From Lachnospiraceae bacterium (lineage in GTDB: Bacteria > Bacillota > Clostridia > Lachnospirales > Lachnospiraceae), in the NCBI GenBank assembly GCA_024691875.1, contig JAILNG010000054.1, positions 20,061-84,060 of the forward strand: a stretch of 64,000 bases of DNA. Direction: 5' to 3'. The stretch's first letter is position 1. Each line of letters begins with the position of its first letter. Below, one piece after another: positions 1-64,000 of the stretch. A program made the position numbers and the translations under genes. A model generated the notes under the pieces. The model worked only from the letters and a program-made list of their open reading frames with translations, was not told where the DNA came from and did not search any database.

Positions 1-243
1 TCCATTATGCAAAGAATGTCAAGGGAACAATTCTGCTTGATCACATCAACAAGTTCATCCCTTTCAGCCACGCTCAAAGGTTTCCCTTCAAAGCCTATGG
101 CGATCTTCTCTTTGCCGAAAAGCTTTGAAGCATGTTTAAAATACTCTGCCGTTTCGGCTTTTATTTCTTCAAAGGATGCGCTCAATCCGATGTTTACGGA
201 AAGGCCGTATTTATTCCCCTTTAATGAAATTATACCGCTCATT
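1..243 (-). CDS. minC: Septum site-determining protein MinC, N-terminal part (runs off window start)
   Basis: Reverse strand from ATG at 243 reads MSGIISLKGNKYGLSVNIGLSASFEEIKAETAEYFKHASKLFGKEKIAIGFEG..., resembling the MinC N-terminal domain; preceded by an SD-like GGAGG; directly downstream of PBP2/mreBCD. Confidence 0.75.
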
Positions 244-253
244 TAACCTCCTG

Positions 254-3076
254 TCAGTCTCCGATGAATTCGATTTCTCCAAGATCGGTATCATCAACAA
301 TGTGATAATAATCCTTGTATATGTCACTGACAAGAATTGCGGCGTTTGTTCCTGAATAACCGTTTGTTATTACGGCAACAACACTTGTTTCCGGATCGCT
401 GCTCGGAGCGAAACTGACTGTAAGGGCGTGCGCCGCGTTGTTGTCCGAAACTTCCGCAGTACCTGTTTTGGCGGCAACTTTATAAGGAATCTTCGAAAAA
501 GCTTTCTTAAGTGTATTCGAAGAACTGATAACCATTTCCATTCCGTTATGTATAGCAGACCAGTCATTGTCGGAAAGTCCTTCGATCTGACGTGAGATCT
601 CGGGAACACTTGCATAAAGGCAATTTCCGTCTTTGTCGGTAATCTTTGAGATCATTGTGAGCTTGTAGACATTTCCGGAAGTGGCGATGGCGGTAGCATA
701 TCTCGAAAGCTGCGTAACCGTGAACTTGTGACCGTATCCGATGGAAGAACGAACAGCATCGGAATCGGAAAATGCAGGTTCCGCTTCGCTGATCTCCACA
801 CCGGAGTTTTCCGTAAGTCCGAACAGAGCACCCGTTTCATTAAGTAATGTAATACCCTGTGAATCCGAGTACTTTTCCAGGCCTTTTGTAGCAAGTCTGT
901 AACCAACTTCGTAGAAATAATAGTTACAGGAATTTCTTATTGCATAAGCCAGAGTCTGAGCTCCGTGACCTTTTGTGTACCAACAGCTGGGGCTGGGGTC
1001 TATCTTGGTAAAAATAACTTCATCCTGAATTTTTTCCGTGGACGTAAGCACTTCATTTAAAATGCCCGCAACAGCAACCAAAGGTTTAATGGTTGAACCG
1101 GTGGGGATTCTCATCTGCGTCGCACGGTTATACAGAGGATTGCTGGCATCGCCGAGAAGCTGAGAATAGTAATCCCAATCAATCTTATTTGCCAAAAGGT
1201 TATTGTCATAACTCGGGTAAGTGACCATGGCGATGACCTCTCCCGTCTTGCAATCCGTTTGTACCACAGCACCGTTATAAGGCTCTATGGCCAGCATAGC
1301 CGGAGTGATCTTAACCTTCTTGATCTTGTCTACGAAAAAGTCATAAGGCGCGATCTCGAAATTGATCAACTTTCTATAATCCTCTTCGTTATATTCTATC
1401 ACACTTTGGTCAAATAATAAAAGACAAATTTCTCTTCCTGTCAAATTATATGAAAAAATTAAATCATGGAAGATCATAAGGCTGAAGCTCTCACTGTCAA
1501 AAATCGCATCAAATGTCATTTCCATCAGTGTTTCATAGACTTCCTTCGTCGTATAATACTTACCTTCGATACCCAAAGCTTCCAGATCAACCCATTCTTT
1601 GTTGATACAATGCTCTATATATTCATAAAAGCTGATCTGATCGTAATCGTAAGCAACATAAACCGGATCGCTTGTATCTATCTTTGACGCCGTAATGAAC
1701 TTATGCTCCTTCATTTCAGAATAAAGATAGGCAAGATACTTCTGAACATTCTCGGACAAAGATGAAGAAAGCTGTGTGTTTCCGTATTTGGTGTAGACTC
1801 TTAATGCCTGCATCATGGATTCTCTGAATGATATATAAAGGGCATTGACCTGCTTCTCATTTAAAGACACATTATCTTCCGAAAGTTTGTCAATATTGAT
1901 CACATGATTTGCAAACAAAGCATAGTAACACTCATAGATAGGAATATTGATATCATCCGAGCTTTCTCCCTTTGTACCGTAATCAAGCGTTTTAACTATA
2001 TTTGATGCCAACACCGAAGCAATGTTCTTTTCAAGAAGATAGAAGTACTCTTTTTGAAGTTTGGCATCCAAAGAAAGATAAACATTCTGTCCGGGGACAG
2101 GTTCAGAGATCATCTCTGTGCCAATGATCCTTCCGGAGCGATTGAGAGTAACCTTTTCGACTCCCTTTACACCCGAAAGAATGTTTTCATATGCGGCTTC
2201 TATGCCTGTTTTACCGATGTAATCGGTAGATGTGTAGTTTTTTTCTTCGGAATCGCTGCTCAGCTTTTCCAGTTCTTCTTCGTTAATAAGTCCGGTGTAA
2301 CCGATTATGTGAGCAAAATACTTGCTGTAATGATAGATCCTCTTTGTCTGCTGTTCAACGGAAACGCCGGGAAGTTCTCCGGAAGCCTCCATCAAAGCTG
2401 CTATGGTTTCTGTGTCTATGTTTGTTGCGACAGTATATCTGGTGGAATTATCCGGTGTTGTAAAGTAGGCATATCTCACCGCGGCAATGTCAAGTCTTTC
2501 TCTCATGGTCAGATCATCCGAGATTCCGAACATGGCAGAGGTTTTGTCGCCGTGGCAAAGGAAATCAAAAACTTCTTCAGCAGTTGCATTTCTTTGATTC
2601 TCCGACAGATTATTGACGGATCTTAAACCGTAGGCGTTTTTCTTGAAACGCAGCTCCGCATTCCCCGAAACATTGAAGACCAGTTTTCCGTTTGGATCTT
2701 CTTCAATGCAGAAAGCAAATTCCGGAGCCACTCCGTGACTTCTTAAAATGTTGCAGAGTTTTAAGATCATTTCGTTTTTTTGAGCATTTCCGGAGAGATT
2801 CGCGGACTGTTCAAGAAAAACAGAATAGGAAAGCTCGTTTCCCGCAAGAAGTACTCCGTTCTTATCGTAGATCAGACCTCTCGTGGCAGGAATGTATCTG
2901 TATTTGACGGTGTAGTACTCTTCGCTTCCTTTTTTTGTGACGCCCTTAACGATCTGGAGATTATAAAGTCTGAAGATCAAAAGAACGGATAAAAATAAAA
3001 AAGCAAGAGAAACATAAAACAGTCTTGAAGTAAGAACATCCTTTATTCTGTTTAAAAAATTATCTTCATTCATCAA
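254..3076 (-). CDS. mrdA: Penicillin-binding protein 2 / cell elongation transpeptidase, 940 aa with a large insertion
   Basis: N-terminal TM, dimerisation domain, transpeptidase motifs (STIKP in PTGSTIKPLVAVAG, SCN in IRNSCNYYFYEVG, KTGTAE); follows mreBCD. Confidence 0.93.
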   Translation of the reverse strand: MMNEDNFLNRIKDVLTSRLFYVSLAFLFLSVLLIFRLYNLQIVKGVTKKGSEEYYTVKYRYIPATRGLIYDKNGVLLAGNELSYSVFLEQSANLSGNAQKNEMILKLCNILRSHGVAPEFAFCIEEDPNGKLVFNVSGNAELRFKKNAYGLRSVNNLSENQRNATAEEVFDFLCHGDKTSAMFGISDDLTMRERLDIAAVRYAYFTTPDNSTRYTVATNIDTETIAALMEASGELPGVSVEQQTKRIYHYSKYFAHIIGYTGLINEEELEKLSSDSEEKNYTSTDYIGKTGIEAAYENILSGVKGVEKVTLNRSGRIIGTEMISEPVPGQNVYLSLDAKLQKEYFYLLEKNIASVLASNIVKTLDYGTKGESSDDINIPIYECYYALFANHVINIDKLSEDNVSLNEKQVNALYISFRESMMQALRVYTKYGNTQLSSSLSENVQKYLAYLYSEMKEHKFITASKIDTSDPVYVAYDYDQISFYEYIEHCINKEWVDLEALGIEGKYYTTKEVYETLMEMTFDAIFDSESFSLMIFHDLIFSYNLTGREICLLLFDQSVIEYNEEDYRKLINFEIAPYDFFVDKIKKVKITPAMLAIEPYNGAVVQTDCKTGEVIAMVTYPSYDNNLLANKIDWDYYSQLLGDASNPLYNRATQMRIPTGSTIKPLVAVAGILNEVLTSTEKIQDEVIFTKIDPSPSCWYTKGHGAQTLAYAIRNSCNYYFYEVGYRLATKGLEKYSDSQGITLLNETGALFGLTENSGVEISEAEPAFSDSDAVRSSIGYGHKFTVTQLSRYATAIATSGNVYKLTMISKITDKDGNCLYASVPEISRQIEGLSDNDWSAIHNGMEMVISSSNTLKKAFSKIPYKVAAKTGTAEVSDNNAAHALTVSFAPSSDPETSVVAVITNGYSGTNAAILVSDIYKDYYHIVDDTDLGEIEFIGD

Positions 3077-3575
3077 GGATGCCTTCCGATCTTAAAAGCA
3101 GTTTGTTTACAAATAAGAACAAGGGGTAAAATAAAACTGCCACGATCAAAGTGTAAAGAGCTCTCGGAAAGATCGTATTTACGATGTAAGCCCCGAGGGA
3201 TGTTTTTCCCATAAGAAAAAAGCCCGTAATGTAATAACATATCGAGTAAAATAATTCCCCCGAAAAGATCATTACGGCAGGAAGCCAAATGTTACGAGGT
3301 TCAAATACACGATTGGAATAGCCCGCCAAAAAACCTGTGAACATGTAGATCAAGGCACAGACGCCGATGGTTTCGGCAAACAGCAGGTCCAGAAGAAGGC
3401 CCGAAAAGAATCCTGTTACGATAGCCTGCTTCTGCCCTTTTGTGTATGCAATGGCAATGATCAGGATCAAAATGCAATCGGGAACCACGCCGGACACCCT
3501 GAAGTAGGAAAACACAGATGTCTGTAACAAATAACACAATATGATCTCTGCAAAATAGACGATATATCGGATCAT
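3066..3575 (-). CDS. mreD: Rod shape-determining protein MreD
   Basis: Small multi-TM protein located between mreC and PBP2. Confidence 0.9.
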   Translation of the reverse strand: MIRYIVYFAEIILCYLLQTSVFSYFRVSGVVPDCILILIIAIAYTKGQKQAIVTGFFSGLLLDLLFAETIGVCALIYMFTGFLAGYSNRVFEPRNIWLPAVMIFSGELFYSICYYITGFFLMGKTSLGAYIVNTIFPRALYTLIVAVLFYPLFLFVNKLLLRSEGILDE

Positions 3576-4471
3576 AAATCTTCTTTTTCCTTTAACACAG
3601 TGATTATAAGGACTTCGTCCAGCTTTTGAAAATCCACCGCCGGAACGAGAACCGCTTCTTTGGTCATGTTACTTGAATCCAGTTTTATATCTTTGATGTA
3701 TCCGATAAGAATTCCGGAAAGATAGCGATCGCTGATGTGCGAAGTGACAACCTCTTCATTTTCGATGACTTTTGATTCTTTGGGAAGCATGGAGATTTCA
3801 ATGGTTCCGTTTTTCCTTAAAGAACTCATGTCTCCGCTGACCATACAGGTGTCTCCCGAAGAAGAGATCATTGCTGATACATTGGAATTGTCGTCGATGA
3901 TCGATTTCACGACAGCTGTATTCTTACGGACATCCGTAACGATGCCGACAAGGCCGTTACCTGCAATAACGTTCATATCCTTTTGGATCCCGTCTTCACT
4001 GCCCTTGTCAATGGTAAAAATGTCATACCACCCGTTACTTTCACGGGCAATGATCCTGGCAGCAACCTTCGGAAAATCCGAGTACTTGCTGTCAAGTTCA
4101 TAAAGCTTTCTGAGAGCGTCAAGTTCGTACTTGTCCTGACTTGCAAGTCTCGCTTTTGATGTCGTTTCTTCAAGCAGAGCTTTAAGTTCGGCATTTTCAG
4201 CTTTCAGTTCCTCATAGCTCTCATGTCTCTTGATCCTTGAAGCGATTCCTGTTCCCACATGATTAATGCCTTCCTGCATCGGACTCACGACAGCGTCCAC
4301 CACATTTTTAACCGGCTTTACTATGTTGGGAAATCTGTAGGATACAAACATGATAACAAAGCATATAAAGCTCAAAATGAAAAGGATATGCTTCGGAAGC
4401 AATGCTATTCTGTTCTCACCGGAGTTGTGTCTGCGTCTTGCAGCCAACCTCTTTCTTCTTCCGTTGTCCAT
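3572..4471 (-). CDS. mreC: Rod shape-determining protein MreC
   Basis: TM plus coiled coil plus beta domain (VAARIIARESNGWYDIFTIDKGSEDGIQKDMNVIAGNGLVGIV). Confidence 0.95.
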   Translation of the reverse strand: MDNGRRKRLAARRRHNSGENRIALLPKHILFILSFICFVIMFVSYRFPNIVKPVKNVVDAVVSPMQEGINHVGTGIASRIKRHESYEELKAENAELKALLEETTSKARLASQDKYELDALRKLYELDSKYSDFPKVAARIIARESNGWYDIFTIDKGSEDGIQKDMNVIAGNGLVGIVTDVRKNTAVVKSIIDDNSNVSAMISSSGDTCMVSGDMSSLRKNGTIEISMLPKESKVIENEEVVTSHISDRYLSGILIGYIKDIKLDSSNMTKEAVLVPAVDFQKLDEVLIITVLKEKEDL

Positions 4472-4481
4472 TCGTTTTCAA

Positions 4482-5507
4482 TCAACCTATATGAGCAATC
4501 TGATTTGCCGCAAAAGCAATGCTGCTGTAACGTCCGCCCTCTTCGATAATGATTCCGAGGCCGTTAACCACATTATCCGAAGGATCATCGCAGATATGGA
4601 TGTCCAGCTCGGTTTCCTGATGGAAAAGCTTGTCCAGCTTTCTGATCTTCGCTGAGCCACCGGAAATAAATACTCCCGAGTCAATAATGTCAGCCGACAG
4701 TTCGGGGGAAACCTTTTCAAGCAAAGACTTAACATTGTCCACAAGTGAATGCAAGCTTTCTGTGATGGTCTCCGTTACAAATTCCGAATCGATCTCCATA
4801 TCGATAGGAAGTCCCGAAATTACATCCTTACCAAAGATCTTCGCTGTGAGATGCTCGGGCTCCATCGCAAATGCAAGCTCTTTCTTTAAGAACTCAGCGG
4901 TTGCATTACCGATGATGAGATTGTATTTTTTTCTTACGTTATTGATGATAGCTTCATCAAAGTTGTTTCCGCCGACAGGAACGAGTTTACTTGAAACTAT
5001 CCCTCCGATGGACATAATGGAGATCTCGGTGGTGTTGGCTCCGATGTCAACAACCATTGCTCCGCTGGCGTTCATGATCTCTATGCCTGTTCCGATGGCG
5101 CAAGCGACAGGCTTCTGAACAATCCTTACTTTCTTGGGCTTTGCAATACAATTGGAAGCCAGATCGAAGTATGCTCTCTGTTCAACTTCCGTAATATCTG
5201 TGGGAGTTGCTACGATGATCTCCGATCCCGTGATCTTTCCGTACTTTTTCTCGATCTTTGCAAAAGCTTCGTTAAGTAACAAAAGCATATTCTTAATGTC
5301 CGCAATTACTCCGTTCTTTACGGGGTAAGTGATTGTATAATTATCGGGAGCCTTGCCAAGCATATTGAATGCTTCGTTTCCGATGGCTACAGGCTGGCCG
5401 TTAAAGATCGCGATCAGATTTTTTTCGTCAAAGATAACGCCTTCGTTTTTCTTATAGATCTTAATGGAGCTGGTCCCGAAGTCGATACCGAATACTCTTG
5501 ATGCCAT
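4482..5507 (-). CDS. mreB: Rod shape-determining protein MreB/Mbl (actin-like)
   Basis: MASRVFGIDFGTSSIKIY, VVDIGANTTEISIMSIGGIV; upstream of mreCD. Confidence 0.95.
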   Translation of the reverse strand: MASRVFGIDFGTSSIKIYKKNEGVIFDEKNLIAIFNGQPVAIGNEAFNMLGKAPDNYTITYPVKNGVIADIKNMLLLLNEAFAKIEKKYGKITGSEIIVATPTDITEVEQRAYFDLASNCIAKPKKVRIVQKPVACAIGTGIEIMNASGAMVVDIGANTTEISIMSIGGIVSSKLVPVGGNNFDEAIINNVRKKYNLIIGNATAEFLKKELAFAMEPEHLTAKIFGKDVISGLPIDMEIDSEFVTETITESLHSLVDNVKSLLEKVSPELSADIIDSGVFISGGSAKIRKLDKLFHQETELDIHICDDPSDNVVNGLGIIIEEGGRYSSIAFAANQIAHIG

Positions 5508-5532
5508 TTTAAAATGTCCTCCTTGATATCAT

Positions 5533-5583
5533 GTGTAACATAAACGTTACACGGATTGTATCATTTTACCCCATTATTTTCAA
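5533..5583 (-). promoter_or_regulatory. Predicted sigma-A promoter plus inverted-repeat operator upstream of mreB
   Basis: Minus strand TTGAAA (5583-5578) - 17 nt - TACAAT (5560-5555), then perfect inverted repeat GTGTAAC-N6-GTTACAC (5552-5533). Confidence 0.6.
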
Positions 5584-5644
5584 CCTTTCTGAGGTTTTAA
5601 ACTGAGGCACTTTTGTGTCATTATTTATGTCATTTTACAAGAAT

Positions 5645-6922
5645 TTACAAATTGATCAGTCCCGCATTGACCATTTCCTGAAAAGACTTCATTATGCCCA
5701 GTTTTGCATGATACCAGGTAAGTCCGCCCTGAAAATAAACAGCATAAGGCGGATACAGAGGCCCGTCAGCCGATAATTCGATAGATGAACCCTGAATGAA
5801 TGCACCCGCAGCCATGATAACATCCGAATGATAACCGGGCATGGGCCAAGGTTCCGGAGTAACATAGCTGTCAACAGGAGCGGCAGACTGTATGCCTTTG
5901 CAAAAAGCAATAAGTCCTTCGGGTGATCCCAGCTTAACGGCCTGAATGATGTCGTAACGCTCTTCCGTTGCATCGGGCACGCATTCAAAGCCATTTTTTT
6001 CATAAAGATTTGCCGCAAAGATCGCTCCCTTTAATGCACCCGCAGTAACAACGGGAGCAAGGAAAAGTCCCTGGAAGAAAGATCTGTTGAGGCCCAGAGT
6101 TGCTCCTACTTCTTTTCCGAGGCCGGGGGCTGTAAGACGAAAAGCACAGTTTTCAATAAGATCTGCTCTTCCTACAATGTAACCTCCGATGGGAGCAAGT
6201 CCTCCGCCCGGGTTCTTGATCAAAGATCCGACGCAAAGATCCGCTCCAACGTCTGTAGGTTCGATGGTTTCGACAAATTCGCCGTAGCAATTGTCTACCA
6301 TGCAGATAACCTCGGGCTTAACAGACTTTATGAAAGAAACCAGTTCTCCGATCCTCTCAACGGAAAGCGTTTTTCTGGGTTCATATCCTTTTGAACGCTG
6401 TATTGTAACCAGCTTCGTTTTTTCGTTAATGGCATTTTTGATGCCTTCAAGATCAAAATCACCGTTGGAAAGAAGATCTACCTGAGAATAAGTAACTCCG
6501 TACTCTGCCAAACTGCCCTTCTGCGGTCTGATGCCGATAACGCCTTCCAACGTGTCGTATGGTTTACCGACAGGGGAAAGGATCTCGTCTCCGGGACGAA
6601 CATTTGCGGAAAGCGCAATGGTTAGAGCGTGTGTGCCGCAGGTAAGCGTAGGACGTACAAGAGCATCTTCAGCATGGAAAATATCGGCATAAACCTTCTC
6701 GAGTGTCTCTCTCCCGGCATCGTCGTATCCGTATCCGGTTGAACTTTCAAAATGCTCGGCAGCTACTCTGTTTTTCTGCATGGCATTAATTACTTTTAAC
6801 TGGTTGATCTCTGCGATCTCATCGATCTTCTCAAATCTTTCTTTTAAACCGACAAGAACTTCATCCGCAAAGTTCAATACTTTCTTTGAAATTCCCAATT
6901 CTTCGTAAATCTTATCTTTCAT
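5645..6922 (-). CDS. Methionine gamma-lyase family protein (aluminium-resistance-like, PLP-dependent)
   Basis: 425 aa; ALVRPTLTCGTHALTIALSANVRPGDEILSPVGKPYDTLEGVIG, GSLIKNPGGGLAPIGGYIVG. Confidence 0.88.
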   Translation of the reverse strand: MKDKIYEELGISKKVLNFADEVLVGLKERFEKIDEIAEINQLKVINAMQKNRVAAEHFESSTGYGYDDAGRETLEKVYADIFHAEDALVRPTLTCGTHALTIALSANVRPGDEILSPVGKPYDTLEGVIGIRPQKGSLAEYGVTYSQVDLLSNGDFDLEGIKNAINEKTKLVTIQRSKGYEPRKTLSVERIGELVSFIKSVKPEVICMVDNCYGEFVETIEPTDVGADLCVGSLIKNPGGGLAPIGGYIVGRADLIENCAFRLTAPGLGKEVGATLGLNRSFFQGLFLAPVVTAGALKGAIFAANLYEKNGFECVPDATEERYDIIQAVKLGSPEGLIAFCKGIQSAAPVDSYVTPEPWPMPGYHSDVIMAAGAFIQGSSIELSADGPLYPPYAVYFQGGLTWYHAKLGIMKSFQEMVNAGLINL

Positions 6923-6940
6923 TCTGTGACTCCAATCGTC

Positions 6941-7861
6941 TTAAATCAGACTAATCATCTTTCTTAAAATTTCTTCGTCCGACATAACGCTCTTGTCGAA
7001 CCATACAACATCCGGCTCTCTTTTAAGCCAGGTTATCTGTCTTTTTGCAAAATGCCGCGTATCTCTTTTGAGGATATAGACCGCCTCATCAAAAGTGATC
7101 TCATTCGCAAGGAAAGCAGCGATCTCTTTGTATCCCAGTCCCTGCATGGAGACATTGGATCTCTCCACTCCTGATTCGAGCAATCTCTTTACCTCATCCA
7201 CCAGTCCCTGTTCAAGCATCAGATCTATTCTTTTTTCAATCCTGTCATAGATAATGCTTCTTTCATAGGTCAATGCAAAATAGTGATGATCGTAGGGAGA
7301 AGTTTTGGACCGCTGCTCTTTATTATGGTCCGAAATTTTACCTTTGCTCTTTTCGTAAAACTCCAAAGCACGTATCACTCTTTTTACATTATTCGGATGG
7401 ATGCTTTCCGCAGCCTCGGGATCAACTTCCTTTAATCTGCTGTGTAAAGCTTCGGAACCTTTTTCTTTGGCTTCCTCTTCCAAAGAATGTCTGAAACTCA
7501 TGTCATTATCGTTTTCCGTAAAATCAATGTCATAAAGCAGAGCTTGAATGTAAAAGCCCGTTCCTCCGACAACAACAGGGATCCTGTCTTTACTTTGAAT
7601 CTCTTTGACGGCTTCTTTTGCTCTTTTGGCAAACTCCACCACATTAAAATCTTCGTGAGGATCCAAAATGTCGATCAAATGATGAGGAATCCCCTGCATT
7701 TCATCTTTTGTGATCTTTGCCGTACCGATGTCCATACCTTTGTAAACCTGCATGGAATCCGCAGATATGATCTCTCCGTTTATTCTTTTTGCAAGATCGA
7801 TGGAAATTTTTGTTTTTCCGACTGCAGTGGGACCTGCAATGATCACTAATTTATTATTCAT
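6941..7861 (-). CDS. miaA: tRNA dimethylallyltransferase MiaA
   Basis: MNNKLVIIAGPTAVGKTKISIDLAKR...GEIISADSMQVYKGMDIGTAK; likely start ATG at 7861 (1-nt TAATG overlap with mutL stop). Confidence 0.95.
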   Translation of the reverse strand: MNNKLVIIAGPTAVGKTKISIDLAKRINGEIISADSMQVYKGMDIGTAKITKDEMQGIPHHLIDILDPHEDFNVVEFAKRAKEAVKEIQSKDRIPVVVGGTGFYIQALLYDIDFTENDNDMSFRHSLEEEAKEKGSEALHSRLKEVDPEAAESIHPNNVKRVIRALEFYEKSKGKISDHNKEQRSKTSPYDHHYFALTYERSIIYDRIEKRIDLMLEQGLVDEVKRLLESGVERSNVSMQGLGYKEIAAFLANEITFDEAVYILKRDTRHFAKRQITWLKREPDVVWFDKSVMSDEEILRKMISLI

Positions 7862-9852
7862 TAAAGCACTCTCTTGAATTTCTTTTCCATTTCTCCTTTG
7901 GTCATGGAGATGGTTGTTGGTCTGCCGTGAGGGCAATGATAAGGGTCTTCGAGTTCAAACATATCCCTGATCAACTGATCCGCTTCTTCAAAAGAAATGT
8001 AATTGTTTCCTTTGATCGCTGCTTTGCAGGAAATGGTTGCGACTCTGTCCAGCATGGTTTCCGGACTTCCTGCATCTCTTCCGCTCAGCAGATCATCCAG
8101 GATCTCCTTAAAAAGCACTTCATAATCAATGTCCACCAATTCTGCGGGAACTCCGGTAACTTTAAATTCTCTGGGTCCGAACTCTTCCAGTCTGAAGCCC
8201 AGCTTTTCAAAAACGGCCAGATTCTTCGAAAGGCACTCTGCTTCACGCATGGAAAGAGAAATAATGGCAGGCGGAAGAATGCCTTGAGACAGGAATTCTT
8301 CCTTTGCTCTGATCTTTTTCATTGTCTTTTCAAAGAGCACCTTTTCATGAGCCGCATGTTGATCGATCATGAACATGGTATCATTCATTTCTATTATCCA
8401 ATAAGTCTTAAAAACCTGTCCGACAAGGCGGAATTCGGTTTTCTTATCCTTGTAAAGGTCGAGCGGCAGCTCTGTCTGTTCCACATCCTTGATCGTTTCT
8501 TCAAAGATCTGAGGTCTCGTCTCAGGAAGAACGGCTGTCTCCCTTGCATATGCCACGAGGACTGCCTCATCTGTGGTTATACTGCCGTTAATTGTTTCCG
8601 CGGATATATTAACTGTGGATACGGCTTTTTCTTTATTCAAACTGTCGGAATACTCTTTTACGATCTCGGGCTTTTTGATCTCAACACCTTTTTCTTCTAC
8701 CGTGTTCAAAGGTCCTGCGGCAGAAACCGGAATAACTTCCTTGGGCGGCTTGTTCTCAAAAGGCTCCGGGATATGCACCGAATTAAGGGCTTCCTTTTTC
8801 GCCTTCTTTTCGGCTTCAACATCCTTTTCGTCCTTTAAGATGTTACTTACGATCATGTTTTTTCCGGTCAACGCATCTCTTACTGCTTTGTAAACAAGCT
8901 TATAGATGGCGTCGTTGTCGGAAAATCTGAGCTCAAGTTTTGAAGGATGAACATTAACATCCACAAAATCAGTGGGTGTATCGATGTAAATTGCCGCCAC
9001 AGGATAGCTGTGCCCCATCATGTAGCCTTTATAGGCATCTTCAAGGGCATTGGCGATGACCTTGGACTTGATAAACCTTCCGTTAACGAAAAATGCTTCC
9101 AGTTCACGGTTACCCCTTGAAATGTATGGCTTAGCAGCCACACCGCTTACCCTAATGCCAAGATCTTCGTTTTCTTCAGAGATGTTTACAAGCGACTTGG
9201 CAATGTCGAGACCGTAAAGTTCCAAAAAATCGTCCTGGATCTTTCCTTTACCGGTTGTATGAAGAATGATCCTTCCGTTACCTATCAGTTTAAAGGAAAT
9301 GTCTGTGTGACTTAAGGCGAGCTTTTCAACCGTTTCACAGATGTAGCCCGCTTCCGTGGATGCTGATTTAAGAAATTTTCTTCTTACGGGAGTGTTAAAG
9401 AATATGTCTTTAACAAGGAACGTAGTTCCGTCGGGACATCCCACTTCCTCAAGCCCCTTTTCTTCTCCGCCTTCGATCAGGTATCTGGTTCCCGTAAAAG
9501 CATCTGCGGTTTTGGTGAGCACTTCAACTTTCGCGATACTTGCGATACTTGAAAGTGCTTCGCCTCTGAATCCCAGGCTTGTGAGTTTCATCAGATCCGA
9601 GGCGTTCCTTATCTTACTGGTAGCATGTCTCAAAAATGCCGTTCGGACCTCGGAAGCATTAATGCCGCTTCCGTTATCCGTGATCCTGATGAGTGAAAGT
9701 CCACCCTCTTTAATCTCGATCGTTACGGCGGTAGCTCCGGCATCCAAAGCATTCTCCGTCAATTCCTTCACTACGGAAGCAGGTCTTTCGATCACCTCTC
9801 CCGCTGCGATCTGGTCAATGGTAATTTTGTCAAGTACTGTAATCATCTGCAT
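7861..9852 (-). CDS. mutL: DNA mismatch repair protein MutL
   Basis: GHKL ATPase motifs (AAGEVIERPASVVKELTENALDAGA, GFRGEALSSI); C-terminal CHPHGRPT-type motif (CPHGRPTTISMT). Confidence 0.96.
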   Translation of the reverse strand: MQMITVLDKITIDQIAAGEVIERPASVVKELTENALDAGATAVTIEIKEGGLSLIRITDNGSGINASEVRTAFLRHATSKIRNASDLMKLTSLGFRGEALSSIASIAKVEVLTKTADAFTGTRYLIEGGEEKGLEEVGCPDGTTFLVKDIFFNTPVRRKFLKSASTEAGYICETVEKLALSHTDISFKLIGNGRIILHTTGKGKIQDDFLELYGLDIAKSLVNISEENEDLGIRVSGVAAKPYISRGNRELEAFFVNGRFIKSKVIANALEDAYKGYMMGHSYPVAAIYIDTPTDFVDVNVHPSKLELRFSDNDAIYKLVYKAVRDALTGKNMIVSNILKDEKDVEAEKKAKKEALNSVHIPEPFENKPPKEVIPVSAAGPLNTVEEKGVEIKKPEIVKEYSDSLNKEKAVSTVNISAETINGSITTDEAVLVAYARETAVLPETRPQIFEETIKDVEQTELPLDLYKDKKTEFRLVGQVFKTYWIIEMNDTMFMIDQHAAHEKVLFEKTMKKIRAKEEFLSQGILPPAIISLSMREAECLSKNLAVFEKLGFRLEEFGPREFKVTGVPAELVDIDYEVLFKEILDDLLSGRDAGSPETMLDRVATISCKAAIKGNNYISFEEADQLIRDMFELEDPYHCPHGRPTTISMTKGEMEKKFKRVL

Positions 9853-12536
9853 TTTTCCTTAAGTCTGTAAAGCACGTTCAAAGCGTCAAGAGGAGTCATT
9901 GTCTGCACATTAAGTGCCAGCAATTCGTCAATGACGTTTTTGTATTTACCCGAAAATACAGGCTCGGCGACAGGCGCCGGTTTGTCTTCCGGAGGCTCTT
10001 CGAAGAAAGAAAGCTGACCTTCCATGCGGTCGTCGCTCTTTTCTCTCTTCTTTTGTTTCTTTTCTGCGTGTAAAGCTTCATCAAAGATCTCTTCGGAAAT
10101 AATGTCATTTTTAACAAGTTCCTCAGAGATTTCGGAAGCACGCTTCAAGACTTCTTCGGGAAGGCCTGCAAGTCTGGCAACTTGTATGCCGTAGCTCTTG
10201 TCGGCGCCTCCCTTAATGATCTTTCTTAAGAAGATAATGCTGTCACCCTGTTCTTTAACAGCTATACAGTAATTGTTGACTCCCTTTAATCTGCCTTCAA
10301 GCTCTGTCAGCTCATGATAATGAGTTGCGAACAGGGCTTTGGCACCCAGCTTTTTGGTGTCTGCAATATGCTCAACCACTGCCCATGCGATACTGAGGCC
10401 GTCATAGGTGCTGGTTCCTCTTCCGATCTCGTCAAGGATCAGAAGGCTTTTCTTTGTGGCATTTTTTAAAATGTTTGCCACTTCATTCATTTCCACCATA
10501 AATGTGGATTGGCCGCTTGCAAGATCGTCCGAAGCACCCACTCTTGTAAAGATCCTGTCACAGATGCCGATCTTTGCCGCTGTAGCGGGAACAAATGAAC
10601 CCAATTGAGCCATTAAGACGATCAAAGCTGTCTGCCTCATATAAGTGGATTTTCCGGCCATATTGGGTCCGGTAATTATCGATATCCTGTGCTCGTTATT
10701 GTCTAAGAATGTGTCATTGTCAATGAACATGTCATTAACAAGCATCTGTTCGACAACCGGATGTCTTCCGCCCTTTATCTGTATGCTTCCGTCATCGGTG
10801 ATCTCAGGCCGTACATAACCGTGAGCCGATGCGACCTTTGAAAGAGAACAGATCACATCGATGTATGCAATGGCTCTTGCAGATCTTTGAATTCTCAGGA
10901 CTTCTGCAGCGACCTTGTCTCTGAGTTCATCAAAAAGGTTGTATTCCAGTGAAAAAAGCTTATCCTCGGCCCCCAAAATATCTTCTTCGATCTTTTTGAG
11001 TTCTTCGTTTGTGTATCTTTCGGCACCGGCAAGAGTCTGTTTCCTTATCCAATCCGGCGGAACCTGATCCTTAAAGGAATTGGTCACTTCAAAGTAGTAA
11101 CCGAAAACACGGTTGTACTTGATCTTAAGATTCTTGATCCCGGTTGTTTCCTTTGCTTCGGTTTCAAGCTGCATGAGCCAGCCTTTTCCGTCTGTCTTTG
11201 CTCTTCTTAGACGGTCGACTTCTTCATTGTATCCCGTTTTGATGATCCCGCCTTCTTTGATCTGCAAAGGCGGTTCTTCTGCGATACAGGAATCGATCAG
11301 CTCCGCAAGATCACGAAGTTCGTCGATCTCTTCGGTCTGAGCTTTCCAAAAAGGTGCTTTAAATTCAGCTGTAATGCCCTTGATGAAAGGAAGCATTTTC
11401 AGAGATGAACAAAGCGCGATCATATCCCTGGGATTAGCAGATTTATAAGAAACTTTACTCATGAGTCTTTCCAGATCGTAGATCGCATCCAGATACTCGA
11501 TGAGTTCTTCTCTGTTAATGGCATTGTCATTAAGCTCTGCCACTGCGTCAAGACGCTCGTTTATCTCGTTCTTCTTTATCAGCGGCTGCTCGATAAAGTT
11601 CTTTAAAAGTCTTCCGCCCATGGCGGTTTTTGTCTTATCCAGGATTCCGAACAATGATCCACGCTTGTTTTTATCCCTCATGGTTTCCGTGAGTTCAAGA
11701 TTTCGTCTTGTGGAATTGTCGATTATCATGTATCTGCCGACAAAATACTGTTCCAGTCTCGTAATGTGAAGAAGTGAATTCTTTTGTGTTTCAAACAGAT
11801 AACTCAAAAGCCCGCCCGCAGCAAGCTTACCGATGGGAATTCCGGTAACCGATGCATTCGGACTGTCTTTACCGAAATGCATGGTCATCGCTTTTTCGCT
11901 CTCTTCTTCACTGAATACAAAATCATCAAGAAATGAAACAAAAATGTTCATCTTATTCTTCAGATTTTCAAGATCCAGTCCCGAAACAATACAGGAAGAA
12001 TTGCATATGATCTCTGAAGGCGAAAACCTTGTGATCTCATCCAACGCTTCGGAAACTCCCGCAACTTCCGTAACAAGAAAATCACCCGTTGAAACGTCCA
12101 CGGTGGAAAGCCCGAATGCACCGTCCACGTAAACTATGCTCATCAGATAATTATGGGATGCATCATTCACATCCGTTACGTTTAAATTTGTACCCGGAGT
12201 GACTATACGGGTAACTTCTCTTTTAACAAGGCCTTTCGCCTGCTTGGGATCTTCCGTCTGCTCACAGATGGCGACCTTGTAACCCTTAGCCACCAGCTTA
12301 TCCAGATAGATATCCACCGCATGATGCGGTATCCCGCACATTGGCGCTCTTTCTTCAAGGCCGCAGGCTTTTCCCGTCAGGGTGAGTTCCAGTTCTCTTG
12401 ATGCTGTCAAAGCATCATCAAAGAACATCTCATAAAAATCTCCCAAGCGGTAAAAAAGTATGCAATCTTTGTATAAAGCCTTGGTCTCAAGATATTTCGC
12501 CATCATCGGCGAAACATCTGCCTGATTGATTTCCAT
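9843..12536 (-). CDS. mutS: DNA mismatch repair protein MutS
   Basis: FYEMF motif, ITGPNMAGKSTYMRQTALIVLMAQLGSFVPA, 897 aa. Confidence 0.97.
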   Translation of the reverse strand: MEINQADVSPMMAKYLETKALYKDCILFYRLGDFYEMFFDDALTASRELELTLTGKACGLEERAPMCGIPHHAVDIYLDKLVAKGYKVAICEQTEDPKQAKGLVKREVTRIVTPGTNLNVTDVNDASHNYLMSIVYVDGAFGLSTVDVSTGDFLVTEVAGVSEALDEITRFSPSEIICNSSCIVSGLDLENLKNKMNIFVSFLDDFVFSEEESEKAMTMHFGKDSPNASVTGIPIGKLAAGGLLSYLFETQKNSLLHITRLEQYFVGRYMIIDNSTRRNLELTETMRDKNKRGSLFGILDKTKTAMGGRLLKNFIEQPLIKKNEINERLDAVAELNDNAINREELIEYLDAIYDLERLMSKVSYKSANPRDMIALCSSLKMLPFIKGITAEFKAPFWKAQTEEIDELRDLAELIDSCIAEEPPLQIKEGGIIKTGYNEEVDRLRRAKTDGKGWLMQLETEAKETTGIKNLKIKYNRVFGYYFEVTNSFKDQVPPDWIRKQTLAGAERYTNEELKKIEEDILGAEDKLFSLEYNLFDELRDKVAAEVLRIQRSARAIAYIDVICSLSKVASAHGYVRPEITDDGSIQIKGGRHPVVEQMLVNDMFIDNDTFLDNNEHRISIITGPNMAGKSTYMRQTALIVLMAQLGSFVPATAAKIGICDRIFTRVGASDDLASGQSTFMVEMNEVANILKNATKKSLLILDEIGRGTSTYDGLSIAWAVVEHIADTKKLGAKALFATHYHELTELEGRLKGVNNYCIAVKEQGDSIIFLRKIIKGGADKSYGIQVARLAGLPEEVLKRASEISEELVKNDIISEEIFDEALHAEKKQKKREKSDDRMEGQLSFFEEPPEDKPAPVAEPVFSGKYKNVIDELLALNVQTMTPLDALNVLYRLKEKCR

Positions 12537-14230
12537 TAACCTTTTGCCTCCAAAGGATTGATCCAGGCACCGTTCTTAACAAAATCCTCCGCAAGAGCCG
12601 ATGCACTTTCTATGATATTGGTGTCGTAACCATATGCCTTTAACATTAAGATCGCATTTCTGGTTTCCGACGGACCTGATTTAAGCATGTAATCGAAGCA
12701 TACATCTCCTTCTTCGTTCAGGTTTTCTTCAAAATGATAATTTGAAAAATCCTGCTTAAGTAAAGACGTGAGCTCGATGTCATGAGTAGCCGCAAAGACA
12801 AGCTTGTTCTGCTTTGCGAGATAACTTAAGGAAGCTGTGGAAGCAGCTATTCTTTCAATGGTGTTTGTTCCGCGAAGGACCTCGTCTACAAAGCAAAGAA
12901 CGGGTGTTTCACTTTCATCATCCATGATACGCTTAAGTGATTTGATCTCGGTGATGTAGTAGCTTTCACCGGCTATTATGTTATCGGAGAGCGACATGCC
13001 CGTAATAACTCTGAAAAACGAGCCCTTGTAGCTTTCCGCGAAGCATGTGTGTATCGTTTGTGCAAAGATCGCATTTAATGCAACAGTCTTTAAAAATGTG
13101 GATTTTCCCGAAGCATTTGAACCTGTGATAAGAATGTTCCTGTCAGTATCAAGGTCTGCCGGAACGGGATCGTTCAAAAGCAGATGATAGGCTCCCTTAA
13201 ATGATAAATGGGGCTTTCCCTCTTTTGAAAGTTCAGGGATGCAAAAACACTTGGAAAAAGCACGCAGACTGCATATATTGATCATTGCATCGATGTATCC
13301 GAGATTTCTGTAAAGTACCATTATGCTTTCATTTTCAACCGCCGCACATTTGATCGCCTTATTCAAAGAGATAAGATCAAAATGAAAGACAAGATTTGCG
13401 TAATCCAGCAAGATTGAAGCCAGATCTCCGGATACTGTTGTTTTAATGGCCCAGGAAGCTTTTTTTAAGCTTTTGAGCTTTGAAAGAGCCTTTTGAAGCT
13501 CATTGTTTTCCTTATCAAATTCGCCGGCATTCACTTTAAGGATTTTGTTGCCCGCTTCTATCAGACCGATAATGTTTTTTATCCCGTACATGTACCTGTC
13601 TATCTTTGATTTTGCCATATAGTAGGACACGATATTGTAAATGATCACAATAACGGGAAAAAGCAAGGAAGCTGACGTATTAACGACTATAGCGTAAATC
13701 ACGGAAGCTAACAGTAAAATACTATGTATATATTGTATCAAAGGATTTTCAAATTTGTTGTTTCTGAACGCTTCAAGTATGTAATGCACATGAAAGCCCG
13801 GTTTTTTTGACATGCTTGAAAGGGCAAGTTGCAGATCGATCCTCTTTTCGCTGTTCGTTTCAAAGAAATTTAAAAGCTTCTCTCTTCTATAAAGCTCCTT
13901 TTCGTCAAAACAGGGGGTTCTTAAAATGTTGAAGTAAACGGAAGATCCGGCGGCCGATCTCGTTTTATCCGTTAAAAGATAAATGTAATCCAACGCCAGG
14001 TCGTTTGCTGTAATGTTGTCTATCGAAAAATCTCCGCTGATCTTTTTCTCTTCTTCAAAATAAACGGCAGAATCTTCGGCAAGCTGCAGATTAAAGTCAT
14101 CCTCATCGTTTAACGTACCGAATTCTCTTTGGATCTTTTCCCGTATTTTCTTTTTGTTCCTAACGGAATCGTAGATTCCTTTCGCGATCAAAAATACAAC
14201 CGCAGCTATTAAAAAATAAACCAGTTCCAC
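12536..14230 (-). CDS. Membrane-anchored MutS-family (domain V) ATPase
   Basis: ITGSNASGKSTFLKTVALNAIFAQT Walker A, VLCFVDEVLRGTN Walker B, N-terminal and internal TM segments, no mismatch-binding domain; 1-nt overlap with mutS. Confidence 0.85.
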   Translation of the reverse strand: MELVYFLIAAVVFLIAKGIYDSVRNKKKIREKIQREFGTLNDEDDFNLQLAEDSAVYFEEEKKISGDFSIDNITANDLALDYIYLLTDKTRSAAGSSVYFNILRTPCFDEKELYRREKLLNFFETNSEKRIDLQLALSSMSKKPGFHVHYILEAFRNNKFENPLIQYIHSILLLASVIYAIVVNTSASLLFPVIVIIYNIVSYYMAKSKIDRYMYGIKNIIGLIEAGNKILKVNAGEFDKENNELQKALSKLKSLKKASWAIKTTVSGDLASILLDYANLVFHFDLISLNKAIKCAAVENESIMVLYRNLGYIDAMINICSLRAFSKCFCIPELSKEGKPHLSFKGAYHLLLNDPVPADLDTDRNILITGSNASGKSTFLKTVALNAIFAQTIHTCFAESYKGSFFRVITGMSLSDNIIAGESYYITEIKSLKRIMDDESETPVLCFVDEVLRGTNTIERIAASTASLSYLAKQNKLVFAATHDIELTSLLKQDFSNYHFEENLNEEGDVCFDYMLKSGPSETRNAILMLKAYGYDTNIIESASALAEDFVKNGAWINPLEAKG

Positions 14231-14388
14231 CTGTTGTCCTCCGAATAATTAAAACAGCGATGCTTCTTTGCAGGCTTCGCTGACCGCAGAAAATCGGCAT
14301 TTTCAATTTCAAGCTTCCGCATGAAAGAAAAAGCCGATCCCCGGGTTATACATTTGGTTTTATAAGATCAACGTTCATGCCATTCACC

Positions 14389-15522
14389 TCAATGCTTTAA
14401 TTCGAATTTCATAAGCACAGGCTCATGGTCAGAATAAAGGTAACCTGAATTCAGGTTTTCATAACTTAAAACAGAAACATTGTCGGAAACAATGAATCCA
14501 TCCACAATAAATTCGTTTGTATGACCTTTTGCATAAGGCTCATCGCAATCACGGCAAGTCATATCAAGTGAGTATTTGTAATCATCTCCAAAGAGATCCA
14601 TTGCAAGACTGAAATGTTCGGGTATCGAACTTCTGGGGAAAGCACAGGCCCATGTGGAATAGCCCTGTTCACCCTCCTTAAGGAGCAGATCGTGATTAAA
14701 ATCTCCGCCGCAGATAACGTAGTTACCGGCTTCATATTCAGCCACCATGTCGTTAAAGAGCATGGAAACCTGTCCTTCTCTTACGGAATCGTCCGAGCCG
14801 TAAGCAGAAAGATGAACATTGAAAAGAACAAGATACTTCCCGTTATCCATGGGAACCTTTGAGATCGAGTAGCATCTGTCAAGATCTAAAACCTTTGAAA
14901 TGCTTTCACTGATGGGAAGGCTTCTTCGCAAACCGCTTTCAATACCGTATCTGGAATATGTTACGATCCCCGAAGTAATGGAGCCGTGAGGCTGCAGAAA
15001 GGGATATGCTATAAAGGAAGATTTAAAGTAGTTGTAGGCATAGGTGTAGGCATATTCCTTCATGATAAGATTTACAAATTCCAATTCATTTACATGATAG
15101 GTTCTGGTGGAATCCTCATCTACTTCCTGAAGCATGACAAAATCGGGATTTTCCGCTGTCAGCTTTTTTAAGGCACCGTTAAGATTTTCAAAGATCGCAT
15201 CCTTGGAAAAAGCCCAGGATTGAGTACCTCCGTCCATGAAGAAGTCAAAGTCGTAGGAGTAAGCTCCGAAACCGACATTATTAGACATGATCGAGTATGT
15301 TCCCTCACCGTCAAGCTTAAGAGTCCGGTCAAATTCAGCATTATTGTGGACCGAAAGTTCAAAATTATCAGACAGTCTTCCGTAGCTCAGCAAGAAGTAA
15401 GCTACATAAGCTGCCAATGCAATAATGATGATGCCCAAAACAATGCAAAAGATCTTTAGCGCTGTTTTTAAAGGGTTCTTTTTTCTGTTCATTCTGATCA
15501 ATGCTTTTTCTTTTGCTTTCAT
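14389..15522 (-). CDS. Endonuclease/exonuclease/phosphatase family protein with N-terminal TM anchor
   Basis: SIMSNNVGFG, FVMLQEVDED, LFNVHLSAYG, GGDFNHD, SDHEPVLMKF motifs. Confidence 0.82.
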   Translation of the reverse strand: MKAKEKALIRMNRKKNPLKTALKIFCIVLGIIIIALAAYVAYFLLSYGRLSDNFELSVHNNAEFDRTLKLDGEGTYSIMSNNVGFGAYSYDFDFFMDGGTQSWAFSKDAIFENLNGALKKLTAENPDFVMLQEVDEDSTRTYHVNELEFVNLIMKEYAYTYAYNYFKSSFIAYPFLQPHGSITSGIVTYSRYGIESGLRRSLPISESISKVLDLDRCYSISKVPMDNGKYLVLFNVHLSAYGSDDSVREGQVSMLFNDMVAEYEAGNYVICGGDFNHDLLLKEGEQGYSTWACAFPRSSIPEHFSLAMDLFGDDYKYSLDMTCRDCDEPYAKGHTNEFIVDGFIVSDNVSVLSYENLNSGYLYSDHEPVLMKFELKH

Positions 15523-15551
15523 CCCAATACTCTCCTCCCAAAAGCATCAAT

Positions 15552-16559
15552 TTACCAAGAAAGATTGTTATGCTCGGCTTTTTTGTCTCTGGTAAACAGA
15601 TCATGTACCGCTTCGCTTGCCGGCTTGTCTTCAAAAAGCACCATGCAGACCTGCTCAACTATGGGCATGCTTACATCATATTTTTTTGAAAGTGCAAGCG
15701 CAGCCTTTGCACAATAAACACCTTCGACGGTCTGACCGACAAGATTCATGGCTGCTTCACAGGATTTCCCTTGTCCCATAAAATAGCCTGCATTTCTGTT
15801 TCTTGAGTGATTACTTGTACAGGTAACCATCAGATCGCCCATTCCGGAAAGTCCTGAAAATGTTTCCGGACAACCGCCCATCCTTGCACCGAGTCTGGAG
15901 ATTTCAGCGATGCCTCTGGTCATAAGTGCGGCTTTTGTATTGTCGCCGTAACCGAGTCCGTCCGCAATTCCGGCAGCAAGCGCAATAACATTCTTTAAAG
16001 AGCCCCCAAGTTCAATGCCCAGTACATCCGGGCTTGTGTAAACTCTGAAGTAATCGTTCATAAAAGCGTCCTGGATCTTCTCCGCAGCTTCCTTCTTATG
16101 GGAACCTGCCACGATAGTGGACGGAATGTGTACTGAAACCTCCTCAGCATGAGTGGGTCCGGAAAGAACACAGACTTCAGCCTTGGGGATCTCATCAGAA
16201 ATAATCTCAGTCAGCGTTTTAAGTGTTGTTTCTTCAATACCCTTTGCAACATTGACGATGATCTGGCCTTCTTTAATAAGAGGTGCTATCAATTTTGAGG
16301 TTCTTCTGACAAATATTGAAGCAACAGCCATTACGATAATGTCAATGTCACCTGAAAGTGCTTCATTAAGATCTGTTGTAAGCTTCACTCCGTCGGGCAT
16401 AACAGCTCCGGGAAGATTTCTTATCCTCGTTCTGTCTGAGGCCATGGATGTGATCTCTTTTTCAATAGCACTCCAAAGTGTAACTTCATGTTTGTTTGAA
16501 TCAAGCAGGATGGCGAGGGCCGTTCCCCAGGTTCCCGCACCAAGTATCGTAATTTTCAT
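15552..16559 (-). CDS. gpsA: Glycerol-3-phosphate dehydrogenase [NAD(P)+]
   Basis: MKITILGAGTWGTALAILL, VLSGPTHAEEV, GLSGMGDLMVTCTS. Confidence 0.96.
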   Translation of the reverse strand: MKITILGAGTWGTALAILLDSNKHEVTLWSAIEKEITSMASDRTRIRNLPGAVMPDGVKLTTDLNEALSGDIDIIVMAVASIFVRRTSKLIAPLIKEGQIIVNVAKGIEETTLKTLTEIISDEIPKAEVCVLSGPTHAEEVSVHIPSTIVAGSHKKEAAEKIQDAFMNDYFRVYTSPDVLGIELGGSLKNVIALAAGIADGLGYGDNTKAALMTRGIAEISRLGARMGGCPETFSGLSGMGDLMVTCTSNHSRNRNAGYFMGQGKSCEAAMNLVGQTVEGVYCAKAALALSKKYDVSMPIVEQVCMVLFEDKPASEAVHDLFTRDKKAEHNNLSW

Positions 16560-17218
16560 TATTCGCTCTTCTCCTTTTTCTTAACCGTAAGCTTGTTTTC
16601 ATTGTGATTCTTAAGTCTTACAATGTTTGCTCTGTGATTATAAAATGCAGAAATTGTGAAAAGCAATGTTACAATGATCATATGCAGGTTTCCGTGGGAA
16701 GTGATCCCGACAAAGATCGGGAAAAGCACGGAAGCCGTAAGAGATGCCAAGGACATGTATCTGGTGAAGACCAGGATCGAAATGAAAAGAATAAGGCCGA
16801 TTACCGCCAGCCTCCAGTCATAGATCAACATGCACGCACCCATGCAGGCAATTCCTTTTCCGCCTCTGAATTTCAGATAGAAAGGGAAAAGATGTCCGCA
16901 AACAGCACCGAGTGCAGTGTAAAGCACAAGGAGCTGACTCATGTCCGAGAAAGGTGCATATTGAGTGAAAAGTAAGTATCTCGTAAGCATCATAGGGATT
17001 ATGGTCTTTCCGAGATCGATAATAAGCGTGATGATACCTGCTTTAAGCCCCACAACTCTTAATACATTGGTGGTTCCGAGGTTCCCGCTTCCTTTGGATT
17101 TAACGTCAACATGATAGATCTTTCCGATAAAATATCCTGATGAAAAGATCCCGAAAACATAGCCCATGATAATGCAAAAAATGATCTGAAGTACAAAATA
17201 ATCCTTGAAAATCTCCAT
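16559..17218 (-). CDS. plsY: Glycerol-3-phosphate acyltransferase PlsY
   Basis: GSGNLGTTNVLRVVG, GHLFPFYLKFRGGKGIA; next to gpsA. Confidence 0.95.
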   Translation of the reverse strand: MEIFKDYFVLQIIFCIIMGYVFGIFSSGYFIGKIYHVDVKSKGSGNLGTTNVLRVVGLKAGIITLIIDLGKTIIPMMLTRYLLFTQYAPFSDMSQLLVLYTALGAVCGHLFPFYLKFRGGKGIACMGACMLIYDWRLAVIGLILFISILVFTRYMSLASLTASVLFPIFVGITSHGNLHMIIVTLLFTISAFYNHRANIVRLKNHNENKLTVKKKEKSE

Positions 17219-17230
17219 GTCCCCTACCTC

Positions 17231-18565
17231 TTATTCCGTTTCTTTTTCGCCGCGTTCTCTGATGATGAATTTCAGGGAAGTTCCCGCAAAACCAAAAGCT
17301 TCACGGATCTTGTTCTCAATATATCTGGTGTATGAGAAATGCATAAGCTTCTTATCATTTACAAAGATGACAAAAGCCGGAGGCTTTACAGCCACCTGAG
17401 TGATGTAGAAGAGCTTAAGTCTTCTGCCTTTGTCCGAAGGAGGCTGCTGCAAGGATACGGCCTGCATCATGATCTCATTGAGAACACCTGTTCCTATCCT
17501 CATGTTCTGATTTTGAATAATGGCATCAATGCGTTCAAAAAGCTTGTTCATTCTCTGTCCGGTCTTTGCGGAAATGAAAAGAATGTCCGCATAAGGAATG
17601 AAAGAAAGAACCTGCTTGATCTTTTCGGTCATTTTGTAAATGGTTTTGTCATCCTTATCTTCAACCGCATCCCATTTGTTAACGGCTATAAGAATGCCCT
17701 TACCGGCATCATGAGCGATACCTGCGATCTTTGCATCCTGCTCCGTAACGCCTTCCTGCGCATTGATGACAACAACCACCACATCAGCTCTCTCAACGGC
17801 AGCAACGGTTCTGACCATCATGAAATGCTCAATATCCTCTTTGATCTTTGCATGTCTTCTGAGACCTGCGGTATCGATGAAAACATATTCTTCGTTATTG
17901 TGCTTTACAACAGTGTCGATAGCGTCTCTGGTAGTACCTGCAATATCGGAAACAATGACTCTGTCTGCTCCGATCAGTTTGTTGATAATAGAGCTTTTGC
18001 CTACATTTGGTTTACCTACAATGGCAATTCTGGGGCGTTCATCTTCTGTCTCTTCCGTCGTTCTTTCACCCACAGCCTCGCAAACCGCATCCAATAGTTC
18101 TCCGAATCCGAGACGATTTACGGACGAAACCGGAATGGGGTCTCCGATACCGAGGTTATAAAACTCGTAGGTGTCATTCATGAATTTATTAAAATCATCC
18201 ACCTTGTTAACACAAAGAATAACGGATTTCCCGGCCTTTCTTAAAATGTCGGCAACATTGTAATCCGCATCTACAAGTCCGGTCTTTACGTCAACCACAA
18301 AAATTACAGCGTCAGCAGTCTCAATCGCAACCTGTGCCTGCTCACGCATATAAGTCAGCATCATATCTCCGTTTTCGGGTTCTATTCCGCCTGTATCTAT
18401 TAAAGTAAACTGCCTGTCAAGCCATGTGATATCTGCGTAGATCCTGTCCCTTGTGACACCGGGTGTGTCCTTTACGATAGAGATCCTTTCGCCCGCAAGA
18501 GCATTGAAAAGCGTTGATTTTCCCACATTGGGACGCCCAATTACGGCGATTATGGGTTTAGACAT
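17231..18565 (-). CDS. der: Ribosome biogenesis GTPase Der (EngA)
   Basis: Two tandem GTPase domains (GRPNVGKSTLFNAL, GKPNVGKSSIINKL) plus KH-like C-terminus. Confidence 0.97.
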   Translation of the reverse strand: MSKPIIAVIGRPNVGKSTLFNALAGERISIVKDTPGVTRDRIYADITWLDRQFTLIDTGGIEPENGDMMLTYMREQAQVAIETADAVIFVVDVKTGLVDADYNVADILRKAGKSVILCVNKVDDFNKFMNDTYEFYNLGIGDPIPVSSVNRLGFGELLDAVCEAVGERTTEETEDERPRIAIVGKPNVGKSSIINKLIGADRVIVSDIAGTTRDAIDTVVKHNNEEYVFIDTAGLRRHAKIKEDIEHFMMVRTVAAVERADVVVVVINAQEGVTEQDAKIAGIAHDAGKGILIAVNKWDAVEDKDDKTIYKMTEKIKQVLSFIPYADILFISAKTGQRMNKLFERIDAIIQNQNMRIGTGVLNEIMMQAVSLQQPPSDKGRRLKLFYITQVAVKPPAFVIFVNDKKLMHFSYTRYIENKIREAFGFAGTSLKFIIRERGEKETE

Positions 18566-19874
18566 TTATTATTTCCTCCACTAAAGAGCTACCTTCAGAT
18601 TTTACTATACTAACCTTTATTTGTAAAGATTTTTCGATGTCTCCGACAGTCATGTCATCCAGTAAAACATCCTCTCCGGTCTTAAGAAGAACACAGGGAA
18701 GAAGCAATTTTTCGCCGAGTTCACGACCGGTCAACTGAGCGATTATGTCCTGACCTGTGAGAAGCCCCGCAACAGTGATCGTATCTCCAAAGAAATTGTT
18801 GATGATCTCGTAGACATTCACCTTAACCTTGGGATATTTCTTGTTTATCTTCTTAACCTGATCGCAGAGTATCGGATAAGCAAGAGTTCCGGTAGCCAGC
18901 GAAACCATGTGCTCTCTGTCGTCTCCGGCAAGTTCTTCAAGGCACTCGTCCACCTCATAATTCAGAAGTCTGACCATTCCCACGCCGTTACCGATCTGAG
19001 GATACTCTTCATAGTCTTCGGCTTCGGGGATCGGAAGCTCTGCCTTTAAGTACCATTCATCACTTGCATATACAAATCTTGTACCAAAAGCAGCCTTAAA
19101 CTTTTTCTGATACTTTTCAATCTGTTGTACTACGGCGATAGAATCCTCTTTATTAAAGGGTTCCAATGGTGTCAAACGATTTCTGAATTTAGTGATGCCC
19201 ACAGGTACAACGGATAGAGATTTCATATGCCCGATGTACATTGATAAGTCATTTATTGTCCTGTCAAGTTCTGCTCCGTCGTTCCATCCCTTGCATAAAA
19301 CGATCTGTCCGTTCATGTCTATGCCTGCCTGATAGAGCTTTGTCATATGATCCATGACTGTTCCCGCAAAACGATTGTGAAGCATTTTGCAGCGCAGCTC
19401 CGGATTTGTGGTGTGAACCGATACGTTGATGGGTGAAAGGTTGTAAGATATCAGCCTGTCGATGTCCGCATCGGTCATGTTGGTAAGGGTTACGTAACTG
19501 CCCGACAAAAAAGAAAGCCTGGTGTCGTCATCTTTAAAATATATGGTATCGCGCATCCCGGGCGGATTTTGATCGATGAAGCAAAAAATACACTTGTTCC
19601 TGCAGGAGGAATAGTCATCCATAATTCCGTCTTCAAAAACAAGACCCAGCTCTTCGGAAGGATCCTTTTCGATGTCAAGCTCCCATTCTTCACCGTCCGG
19701 CTTTCGTACTACAACTGTAAGATCTTCATTCGCGCACAAAAATTCAAAGTCAAAGATGTCGATGACTTCTTTGCCGTTAATGGAAACCAATTCATCGCCG
19801 GGTTCAATTTCCATTTCTTCCGCGATCGACCCTTCAACTATGCTCTTAATTATCTGTTTTTTACGCTGTGAATG
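18558..19874 (-). CDS. DUF512 family PDZ/radical-SAM-like protein
   Basis: N-terminal PDZ-like GDELVSINGKEVIDIFDF, CRNKCIFCFIDQNPPGMRDTIYFKDDDTRLSFLSGSYVTLTN; likely start at residue 11 of the listed ORF. Confidence 0.88.
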   Translation of the reverse strand, partial: HSQRKKQIIKSIVEGSIAEEMEIEPGDELVSINGKEVIDIFDFEFLCANEDLTVVVRKPDGEEWELDIEKDPSEELGLVFEDGIMDDYSSCRNKCIFCFIDQNPPGMRDTIYFKDDDTRLSFLSGSYVTLTNMTDADIDRLISYNLSPINVSVHTTNPELRCKMLHNRFAGTVMDHMTKLYQAGIDMNGQIVLCKGWNDGAELDRTINDLSMYIGHMKSLSVVPVGITKFRNRLTPLEPFNKEDSIAVVQQIEKYQKKFKAAFGTRFVYASDEWYLKAELPIPEAEDYEEYPQIGNGVGMVRLLNYEVDECLEELAGDDREHMVSLATGTLAYPILCDQVKKINKKYPKVKVNVYEIINNFFGDTITVAGLLTGQDIIAQLTGRELGEKLLLPCVLLKTGEDVLLDDMTVGDIEKSLQIKVSIVKSEGSSLVEEIINV

Positions 19875-20220
19875 CATTTTTAATCCATTTAACCTCTTCA
19901 CCAAGGATTGACATTACATCAAATCTTATGGGTTGTTCAAAGGACAATCCTTTATATTTTAAAAAGCTCATTGCACCTTTAATTATCTTTTTTTGTTTTG
20001 CGGGAGTAACCGCTTCTTCCGGATAACCGGCTTCCGTGTTTTCTCTCATCTTAACTTCTATAAAGCAGAGGTAATCTTCTCCGAGCCAATGATCCGTAGC
20101 GATCAGGTCCAGTTCCCCGCCTTTAAAATAAAAATTCCTGTAAAGGATCTTTCCTCCTTCGGAAACGATCCGGTCAGCTGCGATGTTCTCGCCCTTTCTC
20201 CCCTTTTCCCTCGTGTTCAT
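19861..20220 (-). CDS. UPF0102 / YraN family endonuclease-like protein
   Basis: MNTREKGRKGENIAADRIVSEGGKILYRNF...GELDLIATD...CFIEVKMRE. Confidence 0.88.
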   Translation of the reverse strand: MNTREKGRKGENIAADRIVSEGGKILYRNFYFKGGELDLIATDHWLGEDYLCFIEVKMRENTEAGYPEEAVTPAKQKKIIKGAMSFLKYKGLSFEQPIRFDVMSILGEEVKWIKNAFTA

Positions 20221-20221
20221 T

Positions 20222-20515
20222 TTACACCTTTCTCGGTCGTTTGCTGACTTTGCTTTCCGCTCTGTCAACCATTACAAGAACTTCAGCCACAACTCCGTAC
20301 AATTCTTCCGGAATATAATCACCGATCTCAAGCTTTGAAAGCGTTCCTGCAAGTTTTTCATCTTTGTGTATGGGTACATCCGTTTCTTTGGCCGTCTCAA
20401 TGATCTTTTCCGCAACATGTCCCTTTCCCGTTGCTATGATCTGAGGAGCCGTTTCTCCCGGAACATACTCCAGAGCAACCGCTGTTTTTTGTTTTTCTTC
20501 TTTTTCTTCTGCCAT
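20222..20515 (-). CDS. Stand-alone FlhB C-terminal-like (EscU/YscU/HrcU, YlqH-like) cytosolic protein
   Basis: AVALEYVPGETAPQIIATGKGHVAEKIIETAKETDVPIHKDEKLAGTLSKLEIGDYIPEELYGVVAEVLV; no TM domain. Confidence 0.85.
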   Translation of the reverse strand: MAEEKEEKQKTAVALEYVPGETAPQIIATGKGHVAEKIIETAKETDVPIHKDEKLAGTLSKLEIGDYIPEELYGVVAEVLVMVDRAESKVSKRPRKV

Positions 20516-20556
20516 ATGCTTCATTCTGACCGTAAGGTCCAAAAAACGATAGATCT

Positions 20557-21312
20557 TTAAACGAAATTACCGATAAAACTGCGTCTGTGTATCTCACAGG
20601 GGCCGTATTTTTTGAGGGCTTCGATGTGCGCAGCACTTCCGTAGCCCTTATTGGAAGCAAAATCATATTCCGGATACTTGTCCGAAACAAATTCCATGTA
20701 TCTGTCTCTCGTAACCTTTGCAATAATACTTGCGGAAGCTATCGAAAGACTCTTTGCATCGCCCTTTATGATCTTTACCTGCTTTTGATCAAGTCCCGGA
20801 ATGATCACAGCATCGTTAAGCAAAAGATCCGGACGGGGATCCAGTTTTGAAACGGCTTGCCTCATAGCTTCGTAAGTTGCCTGAAGGATATTTATCTCAT
20901 CGATCCTTTCCGGCGAAACGACACCGATCCCGTAAGCAACTGCCTTTTCCATGATCTCTTCGCTCAATTCTTCTCTTTGCTTAGCCGTAAGTTTCTTGGA
21001 ATCATTCACATACAGTATCTTACAGCCCTTTGGGAGAATGACCGCTCCCGCAACCACTGGACCCGCAAGAGGTCCGCGTCCGACTTCGTCGATTCCGCAT
21101 ATGCTTGCGTAATCATAGTACTTGTTCTCATAGATCAGCATATTGTCGATGCGTTCAAGCTCTTTAAGATACTTGTCTTTCTTCTTTCTGCAATCCTCCA
21201 GGATCTTTACAACACCGGCTCTTTCATCGTTCTTATAGGCAGCGAGAAATGAATCCGTGTCTTCGGGTGAAAGAGACTTTGCTTTTAATTTGATATCCGA
21301 AATACTTTCCAT
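20557..21312 (-). CDS. rnhB: Ribonuclease HII
   Basis: ICGIDEVGRGPLAGPVVAGAVILP, ASIIAKVTRDRYM. Confidence 0.95.
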   Translation of the reverse strand: MESISDIKLKAKSLSPEDTDSFLAAYKNDERAGVVKILEDCRKKKDKYLKELERIDNMLIYENKYYDYASICGIDEVGRGPLAGPVVAGAVILPKGCKILYVNDSKKLTAKQREELSEEIMEKAVAYGIGVVSPERIDEINILQATYEAMRQAVSKLDPRPDLLLNDAVIIPGLDQKQVKIIKGDAKSLSIASASIIAKVTRDRYMEFVSDKYPEYDFASNKGYGSAAHIEALKKYGPCEIHRRSFIGNFV

Positions 21313-21321
21313 TATTTTGTC

Positions 21322-22188
21322 CTATTTAATGAAGTCAGAAACCTTTTCAAGGCTGACTTTTCCGAATTTTCCGCCTCTGAAGTCATCAGTTATCGTAAAT
21401 GACATACGATCTGTGTCAGGCTCTCCGCCCTTTTTCAGACAAGCCTTTTTCGCACATATATCATACAAAAGCTCCAGGCTGTCTTCCTTTTCGAGAACAC
21501 CGTAACGGGAATTAACCGCTCCCGGATAGCTCTGAACGAGGTATTTAAGAAGATTAAGTGCAAGATCGTGAGAATCAAGTATGTTCTCATTGATGGATCC
21601 GATCATTGCAATGTGAAGCCCCACTTTTTGATCCTCAAACTTGGGCCATAAAATGCCGGGAGTATCAAGGAGTTCCAGCTCTTTTGACAGTCTTATCCAC
21701 TGCTTGCCGGTGGTAACGCCCGGCTTGTCTCCGGTTTTGGTGCAGGCTTTTTTCGCATAGGAATTTATGAAGGTGGATTTTCCCACATTGGGTATTCCGA
21801 GGATCATAGCGCGGATCGGACGATTGATCATCCCTCTGGCCTTGTCTCTCTCAATCTTTTCTTTACAAGCCTCACGAACCACATTCATTACAGGCTTCAG
21901 ATTTCCGTTTCTGGCATTTGTGATCAGAACAAAATAGCCCTTTGATTCGTAATAGCTCTTAAAGTCAGCTGTTACACGGTCATCCGCAAGATCGGCTTTA
22001 TTGATGAGAAGAACCCTCGGCTTGTTGTTTGCAAGCTCATCAATGTCCGGATTTTTTGATGAATAAGGGATCCTGGCATCGATCAGTTCAATGAGTACAT
22101 CCACAAGCTTAAGACTTTCTTTTATTTCCTTTTTCGCCTTGGCCATGTGGCCGGGGTACCAATTTATGTTTGTCTTGTTATCAGTCAT
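21322..22188 (-). CDS. rbgA: Ribosome biogenesis GTPase YlqF/RbgA
   Basis: INWYPGHMAKAKKEI, circularly permuted GTPase with GIPNVGKSTFINS and DTPGILWPK. Confidence 0.95.
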   Translation of the reverse strand: MTDNKTNINWYPGHMAKAKKEIKESLKLVDVLIELIDARIPYSSKNPDIDELANNKPRVLLINKADLADDRVTADFKSYYESKGYFVLITNARNGNLKPVMNVVREACKEKIERDKARGMINRPIRAMILGIPNVGKSTFINSYAKKACTKTGDKPGVTTGKQWIRLSKELELLDTPGILWPKFEDQKVGLHIAMIGSINENILDSHDLALNLLKYLVQSYPGAVNSRYGVLEKEDSLELLYDICAKKACLKKGGEPDTDRMSFTITDDFRGGKFGKVSLEKVSDFIK

Positions 22189-22220
22189 ATATTCACCTGC
22201 CGCTTGAAATCGATTTGATC

Positions 22221-22799
22221 TTATTTGTTGTTCAGCTTCTTAATAAAAGCCGGAGAAGGCGAGATCCTGAAAAAAGCCTTTCCTATAATATCGCCCTTTA
22301 CAACAGATCCGATGTTTGAGAATCTTGAGTCTTCGGAAGAATTACGATTGTCTCCCAGTACAAAGAATTCGTTTTCCTGTAATTCAATGGGACTGTCTGC
22401 CAATCCGGAAACCTTCATTTTTTCGGTATCTATAACTTCTTCAAACTCTTCACCGTTAATGTAAACGCTTCCGTTAATGATCTCAACGGTATCTCCCGGA
22501 ACTCCGATAACACGTTTTACGTTATTATAGGAGTGTTCATTTGAACCCTGGTTAAAAACGATCACGTCGTTCCTTTTCGGCTCGCTTTTTAAATAAGAAA
22601 GCCTGTTTATAAGGATCACGTCTCCGTCGTTCAAAGTCTTGCCCATAGAATCTCCGACCATTACGGTCTTTGCCAGAGCGTATCTGATGATGAGCCAGGC
22701 TGCAAGGACAACAAGCGCGGATTCCAAAAGCAGGATTCCCGCTTTCTTAAGTAAGATCAATATTTTAGGTTTTTTGTCATAAAGATATATGTCTGCCAT
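22221..22799 (-). CDS. lepB: Signal peptidase I
   Basis: MVGDSMGKTLNDGDVILINR, FVLGDNRNSSEDSR; start at Met32 of the listed ORF, since the ORF 5' end overlaps the rplS terminator. Confidence 0.93.
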   Translation of the reverse strand: MADIYLYDKKPKILILLKKAGILLLESALVVLAAWLIIRYALAKTVMVGDSMGKTLNDGDVILINRLSYLKSEPKRNDVIVFNQGSNEHSYNNVKRVIGVPGDTVEIINGSVYINGEEFEEVIDTEKMKVSGLADSPIELQENEFFVLGDNRNSSEDSRFSNIGSVVKGDIIGKAFFRISPSPAFIKKLNNK

Positions 22800-22862
22800 A
22801 ATACTTAATTTTAAATGATTAGCCTCTTTTTGTAAAGCAAACTTCGCTATCTCCAAAAGAAA

Positions 22863-22888
22863 ACGGGACAGGCAAAAACCTGTCCCGT
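22863..22888 (-). terminator. Rho-independent terminator of rplS
   Basis: ACGGGACAGG/CCTGTCCCGT stem followed by T-rich TTTTCTTTT on minus strand. Confidence 0.88.
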
Positions 22889-22904
22889 ACATTTCGGTCT
22901 GTTA

Positions 22905-23252
22905 TTACTTAATAACTTCCTTAACCTTAGCGCTCTTACCTTTTCTGTCGCGAAGGTAGTTGAGCTTAGCGCGTCTTGCCTTACCTGTTCTTACAACCTC
23001 GATCTTCTCAACGATAGGGGAATTAACGAGCCAAGTCTTTTCTACACCGATTCCGTTGGAGCTCTTTCTTACTGTGAAAGTCTCTCTTACTCCGGCGTGC
23101 TGCTTCTTAAGAACTGTGCCCTCGAAAAGCTGTGTTCTTACACGGTTTCCTTCTTTAACCTTAGCGTAAACCTTAACGGAGTCACCAACGTTAAACTGGG
23201 GCTTCTCAGCCTTTAACTGTTCTGCTTCGATTTCTCTGATAATGTCGTTCAT
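22905..23252 (-). CDS. rplS: 50S ribosomal protein L19
   Basis: [31 protein letters not shown]. Confidence 0.97.
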
Positions 23253-23326
23253 TTTACGACCTCCTTTTATATTAAGCCGTTCTTACTCATATCTATGACA
23301 GCGGACCGACTTTTTCATGCCGAGAT

Positions 23327-23355
23327 ATTATAATACCGAATTGTATAAATTGCAA
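23327..23355 (-). promoter_or_regulatory. Predicted sigma-A promoter of rplS
   Basis: Minus strand TTGCAA - 17 nt - TATAAT. Confidence 0.65.
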
Positions 23356-23371
23356 GTAAAAGTTGAAAAAA

Positions 23372-24079
23372 TTATTTCAAGAGATCCGGCCGATATTTCC
23401 TTGTCCTTTCAACCGACTTTTCCTTTTTCCATTTCTCTACATTTGCGTGATGTCCGGAAAGAAGAACTTCAGGGACTTTCAAGCCGCGATACTCTTCAGG
23501 TCTGGTGTATTGAGGATGTTCAAGAAGATTATCATTAAAGCTCTCATAAACAGCTGAATCCACATTGTTGAGAACCCCCGGCACAAGTCTGGAGACAGTG
23601 TCCATCATTACCATTGCCGGTAATTCTCCGCCTGTCAGTACATAATCTCCGATGGTATAAAAATCCGGTTGAATGATCTCAAGTGCTCTTTCATCTATGC
23701 CTTCGTAATGACCGCAAATAAAGATAAGATCTTCTTCCTTTGCCAGTTCTTTTGCCGCATTTTGATCAAATTTACGCCCCCATGGTGTCAAATAGATCGT
23801 TTTGGGCTTTTTTTGAGAGTCTTTGTCATTGCCTTTGTTTACTTCTTCGACAATGTGTTCCCAGGTTCTGACAACCGGATCTGCCGCCATCAGCATTCCG
23901 GCACCGCCGCCGTATGGATAATCATCAACTTTTCTGTGTTTGTCCAAAGTGAAATCTCTGATGTTTACCGCATTAATGCTCAATATTCCTTTTTCAACGG
24001 CTCTTCCGATTATACTTTCATTCATGCAGGAATTTATCATATCCGGAAAAAGCGTCATAACATAAAAATTCATAGGCAT
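23372..24079 (-). CDS. trmD: tRNA (guanine-N1)-methyltransferase
   Basis: [43 protein letters not shown]. Confidence 0.96.
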
Positions 24080-24084
24080 ACGTA

Positions 24085-24609
24085 TTAATCCGTTAATCCC
24101 GGAAGGATGTGCACGGTTATCTTTTTTTCCTCCAAGGATACTCTTATGTTGCTGTCTTTGATCGAGGGAATGAGAATTTCTTTTTTATCTTTTGTCTTAA
24201 CAAGATAAACGTCGTTTGCCGATGTTTGAAGAATCTCGGTAAGAACTCCGACAGGAGTTTCCGGATCGTTTTCGTCATAAACATCCAGCCCGATCAAGTC
24301 ATATATATAATATTCCCCTTCTTCAAGAGGAATAGCATTTTCTCTTGTAACCAGCAGATCCATCTGTTTCCAGCGTTCCACATCGTTGATCGAATCTATG
24401 CCTTTGAACTTTAAAATGGCCAGATTCTTAAAATACTTGACTCCCGTTACTTCCAGTTCCTTAAGCTCTTTTCCCGTATCAAGAAAAACCTGCTTGAGGA
24501 AGTCAAATCTTTTTATGTCTTCTGTTGTGGGATAAACCTTAACTTCTCCGTGTATCCCGTGAGTATTGGAGATCACCCCGACTCTTAACATTTTGTCTTT
24601 ATCGATCAA
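24085..24609 (-). CDS. rimM: Ribosome maturation factor RimM
   Basis: [29 protein letters not shown]; likely TTG start at 24609 (7 nt after AAGGAG) or ATG at 24591; the longer ORF overlaps a terminator. Confidence 0.92.
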
Positions 24610-24650
24610 ATTAAACTCCTTAATGACAAACACGTCTTTTTTAAAGAAAA

Positions 24651-24676
24651 GCGCATGCTTAATTTTAAACATGCGC
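24651..24676 (-). terminator. Terminator/attenuator between khpA and rimM
   Basis: GCGCATG/CATGCGC stem followed by TTTTCTTT on minus strand. Confidence 0.7.
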
Positions 24677-24684
24677 CGACTTCT

Positions 24685-24918
24685 TTACTGAAGTATTTCT
24701 ACAACCACCTTTTTGTCATCCTTCGCAGAAGCAGCCTTAACTACTGTACGAATTGACTTAGCGATGCGTCCCTGCTTACCGATAACCTTACCCATATCGG
24801 ATTCAGCTACTTTCAGGGAAACAACCAGCGCTTTTTCGGTGTCCTCTTCGGTTACAACAACCTCAGAGGGATTGTCAACCAACGCCTTAGCGATGGTTTC
24901 AACAAGTTCTCTCATCAT
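24685..24918 (-). CDS. khpA: KH-domain RNA-binding protein KhpA
   Basis: 77 aa; KVAESDMGKVIGKQGRIAKSIRTVVKAA; between rpsP and rimM. Confidence 0.92.
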   Translation of the reverse strand: MMRELVETIAKALVDNPSEVVVTEEDTEKALVVSLKVAESDMGKVIGKQGRIAKSIRTVVKAASAKDDKKVVVEILQ

Positions 24919-24945
24919 GATGCCAACCCTCCCGCTGATTAATAA

Positions 24946-25188
24946 TTACTTATTGATACCTGCCTTCTTGAAAAGGTTAGCAACTGTCTGAGTGGGCTGA
25001 GCTCCGTCAGAGATCCACTTCTTTGCAGCTTCTGCATCTACGTTGAATGCTGCGGGCTCCTTTGTGGGATCGTAAGTACCGATCTCTGCGATGAAACGAC
25101 CGTTACGAGGTGCTCTCTCATCTGCAACTACGATTCTGTAGAAAGGGTTCTTCTTTTCTCCGACTCTTCTAAGTCTGATCTTTACCAT
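24946..25188 (-). CDS. rpsP: 30S ribosomal protein S16
   Basis: [41 protein letters not shown]. Confidence 0.98.
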
Positions 25189-25261
25189 GGTAAATTCCTC
25201 CGTAAAAATATATTAATAAATTTATTTATGAATATCCTTATTGATATTACATACTGTTTTA

Positions 25262-26623
25262 TCAGAACGGAAATCCGCCCTTTTTGCCGAAACCGCCGGG
25301 CATCATGGGCATCTTTCCTTTTCTGCCGCCCATCATTCCTTTAAGCTGTTTCATCATTTGTTTCTGGCCTTCCACCTGTTTAACCAGGCGATTGACCTCA
25401 GCAACATCCACACCCGCTCCTTTGGCGATCCTGCGTTTTCTGGAAGGGTTCATGATCTTGGGATTTGCTCTTTCTTCTGCCGTCATCGAGTTTATAATGG
25501 CAACCACGGGCTTAAACATATCATCATCAAGTTCAGCGCCCTTTAAAGCTCCCATTCCGGGAAGCATGCCCATAATACTCTTGATCCCGCCCATTTTCTT
25601 CATCTGCTTGATCTGTTCAAGATAATCGTTGTAATCAAACTCTGCTTTCTTGAACTTTCTCGCCATTTCCTTGGCTTTTTCTTCATCTACGGCTGCCTGA
25701 GCTTTTTCAATGAGTGAAAGCACATCGCCCATTCCAAGGATCCTGTTTGCCATTCTGTCCGGATAAAAAGGTTCAAGATCTTCAACTTTTTCACCCATAC
25801 CCGCATAAAGAACGGGAAGTCCGGTAACTGCCTTTACGGAAAGTGCGGCACCGCCTCTTGTATCACCGTCAAGTTTTGTAAGAATGACGCCTGTAAGAGG
25901 AAGTTTTTCATTAAATGTTTCAGAAACATTGACTGCATCCTGACCTGTCATTGCGTCGACAGTAAGAATGGAGTTTGTAATGGGATACTTCTCCGTGATC
26001 TCAACCAGTTCGTTCATCATGGCCTCATCGACCTGCAAACGACCTGCTGTATCGATGATAACAAGATTCAGCTTGTTATCGGCGGCGTATTTGAACGCTG
26101 CATCAACAATTTCCAAAGGCTTTTTATCAGTGCCCATCTCAAAGACGGGAACGCCGACCTTTTCGCCGTTAACCTTCAACTGCTCAATGGCTGCGGGACG
26201 ATAAACGTCGCAAGCTACAAGCAAAGGCTTCTTACCCTTGTTTTTGAAGATAGCCGCAAGTTTTGCCGCAGTGGTGGTTTTACCGGCACCTTGAAGACCG
26301 CACATCATGATCGTGGTGATCTCATTGGCGGGAAGGAACTTGATCTCTGCATTCTCGGAACCCATAAGATTAATGAGTTCTTCGTTAACTATCTTGATAA
26401 CCGTTTGACCGGGAGTAAGTGAATTCAGTACATCTTCGCCGACAGCTCTTTCGGAAACGCTTGAAATAAAGTTTTTAACAACCTTAAAGTTAACGTCTGC
26501 TTCAAGAAGCGCCATCTTTATTTCTTTCATGGCTGCCTTTACGTCGTTTTCCGAAAGACGGCCTTTTCCGCGAAGTCCTTTAAATACATTTTGAAGTTTT
26601 TCGGATAATGATTCAAATGCCAT
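25262..26623 (-). CDS. ffh: Signal recognition particle protein Ffh
   Basis: GLQGAGKTTTAAKLAAIF, DTAGRLQVDEAMM, M-domain GMLPGMGALKG and Met-rich tail. Confidence 0.98.
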   Translation of the reverse strand: MAFESLSEKLQNVFKGLRGKGRLSENDVKAAMKEIKMALLEADVNFKVVKNFISSVSERAVGEDVLNSLTPGQTVIKIVNEELINLMGSENAEIKFLPANEITTIMMCGLQGAGKTTTAAKLAAIFKNKGKKPLLVACDVYRPAAIEQLKVNGEKVGVPVFEMGTDKKPLEIVDAAFKYAADNKLNLVIIDTAGRLQVDEAMMNELVEITEKYPITNSILTVDAMTGQDAVNVSETFNEKLPLTGVILTKLDGDTRGGAALSVKAVTGLPVLYAGMGEKVEDLEPFYPDRMANRILGMGDVLSLIEKAQAAVDEEKAKEMARKFKKAEFDYNDYLEQIKQMKKMGGIKSIMGMLPGMGALKGAELDDDMFKPVVAIINSMTAEERANPKIMNPSRKRRIAKGAGVDVAEVNRLVKQVEGQKQMMKQLKGMMGGRKGKMPMMPGGFGKKGGFPF

Positions 26624-26957
26624 TTTTCTTAATCTCTTGTATTAATTCTGATATCCTTCTGCCTTCCGGATTCTGAAGACTTTCAGCAATATCCTTGATC
26701 TCATCGCACAATTTGGAAGCAGTTTTGTACTTTTCCATAAGATGCAACGCATCTTCATACATTTCAAGGCTTTTTTCGCATCCCTTTACTGCATCATGAA
26801 CACCTTGTCTTGTCATTCCGGCGCTTTCCGCAACTTCCGAAAGAGAAAGATCGTTAAGTACATAATCCTCGAATATTTGTTTTTTTCTTTCGCTCAACAG
26901 ATTGCCGTAAAAATCATACAGCATTGAGAGCTCAACGGTCTTTTCCAACTGTTCCAT
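26613..26957 (-). CDS. ylxM: YlxM-like putative DNA-binding/SRP-associated protein
   Basis: YEDYVLNDLSLSEVAESAGMTRQGVHDAVKGCEKSLEMYE HTH pattern; directly upstream of ffh. Confidence 0.9.
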   Translation of the reverse strand: MEQLEKTVELSMLYDFYGNLLSERKKQIFEDYVLNDLSLSEVAESAGMTRQGVHDAVKGCEKSLEMYEDALHLMEKYKTASKLCDEIKDIAESLQNPEGRRISELIQEIKKNGI

Positions 26958-27016
26958 ATGTTCTCCGCTGTAAAGCAAATTGCTTGACATCATTTACAGC
27001 TTCAAAACTATACCAC

Positions 27017-27055
27017 AAAGAAAAAAGCCTGTCAAGCTTTTTTCTTTACAGGCTT
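27017..27055 (-). terminator. Terminator of the ribF transcript with an alternative overlapping hairpin
   Basis: Minus strand AAGCCTGT-N15-ACAGGCTT-TTTTCTTT; competing perfect 12-bp stem AAAGAAAAAAGC-TTGACAG-GCTTTTTTCTTT. Confidence 0.75.
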
Positions 27056-27060
27056 ATATT

Positions 27061-27603
27061 TTATAAACCAAGCATATGTCCGGCTTTATCAAAATTCTGT
27101 TTTTTTATTTCTTCTCTTATTCTGGAACTTGACACAGGACTTCCTTCAAATTCTTCTCTCCTAATGACAATGAGCTTAAAGCCCAGTTCCGCGGACATCT
27201 CTTTTAGAAGTCCGATATCTCCGTTTCTGTTTTTTCCAAACTTAAAATCATCACCGACAACCAGTAGTCGGCATTTCAGTTTTTCAAAAAGAATGTTTTT
27301 TACGAAGTCACGGGCTTCTATGCCTGCAGTGTCCTTGTTGAAAGGGAAAAGGATCAGTTTTTCCACGCCCAATTGTTCAAGGATCGCTTCTTTTTCACTT
27401 TCTGTACAGATCCTGTTCTCGGATTCAAGGATCTTATTGTCCTTTTGAATATCAAAAGTAAAAACACAGGCTTCAAGATCCTTTTTTTCTTTCATCAGGA
27501 TCTCGATGATCTTTCTGTGTCCGATGTGAACACCGTCAAATTTACCGACGGTAATTGCGGTTCCTTCAGATCTGAATTTTTCAATATCTCTTATTACAAG
27601 CAC
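27061..27603 (-). CDS. ribF: FAD synthetase (FMN adenylyltransferase) domain of RibF; C-terminal riboflavin kinase domain absent
   Basis: VGKFDGVHIGHRKII, VVGDDFKFGKNRNGDIGLL, GSPVSSSRIREEI; ends 'AGHMLGL' then TAA and a terminator; only 180 aa; downstream of truB. Confidence 0.85.
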   Translation of the reverse strand: MLVIRDIEKFRSEGTAITVGKFDGVHIGHRKIIEILMKEKKDLEACVFTFDIQKDNKILESENRICTESEKEAILEQLGVEKLILFPFNKDTAGIEARDFVKNILFEKLKCRLLVVGDDFKFGKNRNGDIGLLKEMSAELGFKLIVIRREEFEGSPVSSSRIREEIKKQNFDKAGHMLGL

Positions 27604-27627
27604 AAACTCATCTCCTAAGCTTGATAT

Positions 27628-28539
27628 TTACATAGCAAGAAACATTTTTTCAGGTTTAAATTTATTGCTCTTTTCGTCTTTATAATAAATCCCACAGAAG
27701 TTTCCTTCTGAGTCATAAACCCTGAAAGTGCCAAGTCCTACTGTTGTAGAAATCTCACTGTTTCTTAACGGATTTCCGTTTCTGACCAATTTGTCGAACT
27801 CAGGTTTTGTCGAGATTGCGGGATACTCATTAAAGTACTCATCAATCGGCAAAATGTACTTATCCGGCTGTCCCTCTTCCGCAGCTTTCGCAACATCCGA
27901 AAGCTTTACGGCTGTTTCAAGTTCAAAACGGCCTGTTTTGATCCTGGTCAGTTCCTTCATACATGCGCAGGTACCCAGTGCTTCTCCAAGATCTCTGCAC
28001 AGGCTCCTGATGTATGTACCTTTTCCGCATGTAACACGTATGCTTGCTTCTTTAAGGAAACCATTGTCATCCTTCAAAGAATTCAAAAGCTCGATCGAGT
28101 AAATTGTAACGGGCCGTTTCGCAACTTCCGCAGTTTTTCCGGCTCTTGCAAGCTCGTATAGTTTTTTGCCGTCCAGTTTGATCGCCGAATACATGGGCGG
28201 CGTCTGCATTATATCACCCGTGAAGGTTTCAAAGCTTTTCACAAGGTCATTCTCATCACAATTAACGGGAAGGGTCTTAATAACCTTTCCCGTTACATCT
28301 TCTGTATCTGTTGCTGTTCCGAAAAGCACAACAGCTTCATAAATTTTTGTTTTGGCGGTTTCCATGTCGCAGAGCTTCGTAGCGGAGCCGATGCAGACAG
28401 GAAGTACGCCTGTTGCCAAAGGATCCAGAGTACCGGTGTGTCCGATGTGTTTAAAATGGAGAATTCCTCTGAGTTTCGCTACCACATCATGAGACGTGAA
28501 ACCCTGTTCCTTATTAATGTTAATAATACCGTTGATCAT
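27628..28539 (-). CDS. truB: tRNA pseudouridine(55) synthase TruB
   Basis: GIININKEQGFTSHDVVAKLRG, GHTGTLDPLATGVLPVCIG. Confidence 0.96.
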   Translation of the reverse strand: MINGIININKEQGFTSHDVVAKLRGILHFKHIGHTGTLDPLATGVLPVCIGSATKLCDMETAKTKIYEAVVLFGTATDTEDVTGKVIKTLPVNCDENDLVKSFETFTGDIMQTPPMYSAIKLDGKKLYELARAGKTAEVAKRPVTIYSIELLNSLKDDNGFLKEASIRVTCGKGTYIRSLCRDLGEALGTCACMKELTRIKTGRFELETAVKLSDVAKAAEEGQPDKYILPIDEYFNEYPAISTKPEFDKLVRNGNPLRNSEISTTVGLGTFRVYDSEGNFCGIYYKDEKSNKFKPEKMFLAM

Positions 28540-28567
28540 TTTACCTCTTTGATATTCCGAAGAGTTT

Positions 28568-28951
28568 TTATTCTTCCGTCTCTTCGTCTCTCTTGGGCAT
28601 AGACGCCATCACATCGTCGATCTTCTTGGACATGTTGACGCCGTATTCTATGGTCTGATCCACAACAAATGTGAGCTCGGGAGTGTTTCTCATGTTCATG
28701 GTGTGAGCGAGTTTGCTGCGTATGAAACCTGCAGCGGAATTCAGTCCTTTAAGAGTGTCCTTTTTGGACTGCTCGCCGCCGAGTACACTGACCCAAACCT
28801 TACAGGTTTTAAGATCCGGAGCTACGTAGACATCAACCACGCTGGTAAAAGGATCGATCCTGGGGTCATGGACCTCATCGCGAATGATCGAGGAAAGTTC
28901 ACGAAGAACTTCCTGACTCACGCGAATGTTTTTAATGCTGTTTTTTTTCAT
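28568..28951 (-). CDS. rbfA: 30S ribosome-binding factor A
   Basis: ELSSIIRDEVHDPRIDPFTSVVDVYVAPDLKTCKVWVSVLG. Confidence 0.95.
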   Translation of the reverse strand: MKKNSIKNIRVSQEVLRELSSIIRDEVHDPRIDPFTSVVDVYVAPDLKTCKVWVSVLGGEQSKKDTLKGLNSAAGFIRSKLAHTMNMRNTPELTFVVDQTIEYGVNMSKKIDDVMASMPKRDEETEE

Positions 28952-31900
28952 TTTCTGGGTACCTCTACCATCTGATAGAGTTCAATTTGATCTCCTTCAA
29001 GAAGATCGCTGAACTTTTCAAAAACAAGACCGCATTCGTAACCTGCATTAACTTCCTTAACATCGTCCTTGAAACGCTTAAGGGAAGCAAGATTACCTTC
29101 AAAGATCTGATTTCCGCCACGGGTGATACGAGCCTGGCATCCGCGAACGATCTTACCGTCAAGTACAAAGGAACCTGCGATAGTTCCGACGCCGGAAGCC
29201 TTGAAGGTCTGGCGTACTTCTGCATGAGCGATAACCTGTTCCTCAAATACGGGATCAAGCATACCCTTCATGGCTGATTCGACATCATCGATCGCATCGT
29301 AGATGACGCTGTAATTTCTGAGGTCGATCTTTTCTCTGTCGCAAATGTCCTTAGCTGTATTGTCAGCCTTAACATTAAAGGCAATGATGATGGCATTTGA
29401 AGCGCCTGCAAGTGTAGCATCGGATTCGTTAACAGCACCTACACCGCTGTGAATGATGCGTACAGCAACCTCTTCGTTGGAAAGCTTAAGCAGAGACTGC
29501 TTGATAGCTTCTACGGAACCCTGTACATCTGCCTTAACGATAACATTGAGCTCCTTAATGTTGCCTGCCTGGATCTGTGAGAACAATCCGTCAAGTGAAA
29601 GCTTAGCCTTGGTCTCGGCAATGAGCTTTTCCTTATTCTGAGCAATATATGCGTTACAAATAGCCTTTGCTTCTTTTTCGCTTGCTGTTGCAACAACAAC
29701 TTCTCCCGCATCGGGAACCGAGTTAAGACCAAGTATCTCAACAGGCATAGAAGGAGTTGCCATCTTTACTTTTTCATGTTTATCATTGATAAGTGCACGA
29801 ACCTTACCCATGGAAGAACCGATAACAACATTGTCACCGATCTTAAGTGTTCCCTTCTGAACAAGAACGGTAGCTACAGGTCCACGGCCCTTATCCAGCT
29901 GAGCTTCGACAACAAGTCCGCGAGCCTGACGGTCGGGATTTGCCTTTAATTCAAGCACATCAGCCGTAAGAATGATCATTTCAAGGAGCTGTTCGATACC
30001 TTCATGTGTTTTTGCGGAAACGGGAACAAATGTAGTGCTTCCGCCCCATTCTTCGGAAACAAGACCGTATTCGGTCAGTTCTCTCTTAACTCTTTCGATG
30101 TTTGCGGTGGGCTTATCGATCTTGTTGACAGCAACGATGATCTCAACGCCGGCAGCCTTTGCATGGTTGATCGCTTCAATCGTCTGAGGCATTACACCAT
30201 CATCGGCAGCAACAACAAGTACCGCAATATCGGTTGAATTTGCGCCACGCATACGCATAGCGGTAAATGCTTCATGTCCGGGTGTGTCAAGGAATGTGAT
30301 CTTCTGTCCGTTGATCTCAACCATGTATGCACCGATGTGCTGAGTGATACCGCCTGCTTCTCTCGAAGTAACGTTTGTTGTTCTGATAGCATCCAAAAGG
30401 GATGTTTTACCATGGTCAACATGACCCATTACGCAGACAACGGGAGGACGCTTAACAAGTTTGCTTTCATCCTCTTCATCTTCCTTAAGGAGTTCCGCAA
30501 CCATGTCCACTTTCTCTTCATGTTCTGCGATGATCTCGTATTCAAGTGCTATATTCTCAGCTTCTTCAAAAGTAATATCTGAGTTCAAAGAACAGATCTT
30601 TCCTGCAAGGAAAAGCTTCTTAACGATGTCTCCGCCTTTGATCTTCATCTTGTCGGCAAGTTCCTGAATCGTAAGTACATCAGGGATCGTGATCGTCTTG
30701 ATCGCATCCTCTTCAACCTGAACCTTGACGGGTTCGGGCTTATGGAATGCTCCCGCACGGTTGGGATCCTTGGATTTGCCCTTCTTGCCGCCCTGAAGCT
30801 CATCATAATCCTCAAAGCGCTTATTTGCCTTTTCTCTGTCCTTGCTCTTGTCATTTCTGCGATTGCTCTGCTGCTTTAATGACTCAGCAATTTCAGGAGT
30901 GCTGTTCCTCTTCTTGGGATCTCTGGAGTGAGAAACGGGTCTGGAATCATCCTCGTCCTTTCCGCCTCCGAAGCCGCCCTGAGGTCTTGTGGAAAATCCA
31001 CTGCTTCTGCCGCCTCTGTTATTGTTATTATTGTCTCTCTGAGAACCTGCAGGATTGTTACCGTAGCTTCTCTGATTCTTATTTTCAAAAAGGTTACTGT
31101 GACCGCGATTATTGCCGTCGTATCTGCTGTCAACACGCTGGAAATGATTACGATCCCCTGTACGTTCGCCTGTTCTTGCTCCGTTCTGGCGATCACCGTT
31201 CCTGTTTCCGTCAGGTCTTCTGTCCTGACGATTCTCATTATTGAAAGGTTTTCTTTCACCGTTCTGAGGACGTCTTTCACCCATATTGGCACGATTTACG
31301 CCGTCAGCTCCGGCTCTCTTAATGATGTTGGGACGAACTCTCTCTCCGACAGTCTTGAAAACTTTTTCGGGAGCCGCTTCAGTCTTGGGAGCGTTAACTG
31401 CAGGAGTTTCGGTTTCAGCAGGAGCCGAAGCCTTTTCAGCCTTTTCAGCCTTAACACTCTTTTCGGCCTCTTCTCTGGCTTTCTGAGCCTCTATATTCTT
31501 CTCAATAGCCTCAGCCTCTTTACGAGCCTTTGCTGCAAGTTCATCAGCCTTTGCCGCATCTTCTGCTGCTTTCTTTGCAGCTTCGCGCTTTTCAGCCTCA
31601 TGCTTAGCCTGATTCTCTTTGATCTTTTCTCTCTTTAATGCTTCAATTTCTTCATCGGTTCTGAAGGATCCGTGAATAAGACGATTGTCTCCGTCATCAC
31701 TGGAAATTACAACACCGTTGATAGTTCTGGGGCCGTTTGTTCTGGGGCCTGAAGGACGACGATCTCTCTGGCCTGCATATGCCTGCTTTCTGTCCTGAGG
31801 TCCGTTCAGCATCTGTCTTCTCTGCTGTTGCTGCATCAGCTGCTTTTTCTCTTCGGGGCCGTCAAGCATTCTTCTCTGAGGCTGTCCGTTGCGAGGGCCG

Positions 31901-32220
31901 TCTGCCATCTGCCTTCTCTGCTGTTGCTGCATCAGCTGTTTTTTCTCTTCGGGACCGCTGAGCATCTTTCTGGGCGCAGCCTGTCCTTCTGCAGGTCTTC
32001 TGAGAGGTCTCTGGCCGGCAGGTGCCGCAGGTGCCGCAGGTGCTTTAGACGGTGCTGCCTTTTTCTTACCGAAATGGTCATTAACCATCTTGATCACATC
32101 TTCATCAACGCTGTTCATGTGACTGGCTACTTCCACATTGTGAGCTTTGAGGAAATCTATGATCTCTTTATTTGTTACATTAAGTTCTCCGGATAATTCG
32201 GATATTCTTTTTTTTGCCAT
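28948..32220 (-). CDS. infB: Translation initiation factor IF-2 with a long low-complexity N-terminal extension
   Basis: [34 protein letters not shown]; ~500 aa N/R/G/Q-rich N-terminus. Confidence 0.98.
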
Positions 32221-32223
32221 TAA

Positions 32224-32562
32224 TTAGGACTCCTTCGTGATCTTTTCAAGGGTTAACATCTTATTTTGAAAGCTTTTCGAAAAGCCTTCATCTATGATTG
32301 CAACAGATGAGCGTTCTTCTTTACCTATTGCGTGACCAAGTTCCTCCTTTAAGCCGAAAAATACGATCGGCACGTTGTAAAATGAACATTTATCGTTAAA
32401 CAGTTTCTTCGTGTTATCGGAAGCATCTTCAGCTACGATAACAAGGAAAGCCTTCCCGGTTTTTACGGCTGTTTCTGATTGAAATTCACCGCTCTGAAGT
32501 TTTCCCGCTCTTTGCATAAGTGAAAGAAGCGATAAAAGACTTTTCTTGGATTTATCATCCAT
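32224..32562 (-). CDS. L7Ae-family RNA-binding protein (YlxQ)
   Basis: LLSLMQRAGKLQSGEFQSETAVKTGKAFLVIVAEDASDNTKKLF; nusA-infB interval. Confidence 0.9.
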   Translation of the reverse strand: MDDKSKKSLLSLLSLMQRAGKLQSGEFQSETAVKTGKAFLVIVAEDASDNTKKLFNDKCSFYNVPIVFFGLKEELGHAIGKEERSSVAIIDEGFSKSFQNKMLTLEKITKES

Positions 32563-32825
32563 TATTTTTCCATCTCCTTAACAAGGCTTTCGTAAACATC
32601 ATCCGGAATCGCCGTTGAAAGTGATTTCGCCAGACCTCCGGTTTTTTTTGCCTTTTCAAGGCATGAAACAGAATCGCAGATGTAAGCTCCACGACCGTTG
32701 GCTCTGCCTGTTTTATCGATCTTGATCTCTCCCTCCGGTGTTCTTAATACACGGATCAGTTCTTTTTTTGACTTCACCGCTCCACAGCCGGTGCATTTTC
32801 TCATAGGGATTTTTTTCTCTGCCAT
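32562..32825 (-). CDS. ylxR: YlxR / RnpM family RNA-binding protein
   Basis: IPMRKCTGCGAVKSKKELIRVLRTPEGEIKIDKTGRANGRGAYIC. Confidence 0.93.
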   Translation of the reverse strand: MAEKKIPMRKCTGCGAVKSKKELIRVLRTPEGEIKIDKTGRANGRGAYICDSVSCLEKAKKTGGLAKSLSTAIPDDVYESLVKEMEK

Positions 32826-32826
32826 T

Positions 32827-33963
32827 TTATTCTTCCTCTTCGGGAACCTCTTCTTCGCTTACTTCTATGCCTGCATCCTGAGATTCGGACTTGATGTCGA
32901 TCTTATATCCTGTAAGCTTTGCTGCAAGTCTTGCATTCTGTCCTTCACGACCGATCGCAAGTGAAAGCTGATAATCCGGAACAACAACTCTTGCCTTCTT
33001 TTCATCGGGATCTACAGTTACGGAAACGACCTTTGCGGGACTCAGTGAATTTTCAATGAGAACAGCGGGATCTTCGCTCCAAACGATGATATCGATCTTT
33101 GCTCCATGAAGTTCATCAACAATAGCGTTTACTCTTGTACCGTTAACGCCTACGCATGCACCGACGGGATCAACGTTTGCGTCATTGGAGTATACGGAGA
33201 TCTTTGTTCTCTGGCCCGCTTCACGTGAGATTCCCTTGATCTCAACAATTCCGTCGGCGATTTCGGTAACTTCTTCTTCAAAAAGTCTCTTTACAAGTTC
33301 GGGATGAGTTCTGGAAACCGATACTCTGGGTCCCTTGGGTGAATCCTCAACCTTTGTTACATAAAGCTTAACTCTTTCATTCTTGTAGAATTCCTCACCC
33401 TTGATCTGCTCTGTTACGGGAAGGATAGTCTCGATCTTTCCGAGACTCACGATAATATTGTAATTTCCTCTGTCGGGATCCTGGAAGCACTGGATAACAC
33501 CTGTAACGATGTCGCGCTCTTTCATCGAGTAGCTGGAGAACAGAGCCTTCCTTTCCTCCTCACGGATCTTCTGTACGATGACCTGCTTTGCCTTCTGAGC
33601 AGCTTTTCTTCCGAAATCCTTGGGAGTAACCTCGATATCAACGATATCGCCTGCTTCGTAAGGTGCATTGAAGCGGATCCTTGCAGCTTCTTTCGAAATC
33701 TGCATTGTATCGTCCTCAACTTCATCAACTACCGTCATCTCTTCAAAAACACGGAAAGTTGCTGTAACGGGATCAAAATTGATCTTAATGTTATCTGTCT
33801 GCTTGAATTCATCCTTACAAGCTGTGAGAAGAGATGTTTCAATGGTTTCAAGCATTACTTCCTTTGAAATTCCCTTTTCCTTCTCGATCGCTTCCAATGC
33901 AAGGATCAATTCGTTGTTTTCTGCCGGTGCTGCCTTAGCTGCACTCTTTTTTCTGGCTGCCAT
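32827..33963 (-). CDS. nusA: Transcription termination/antitermination factor NusA
   Basis: S1 plus KH domains (GACVGVNGTRVNAIVDELHGAKIDIIVW, LAIGREGQNARLAAKLTGYKIDI). Confidence 0.97.
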   Translation of the reverse strand: MAARKKSAAKAAPAENNELILALEAIEKEKGISKEVMLETIETSLLTACKDEFKQTDNIKINFDPVTATFRVFEEMTVVDEVEDDTMQISKEAARIRFNAPYEAGDIVDIEVTPKDFGRKAAQKAKQVIVQKIREEERKALFSSYSMKERDIVTGVIQCFQDPDRGNYNIIVSLGKIETILPVTEQIKGEEFYKNERVKLYVTKVEDSPKGPRVSVSRTHPELVKRLFEEEVTEIADGIVEIKGISREAGQRTKISVYSNDANVDPVGACVGVNGTRVNAIVDELHGAKIDIIVWSEDPAVLIENSLSPAKVVSVTVDPDEKKARVVVPDYQLSLAIGREGQNARLAAKLTGYKIDIKSESQDAGIEVSEEEVPEEEE

Positions 33964-33992
33964 TTTAATTTCCTCCTATACGTCTTTTTATT

Positions 33993-34469
33993 TTAGAAAT
34001 GTACCGCAAGATTGATTTTTGCGATATTTGATCTGTCAATAGTGCATATGGTTTCTTTATCTGTCAGCGAAACCGTAATTGTTTTGTCATCAAAGCCCTT
34101 AAGAAAAGCATTGAATTCTTTAACGCCGTCAACAGGCTTAAACAATTTGACTTCAACTTCCTGATCGATGCTTCTCTTAAAATCCTTATCCTTCTTTAAA
34201 ACTCTTCCAAGTCCGGGAGAACTTACTTCAAAAATGTAAGACTCTTCGATGAAATCCTGCTCGTCCAGAATGTCATTCATTCTTCTGCTAACTATCTCGC
34301 ATTCATCCACGGTGATTCCGCCGGGCTTGTCAATGTAGACACGTAAATAATCGGTTCCGGCTTCTTTAACAAATTCCACATCCACGAGCTCAAAATTGAG
34401 TTCCTCGCATATGGGAGCCGCGATCTTTTCTGTCTTTAAAATATAATCGTCTTTTTTTGACATTGGCAT
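33993..34469 (-). CDS. rimP: Ribosome maturation factor RimP
   Basis: ELVDVEFVKEAGTDYLRVYIDKPGGITVDECEIVSR; upstream of nusA. Confidence 0.95.
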   Translation of the reverse strand: MPMSKKDDYILKTEKIAAPICEELNFELVDVEFVKEAGTDYLRVYIDKPGGITVDECEIVSRRMNDILDEQDFIEESYIFEVSSPGLGRVLKKDKDFKRSIDQEVEVKLFKPVDGVKEFNAFLKGFDDKTITVSLTDKETICTIDRSNIAKINLAVHF

Positions 34470-34488
34470 CTCCTATCACACAAAAGCA

Positions 34489-34512
34489 AAGAGTGGATTC
34501 GCATCCACTCTT
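34489..34512 (-). terminator. Rho-independent terminator of alaS
   Basis: AAGAGTGGAT-GCGA-ATCCACTCTT on minus strand followed by TTGCTTTTG. Confidence 0.8.
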
Positions 34513-34596
34513 AACTAGTCATATATCGTATAAATTTATAGCATCAAACCCTTTAATTGTCAAGGGTTTCAGCCAAAAAAGTTACTTTTGAGCCGA

Positions 34597-37245
34597 TCAG
34601 CCCAGCTGATTCTTCATGATCTCCTTAGCTTTTTCAACAGCAGAAGCGATACCTGCGGGGTTCTTTCCGCCTGCCTGGGCCATGTTGGGACGTCCGCCGC
34701 CGCCACCCTGAACGAGGGGCGCAACTTCTTTGATAAGGTTTCCCGAATGAGCTCCCTTCTTAACCGCAGAGTCGGAAGCCATGGATACGAGATTTACCTT
34801 TCCGTCTGTTTCGGAAACAACAATGACGAAAACATCAGAGTATTTTTCCTTAAGACTGTCGCAAAGAGTTCTGAGTCCGTTTGCATCTATGCCCTTTACT
34901 TCAGCAGCTACAACCTTTACACCGCCTGCCTCAAACATATCCTTTTCGATGTCTCCGAGAGAATCGTTGGCTGCCTTGCTCTTTAAGGACTCGTTTTCGG
35001 ATGTGAGAGCCTTGATCTGAGCGAAGAGCTGTTCGATCTTTTCTCCCAGTCTGTCGGGTGTTGTCTTTGCAAGAGAAGCAGCTGAATAAAGCATGTTCTC
35101 AAGGTTGTTAAAGTAAGCCATTACATTGGAACCGGTTACGGCTTCAATTCTTCTTACGCCGGCAGCTATTCCGCTTTCGGAAAGGATCTTGAAGCTTCCG
35201 ATCTCTCCTGTGTAAGAAACGTGAGTACCGCCGCAAAGTTCCTTTGAGAAATCTCCAACGGAAACAACTCTTACTTCCTTGCCGTACTTTTCTCCGAAAA
35301 GAGCCATAGCTCCTGTCTTCTTAGCGTCTTCTATGGACATAACATCGGTTGTAACCTTGATATTGTCTTCAATGGCGCGATTAACGATCTCTTCGGCCTT
35401 AAGAAGTTCTTCTTTTGTAACCGCACGTGAGCAGCTGAAGTCAAATCTTGTTCTTTCGCTGTCCTGATAGGATCCCTGCTGAGCTACCTGATCGCCGAGA
35501 ACGATTTGCAAAGCCTTCTGAAGAAGGTGTGTGGCAGTGTGATTTCTGCAGGTCTTTGCTCTTCTTTCCTTATCAACATTAAGGACTGCCTTGCTGCCCT
35601 TCTTAATGGTGCCTTTTTCAACAAATCCAAAGTGAGCGATCCTGTTACCGGGGATCTTTGTTACTTCCGTTACTCTGAATGTACCGTCGGGTGTGTTGAT
35701 AATACCTGTATCATGAAGCTGACCGCCCATTGTTGCGTAAAAAGGAGTCTTTGCAAATACAAGGCTTCCGTTTTCGCCTTCCTTGAGACAATCTGTAAGC
35801 TTTTCTTCATCTGCAACAGCAACTACAGTCTCTTCGAAGGAAAGTGAATTGTAACCTGCAAATTCGGATACAATGCTGTCATCAAGAGAATCAAAGATTG
35901 AGGAAACAGACTTCTGAGCAAAGCTCTTTCCTTCTCTTGCCTTGTTCTTCTGCTCTTCCATAGCTGTATCAAAGCCTGAGGCATCAACCTTCAGACCTTC
36001 TTCTTCGGCCATCTCTGTTGTAAGCTCAAGAGGGAAACCAAAGGTATCGTAAAGGTAGAAAGCTGTCTTTCCGTCAATGGAATTCTTCTTGTCTTCCTTT
36101 GTTTTGTCAAGGATCTTCTTGAACTCTTTCATTCCGTTTTCAAGAGTGCTTTCAAAACGGGTGATCTCTTTTTCAAATTCATCAAGTATAAAGCTTCTGT
36201 TCTTAACAAGCAAAGGATAACTTTCGGTGTAAACCTCATCGATGTAAACCGAAGCAATGTTTAAAAGATCCTGTTTTGCAAGGCCCAGCTTTCTTCCATG
36301 TCTTACCGCACGACGGATCAGTCTTCTGAGGACATATCCCGCTCCTGCATTGGAAGGTGTCAGCTTTGCTTCATCACCGATCAGCATTACGCTTGTTCTG
36401 GTGTGATCGGCAAGAATTCTCATGGATTTTGAGAATTCATCGTCAGCATCGTATTTCTTTCCTGATTTCTTTTCAATATAAGAAATAGCAGATGCGAAAA
36501 GATCTGTCTTATAAACATCTTTGGTTCCGTTAAGGAATGCAAGGTTTCTTTCAAGTCCCCAGCCTGTATCTACATTCTTTTTAGCGAGAGTCGTGAGTTT
36601 TCCGTCTTTATGCTTTTCATACTGCATGAAAACATCGTTTCCGAGTTCTGTGTACTTACCGCAATGACAACCGGGTCCACAATCGGGTCCGCAATCGGGA
36701 ACATCCGCAACATAGAACATTTCACTGTCGGGTCCGCAAGGGCCGAATTCAAGTCCCCACCAGTTGTCTTCGGCAGGAAGATAATAAATGTTCTCTTTCT
36801 TAAAGCCGGATGCTATTCTGCACTGTGCTCCCTCTTCATCTCTGGGTGCATTCTCATCTCCCGCAAAAACAGTAGCGGCAAGGTGATCGGCATCAAATCC
36901 GAAAACCTGTGTGAGAAGCTCATAGCTCCATTTACATCTGTCTTCCTTAAAATAATCTCCGAGACTCCAGCTTCCCATCATCTCAAAGAATGTAACGTGA
37001 CTCTTATCACCTACGGAATCGATGTCGTTGGTACGTACACAACCCTGAACATTGCAAAGTCTTGTTCCGAGAGGATGCTTTTCTCCGAGGAGATAAGGCA
37101 TAAGAGGCTGCATTCCCGCTACATTAAAAAGAACTCCCGTAGAACCGTCGGAAACAAGTGAAACCGCTCCGCAATTCACATGTCCTCTTTCCTCGTAAAA
37201 TTTTATCCATGCTTTTCTCAATTCATTTGAACTAAACTGTTTCAT
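34597..37245 (-). CDS. alaS: Alanyl-tRNA synthetase
   Basis: MKQFSSNELRKAWIKFYEERGH; CRNHTATHLLQKAL, ELCGGTHVSYTGEIGSF; real start Met at 37245 (ORF track over-extends). Confidence 0.97.
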   Translation of the reverse strand: MKQFSSNELRKAWIKFYEERGHVNCGAVSLVSDGSTGVLFNVAGMQPLMPYLLGEKHPLGTRLCNVQGCVRTNDIDSVGDKSHVTFFEMMGSWSLGDYFKEDRCKWSYELLTQVFGFDADHLAATVFAGDENAPRDEEGAQCRIASGFKKENIYYLPAEDNWWGLEFGPCGPDSEMFYVADVPDCGPDCGPGCHCGKYTELGNDVFMQYEKHKDGKLTTLAKKNVDTGWGLERNLAFLNGTKDVYKTDLFASAISYIEKKSGKKYDADDEFSKSMRILADHTRTSVMLIGDEAKLTPSNAGAGYVLRRLIRRAVRHGRKLGLAKQDLLNIASVYIDEVYTESYPLLVKNRSFILDEFEKEITRFESTLENGMKEFKKILDKTKEDKKNSIDGKTAFYLYDTFGFPLELTTEMAEEEGLKVDASGFDTAMEEQKNKAREGKSFAQKSVSSIFDSLDDSIVSEFAGYNSLSFEETVVAVADEEKLTDCLKEGENGSLVFAKTPFYATMGGQLHDTGIINTPDGTFRVTEVTKIPGNRIAHFGFVEKGTIKKGSKAVLNVDKERRAKTCRNHTATHLLQKALQIVLGDQVAQQGSYQDSERTRFDFSCSRAVTKEELLKAEEIVNRAIEDNIKVTTDVMSIEDAKKTGAMALFGEKYGKEVRVVSVGDFSKELCGGTHVSYTGEIGSFKILSESGIAAGVRRIEAVTGSNVMAYFNNLENMLYSAASLAKTTPDRLGEKIEQLFAQIKALTSENESLKSKAANDSLGDIEKDMFEAGGVKVVAAEVKGIDANGLRTLCDSLKEKYSDVFVIVVSETDGKVNLVSMASDSAVKKGAHSGNLIKEVAPLVQGGGGGRPNMAQAGGKNPAGIASAVEKAKEIMKNQLG

Positions 37246-37287
37246 ATATGACTCTCCTAAAATGATTATCTGCAAAAAACTTTTTAG

Positions 37288-37316
37288 ATTATAGAACAAA
37301 AAAGAATACTTTTCAA
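37288..37316 (-). promoter_or_regulatory. Predicted sigma-A promoter of alaS
   Basis: Minus strand TTGAAA - 17 nt - TATAAT about 43 nt upstream of the start codon. Confidence 0.7.
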
Positions 37317-37343
37317 CCGAATATTCTTTTGAAGATAAAAAAA

Positions 37344-37370
37344 ACAAAGAATCCATGAATGGTTCTTTGT
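37344..37370 (-). terminator. Rho-independent terminator downstream of tRNA-Glu
   Basis: ACAAAGAA-CCA-TTCA-TGG-(A)-TTCTTTGT stem followed by TTTTTTT on minus strand. Confidence 0.8.
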
Positions 37371-37402
37371 CATTTGGGTTGGGCTGTTAAATTAACAGTG
37401 AA

Positions 37403-37474
37403 TAGCCCGTATCGGAATCGAACCGGTGATTTCGCCGTGAGAGGGCGACGTCTTAGCCTCTTGACCAACGAGCC
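37403..37474 (-). tRNA. tRNA-Glu (anticodon CUC)
   Basis: GGCTCGTTGGTCAAGAGGCTAAGACGTCGCCCTCTCACGGCGAAATCACCGGTTCGATTCCGATACGGGCTA; anticodon stem TCGCC/GGCGA with loop CTCTCAC; no encoded CCA. Confidence 0.93.
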
Positions 37475-37485
37475 TTGTGCCATTA

Positions 37486-37514
37486 AATATACACTACGAA
37501 ATGAAAAAAAGCAA
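37486..37514 (-). promoter_or_regulatory. Predicted promoter of tRNA-Glu
   Basis: Minus strand TTGCTT - 17 nt - TATATT directly upstream of the tRNA. Confidence 0.4.
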
Positions 37515-37554
37515 GTATAACTTCAAGCTTTTTTAAGGTAATTTTTCAGAATAT

Positions 37555-40500
37555 TCACCCCATATCAAACAAATCCATAAGACTTATCTGATCAGATTCT
37601 GGAATTTCACCCAGAAGTCCCAATCTCGCCATTGTATCAACAGCACTTTGAGGAGCTTTTGTTCTCTCCTTGAAATTTTCCTTGGAAGTAAAAGGTCCGC
37701 CCTTGCAGCCTTCAAACATCAAGTCGGAGGCCTTTTCTCCGAGGCCTTGTATCGAATCAAAGGAAGGCATTACCTTCCCATCAATCACCTGAAAGGCATG
37801 CGCCTTGGCTCTGAAAATATCTATGGGCATGAATTCGTACCCACGGGCATACATTTCCAAGACACTCTTCATGTTCATGTAAGTCGTTTCATCCTTGGCC
37901 TTTGCGGTGTGATTGTCGATGGCAGCTTTGATCTCGTTCATATTCTTAATAAGCTTTTCTTTACCGAGACACATAAGCTCATAATCGAAAGCGGCTGCAC
38001 GAATGCCGAAATAGGCCGCATAGTATTCCAAGGGATGATAAACTTTAAACCAGGCCACACGGAAAGCCATCATGATGTAAGCCGCAGCATGTGCCTTAGG
38101 GAACATGTACTGGATCTTTTTACAGGACCAGATGTACCAGTCGGGCACATCGTGTTCCTTCATCTCCGCTTCCCATTCTTCTGTAAGTCCTCTTCCCTTT
38201 CGAACGCTCTCCATGATCTTAAAAGCATGTCCGGGTTCAAGTCCTTTGTTTATGAGATAAAGCATGATATCGTCACGGGTACAGATAGCCTGCTTCAGAT
38301 TACACGTACCGTTGGCAATGAGCACCTGAGCATTGTTGGCGTAAACGTCGGTACCATGTGAAAGTCCGGAGATTCGTACCATGTCCGAGAAGCAGTCGGG
38401 CTTTGTTTCACGCAACATGTTCATGGCGTTATCGGTACCGAGTTCGGGAAGTCCCAGAGATCCCATGTCGATACCGTTAAGATCTGCGGGTGTGATACCA
38501 AGTGCTTCAGTTCCATGGAAAAGAGAAATTACCTTTTGATCGTCCATGGGAATGGTTTTTGCATCTATGCCCGTCAATTCTTCAAGACGTTTGATCATCG
38601 TCGGATCATCGTGTCCGAGAATATCAAGCTTCAGCAGGTTGTGATCGATTGAGTGATATTCAAAGTGAGTAGTGACAATGTTGGTTGTCATATCATTTGC
38701 CGGATGCTGTACAGGCGTGAAAGTGTCGATGTCTTCTCCCACGGGAAGTACAACGATACCTCCGGGATGCTGACCTGTGGCACGTCGAACACCTACGCAT
38801 CCCGATGAAACTCTTTCAAGCTCCGCTTTTCTGTGAGTGAGTCCATGCTCCTCATCATATTTCAATGCGTATCCGTAAGCTGTTTTCTCAGCCACTGTAC
38901 CCACGGTACCGGCCTTGAATGTCTGGCCTTTTCCGAAGATAACTTCCGTATAGTCATGGGCCTTGGATTGATATTCACCCGAAAAGTTAAGGTCAATATC
39001 AGGCTCCTTGTCACAGTTAAATCCAAGGAATGTTTCGAAAGGAATGTCGCACCCGTCTTTTACCAGTTTCTCTCCGCACACGGGACAGATCTTGTCAGGC
39101 ATATCAAATCCGCAGATTGCCTCTCTTTGATACTTCTTTACATCTTCGGAATCAAAGTCCGAATAATGACATTTCTTGCAATAATAATGAGCGGGCAAAG
39201 GATTGATCTCGGTAATTCCCGCCATTGTGGCAACAAACGAAGAACCTACGGAACCACGGGAACCAACGAGATAACCGTCCTCATTGGATTTCCAAACCAG
39301 CTTCTGGGCAATGATGTACATAACCGAATAACCGTTTTTGATAATGGAAGTCAATTCTTTTTCAAGTCTCGTTTCCACCTGAACCGGTAATTTTTCACCG
39401 TACATGGAATGAGCCTTGTCATGACAGATCTTTGTAAGCATCTCTTCCGAATGTTCGATAATCGGAGGACATTTATCCGGACGAACAGGCTCGATCTTTT
39501 CCACCATATCGTAGATCTTCATTGGATTGTCTATAACAACTTCCTTGCACTTCTTAAGTCCCAGATAGTCAAATTCCGCCAGCATCTCTTCTGTGGTCCT
39601 GAAGTACAAAGGCGGCTGGTTTTCAGCGTCCTTGTATCCTTTGGCATATGTTATCAGTCTCCTGTAAACTTCATCCTCAGGATTTAAGAAATGACAGTCG
39701 CATGTAGCGCATACAGGTTTGTTGTAGATCTCCCCCAGTTTTACTATGCGTTCGTTTAATGCCTTAAGGTCCTCATCCGATGTAATTCCCGGGAATTTGT
39801 CATCCTCGATCAGGAATCTGTTGTTCCCCAAAGGCTGGATCTCAAAATAGTCATAGAATTCGCAAAGGCTGTCGATCTCATCCTGTGCTGCGTCTTCCAA
39901 AACAGCTCTGAAGAGTTCTCCCGCTTCGCAGGCCGATCCGATGATCAGTCCTTCTCTGTGGCTTTCAAGCATACTCTTCGGGATCTTGGGAAAACGCTTA
40001 AAGTAGGTAAGATGACTTTGAGAGATCATCTTATAAAGATTGATCCTTCCTGTCTCGTTCTTAATGAGAACTATACAATGAAAAGGATGCATGCTGCGAA
40101 TGGCCTCAGCGGAAGGCTTAAGGTTCTCCGTTGCATCCGAAAGCTTTGAATAGCCTTTTTTCTTCATCATTTCACAGAGCTTTTGATAGATGAGAGCCGT
40201 GCATTCGGCATCATCCACCGCTCTGTGGTGATTTTCCAAAGACACGCCCAATTCATTGGCAACCGTATCCAGCTTGTAATTCTTGAGGTCAGAGATCAGG
40301 CCTCTCGAAAAAGGAACGGTGTCTACTATTGTGGGTTTCCAATCTATGCCCTGTTCTTTTGCAAAACGTTTGATAAATCCTGTATCAAAAGGAGCATTGT
40401 GGGCCACAATGACCGCATCTCCGCAGAAATCCAGGAAATTCTTTAATTCTTCTTCGATCGTCTTTGCATCCTTTACCATATCATCGGTGATGTGGGTGAG

Positions 40501-42147
40501 TGCAATGATATCCGATGGCAGAGGTACTTCGGGGTTGATGAAGACAGAGTATCTGTCCACGATCTCGTTGTTCCTAAGTTTAACCGCTCCGATCTCTATG
40601 ATCTTATCCTTGTTCTTGGAAACACCTGTTGTCTCTATATCGAAAACAACACTTTCCGCATCGAAATCCTGGCCTTTGTCATCTGTGATGATCTTTTTCA
40701 TATCATCCACGAGATAGATCTCGCACCCGTAAAGGATCTTGAAATTCTTTGCTTTTTCAGCAATTTCGGGATTCTTGTTTTTAAGAAGCTTGTCCCTGAA
40801 GTAATGGAAAGCGACTGTGTAGCCCTGAACGACTCCGTGATCCGTGATGGCAACTCCGGGATGTCCGAAATCAAAAGCAGTCTGTATCAAAACACCGGGA
40901 TCTATGACAGCATCCATGTCGCTGAAGGTTGTATGAGCATGAAGCTCCACTCGTTTTTCCGGAGCTTCATCTTTTCTTTTCTTAAGAAAATCAGGAATGG
41001 TTTTAATTCCAACGATGTCTGCCATTTCCAATTCTCTGTCAAAGGTGTCGTATCTGGGAAATGCCTTCATCTTGATGCATTTTCCCTTGGCAATGTATTT
41101 AAAGAGTTCATCCTTATCTTCAACAAGAGGGAAAAGCTTTGCATATACGGAATCGGTCATATCGGTAAATGAAAACTTTACGATATAACGATCTCCCTTC
41201 TTTGTAAGCTTGGGTTCCTCAACATTTATGATCTTACCGAATACAACAGCTTCGGAATGACCGTCCTGAATTTCCGAAAGGGGAGTAACTTTTTCATCTT
41301 CGGAATCGAAAAGTCGGCCGTAAAACAGATCCGGATCCTCTTCCAATTTCTTTTTAAGAAACTTTGAACGTGCCTTAAAATCAGATTCTTTAGCAACAAA
41401 TTTACTCTTTCCCGCATCCTTATCGGCAGTTTTCTTTTCATCCTTTGAAGACTTTGCTTCGTCAGGCTTTTCAAGCTTTTCACCTCTTGCGACAGCCTCT
41501 TCCAATGCCTTGTCTTCCCTGCCCTCATTGGGATCGATGATGCCCTGCTCGGTAATTCTTTTTAAAGGCTTTTTTTCAGTTTTATCTTCGGCATTAAAAT
41601 AGTAGATCTCTTCAGGAAGATCCTTTTCTACATGTTTTTCTTCAGTCCATCTGAATACAATGTTCACATTAAAACCGTACCTCTCCGAAAATACATTCGT
41701 GAGGAAGTTTCTGATGTTTTCGGAAACCATACGGTTAATAAAAGAGTCCTCGGATTCGATCACCATGGTGTAATCTCCGCCTTCGCTCTTTTCAAAGAAG
41801 ATCTTGGCGTTATCGATGAAGATGTTGTTCATTTTGGAAATAGAATTAAGTTCATCCAAAAGAGCAGACTTCGCCATGTCCCAAAGAGTCTCGGGGTTAT
41901 ACAATGAAGAAAGAGCGTAGTTCACCTCTAAAGTCACCTGATTGCCGGACTTTAAAAAGAATTGGGTATCCAGGGCTTCTTCCATATTTTTAATATCTTT
42001 ATATTCGATTAAATGAGAGGAATTCAGAAAAATGGTAACTTTCGCTTTTCCTTTACTCATGCGGACTTTTTCCACATCCACATCATTAAAGGCACGTTCG
42101 GTTCCTTTTTTCACTTCCAGTCCCGTGAATACTTCAAATAAGTTCAT
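37555..42147 (-). CDS. polC: DNA polymerase III PolC-type alpha subunit (with 3'-5' exonuclease)
   Basis: 1530 aa; PHP domain VELHAHTTFSDMDAVID, exonuclease SVVFDIETTGVSKNKDKIIEIGA, GSRGSVGSSFVATM. Confidence 0.98.
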   Translation of the reverse strand: MNLFEVFTGLEVKKGTERAFNDVDVEKVRMSKGKAKVTIFLNSSHLIEYKDIKNMEEALDTQFFLKSGNQVTLEVNYALSSLYNPETLWDMAKSALLDELNSISKMNNIFIDNAKIFFEKSEGGDYTMVIESEDSFINRMVSENIRNFLTNVFSERYGFNVNIVFRWTEEKHVEKDLPEEIYYFNAEDKTEKKPLKRITEQGIIDPNEGREDKALEEAVARGEKLEKPDEAKSSKDEKKTADKDAGKSKFVAKESDFKARSKFLKKKLEEDPDLFYGRLFDSEDEKVTPLSEIQDGHSEAVVFGKIINVEEPKLTKKGDRYIVKFSFTDMTDSVYAKLFPLVEDKDELFKYIAKGKCIKMKAFPRYDTFDRELEMADIVGIKTIPDFLKKRKDEAPEKRVELHAHTTFSDMDAVIDPGVLIQTAFDFGHPGVAITDHGVVQGYTVAFHYFRDKLLKNKNPEIAEKAKNFKILYGCEIYLVDDMKKIITDDKGQDFDAESVVFDIETTGVSKNKDKIIEIGAVKLRNNEIVDRYSVFINPEVPLPSDIIALTHITDDMVKDAKTIEEELKNFLDFCGDAVIVAHNAPFDTGFIKRFAKEQGIDWKPTIVDTVPFSRGLISDLKNYKLDTVANELGVSLENHHRAVDDAECTALIYQKLCEMMKKKGYSKLSDATENLKPSAEAIRSMHPFHCIVLIKNETGRINLYKMISQSHLTYFKRFPKIPKSMLESHREGLIIGSACEAGELFRAVLEDAAQDEIDSLCEFYDYFEIQPLGNNRFLIEDDKFPGITSDEDLKALNERIVKLGEIYNKPVCATCDCHFLNPEDEVYRRLITYAKGYKDAENQPPLYFRTTEEMLAEFDYLGLKKCKEVVIDNPMKIYDMVEKIEPVRPDKCPPIIEHSEEMLTKICHDKAHSMYGEKLPVQVETRLEKELTSIIKNGYSVMYIIAQKLVWKSNEDGYLVGSRGSVGSSFVATMAGITEINPLPAHYYCKKCHYSDFDSEDVKKYQREAICGFDMPDKICPVCGEKLVKDGCDIPFETFLGFNCDKEPDIDLNFSGEYQSKAHDYTEVIFGKGQTFKAGTVGTVAEKTAYGYALKYDEEHGLTHRKAELERVSSGCVGVRRATGQHPGGIVVLPVGEDIDTFTPVQHPANDMTTNIVTTHFEYHSIDHNLLKLDILGHDDPTMIKRLEELTGIDAKTIPMDDQKVISLFHGTEALGITPADLNGIDMGSLGLPELGTDNAMNMLRETKPDCFSDMVRISGLSHGTDVYANNAQVLIANGTCNLKQAICTRDDIMLYLINKGLEPGHAFKIMESVRKGRGLTEEWEAEMKEHDVPDWYIWSCKKIQYMFPKAHAAAYIMMAFRVAWFKVYHPLEYYAAYFGIRAAAFDYELMCLGKEKLIKNMNEIKAAIDNHTAKAKDETTYMNMKSVLEMYARGYEFMPIDIFRAKAHAFQVIDGKVMPSFDSIQGLGEKASDLMFEGCKGGPFTSKENFKERTKAPQSAVDTMARLGLLGEIPESDQISLMDLFDMG

Positions 42148-43183
42148 TCAATTCCCTTAAGAGCTCGGGCAAAAGCTCTTCTTCCTTACACTTCTTAATG
42201 ATCTCACCCTTTTTAAAGATCATGCCTGCGCCTTTTGCTCCGGCAATTCCCAGATCCGCTTCTTTAGCTTCTCCGGGTCCGTTTACAATGCATCCCATAA
42301 CCGCTATCTTAAGATTCAAAGGATAATCCTTCACCGCTTCGTTTACCTTTTCGGCTAAAGCGATAAGATCGATCTGCGTTCTGCCGCATGTCGGACAGGA
42401 AACCACTTCGATCCCACCTTTTTTAAGTCCCAAGGTCTTTAGGATTTCCTTCCCTGCATATATCTCCTCGACGGGATCTGCAGTCAGAGAAACTCTGATG
42501 GTGTCGCCTATGCCCTGATTTAAGATAAGGGCAAGTCCGGTTGACGATTTTATAAGCCCTCTTTTAAGCGTTCCCGCTTCGGTAATACCCACATGCAAAG
42601 GATGTCTTGTCTTATCCTTGATCAGCTCATGAGCTTTTACACACATTAAAACATCCGATGATTTAATGCTGATAACCAGGTTATCATACCCCATGTCTTC
42701 AATAATTGCAGCCTCTCTTAAAGCGCTTTCCGTCAAGCCTTCGGCAGTTACTCCGCCGTATTTCTCAAGAAACTCTTTTTCAAGAGAACCTGAATTTACT
42801 CCGACTCTGATGGGAATATTTCTTTCTCGGGCACAATTAACAACTTCTCTCACACGATCAACCGATCCGATGTTTCCGGGATTGATCCTGATCTTATCTG
42901 CGCCGTTTTCCATAGCCATGATCGCAAGACGGTAATCAAAATGTATGTCTGCAACAAGAGGTATAGAGATCTGTTTTTTAATCTCCGAAAATGCCAATGC
43001 CGCTTCCTTTGTGGGAACAGCAGAACGGACGATCTCACAGCCGGCCTTTTCCAGTTCTTTGATCTGTGCCACCGTTGCAGCCACATCTTCTGTTTTTGTG
43101 TTGGTCATGGATTGAATGGCAATGGGATTGTTTCCGCCTATCGTCACATTTCCGATCTTCACTTCATCAGTCAACATACGCAT
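42134..43183 (-). CDS. ispG: 4-hydroxy-3-methylbut-2-en-1-yl diphosphate synthase
   Basis: NPIAIQSMTNTKTEDV, VADIHFDYRLA, SCPTCGRTQIDL, MGCIVNGPGEAKEADLGIAG. Confidence 0.97.
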   Translation of the reverse strand: MRMLTDEVKIGNVTIGGNNPIAIQSMTNTKTEDVAATVAQIKELEKAGCEIVRSAVPTKEAALAFSEIKKQISIPLVADIHFDYRLAIMAMENGADKIRINPGNIGSVDRVREVVNCARERNIPIRVGVNSGSLEKEFLEKYGGVTAEGLTESALREAAIIEDMGYDNLVISIKSSDVLMCVKAHELIKDKTRHPLHVGITEAGTLKRGLIKSSTGLALILNQGIGDTIRVSLTADPVEEIYAGKEILKTLGLKKGGIEVVSCPTCGRTQIDLIALAEKVNEAVKDYPLNLKIAVMGCIVNGPGEAKEADLGIAGAKGAGMIFKKGEIIKKCKEEELLPELLRELNELI

Positions 43184-43187
43184 AACT

Positions 43188-44498
43188 TTATCTTCCTATC
43201 AATCTTGAAATATCATTAAAGAAAACAAATACCATAAGGAGCATCAAAAGTATAAAGCCGGCCAGATTTACTATGCCTTCCACTTTGCGGTTCAAAGGCT
43301 TACGTGCAATGGCTTCCACCACAAGGAAAAGGAATTTTCCTCCGTCTAAAGCAGGTATCGGAAGAAGATTCATTACTCCGAGATTCGCTGATAAAAGGAT
43401 TGAAATGTACATCATCTGCAAAACTACATCCAAAGCACTGCCGACAGCCTTTGTTTCTTCGTAGGAATCTCCTATCATATCAACGATTGCAACAGCACCA
43501 CCCACATCATCTTTTGAAAGTTGACCTGAGATCAAAAGCCCAAGATTTTTTACGGTGGTAACTATCCAGTACTTAACTTCGACAAAGCTGTACTTGACCA
43601 CTTCAAAAGCATTGGCTTTTACACGATACAAATTGTAATCAAAGCCAAGTGAATAATTTTCGGATGCAAACTTAGGAGTAATCTCCGCAGTGATCAACTG
43701 ACGGTTTCTGTCCACAACCATTGTAACCTTTTCTTCGGTTAAAGGATTATTTGTAAAGTATTGATTAAGTTCTTTTCCGGAAGAGATCGTCTGACCGTTT
43801 ACCTGCACAATGATATCTCCGGCTTTGATCCCTGCTTCTTCCATCGGGTAGCCGGGTTCGATCCTTTCAATTGCGGCGGGTGCATCCGTGCTGTTGTAGG
43901 TAAAGCCCAAAAGATACTTCTTGAACATTACCGGATTAACAACAGTCTCGTATTTCTCTCCGTCTCTTTCATATGTTATCGAAACAGCTTCCGATGAGAT
44001 CCCTTCATAGAAGAAATAAGAATCAACTTCACGACCGATGGAAACATGCTTACCGTTGATCTCTTTGATCATGTCTCCCTTTTTAAGTCCGGCAGCATCA
44101 GCTGCCGAATTTTTTGTAACAGCTGTGATCTCCGCAGGGTCAAAACCTGCAAACCCAGTAACAAAAAGAGCGAGAACAAATGCCAGAATGAAATTAAAGA
44201 AAGGCCCGGCAAGAATTACAGCCATCCTTTGCCAAACACTTTTGGAATAAAAAGTTCCTTCGGTAATTGTTTTTTCATCATCAAGATCGTCTTCTCCGAG
44301 CATCTGACATGCTCCGCCGAAAGGGAGGAGTTTTAGCGAATACTTTGTTCCGCCGAATTCCTTTCCGATTATTGTAGGTCCGAGACCAACCGAAAATTCG
44401 ACCACTTTGATGCCATTTTTCTTTGCAAGGAGCAAATGGCCCAGTTCATGGAAAATAATGATCAAAGAAAAGATTAAAAGAGCAATAACAATTTTCAT
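43188..44498 (-). CDS. rseP: RIP metalloprotease RseP (site-2 protease)
   Basis: HELGHLLLAKKNGI zinc motif, tandem PDZ domains, NLLPIPALDGGKFLFL. Confidence 0.96.
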   Translation of the reverse strand: MKIVIALLIFSLIIIFHELGHLLLAKKNGIKVVEFSVGLGPTIIGKEFGGTKYSLKLLPFGGACQMLGEDDLDDEKTITEGTFYSKSVWQRMAVILAGPFFNFILAFVLALFVTGFAGFDPAEITAVTKNSAADAAGLKKGDMIKEINGKHVSIGREVDSYFFYEGISSEAVSITYERDGEKYETVVNPVMFKKYLLGFTYNSTDAPAAIERIEPGYPMEEAGIKAGDIIVQVNGQTISSGKELNQYFTNNPLTEEKVTMVVDRNRQLITAEITPKFASENYSLGFDYNLYRVKANAFEVVKYSFVEVKYWIVTTVKNLGLLISGQLSKDDVGGAVAIVDMIGDSYEETKAVGSALDVVLQMMYISILLSANLGVMNLLPIPALDGGKFLFLVVEAIARKPLNRKVEGIVNLAGFILLMLLMVFVFFNDISRLIGR

Positions 44499-44515
44499 AA
44501 GATTTAAGTTCTCCT

Positions 44516-45670
44516 TTAGCGAGTAGAAAAGCCTGAAAGATCATGCTTCAAGTTGTTTTCAAGTTCAAGGATTTCGGAAAGTGACGGATTTGCGATCAAC
44601 TTGTGCTTAGCCATTGCATTTGCGATCATATCCGTAATATCAAGATAGCCGATACTACCCTTCAAAAATTTGTCCACGGCGATCTCATTCACCGCATTGT
44701 ATACGGTAGGAAGGCTGCCTCCGGTCTTAATGGCTTCATAGGCCAGAGATAAAGCAGGAAAATTTTCGTTATCCGGTTTATCGATCACTATGGAAGAAAT
44801 GGTGCTGAAATCCAGTCTCCGGGCAGTTCTTTCCCTTCTTTCGGGATAATATAAAGCATATTGTATGGGAAGTTTCATATCCGGAACACCCATCTGAGCA
44901 ATAACAGCTCCGTCCGTGAACTCGATCATGGAATGAATGATACTTTGAGGCTGGATCACCACTTCAATATCATCGGGATCCATATCAAAAAGCCATTTTG
45001 CTTCCATAACTTCCAATCCCTTATTTACCATTGTAGACGAATCGATGGTTATTTTTCTCCCCATAGACCAATTCGGATGTTTAAGAGCATCTTCAGGCCT
45101 GATGTCGGCAAGTTCGCTTTTCTTTTTCCCCCTGAAAGGTCCGCCGGAAGCTGTAAGAAGGATCTTGGCCGGTCTGTTTCCCTGCGCTCCCTGTAAACAT
45201 TGAAAAATAGCGGAATGCTCAGAATCAACGGGCAGGATCTTTACATTCTTCTCTTTCGCGAGCGGCATGATCAAATGTCCCGCTGTTACAAGAGTTTCTT
45301 TGTTTGCAAGAGCAATGTCCTTTCCTGCTTTGATCGCTTCAACTGTCGGTCTGATGCCGATCATTCCCACAAAAGCCGTAACCACAATATCAGTCTCATC
45401 CATGCAGGCACAGGCGATCAGTCCTTCCATTCCGAATGAAACTTCACATTTGATCCCTTCATTCTTAAGTCTTTCGGAAAGCTCCCGAGCATTATCTTCC
45501 GTATAAACACAAACCAAAGAAGGTTCGAATTCCAAAATCTGTTTGTAAAGCAATTCGATATTTGAATTAACGGCAAGTGAAGAAACCTTGATATCTCCGT
45601 TCTGTCTTACCACATCGAGTGTCTGAGTTCCTATTGAACCTGTGGAACCCAGGATTGAAATGTTTTTCAT
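44516..45670 (-). CDS. dxr: 1-deoxy-D-xylulose-5-phosphate reductoisomerase
   Basis: ISILGSTGSIGTQTLDVVRQN, LANKETLVTAGHLIMP, LTASGGPFRGKKK. Confidence 0.97.
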   Translation of the reverse strand: MKNISILGSTGSIGTQTLDVVRQNGDIKVSSLAVNSNIELLYKQILEFEPSLVCVYTEDNARELSERLKNEGIKCEVSFGMEGLIACACMDETDIVVTAFVGMIGIRPTVEAIKAGKDIALANKETLVTAGHLIMPLAKEKNVKILPVDSEHSAIFQCLQGAQGNRPAKILLTASGGPFRGKKKSELADIRPEDALKHPNWSMGRKITIDSSTMVNKGLEVMEAKWLFDMDPDDIEVVIQPQSIIHSMIEFTDGAVIAQMGVPDMKLPIQYALYYPERRERTARRLDFSTISSIVIDKPDNENFPALSLAYEAIKTGGSLPTVYNAVNEIAVDKFLKGSIGYLDITDMIANAMAKHKLIANPSLSEILELENNLKHDLSGFSTR

Positions 45671-45760
45671 ATAGTCAATTCCTCGTTAAGCAAAGCGGCT
45701 CATCACATTCTATATGCCCGAATGTACACGAACCGCTGTTAGTTACGGATATAAAGTATT

Positions 45761-46609
45761 TTATTTGATAAAAAGCTTGGCCAGATAATAAACCAAAGGG
45801 GCAACAAAGATGATACTGTCAAATCTGTCCATGATACCGCCGTGTCCGGGGATCAGTCTTCCGTAATCTTTGATCTGAAAGTTTCTCTTAAATGCAGAAG
45901 CAGCCAGATCTCCCGCTTGCGAGATCACAGCGCCGACACCGCAGATCACTATCAATCCCGCATAATCTATCAGATGAATGTCAAAGCAAAGATCAAGGAT
46001 CAATTTGTAAATGACTCCGATCAATATGCTTGATGCAATTCCGCCGATACATCCCTCGATGGATTTTTTAGGGGAAAGCTTGGGGAAAGCCTTATGTTTA
46101 CCGATAGCAATCCCTGTGAGGTAGGCTCCGGAATCGGAGATCCATGAACAGATAAAGATCAGCCAAACCAAAAGGGCTCCGTTTTCAACATCCATTCTCG
46201 TTTGATAAATGTAAGAAAGCCCCAGTCCCACATAGATGAGGCCGGAAAATGCCATCAAAACCTGATCTGCGGAATACTTGGGATACCATATGACCATGCA
46301 GGCGAATAAAACAATAAGAAACACCATAAACAACGGTGCCAAAAAATCCGGTCTCTCAAAGTAAACCGAAGCGTAAAGAACACCCAACGCAATGTATGAG
46401 ATCACTGCAATGATCGACTTATGGACCTTTGCCACTCTCATGAACTCCATCATGCCTATGGCTGAGATCAATAAATTAACACCAAAAAGAGCCCAGCCAC
46501 CGGGAATTATAGTTGCAAATGCAATAATCGTGAGGATTGCTCCGCTTCTGACTCTTACAAACAATGTTCTGCGTTTTTCTTTTTTCTCGTCATTGTAATT
46601 GTCGGACAT
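45761..46609 (-). CDS. cdsA: Phosphatidate cytidylyltransferase
   Basis: SDSGAYLTGIAIGKHKAFPKLSPKKSIEGCIGG, PGHGGIMDRFDSIIFVAP. Confidence 0.96.
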   Translation of the reverse strand: MSDNYNDEKKEKRRTLFVRVRSGAILTIIAFATIIPGGWALFGVNLLISAIGMMEFMRVAKVHKSIIAVISYIALGVLYASVYFERPDFLAPLFMVFLIVLFACMVIWYPKYSADQVLMAFSGLIYVGLGLSYIYQTRMDVENGALLVWLIFICSWISDSGAYLTGIAIGKHKAFPKLSPKKSIEGCIGGIASSILIGVIYKLILDLCFDIHLIDYAGLIVICGVGAVISQAGDLAASAFKRNFQIKDYGRLIPGHGGIMDRFDSIIFVAPLVYYLAKLFIK

Positions 46610-47334
46610 TACTGTTTAACCCCTCCGTATCTGCGATCTCTTTGGCTGTAGCATTTGATCGCTTCAGCCAGATCTTTTTTCCCGAAATCAGGTAAAAGCA
46701 CATCGGTGAAATAAAATTCCGCATAGGCCAACTGCCACAGAAGGAAGTTGGAAAGTCTCTGCTCACCGCTGGTTCTTATCAAAAGATCCGGTGCAGGGAT
46801 CCCTGCCGTATCCAAATAATTTTCAAACAGATCTTTTGTAATGTCTGAAGGGTCCAATTCCCCTTCTTTAACTTTTTCCGATATCTTTTTAGCCGCTCTT
46901 ACGATCTCATCCTGACCGCCGTAATTAATTGCTATCTGAAGTTTAAGGCCCGTATAATTTTTGGAAGCCTCTTCCGTCTCGATGATCTTATCGACAATAT
47001 CCTTGGAAAGTCCGCTTCTGTCACCGATCACGCGGATCTTCATATTATTCTTTTTTGCATTGTTCAGGCTGTCACTCAGATAATCTCTTAAGAGATTCAT
47101 GATCATATTGACTTCGTCGGCAGGCCTTGACCAGTTCTCTGTTGAAAATGCATATAATGTAAGGTACTCTACTCCGGCATTATAGGCTTCTTCACAGATT
47201 TTTTCCACTGCCTTTGCTCCCGCCTTGTGTCCGGCCGTCCTCGGTAAACCTCTCTTCTTTGCCCATCTTCCATTTCCGTCGAGTATAATGGCAATATGCC
47301 TCGGAACTGATGTATTTAAAAGCTTTTCGGCCAT
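46609..47334 (-). CDS. uppS: Isoprenyl transferase (undecaprenyl diphosphate synthase)
   Basis: HIAIILDGNGRWAKKRGLPRTAGHKAGA, LLIRTSGEQRLSNFLLWQ. Confidence 0.97.
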   Translation of the reverse strand: MAEKLLNTSVPRHIAIILDGNGRWAKKRGLPRTAGHKAGAKAVEKICEEAYNAGVEYLTLYAFSTENWSRPADEVNMIMNLLRDYLSDSLNNAKKNNMKIRVIGDRSGLSKDIVDKIIETEEASKNYTGLKLQIAINYGGQDEIVRAAKKISEKVKEGELDPSDITKDLFENYLDTAGIPAPDLLIRTSGEQRLSNFLLWQLAYAEFYFTDVLLPDFGKKDLAEAIKCYSQRDRRYGGVKQ

Positions 47335-47373
47335 ATTATTCTTCCCTTTTCTTTTAAATTTTACAAGAAAAAA

Positions 47374-47401
47374 CCCACCTGTTCATTATAGGACAAGTGG
47401 G
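47374..47401 (-). terminator. Rho-independent terminator downstream of frr
   Basis: CCCACTTGT/ACAGGTGGG stem followed by TTTTTT on minus strand. Confidence 0.8.
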
Positions 47402-47431
47402 ATTCTTTTACAACTAAATAAATCGCAAAAT

Positions 47432-47998
47432 TTATACAGTCATTATTTCTTTTTCTTTGGCTTCACACATCTTGTCGATCTCAGCAATACGCTTATCGGT
47501 TGCCTTCTGGATCTCATCCTCGATGGTCTTTTCTTCATCCTCTGAGATCTCGGAATTCTTACCCAGCTTCTTGATCACATCCATCGCATCACGACGAATG
47601 TTTCTGACAGCGACTTTTGCATTCTCGGCATTTTTCTTAATGTCCTTAACAAGAGCTTTTCTGCGCTCCTCAGTAAGTTCGGGGAAAACAAGTCTGATGA
47701 TCTTGCCGTCATTATTGGGAGTGATGCCCAGCTCAGAAGCAAGAATGGCTTTTTCAATCTCTTTGATCATCTTTGATTCCCAAGGCTGGATCTGAATGAT
47801 CCTCGCTTCGGGGACGGAAACGTTTGCAACTCCCTGGATGGAAGTGGGTGTTCCGTAGTAGTCAACCTTGATCTTATCAAGGAGATGGGGATTTGCACGT
47901 CCTGCTCTGATGGAAGCAAAATCTTCCGAAAGAACAGAAATAGTCTTTTCCATTTTTTCATCAAAAGGCTTAATCTTATCGTTCATAATATTCTCCAT
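47432..47998 (-). CDS. frr: Ribosome recycling factor
   Basis: [41 protein letters not shown]. Confidence 0.97.
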
Positions 47999-48002
47999 TC
48001 GT

Positions 48003-48710
48003 TCAATCTGCAGTAATTACTGTTCCGCTCGCTTTACCTGTTGCTGCGTTTACGATACCGTCTTTTTCCAAAAGCGAGAATATGAAAAGAGGCATTTTGT
48101 TCTCAAGGCAAAGTACAGCAGCAGTCATGTCAATAACGCCCAATTTATTATCGATTATGGTATTGATAGACATTTTGTCAAACTTCTTTGCATTGGGATT
48201 GGTGTTGGGATCGCTGTCATAGACACCGTCCACTGCCTTAGCCATAAGGATCATATCGCAATTAAGTTCGATCGCACGAAGCGATGTAGCTGAATCCGTT
48301 GAAAAATAAGGATGTCCGGTACCGCCCGCAAGGAAAACCACTTTACCGTTTTCAAGATCCTCTACGGCACTGTCCTTGGAAAAAAGTTTAGTCATACTGC
48401 CACAGGAGAAAGGTGTATATATGCTTGTTCCCAAACCGAGAAAGCGGAAAATGTCACTTACATAAATGCAATTCATTACAGTTGCAAGCATACCGATCTG
48501 ATCTGCTTTTACTCTGTCGATGGTCTCGCTTTTTCTACCGCGCCAGAAATTTCCGCCGCCTATAACGATAGCCACCTGAATTCCGTCTTCAATAAGTTTT
48601 TTAACCTGCTTGCCTACCATGATGCAGGTTTCTTCGTCAAAACCTGTCTTTTTGTCTCCGGCAAGCGCTTCCCCGCTGAGTTTTAATAATATTCTTTTGT
48701 ATTTAGCCAT
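48003..48710 (-). CDS. pyrH: UMP kinase
   Basis: [33 protein letters not shown]. Confidence 0.97.
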
Positions 48711-48727
48711 TTGAAATCTATCCTGTC

Positions 48728-49435
48728 TTATTCAAAAATTGAGTCTACGTCCAGTTCTGCATAAGAAAGTGAGCAGAAACCGTCGAGAACGGCGCCGTTG
48801 TTCATCTGAACAGACTTAGCCTTAATGTTGCCTTTGATAATGGCAGTTGAGTCAAGAACAACAGGTCCGTTAACATCAACTTCACCCTTAACAGCTCCGG
48901 CAAAAACTGCGGAAGATGCGGTGACGTCTCCGATAACAATGGTTCCCTGACTGATCTTTACACAGCCTTCACATGTAATGGAACCGTCAAGTCTGTCTGT
49001 GTTGACAAAAACTTCCGATGCCATTGAATTTCCTGTAACCTTACCGGAAATTGTAAGTTTGCCGAGGCATTCGATGTCACCGTTGATCGTACCCATTACA
49101 TCAAGTGAGCAGTCGGAAATAATAGAGCCGTTGATAGTAGTGCCCTTTGTAATGAGAGTTGTCTGTGTCTCATCGGTAGCTCCGGATTCTTTAGCTTCTT
49201 TAGCTCGTCTCTCGGCTACATCGGGAACAGGTCTTGTGCTCTCTGCCTTATCGTTCTTTTTCTTCTTTTCATCCTTAGGCTTTTCTTCTTCGGAATCCTC
49301 TAAGATGGACTCAAGGAGTTCAGTGTCGATATCGGCTGCATCAACTTCTTCATCCTGAACATCAAAAAGATTGTTATCGGATACCTCGTTGTTTTCGTTG
49401 CCAAGCTGGTTCTTTGCATCATTAAATAAGCCCAT
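48728..49435 (-). CDS. Bactofilin family polymer-forming cytoskeletal protein with acidic N-terminal extension
   Basis: LITKGTTINGSIISDCSLDVMGTINGDIECLGKLTISGKVTGN beta-helix repeats. Confidence 0.9.
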   Translation of the reverse strand: MGLFNDAKNQLGNENNEVSDNNLFDVQDEEVDAADIDTELLESILEDSEEEKPKDEKKKKNDKAESTRPVPDVAERRAKEAKESGATDETQTTLITKGTTINGSIISDCSLDVMGTINGDIECLGKLTISGKVTGNSMASEVFVNTDRLDGSITCEGCVKISQGTIVIGDVTASSAVFAGAVKGEVDVNGPVVLDSTAIIKGNIKAKSVQMNNGAVLDGFCSLSYAELDVDSIFE

Positions 49436-49582
49436 AGATACCTCCCGTTTTTTTATGGTATGATGGTTAAATAAAAGTCTCAGAATGGATCTTCATTTGT
49501 TCACATTCCCAAAAAACTTTCCTTTTTTTCATCAATATATAGTATCATAGCACATTATGATTCATTTGCAAACAAAAAATTT

Positions 49583-49608
49583 AACGGGCGAGAATAATCT
49601 CGCCCGTT
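49583..49608 (-). terminator. Rho-independent terminator of the decarboxylase operon
   Basis: AACGGGCGAG/CTCGCCCGTT stem then AAATTTTTT on minus strand. Confidence 0.88.
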
Positions 49609-49628
49609 ATTAAATCATGAATTAATTT

Positions 49629-51077
49629 TTATTTGAATGCATCCGCAGCAACAGTAACATTCAATGTTCTGTCATTGCCTTCGGGAGCTTTGGGTTCTTT
49701 ATCGAAGTCAGGATTCTCCTGCTTTGCCTTGCGATACTTGAAGAACTCCGTAGCGACCTGAGGGAACAATGCATAAGAAAGAACATCTTCATCCTGCTGG
49801 ATCCACTCCTTACACTCTTCACGGAACTTGTCGAGCTGAGGAGGAATGAGATCTGCGGGACGACATGTGATGGGTTCTGCATCTCCGATAGCCTTCTTCT
49901 GAACCTCTTTATTAAAAGGCTTTACAGTCTTACCGAACTCGCCTGCAAGGATCTTCTTTGATTCCTTGGTGATCATCTTATAACGTTCTCCGGAAAGAAC
50001 ATTAAGTACTGCCTGAGTACCTACGATCTGTGAAGAAGGTGTTACAAGAGGCGGCTCACCGAAATCCTTTCTTACATTGGGGATCTCTTTAAGAACTGCT
50101 TCGTACTTGTCCTCGGCATGAGCTTCTTTAAGCTGTGAAACGAGGTTTGAAAGCATTCCGCCGGGAACCTGGTAAAGCAGTGTTTTAATGTTAACACCCA
50201 GAACCTTGGGATTAAGAAGTCCGCTCTTAAGTACTTCTTCTCTGTAAGGTCTGAAGTAATCAGCTATCTCAGCAAGAAGATTCTGATCGTAACCTGTATC
50301 ATAGGGAGTACCCCTGAAGGTCTCAACCATAACTTCTGTAGCGGGCTGAGCTGTACCCATTGAAAGAGGGCTCATTGCGCAGTCGATAACATCGGCACCT
50401 GCTTCTACGGCCTTAAGATAAGTCATCGAAGCAACACCTGAAGTGTAGTGAGTGTGCATCTGCAACGGGATCTTGGAACCGTTCTTGAGAGCGGTAACAA
50501 GCTCTGTTGCGGCATAAGGAACAAGAAGTCCTGCCATGTCCTTGATACAAATGGAATCTGCTCCCAGCTCTTCTACTGACTTTGCCATCTTTTCCCAATA
50601 CTCAAGGGTGTATGCTTCGCCAAGTGTATATGAAAGAGCGATCTGTGCATGAGCACCTTCCTTCTTGGCTGCCTTTACAGCTGTTTCAAGGTTACGAAGA
50701 TCGTTAAAGCAGTCAAAGATCCTGATGATGTCAATACCGTTTGCAACAGATTTCTGAACGAAATATTCTACAACGTCATCCGAATAATGATTGTATCCGA
50801 GAATGTTCTGTCCACGGAAAAGCATCTGGAGCTTCGAATGAGGAAGTCCTTTTCTGAGAGCTCTGAGTCTCTCCCAGGGATCTTCCTTAAGGAATCTGAG
50901 ACAAGCATCAAATGTCGCACCGCCCCAGCATTCGATGGAGTGATAACCGACTTTGTCCATCTTGTCCAAAATAGGAAGCATTTCGGAAGTGGGCATTCTG
51001 GTAGCGATCAGGGACTGATGAGCGTCACGAAGTATTGTTTCGGTAATACCGATAGGTTTCTTTTTAATATCAGCCAT
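49629..51077 (-). CDS. oadA: Oxaloacetate decarboxylase alpha / pyruvate carboxylase B-type carboxyltransferase subunit
   Basis: ITETILRDAHQSLIATRMPTSEM, ECWGGATFDACLRFLKEDPWERLR. Confidence 0.93.
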   Translation of the reverse strand: MADIKKKPIGITETILRDAHQSLIATRMPTSEMLPILDKMDKVGYHSIECWGGATFDACLRFLKEDPWERLRALRKGLPHSKLQMLFRGQNILGYNHYSDDVVEYFVQKSVANGIDIIRIFDCFNDLRNLETAVKAAKKEGAHAQIALSYTLGEAYTLEYWEKMAKSVEELGADSICIKDMAGLLVPYAATELVTALKNGSKIPLQMHTHYTSGVASMTYLKAVEAGADVIDCAMSPLSMGTAQPATEVMVETFRGTPYDTGYDQNLLAEIADYFRPYREEVLKSGLLNPKVLGVNIKTLLYQVPGGMLSNLVSQLKEAHAEDKYEAVLKEIPNVRKDFGEPPLVTPSSQIVGTQAVLNVLSGERYKMITKESKKILAGEFGKTVKPFNKEVQKKAIGDAEPITCRPADLIPPQLDKFREECKEWIQQDEDVLSYALFPQVATEFFKYRKAKQENPDFDKEPKAPEGNDRTLNVTVAADAFK

Positions 51078-51099
51078 AATTTTATACCCTTTCTATTGA

Positions 51100-52257
51100 T
51101 CAAACTCCGAAGATAGCCATAAATACGCCTGCTGCAACCGCTGTTCCGATAACACCGGCAACATTGGGTCCCATAGCGTGCATGAGAAGGAAGTTTGTGG
51201 GATCCTCCTGTGCACCGACTTTCTGAGAAACTCTGGCTGCCATAGGAACTGCAGAAACACCTGCGGAACCGATCAAAGGATTTATCTTACCATGTGTAAT
51301 CTTGCACATGAGTTTTCCGAGAAGAATACCGCCTGTAGTACCGAAAGCAAATGCAATAAGTCCGAGTACAACGATCTTGATCGTTGTCCACTGAAGGAAG
51401 TTCTCGGCACTTGTGGAAGCACCTACTGATGTACCGAGCATGATAACTACGATGTACATAAGTGCATTCTGTGCTGTTTCGGAAAGCTGCTTTGTAACTC
51501 CGCACTCCTTGAAAAGGTTACCCAGCATGAGCATACCTACAAGAGGAGCTGTGGAAGGAAGCAGGAAGCAAACTACAATAGTAACGATGATCGGGAAAAG
51601 GATCTTCTCAAGTTTAGAAACGGGACGAAGCTGCTCCATCTTGATCATTCTTTCCTTTTTCGTTGTAAGAGCTTTCATAATAGGAGGCTGAATGATGGGA
51701 ACAAGTGACATGTAGCTGTAAGCAGCTACCGCGATGGGTCCCATAAGTTCAGTCTGACCGAGCTTACCTGCAAGGAAAATGGATGTAGGGCCGTCAGCTC
51801 CGCCGATAATGGAAATAGCTGCAGCTGCTTCTCCGTTAAAGCCAAAAAGGATAGCAAGGAGATAAGCAACAAAGATACCGAGCTGAGCTGCCGCTCCGAG
51901 AAGGAAGCTCTTGGGATTTGCGATCAGAGGGCCGAAGTCTGTGGAAGCACCTACACCAAGGAAGATCAGTGAAGGGAAGATCGACCACTCGTCAAGTTTG
52001 AAGAAGTAATAAAGTAAACCGCCTGCGGATTCAATACCTGTGTTGGGATCAACCGAAGGTGCCGCCATAATAGACGGATAAATGTTAACAAGAAGCATAC
52101 CGAATGCGATCGGTACGAGAAGTAAGGGCTCAAATTTCCACTTAATACCAAGATATAAGAAAACCAGAGCCACAAGGATCATGACATAATTGCCCCAATA
52201 AAGGTTGGCAAATCCTGTCTGCTCCCATAAGTTCAATAAGGTCTCACCAATATTCAT
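51100..52257 (-). CDS. oadB: Sodium ion-translocating decarboxylase beta subunit
   Basis: IGGADGPTSIFLAGKL; multi-TM; 385 aa. Confidence 0.93.
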   Translation of the reverse strand: MNIGETLLNLWEQTGFANLYWGNYVMILVALVFLYLGIKWKFEPLLLVPIAFGMLLVNIYPSIMAAPSVDPNTGIESAGGLLYYFFKLDEWSIFPSLIFLGVGASTDFGPLIANPKSFLLGAAAQLGIFVAYLLAILFGFNGEAAAAISIIGGADGPTSIFLAGKLGQTELMGPIAVAAYSYMSLVPIIQPPIMKALTTKKERMIKMEQLRPVSKLEKILFPIIVTIVVCFLLPSTAPLVGMLMLGNLFKECGVTKQLSETAQNALMYIVVIMLGTSVGASTSAENFLQWTTIKIVVLGLIAFAFGTTGGILLGKLMCKITHGKINPLIGSAGVSAVPMAARVSQKVGAQEDPTNFLLMHAMGPNVAGVIGTAVAAGVFMAIFGV

Positions 52258-52274
52258 GAAGATTACCCCTTTTC

Positions 52275-52622
52275 TTAGTTAAGTGTAACGATTACAGTGC
52301 CTGCTTCTACCTGGTCGTTAACCTGGCAATTGATGGAAGCGATCGTTCCGTCCTGAGGAGCGGTGAGTTCATTTTCCATTTTCATTGCTTCGAATGTAAG
52401 AATAACCTGTCCTTTTGTAACCTTTGTTCCTGCTGATAAATTGATTGCAGTGATCTTTCCGGGCATAGGCATAGAGATTGCTACGGATCCCTGTGCTCCT
52501 GCGGGAGCTGCTGCCTTGGGAGCTGCTGCGGGTGCTGCAGCCTGTGCTACGTTCTGTCCGTTTCCTTCTTCAACGGTTACGGCATATTTATTTCCGTTGA
52601 TCGTAATAGTATAGTTCTTCAT
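52275..52622 (-). CDS. Biotin carrier protein of the decarboxylase (biotinyl domain)
   Basis: Ala/Pro linker then MPGKITAINLSAGTKVTKGQVILTFEAMKMENELTAPQDG. Confidence 0.93.
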   Translation of the reverse strand: MKNYTITINGNKYAVTVEEGNGQNVAQAAAPAAAPKAAAPAGAQGSVAISMPMPGKITAINLSAGTKVTKGQVILTFEAMKMENELTAPQDGTIASINCQVNDQVEAGTVIVTLN

Positions 52623-52690
52623 TTGATTATTCCTCCATAATATGATCTTAGTTGTGATGGGGTGAAATTCGTTGAGCCTTTGTATGTTCT

Positions 52691-52822
52691 TCTCGTCAAA
52701 AGGTAACAGCGGCGCAGCCGCTTGTCTATCATGTATAATGACCGCTCTGACAAGCGCGCTTGTCGAGGCGGTTATTATACATGATTGTCATACGATCTTC
52801 GATCGTATGCCTTTTGACGAGA
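52691..52822. repeat. 132-bp multi-branched palindromic (cloverleaf-like) intergenic element with 13-bp terminal inverted repeats
   Basis: TIR TCTCGTCAAAAGG (52691-52703)/CCTTTTGACGAGA (52810-52822); arms AGCGGC-gca-GCCGCT (52708-52722), 58-nt arm 52728-52785, CATACGATC-ttc-GATCGTATG (52789-52809). Confidence 0.85.
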
Positions 52823-52855
52823 TCTATGAATCAAAAGTTCAGAGTATAATCCCCA

Positions 52856-53203
52856 TTAAGAAATCTTCTTTACAGAACGGACTACAATGCCGTCTTTAAA
52901 GAAATTACCGCGGGATTCCTCATACTCGCTGATGGCTGCGGTAATAATGGCAACAAGCTCAAAATTATCGATATTGAGCTCATTTCCGCTTTGCTGTGTT
53001 GCAACTGCGGGAGCATTGTTAACAGCCTTCTTTTCATTGCTCTTATCTAACTTTCCGATATATTTGAAAAGTGAGATGATGAAGCTGATGAAGATCAAAG
53101 CTGCAAACACAATGCACAAGCCGACAATTGTGTTGACACCGGCATCGGCAAGAGGAGTTTTAACGCCTTCCCACCATGTCGAAGCTGCAAATACTTCTGT
53201 CAT
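52856..53203 (-). CDS. OadG-family (sodium pump decarboxylase gamma subunit) membrane protein
   Basis: Single N-terminal TM (NTIVGLCIVFAALIFISFIISLFKYI), Ala/Gln linker; at operon head. Confidence 0.8.
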   Translation of the reverse strand: MTEVFAASTWWEGVKTPLADAGVNTIVGLCIVFAALIFISFIISLFKYIGKLDKSNEKKAVNNAPAVATQQSGNELNIDNFELVAIITAAISEYEESRGNFFKDGIVVRSVKKIS

Positions 53204-53287
53204 ATCTACGTGCCTCCTGTTATATTCTTTTACGGATTTTAAACGGAAATAAATATTAGTTCCTATGGAAAACCCGATTTTCTCGCA

Positions 53288-53315
53288 ATTATAATAATAT
53301 CACAAGGGCATTCAA
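53288..53315 (-). promoter_or_regulatory. Predicted promoter of the oad operon
   Basis: Minus strand TTGAAT - 16 nt - TATAAT. Confidence 0.5.
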
Positions 53316-53398
53316 AATACAAGCAACAAATAATAATAACTCGATAAAAAAACTATATTATTGTTAATGTGCAAACGAGACATCAAGTCGCAAAAAAA

Positions 53399-53419
53399 GC
53401 CCACGGAAAAACCGTGGGC
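53399..53419 (-). terminator. Rho-independent terminator of recX
   Basis: GCCCACGG/CCGTGGGC stem then TTTTTTT on minus strand. Confidence 0.88.
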
Positions 53420-53428
53420 CTGATAAAC

Positions 53429-54061
53429 CTATTCAAAACTTTCAAGTTTCAATGCTTTGGAAATGTTATCGGATCTGAAACCTTTTCTGTAAAACTTCGC
53501 GGCAAGTTTCTGTCTGTCTTTATATTCAAGTGCCGCTATTTTTTCAGGTGTCATATTAAGTTTCTTGAGTAACAGAACGATCGTTTTCATTTCCGGATCT
53601 GTTCCGTCATCATTTTCATCATCTTCCGAATAAACTTCTTCTATGGCGTTTTCGGCAACTTCATCAGGTATCTCACGTCTTTTGAGCAAAAACCTGATCT
53701 CCGCTCTGCTCTTTGTCATTCTGTTGTTTCTGACAAGGCTTTCTGCAAGGGCTTCATCGTTCAGGTAATGAAATGAATCCAAAAATTCAATGACCTTTCC
53801 GATGATCGCCGAATTGTAACCGTCATCCTCCAGTTTCTTTTCAAGAGCTCTTCTTGAGTAGCTTTTCTTAACAAGAAGATTCATTGCTCTCTTCTTTCCG
53901 TAGGAAGTCATTTCAGATGTAAGCTTTTCAAAGTCTTCATCCGCCATTTCGGCCGCATCGCCTTTGTACATGCCTTTGTATACAGTCAAAAACGATTCGT
54001 CCTCAAATACGATCATGCTTTTAGCTTTGGAAAACTCTTTGATTTCGGAAATCCTGTGCAT
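53429..54061 (-). CDS. recX: Regulatory protein RecX
   Basis: RAMNLLVKKSYSRRALEKKLEDDGY, YLNDEALAESLVRNNRMTKSRAEIRFLLKRREIP; next to recA. Confidence 0.92.
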   Translation of the reverse strand: MHRISEIKEFSKAKSMIVFEDESFLTVYKGMYKGDAAEMADEDFEKLTSEMTSYGKKRAMNLLVKKSYSRRALEKKLEDDGYNSAIIGKVIEFLDSFHYLNDEALAESLVRNNRMTKSRAEIRFLLKRREIPDEVAENAIEEVYSEDDENDDGTDPEMKTIVLLLKKLNMTPEKIAALEYKDRQKLAAKFYRKGFRSDNISKALKLESFE

Positions 54062-54065
54062 ATGC

Positions 54066-55094
54066 TTACTTCTCTTCAGCTTCAGTTACTATCTCGGGAA
54101 GAGGCGCAAATCCGTACTTTTCACGAACCTGATTTTCAACGGTTCTGAGAACGTCAGGTCTCTCTTCGAAGTAAGCCTTGGCATTTTCTCTGCCCTGACC
54201 TATCTTCTCGTCATTGTAAGAGAACCATGCACCACTCTTGTTGACAATGTTTTCATCGGTGGCGAGGTCTAAGATATCGCCGACTTTGGATATCCCCTTA
54301 CCGAACATAATGTCAAACTCTGCTTCCTTAAACGGAGGGGCCACCTTGTTCTTAACGATTTTGATCCTTGTTCTGTTACCGATCACATCACCGCCGGCTT
54401 TAATGGATTCTATCCTTCTGACATCCATTCTGACGGAGGCATAGAATTTCAGTGCGCGTCCGCCTGTTGTTGTTTCGGGATTGCCGAACATTACGCCGAG
54501 CTTTTCACGAAGCTGGTTAATAAAGATTACAACGCAATTCGATCTGCTGATCGCAGCAGTAAGCTTTCTGAGTGCCTGAGACATGAGTCTTGCCTGAAGG
54601 CCCATATGTGCGTCTCCCATATCTCCTTCGATCTCTGCCTTGGGAACAAGAGCTGCTACAGAGTCTACGATAATAATATCAACCGCACCTGAACGAACCA
54701 TGGTCTCTGTGATCTCAAGCGCCTGTTCTCCGTTGTCGGGCTGAGAAATGTAAAGATTGTCGATGTCTACACCGATGTTCTTAGCGTAAACAGGATCAAG
54801 TGCATGCTCTGCATCAATGAATCCCGCAATACCGCCAAGCTTCTGAACTTCAGCAACCATATGAAGAGCAACTGTTGTTTTACCTGAAGATTCAGGTCCG
54901 TAGATCTCTATAATCCTTCCCTTCGGAACTCCGCCCACACCAAGGGCAATGTCAAGTGATAAGGAACCTGTGGGGATCGCTTCTACCTGCATTGAAGCTG
55001 TGTCACCAAGCTTCATAACGGAACCTTTTCCGTAAGCTTTTTCGATCTGAGCAAGTGCCGAGTCGAGTGCTTTTAATTTATCCGCATCTGCCAT
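54066..55094 (-). CDS. recA: Recombinase RecA
   Basis: [20 protein letters not shown]; likely start [30 protein letters not shown]. Confidence 0.98.
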
Positions 55095-55236
55095 TTGTAT
55101 AACTCCTTTATTTATAATGATCCGATGTTTAAGGCTAAACAAATGCTATGCATCTGAAACCCCACCCCAAACATCTAAACGTGACTTTGGTAGATAAATT
55201 TTAACAAATCGCCCCCTTAAATACAAGGGAAAAACA

Positions 55237-55270
55237 AAAAATGGGATGTAGAAAATCACATCCCATTTTT
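55237..55270 (-). terminator. Rho-independent terminator of ftsY
   Basis: AAAAATGGGATGT-N8-ACATCCCATTTTT. Confidence 0.85.
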
Positions 55271-55353
55271 GTACAAATTGCACAATTAAAATTCATCCGC
55301 AAATCGCTTTCAATCCCTTTGAATAAAAGGGATACAGGGCTTATATGCCTGAT

Positions 55354-56220
55354 TTATTTATCAAAAAGTGAGTTTACGTAATCCTCCGGGTCAAATTTCT
55401 TAAGGCTGTCGATCTTTTCACCGAGGCCTATGTATTTAACCGGAACAGAAAGCTCTGATTGAACTGCGATGGCAATTCCTCCCTTTGCCGTTCCTTCAAG
55501 CTTTGTTATGATGATTCCTGTAACAGGCGCAACTTCATTGAATTCCCTTGCCTGAACCAGCGCGTTTTGTCCTGTGGTCCCGTCAAGAACAACCAATGTT
55601 TCTCTTTGAGCTTCGGGATACTCTCTGGTGATCACTCTGTCGATCTTATTCAGTTCCTCCATCAGGTTCTTCTTGTTTTGAAGCCGTCCTGCAGTGTCTA
55701 CCAAAAGGATATCTGCTTTTCTTGCCTTTGCGGCATTCAAAGCATCGAATACAACGGCTGCGGGATCGGATCCTTCATTTTGAGAGATAAGATCCACGCC
55801 TGCGCGTTTAGCCCATTCCGCAAGCTGATCGATAGCTGCGGCTCTGAAAGTGTCGGCCGCACAGATCAAAACTTTTTTCCCGTCATTTTTAAGTGATGCG
55901 GCCAGCTTTCCGACAGATGATGTTTTTCCGACTCCGTTTACTCCGATCATCAAAACCACGGAGGGTCCCTTTTCAAAAGAGTAAGCGTCTTCCGGAACAT
56001 GCATCTGCTCTTTGATCGAATCGATGAGCAGCTGTCTGCATTCATCAGGCTTATAGATCTTGTCCTGTTTAACCTTTTGTTTTAACGAGGATATGATCTT
56101 GTCTGCTGTTGCAACGCCCACATCCGCCATTACAAGGTTTTCTTCGATCTCCTCGTAAAAATCATCATCGATGATCTCCGCTCCGGTAAAAAGAGCGGCA
56201 ATTCTTCTGAATATTCCCAT
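55354..56220 (-). CDS. ftsY: Signal recognition particle receptor FtsY
   Basis: GVNGVGKTSSVGKLAASLK, DTAGRLQNKKNLMEEL. Confidence 0.97.
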   Translation of the reverse strand: MGIFRRIAALFTGAEIIDDDFYEEIEENLVMADVGVATADKIISSLKQKVKQDKIYKPDECRQLLIDSIKEQMHVPEDAYSFEKGPSVVLMIGVNGVGKTSSVGKLAASLKNDGKKVLICAADTFRAAAIDQLAEWAKRAGVDLISQNEGSDPAAVVFDALNAAKARKADILLVDTAGRLQNKKNLMEELNKIDRVITREYPEAQRETLVVLDGTTGQNALVQAREFNEVAPVTGIIITKLEGTAKGGIAIAVQSELSVPVKYIGLGEKIDSLKKFDPEDYVNSLFDK

Positions 56221-56249
56221 ATAACTCCTAATAACTTAATTGATAATGC

Positions 56250-59200
56250 TTAATTGGATAATGAATTCTCTATAAGGCTGACTGAAACAAGAGCGGAAAC
56301 ACCCTTTTCCTGCATAGTGATTCCGTAAAGAGCATCAGCCGATGCCATTGTACCTCTTCTGTGAGTAATGACGATAAACTGAGTATGATCGGTCAGTTTG
56401 TGGAGGTAGCGGGCATATCTGCCTACGTTGCTGTCATCAAGAGCAGCCTCGATCTCGTCCAAAAGACAGAAAGGTGAAGGCTTAAGGTTTTGAATGGCAA
56501 ACAGCAGTGCGATAGCCGTCAACGCCCTTTCGCCACCGGAAAGCATCATCATATTCTGCAGCTTCTTTCCGGGCGGCTGAGCATTGATCTTAATGCCCGC
56601 GATGAGTACATCTTCATCTTCCATAAGCTCAAGAGTACCCTGTCCGCCTCCGAAAAGCTCCTTGAATACCACATCAAATTCATCTTTGATCAGCGCAAAC
56701 TTTTCATTAAACTGCTTACGCATCTCTTCTTCAAGTTTTTCTATGATACCTTTAAGCTTATCCTCAGCTTCAATGATATCATTTCTCTGAACCGTATAAA
56801 GATTGTATCTTTCAGACACCTCTTTATACTGCTCGATGGCATTTACATTAACATCGCCCAGGCCTTTGATCTTTGACTTGAGTTCAGAAACACCCTTTTT
56901 GATCGCAGTGTAGCTTCCAAGACTCTCATCCTTCTTTTCCTTGGCAGAGTCAACTGTAACTTCATACTCATTCCACATGTAAGCACATTGTTCGTCGATG
57001 ACTTCTCCGATCCTTGTGATCTGATTCTCGATCCTGAAAGCTTCCTTTTCAAGTGAAGTAAGACTCTGTGCCAATTGTTCGTGCTTATTGAAGAATTCCT
57101 TATGACCTTTTGTAAGCACAGCTTTCTCTTTTTCCAGTTCGGCAATCTGTGAATTGATCTCTTCAACCTTGACCTTACCGTCAGCAATGTCGGCATGAGC
57201 ATTTTTTATCTCCTCATCCAGCTTTTCAAGCTGTTCTTCGGAATTTGCTTCATTTTGATCCAGCTCCTCGATCTCTTCTTTAAACCTGGCTATTTCGGAG
57301 TTTAATCTGGCAACGGTTTCGTCGATAAAGCCCAATGTATGTTCCAGGCCGGCAAACTCAACTCTTAAGGATGATTCTTTCTCATTCGAGTAACGTTCCA
57401 GTCTTCTTTCCTCATCAAGCTTATGATTCAGCCCCTCGATCTTATCATTGATCTCAGAACGCAGCTCATTGTTCTCCTTGATCTTAGCGGAAAGTTCATC
57501 TGCGGACCTGTTGTTTTCAGCACTGATCCTTTCAAGTTCTTTGATCTCAAGTTCTGTAACGGAGAAGGATTCTTTACTTTCCTTCATTCTCTCGTTTTCT
57601 TTTTCAAGATTCATCTGAACCGTATTCTGCTTAATGTTAAGTTTTGAGATCTCATCCTGCTTTTTAGCGATCTCTTCCGAGATCTTATCCTGCATTTCTT
57701 TGAAGCCGTCGCGTTCTCTTGATAAAGCATTGACCTTTACCATGATCTGAGAAACCTGTTTTTCGGCTTCTTCCATCTCACGCTTACGTCCCAGAAGATT
57801 GGTATTGTTCTTGTAAGATCCACCGGACAAAGATCCTCCCGGATTTAACTGTTCTCCTTCAAGCGTAACGATCCTTAAAGAGTAATTGTTGGCTTTGGCC
57901 AGTTTTAATGCATTGTCGATGTTATCAACAACAATGATCCTTCCCAGAAGGTATTTGATAACTTCGGTATATTCTTTAGCAGTCTTAACCAATTTGTTTG
58001 CATATCCGATAACGCCGGGAGCTTTGGTAATACTTGCATCCTGAGATGCTTCCTTGGCACTTATCGCATTTAAAGGAAGGAAGGTGGCACGACCGAATTT
58101 GTTCTGCTTAAGGAACTCGATCATTCTTTTGGCTGTTGCTTCATCCTTTGTTACAACGTTTTGGATGTTTCCGCCCAATGCTGTTTCCACAGCAGTTTCG
58201 TACTTTTCCTGCACCTCAATGATGTCTGCGACAACGCCTATAAGTCCGGGATACTTCGGCTTTTGCTCCATTACCTTTTTAATACTTATGCCGTATCCCT
58301 CATATCTCTCCGAAAAATCCTTCAAAGTACCGACTCTGGATTCCAGTTCGATCTTTTGCTTTTGGAATTTTTCAAGGAAACCTGTGGTTTCATCCAGTCT
58401 TTCCTTTAACTTGAACTTTTCGCTCTTTTGAGATGAAATGCTGTTCTCGAGTTCGGCAAGCTTTTCGGAGATTTCGGAAAGTTCGCGTTTAAAAGTTTCT
58501 ACTGCTGTCTCATACTCATTTTCAAAGTTCTTTTGATTGAGAACCTTTTTGGTGAGCTCAGCTTTCTTTAAAGCATTTTGCTCGTTCAAGGTTTCATATT
58601 TCTGCTTTTCGGTCTTAAGTCGGGATTCTTCATTGATCAGCTTCATGAGATCATTGTTACAGTTTTCGATCTCCGCCGTACATTCATTGATACGCTCGTG
58701 TATGCTGTTTAATTCTTCACCGGAATCGGACCTTGTATTCTTCAGTTCTTCAATCTGCTTTTCCGTAGCTTTACGACTTTCAGCCTGTTCGTTGATCTCC
58801 GCCAGTCTGTTATCGATCTCTTCGTTAATGGATTTCTTTCTCTGTTCGTAATGAGCATTGCTTTGATAGAGAGAGTTTTTCTTTTCCTCCATAAGCCTGA
58901 TCTCACCTTCTTTTTTCTCAGATGAGATCAAAAGCTCATTTTTCTTTTCTCTGCTTTCTTCAATACGCGCAGAGAACTCACCCATTTCGCCTTCCAGCTT
59001 TTCGTATTCTATCTTTGTATTGTCATAGTCACGTTTGGTGTTTTCAATATCGGAATTGATGTAGTCCTGTTTTTTGACAGCCTCATCTTTTGCTTCCGTA
59101 TTTTTTTCATAGTCGGCAAGGAACAGATTTATCTCGTACTTTTTAAGCTCTTCATTCAGCTTAAGATACTCTTTGGCAACTTCCGATTGCTTTTCGAGAG

Positions 59201-59810
59201 GTCCCACCTGTTTTTCGATCTCGGAAAGAATGTCGGTGATCCTGGCAAGATTCATTCCCTCCTCAGCCAGTTCTTTTTCGGCTGCGTATTTTCTCTTCTT
59301 GTACTTTACTATACCTGCAGCTTCGTCAAAGAGTTCTCGTCTGTCTTCCGGTTTACCGGAAAGGATCTTGTCGATCTGGCCCTGTCCGATGATCGAATAG
59401 CCCTCTTTACCGATACCTGTATCAAAAAAAAGTTCCTGTACATCACGAAGGCGGCAGGAATTGCCGTTCAAAAGGTACTCGCTTTCACCGGAACGATAAA
59501 CACGTCTTGCGACCGTAACTTCTTCGTAATCGATGTTCAGTGCTCTGTCCGAATTATCAAAAGTAATAGCCACGTAGGCATATCCCATGGGTTTTCTGAG
59601 CTGAGTGCCGGAAAAGATTACATCTTCCATTTTATTTCCGCGGAGTTGTTTAGCGCTCTGTTCGCCCAAAACCCATCTTACGGCGTCGGCAACATTACTT
59701 TTACCTGAACCGTTAGGTCCGACGATGGCTGTGATACCATCATTGAATTTAAAGAGTATTCTGTTTGCAAAGGATTTGAATCCGTGTATTTCTATGGATT
59801 TAAGATACAT
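56250..59810 (-). CDS. smc: Chromosome segregation protein SMC
   Basis: 1186 aa; IVGPNGSGKSNVADAVRWVLGEQSAKQLRG, hinge, LSGGERALTAIALLFAI. Confidence 0.98.
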   Translation of the reverse strand: MYLKSIEIHGFKSFANRILFKFNDGITAIVGPNGSGKSNVADAVRWVLGEQSAKQLRGNKMEDVIFSGTQLRKPMGYAYVAITFDNSDRALNIDYEEVTVARRVYRSGESEYLLNGNSCRLRDVQELFFDTGIGKEGYSIIGQGQIDKILSGKPEDRRELFDEAAGIVKYKKRKYAAEKELAEEGMNLARITDILSEIEKQVGPLEKQSEVAKEYLKLNEELKKYEINLFLADYEKNTEAKDEAVKKQDYINSDIENTKRDYDNTKIEYEKLEGEMGEFSARIEESREKKNELLISSEKKEGEIRLMEEKKNSLYQSNAHYEQRKKSINEEIDNRLAEINEQAESRKATEKQIEELKNTRSDSGEELNSIHERINECTAEIENCNNDLMKLINEESRLKTEKQKYETLNEQNALKKAELTKKVLNQKNFENEYETAVETFKRELSEISEKLAELENSISSQKSEKFKLKERLDETTGFLEKFQKQKIELESRVGTLKDFSERYEGYGISIKKVMEQKPKYPGLIGVVADIIEVQEKYETAVETALGGNIQNVVTKDEATAKRMIEFLKQNKFGRATFLPLNAISAKEASQDASITKAPGVIGYANKLVKTAKEYTEVIKYLLGRIIVVDNIDNALKLAKANNYSLRIVTLEGEQLNPGGSLSGGSYKNNTNLLGRKREMEEAEKQVSQIMVKVNALSRERDGFKEMQDKISEEIAKKQDEISKLNIKQNTVQMNLEKENERMKESKESFSVTELEIKELERISAENNRSADELSAKIKENNELRSEINDKIEGLNHKLDEERRLERYSNEKESSLRVEFAGLEHTLGFIDETVARLNSEIARFKEEIEELDQNEANSEEQLEKLDEEIKNAHADIADGKVKVEEINSQIAELEKEKAVLTKGHKEFFNKHEQLAQSLTSLEKEAFRIENQITRIGEVIDEQCAYMWNEYEVTVDSAKEKKDESLGSYTAIKKGVSELKSKIKGLGDVNVNAIEQYKEVSERYNLYTVQRNDIIEAEDKLKGIIEKLEEEMRKQFNEKFALIKDEFDVVFKELFGGGQGTLELMEDEDVLIAGIKINAQPPGKKLQNMMMLSGGERALTAIALLFAIQNLKPSPFCLLDEIEAALDDSNVGRYARYLHKLTDHTQFIVITHRRGTMASADALYGITMQEKGVSALVSVSLIENSLSN

Positions 59811-59834
59811 TTGTTTACCTGTGTCAGTTAGATT

Positions 59835-60527
59835 TTATTTAAGCTGCAAGTCCAAGTAGGTTTTGTAGGCAGCTTCCTGCTCTGCAGCTTTTTTACTCTT
59901 TCCTTCTCCTTCATGCATAGGTTGTCCGTCTATCAGCACTCTTGCTGTAAAGTGCTTGTCATGATCCGGACCGGATTCGGAAAGTATCTCGTAGGAGATA
60001 TTTTTCTTCAATTTGTTTTGAACGAACTCCTGAAGGATCGACTTACTGTCATGGAATATCGCTTTTTTCTCAATATCGTTCAAAACAAAGCGAAGAACGA
60101 ATTTCTTGGCCTCTTCAAAACCACCGTCAAGGAAAATAGCTCCGATCAAAGCTTCAAAGGCATCCGAAACAATGGAGTCTCTGTATCTGCCGCCGCTTTT
60201 GTTCTCCCCAAATCCAAGGTTGATGAAATCGGAAAGTTTGATCTCTTTTGCATCATTTGCCAGGGAAGGTTCGCAGACCAAACTTGCTCTGAGCTTTGTC
60301 ATATGCCCTTCCGGATAAGCCGGATAATTCAAATACAGATATTCACTGGAGATCAGTTCCAAAACAGCATCGCCCAGGAACTCTATCCTCTCGTTGCTTT
60401 CATTTTTGTTTACCATACGTTCATGAACTACAGAGCTGTGGGTCAAAGCAAGCTTAAGAAGATCTATGTTTTTAAAATCATAACCGATGTTTTTTTGAAG
60501 ATCGTTAAGGTTTTCATTGATAACCAT
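59835..60527 (-). CDS. rnc: Ribonuclease III
   Basis: ERIEFLGDAVLELISSEYLY, C-terminal dsRBD. Confidence 0.97.
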   Translation of the reverse strand: MVINENLNDLQKNIGYDFKNIDLLKLALTHSSVVHERMVNKNESNERIEFLGDAVLELISSEYLYLNYPAYPEGHMTKLRASLVCEPSLANDAKEIKLSDFINLGFGENKSGGRYRDSIVSDAFEALIGAIFLDGGFEEAKKFVLRFVLNDIEKKAIFHDSKSILQEFVQNKLKKNISYEILSESGPDHDKHFTARVLIDGQPMHEGEGKSKKAAEQEAAYKTYLDLQLK

Positions 60528-60620
60528 TTTTCACCTGCCCGAAAAAAACGGACACTAAAGCCTTAAGACCAAATCCATAAGACAAAAGTGTCTGCATTTT
60601 CTTAATGTTAAATTTCCAAA

Positions 60621-60851
60621 CTATTGAATAAAGGCTTTAATCTGTTCAACTGCATCGTTAACTGTAACAATCTTTTCAGCTGCTTCGTTGGGGATTTCGA
60701 TATCAAATTCCTCTTCAATGCCCATGATGATCTGAAAAACATCCAGCGAATCTGCTCCGAGATCTTCAACAAATGTTGATTCAGGAGTGATTTCTGCTTC
60801 ACTGATGTTTAAAACCTCACTGATTATTGATCTGATCTTTTCAAATTCCAT
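60621..60851 (-). CDS. acpP: Acyl carrier protein
   Basis: [37 protein letters not shown]. Confidence 0.97.
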
Positions 60852-60856
60852 AATAC

Positions 60857-61879
60857 TTATTCCTCCCATGAATCATTAATCATGATGCTCTCTTTAATTT
60901 TTTCGTTAATCTTCTGTGCTTTAAAATCCAAAGCCTGGAGAAGCGAATTTTTAATTTCTTTGGCTGTTGCACTTCCGTGTGTCTTTAATACAAGACCGTT
61001 AAGACCAAGAAGAGGTGCACTGCCGTATTCATCAGCCATAAGCTTCTTGAGAGTCTTTTTAAGGGCGGGCTTCACAAGAAGTCCTCCGATCTTACTCTTT
61101 AAATTCTCATAAAAGCTTTGTTTAATGATACCTATAAGGGCTTTTGTCGTACCCTCGTAAAGCTTTAAGATGACATTTCCGACAAACGCTTCACAAACAA
61201 TTACATCAGCGTATCCGTTGGGAATCTCTCTTGCTTCTATACTTCCGATAAAGTTGATGTCTTTACATTCTTTGAGTAAAGGATAGGTCTCTTTAACAAG
61301 CTGATTTCCTTTTTCTTCTTCAAGACCGATATTTACAATTGCAACTCTGGGCTTCTCTACGCCTGTTGTGTTGGCATAATAGATGGAACCCATCTTAGCG
61401 AACTGAACAAGATGTGAAGATCTTGCATCAACATTGGCACCAGAATCTACCAGCAGCGAAACGCCCTTTGCTGTGGGGAACATGGTTCCGATGGGAGGTC
61501 TTTCAACTCCCTTGATCCTGCCGACGATAAGCTGGCCGCCTACAAGAACGGCCCCTGTGCTTCCTGCAGAAAGAAAAGCATCCGCTTCACCTTTCTTCAC
61601 AAGATTGCAGCCTACAACGATCGAAGAATCTTTTTTTCTTCTGATGGCATTCACCGGAGCTTCATCACAGGTGATCACCTCAGTAGCATTAACAATTTCA
61701 ATATTGTCTTTTTTGCCGTCAAATTTTTGAAGTTCTGCCCTGAGTGTTTCTTCTGGACCCACAAGCTTCACAAAAACATTGGGTTGCTGGTTAACCGCTT
61801 CAACACAGCCCTTTACGATCTCGTAAGGTGCATTGTCTCCGCCCATACCATCAACGGCAACTATGACTTTTTCTTCCAT
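60857..61879 (-). CDS. plsX: Phosphate acyltransferase PlsX
   Basis: [35 protein letters not shown]. Confidence 0.97.
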
Positions 61880-61891
61880 ATTTCCTCCGGA

Positions 61892-62665
61892 TCACATTTT
61901 CCTGTAGAAAAATGATTTGGCAGTCGAATAATTCAAACTGTAAGATTGAATTATCTGTTCTGTGGATCCGACGAAAAGTAATCCATCCTTCTTTAAAGCA
62001 GCGTTAAACTTTTTGTATATATCTGTTTTTGCTTCTTCCGTAAAATAGATCAATACATTTCTGCAAACGATAAGATCGCAGTCAGAAGGATAAGGGTCCT
62101 TCAGAAGATTTGCGTTTTTAAATTCGACGCATCTCTTAATATCGTCGGAAATTTTATAGGAGTATTCGTTGACCTGCGTAAAATATTTAGCAAACAGATC
62201 CTTGGGAACACTCTTTAAACTCTTATCGATATAAAGTCCGGCTTTAGCTTTTTCGATCACCTGTTTGTCAATATCGGTTGCAAGGATCTTGATCTGACTG
62301 AGAGGAAGATACTTTGAAAGCAACATGACAATGGTGTAGGGTTCATCACCCGTAGAACAAGCCGCACTCCAAATCTTCGGAGTCCTTGTTTTCGCGAGAA
62401 TTTCGGGCAAAAGTTCCTTTTCAAGGATCTCCCACTGTTCAGGATTTCTGAAGAATTCGGAAACATTGATCGTGAGATAATTTACAAATTCCTCAAAAAG
62501 AACTCTGTCCTTTCTGATAGCGGATACGTATTCGGCATAAGTGCCGAAGCCGTTTTTCATAATAAGAGAATCGATTCTTCTGCGCATCTGTTTCTCTTTA
62601 TATGCACTCAAATCTATCTGGGTTAAGGTAAATATTTCTTTTTTAAACGCTTCGTAATCGTCCAT
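61892..62665 (-). CDS. cheR: CheR-type protein-glutamate O-methyltransferase
   Basis: MRRRIDSLIMKNGFGTYAEYV, INVSEFFRNPEQWEILEKELLPEIL, IWSAACSTGDEPYTIVMLL, CRNVLIYFTEEAK; start at Met29 or Met32 of the ORF, because the ORF 5' end overlaps a terminator. Confidence 0.88.
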   Translation of the reverse strand: MDDYEAFKKEIFTLTQIDLSAYKEKQMRRRIDSLIMKNGFGTYAEYVSAIRKDRVLFEEFVNYLTINVSEFFRNPEQWEILEKELLPEILAKTRTPKIWSAACSTGDEPYTIVMLLSKYLPLSQIKILATDIDKQVIEKAKAGLYIDKSLKSVPKDLFAKYFTQVNEYSYKISDDIKRCVEFKNANLLKDPYPSDCDLIVCRNVLIYFTEEAKTDIYKKFNAALKKDGLLFVGSTEQIIQSYSLNYSTAKSFFYRKM

Positions 62666-62743
62666 ATTCACCATGTGGCCATGCAGTTTGCATTGCCACT
62701 CTCCTTTTCCTAGAATTGGTGTAACCGCCGTTTCTAAAAAACA

Positions 62744-62790
62744 GGAGGTGTACCGCAAAGATCAGTACAAGATGTCACGGCGACACCTCC
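62744..62790 (-). terminator. Rho-independent terminator downstream of the IspH-S1 gene
   Basis: GGAGGTGT...ACACCTCC stem then TGTTTTTTAG on minus strand. Confidence 0.7.
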
Positions 62791-62808
62791 CATAAGTCAT
62801 GGATTAGA

Positions 62809-64000
62809 TTATTCTTCTTTAGCTTCTTCAGCGGTTCCTTCAGCCTCAGTCACTTCAGTCTCTTCATCGGGTTCTTCGAGAGCTCTCATGCTCAAAGAGA
62901 TCTTCTTCTCATCATAGTTGAAATCAACGATCTGAGCTGTGATCTCCTGACCGATCTTTAATACATCGGAAGGCTTCTCAATCCTCTTCTTTGAAATCTG
63001 TGATACATGAAGAAGAGCATCAACGCCGGGAACGATCTCAATGAATGCGCCGAAATCGGTCATTCTTGCTACCTTACCGGTAATAACGTTACCGATTGCG
63101 AAATCCTCATCTGCATTTGCCCAAGGATTCTGATCGGCAAACTTCATGGAAAGAGCAATCTTATCACCGGAAATCTCCTTGATGAATGCTCTGACATTGT
63201 CGCCTGACTTGAAAACCTTCTTGGGATTTTCGATTCTGCCCCAAGACATTTCGGAAATGTGAAGAAGTCCGTCAACTCCACCGATGTCAACGAATGCACC
63301 GAAGTCTGTAACGTTCTTTACAACGCCTTCAACTGTATCGCCAACCTTGATCTTTGAAAGGAGCTCAGCCTTCTTCTCTTCTTTCTGAGCGGCTACAAGC
63401 TGCTTTCTGTCACCGATGATCCTTCTTCTCTTTGTGTTGAACTCGGTTAATACGAATTCGATCTCCTGGCCCTTGTACTTGGTAAGATCCTTTTCAAAGG
63501 TGTCGGAAACGAGGCTTGCGGGGATGAAGATCCTTGTCTCATCGATCTCAACGATAAGACCGCCGTTTAATACCTCAGATACGGGTGCCTTGAGAACAGT
63601 CTTATTATTGAATGCTTCCTCAAGAACTTTGCTGGAACGCTCAGCAGCCAATCTCTTATAAGATGCGATAACCTGGCCTTCACGGTCATCAACCTTAAGA
63701 ATCTTAACGTTCATTGTGTCGTCAACCTTTACGCACTTTGTAAGGTCAACATTGGGGGTGTTTGTGTACTCGCCGCGTGATACGGTAGCGTCTGACTTGT
63801 AACCGATGTTCAAGATAATTTCGTCTTCTTTAACACTGATGACTTTGCCTTCAACAACCTGTCCGGTATGTACTGTCTTAAAAGACTCCTCCATTAATTG
63901 TTCAAAACTTTCTTCCATAACAGTAAGAACCTCCTTGATGATTTTGTTTGGGGTCGATGCCCCGGCAGTAATACCTACGCAGCAGAAAGATTTAAATTGC
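62809..64000 (-). CDS. C-terminal part of an IspH-ribosomal protein S1 fusion (four S1 domains visible); partial, extends beyond window
   Basis: S1 repeats (VEGVVKNVTDFGAFVDIGGVDGLLHISEMSW etc.); open frame continues upstream of Met at 63918 as QFKSFCCVGITAGASTPNKIIKEVLTV-MEESFEQLMEES with an IspH C-terminal motif. Confidence 0.85.
   Translation of the reverse strand, partial: QFKSFCCVGITAGASTPNKIIKEVLTVMEESFEQLMEESFKTVHTGQVVEGKVISVKEDEIILNIGYKSDATVSRGEYTNTPNVDLTKCVKVDDTMNVKILKVDDREGQVIASYKRLAAERSSKVLEEAFNNKTVLKAPVSEVLNGGLIVEIDETRIFIPASLVSDTFEKDLTKYKGQEIEFVLTEFNTKRRRIIGDRKQLVAAQKEEKKAELLSKIKVGDTVEGVVKNVTDFGAFVDIGGVDGLLHISEMSWGRIENPKKVFKSGDNVRAFIKEISGDKIALSMKFADQNPWANADEDFAIGNVITGKVARMTDFGAFIEIVPGVDALLHVSQISKKRIEKPSDVLKIGQEITAQIVDFNYDEKKISLSMRALEEPDEETEVTEAEGTAEEAKEE

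Follow-up and report, generated by a model that had tools for sequence, protein, structure and literature searches.

A cloverleaf-shaped element in an oxaloacetate decarboxylase operon is probably one copy of a dispersed, MITE-like repeat family of the Lachnospiraceae

The 132-bp cloverleaf that separates two subunit genes of the oxaloacetate decarboxylase (oad) operon in a Lachnospiraceae bacterium (assembly GCA_024691875.1) probably belongs to a dispersed family of non-coding, MITE-like repeats with stems that are kept mainly at the level of DNA, and probably travels in its host as a passenger. It lies in a stretch of 64,000 nucleotides, hereafter the window (contig JAILNG010000054.1, positions 20,061 to 84,060). 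As a dispersed intergenic cloverleaf family of the Lachnospiraceae it is apparently undescribed, no account of it having been found in Rfam or in the open-access literature searched, and it adds a type of mobile repeat to those of the gut Lachnospiraceae.

The original prediction had read the element as a cloverleaf of perfect 13-bp outer inverted repeats around three hairpins, and its coordinates, letters and parts were all recovered as described. Judged by its relatives, the minus strand, which matches the oad mRNA, appears to be the reference orientation of the window copy, in which the unbulged hairpin comes first and the hairpin with a bulged A last. The parts of the element and the two genes beside it are:

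52691..52822, minus strand: whole cloverleaf (four-way junction), from the folds, the alignment with its pair counts and the parse of 135 copies
52691..52703, plus strand: left arm of the outer stem, TCTCGTCAAAAGG
52708..52722, plus strand: short hairpin AGCGGC-gca-GCCGCT; its equivalent in the congener G001 has the inverted loop tgc
52728..52785, plus strand: long central arm of 58 nt, capped by the palindrome GACAAGCGCGCTTGTC and interrupted by a 3x3 internal loop (TCT/GAG)
52789..52809, plus strand: perfect hairpin CATACGATC-ttc-GATCGTATG, adjoining the outer stem; inverted loop gaa in G001
52810..52822, plus strand: right arm of the outer stem, CCTTTTGACGAGA
52856..53203, minus strand: upstream gene, OadG (oxaloacetate decarboxylase gamma chain; Pfam PF04277, OAD_gamma)
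52275..52622, minus strand: downstream gene, biotin carrier protein (Pfam PF00364, Biotin_lipoyl)

Within the outer stem, CAAAAGG is the part that recurs among relatives, and the letters at the stem ends differ per copy or per genome with complementarity retained. The four-way junction, which had been proposed to form as DNA or RNA, is feasible as either: as RNA, 52691-52822 folds at -76.4 kcal/mol, compared to a mean of -34.3 for shuffled sequences (z -11.6, none of 200 shuffles as good), and the fold of the opposite strand with DNA parameters reaches -46.2 against -15.9 (z -12.5). A repeat finder ranked the long arm as the strongest inverted repeat of the 64 kb by a wide margin. Elsewhere in the window, a 22-bp inverted repeat with 91% complementarity (60004-60097; fold z -3.8) lies within the coding sequence of an RNase III-like gene (59835-60527, minus strand).

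The gap between OadG and the biotin carrier is indeed unusually wide, with 233 bp compared to 17 and 22 bp at the next two junctions of the operon, which continues with genes for OAD_beta and then PYC_OADA/HMGL (Pfam). Orthologous copies occupy the same gap in two congeners, G001 and G002, the latter of which carries a further copy at another site, and four others (G003-G006) lack the element in this gap. On the basis of this presence in three congeners and absence from four, we infer that the oad copy was inserted in the ancestor of the three, presumably moved in trans by a putative transposase.

Searched with BLASTN, the element matches only itself in its own assembly, which taken alone would wrongly suggest that it is unique, so that covariance models were needed. 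With the first model, built from four sequences (the window copy, the oad copies of G001 and G002, and the other copy of G002), further copies came to light in G003, G006 and G086, as well as a second one in the own genome (G000:C195), at bit scores of about 50-74. The second added a third clear copy at G000:C238, which brings the own genome (80% complete) to three clear copies, and matched at E ≤ 1e-6 in at least 28 of 397 genomes of the bacterial family, a lower bound as scoring covered the top candidates. When six genomes were scored more fully, each yielded 12-79 strand matches; since nearly every copy, being palindromic, matches on both strands, the richest genome, G237, has about 37 copies. 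Across 85,462 species genomes, 77 loci match a 22-base pattern taken from the arm, all of them under titles naming Lachnospiraceae or Eubacterium, and six of the seven genomes with a match among 392 sampled Clostridia belong to the same family. The lone match outside it (L273 in G711) is a long simple hairpin and probably no member. Also set aside were BLASTN matches outside the genus of 17-33 bases (L005-L012), which are at chance level, coding-sequence matches such as L032 from a mismatch-tolerant search with the hairpin ATACGATCNNNGATCGTAT, and two loci that resemble terminator arrays or a lone arm (L039, L040), which were excluded from the counts. Rfam 15 gave no match at the gathering score, the sub-threshold ones being only to eukaryotic microRNA hairpin models and unrelated sRNAs. 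Copies are also present in G631 and G793, which belong to the same genus as G268.

According to a home-made, codon-usage-based gene caller, 122 of the 124 placeable copies are intergenic. Two further, apparently orthologous pairs of insertions in the window's genus lie just past gene 3′ ends, namely L095/L086 (G000 C238 and G001 C9) and L093/L091 (G003 C8 and G001 C28), and could serve to compare the trees of element and genes.

A four-way junction can be drawn on at least one strand for 131 of the 135 collected copies, and the shape is equally good on both strands. The usual layout consists of a hairpin of about 15-28 nt that, in the reference orientation, adjoins the outer stem, an arm of about 50-64 nt with a small internal loop beneath the apical palindrome (often GGAAAGCNNGCTTTCC), a second hairpin of about 15-28 nt in which a bulged A is common, and an outer helix with a median of 12 bp. 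Copies from different genera share the internal loop, the bulge and the apex. In an alignment of 28 sequences, all 39 scored pairs vary on both sides, 87.9% of the paired cells are complementary compared to 63.0% after shuffling, and the covariation score is 0.674 compared to 0.232, a signal that is lost when the partners are slid by 1-3 columns; the outer stem, the 3′ side of which is shifted by one column from group to group, was for this reason excluded from the pair count. The family keeps its shape while the letters turn over almost completely. The original prediction had held that a lack of other copies and of compensatory covariation would speak against both a mobile family and a conserved RNA, and the opposite was found on both counts, with copies in the own and related genomes and strong covariation.

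Very strong covariation, together with paired columns that mutate less and retention in the oad gap of three species, is also what could be expected from a transcribed, cis-acting structural RNA (a processing or stability element, an attenuator or an insulator in untranslated regions) that spread by mobility and was kept as useful. The orientation of copies in the window's genus fits as well, where 10 of the 11 co-directional copies with an assignable orientation point with transcription, several of them orthologues and hence not all independent. We nevertheless consider such an RNA unlikely. Over all genomes there is no orientation bias (29 copies with transcription, 25 against), both strands fold equally well, and many copies sit between divergent or convergent genes, at proportions close to background: 84 are flanked by co-directional, 27 by divergent and 11 by convergent genes, compared to 86, 17 and 16 for the other gaps of at least 60 bp at the same loci. 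The sense strand shows no preference for G-U pairs, of which 177 were counted on the transcribed strand and 204 on the other for copies in co-directional gaps, whereas the same count in a small control of six tRNAs gave 16 and 8. Moreover, the oad gap of some congeners does without the element.

The hairpin loops occur in both orientations. The first hairpin carries AAA in 30 and TTT in 8 cases, the last hairpin AAA in 39 and TTT in 5, and AAC/GTT loops are likewise found both ways. At the oad site itself, the loops GCA and TTC of the window copy face TGC and GAA in G001, with hairpin cores that are otherwise identical. Together with the missing G-U strand preference, these loops fit upkeep at the DNA level by replication template switching, a process known to homogenise arms and invert the spacers between them (PMC8604942), and by which hairpins can arise and be maintained (PMC8794818). 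A replication fork that meets the hairpins or an extruded cruciform may switch template between the arms and copy one arm onto the other; such copying would restore pairing, and in the course of it loops may be inverted and stems lengthened. Among 23 near-identical G237 copies, differences amount to 1.7% in paired columns, 4.7% in the unpaired core and 4.5% in linkers. The lower rate in paired columns fits either correction between arms or selection on structure, and selection on source copies could contribute in part. Conserved bulges and internal loops exceed what pure arm copying would give, which likely reflects some selection on shape, possibly an added selection on unpaired features such as the internal loop and the bulged A.

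Strong covariation is usually taken as proof of a functional RNA, and here it is found at full strength in a dispersed repeat with inverted loops and no preference for the transcribed strand, as template switching would lead one to expect. If maintenance at the DNA level holds, strand asymmetry has to be controlled for when bacterial intergenic regions are scanned for covariation. With a shape that is kept while its letters are replaced, the family amounts to a natural experiment on the upkeep of DNA palindromes, and its dozens of near-identical natural replicates per genome could be used to measure the copying, flipping and correction of palindromes.

The mobility of the family is best resolved in G237 and related mouse-gut genomes, where the cloverleaf lies within an element of about 195 bp with the ends TTTGAGTTTCC and GGAAACTCAAA. 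Around half of the 46 copies with both ends (92 rows, as each copy is listed per strand) are flanked by an exact direct repeat of 8-10 bp, where well under one would be expected, and near-identical copies of this type occupy many unrelated sites. These terminal inverted repeats and 8-10-bp target duplications indicate that relatives of the window element have transposed in the manner of MITEs. The characters of a MITE are thus all present in the G237 lineage except for an autonomous partner, no transposase gene having been seen beside the isolated ends inspected in the draft G237 assembly, among the matches listed, and the G237 element had no plasmid or phage match. The window copy is a MITE only in part: it is short (132 bp), non-coding and without an open reading frame, belongs to a dispersed multi-copy family and has perfect 13-bp terminal inverted repeats, and copies in its genus show neither a terminal repeat beyond the outer stem nor a consistent direct repeat. 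The trinucleotide TCT does stand at both ends of the element, but its suggested role as a 3-bp target duplication was rejected as unsupported, because other copies in the genus lack a consistent flanking duplication. Three G237 loci (L165, L173 and L187) are versions of the G237 MITE, about 60 bp long, that lack the cloverleaf and keep both ends and the direct repeats. In two others (L175 and L192, contigs C5 and C29), the MITE is broken inside the cloverleaf by DNA that begins with GTGTAGTGACATG or GTGTACTGACATG and may be an insertion sequence with the cloverleaf as its target.

Template switching might also give rise to palindromes and enlarge them where they stand, transposition playing little or no part, so that the common shape would reflect a common mutational process. 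Copy-specific complementary stem extensions, inverted loops and homogenised arms speak for this, but as an account of the family it is very unlikely, given near-identical copies with target duplications at many unrelated sites, an internal loop, bulge and apex that recur across genera, and presence or absence that differs between congeners.

What surrounds the cloverleaf differs strongly between genomes. Most have a short outer stem only, while the copies of G348 extend into arms of about 165-270 bp and those of G268 into arms of more than 400 bp, and in G367, JAFUTQ and G348 near-identical cores in one genome have different yet complementary outer-stem letters. Such copy-specific outer stems could stem either from entry into existing hairpins or from extension of the stem in place by template switching. 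The cloverleaf is found at the tips of unrelated palindromic elements (the TTTGAGTTTCC MITE, palindromes of about 500 bp and about 1 kb, short copy-specific stems), which would suit a core that is a portable module recognised by shape rather than sequence, one that inserts into DNA hairpins, caps them or is copied there and whose unpaired bases signal to an enzyme acting on folded DNA; we regard this as a speculative and rather doubtful possibility. It is highly improbable that the element serves a recombinase or HUH-type transposase as a folded single-stranded DNA substrate, following the logic of attC sites or REP hairpins with unpaired bases as recognition signals. The shape and unpaired positions are conserved with the stem letters free, and the outer sequence is not conserved in genomes with short copies, both as such a substrate would have it; in the best-resolved lineage, however, the ends are ordinary terminal inverted repeats flanked by duplications of 8-10 bp, as is typical of DDE enzymes, and no candidate enzyme was found. 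Among the larger structures, eight G348 loci (L101, L058, L109, L120, L158, L159, L160 and L161) have the cloverleaf at the tip of near-complete palindromes of about 500 bp, in the arms of which conserved unpaired segments alternate with copy-specific complementary stems and which fold at about -200 kcal/mol. In G268, L119, L150 and L151 carry the cloverleaf at the tip of palindromes the arms of which exceed 400 bp.

Back at the oad site, the genes of the window and of G001 are 94.5-94.8% identical and the element 67% (74% without gaps), whereas the genes of the window and of G002 are 83% identical and the element 94%. The element tree and the gene tree are thus in conflict, G001 having replaced many stem positions at once with pairing kept, which again speaks for upkeep at the DNA level; no donor paralogue for the G001 version was found. 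The element contains no clear intrinsic terminator, as expected within an operon: the single weak match, on the minus strand inside the cloverleaf, has a T run that is itself outer-stem sequence. Judging from its position, the element would be transcribed within the oad message, the decay of which may be, but need not be, affected. A structured RNA that tunes subunit stoichiometry had been offered as an alternative to a mobile element; a locus-specific regulatory RNA that sets the ratio of OadG to biotin carrier would explain why the element lies between two subunit genes at the same place in three congeners, but it is the least probable of all these readings, as the same element stands beside unrelated genes in its own genome and genus, the gap is empty in G003-G006, the G001 sequence has turned over despite 95% identical genes, the G-U pairs show no strand preference, and there is neither an efficient terminator nor an Rfam family. 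We found no sign of a special function within the decarboxylase operon, and for its host the oad copy is most likely an ordinary, tolerated passenger of a mobile family.

Among known repeats, bacterial MITEs such as ERIC, Correia, RUP and Chunjie (reviewed in PMC10969869) are likewise short, non-coding, dispersed, intergenic and palindromic with stable folds, and they share with the G237 lineage the terminal inverted repeats and the target duplications; copies nested with other repeats are a further common trait. Unlike them, the cloverleaf family has a conserved four-way junction with nearly all letters turned over across a bacterial family, and outer sequences that differ by lineage around a core of constant shape. 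The likeness to a second repeat, bcr1, lies in size, conserved fold and mobile traits, as compared by description. In the Bacillus cereus group, bcr1 is a repeat of about 150 bp with a conserved secondary structure and the traits of a mobile element. It has been catalogued with its fold (PMC2267715) and is homogeneous within one species group of another taxon, whereas the cloverleaf family spans a bacterial family with turnover of its sequence. REP and REPIN sequences, which are associated with RAYT tyrosine transposases (PMC3733652, PMC3116915), are also intergenic, palindromic and non-coding, but they are 20-40-bp hairpins or doublets of these, and the cloverleaf has 130 bp and no conserved GTAG/CGTC tag. 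The outer stem of the window copy does contain CGTC, but in other copies the letters are ACCAAAAGG, GGGGCAAAAGG, TAAATGGG and others, so by the tag criterion (PMC3733652) the family is no REP. Of the proposed label "MITE/REPIN-like", the mobile element accordingly stands, by its copies, dispersal and 8-10-bp duplications in one lineage, and the REPIN part falls. With template-switch hairpins (PMC8794818, PMC8604942) the family has in common the compensatory changes of several bases and the inverted spacers between arms; the hairpins described there are single genes or loci, and here template switching would act on a dispersed repeat family.

The apex of the long arm leads to a second type of palindrome in the same genome. 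The own assembly has 20 copies of the apex GAAAGCNNGCTTTC, with none for a control pattern, and G001 has 18 matches. Most of the copies inspected belong to a second type of dispersed three-hairpin element, which is bounded by GTTACTGTTCACA and TGTGAACAGTAAC and has its long arm to one side of the junction; examples outside the window are L281, L284, L286, L289, L311, L316 and L317 (contigs C172, C2, C67, C128, C49, C184 and C186). The apex is common to this type and to many cloverleaf copies, and the GTTACTGTTCACA/TGTGAACAGTAAC elements may be a sister family of the cloverleaf.
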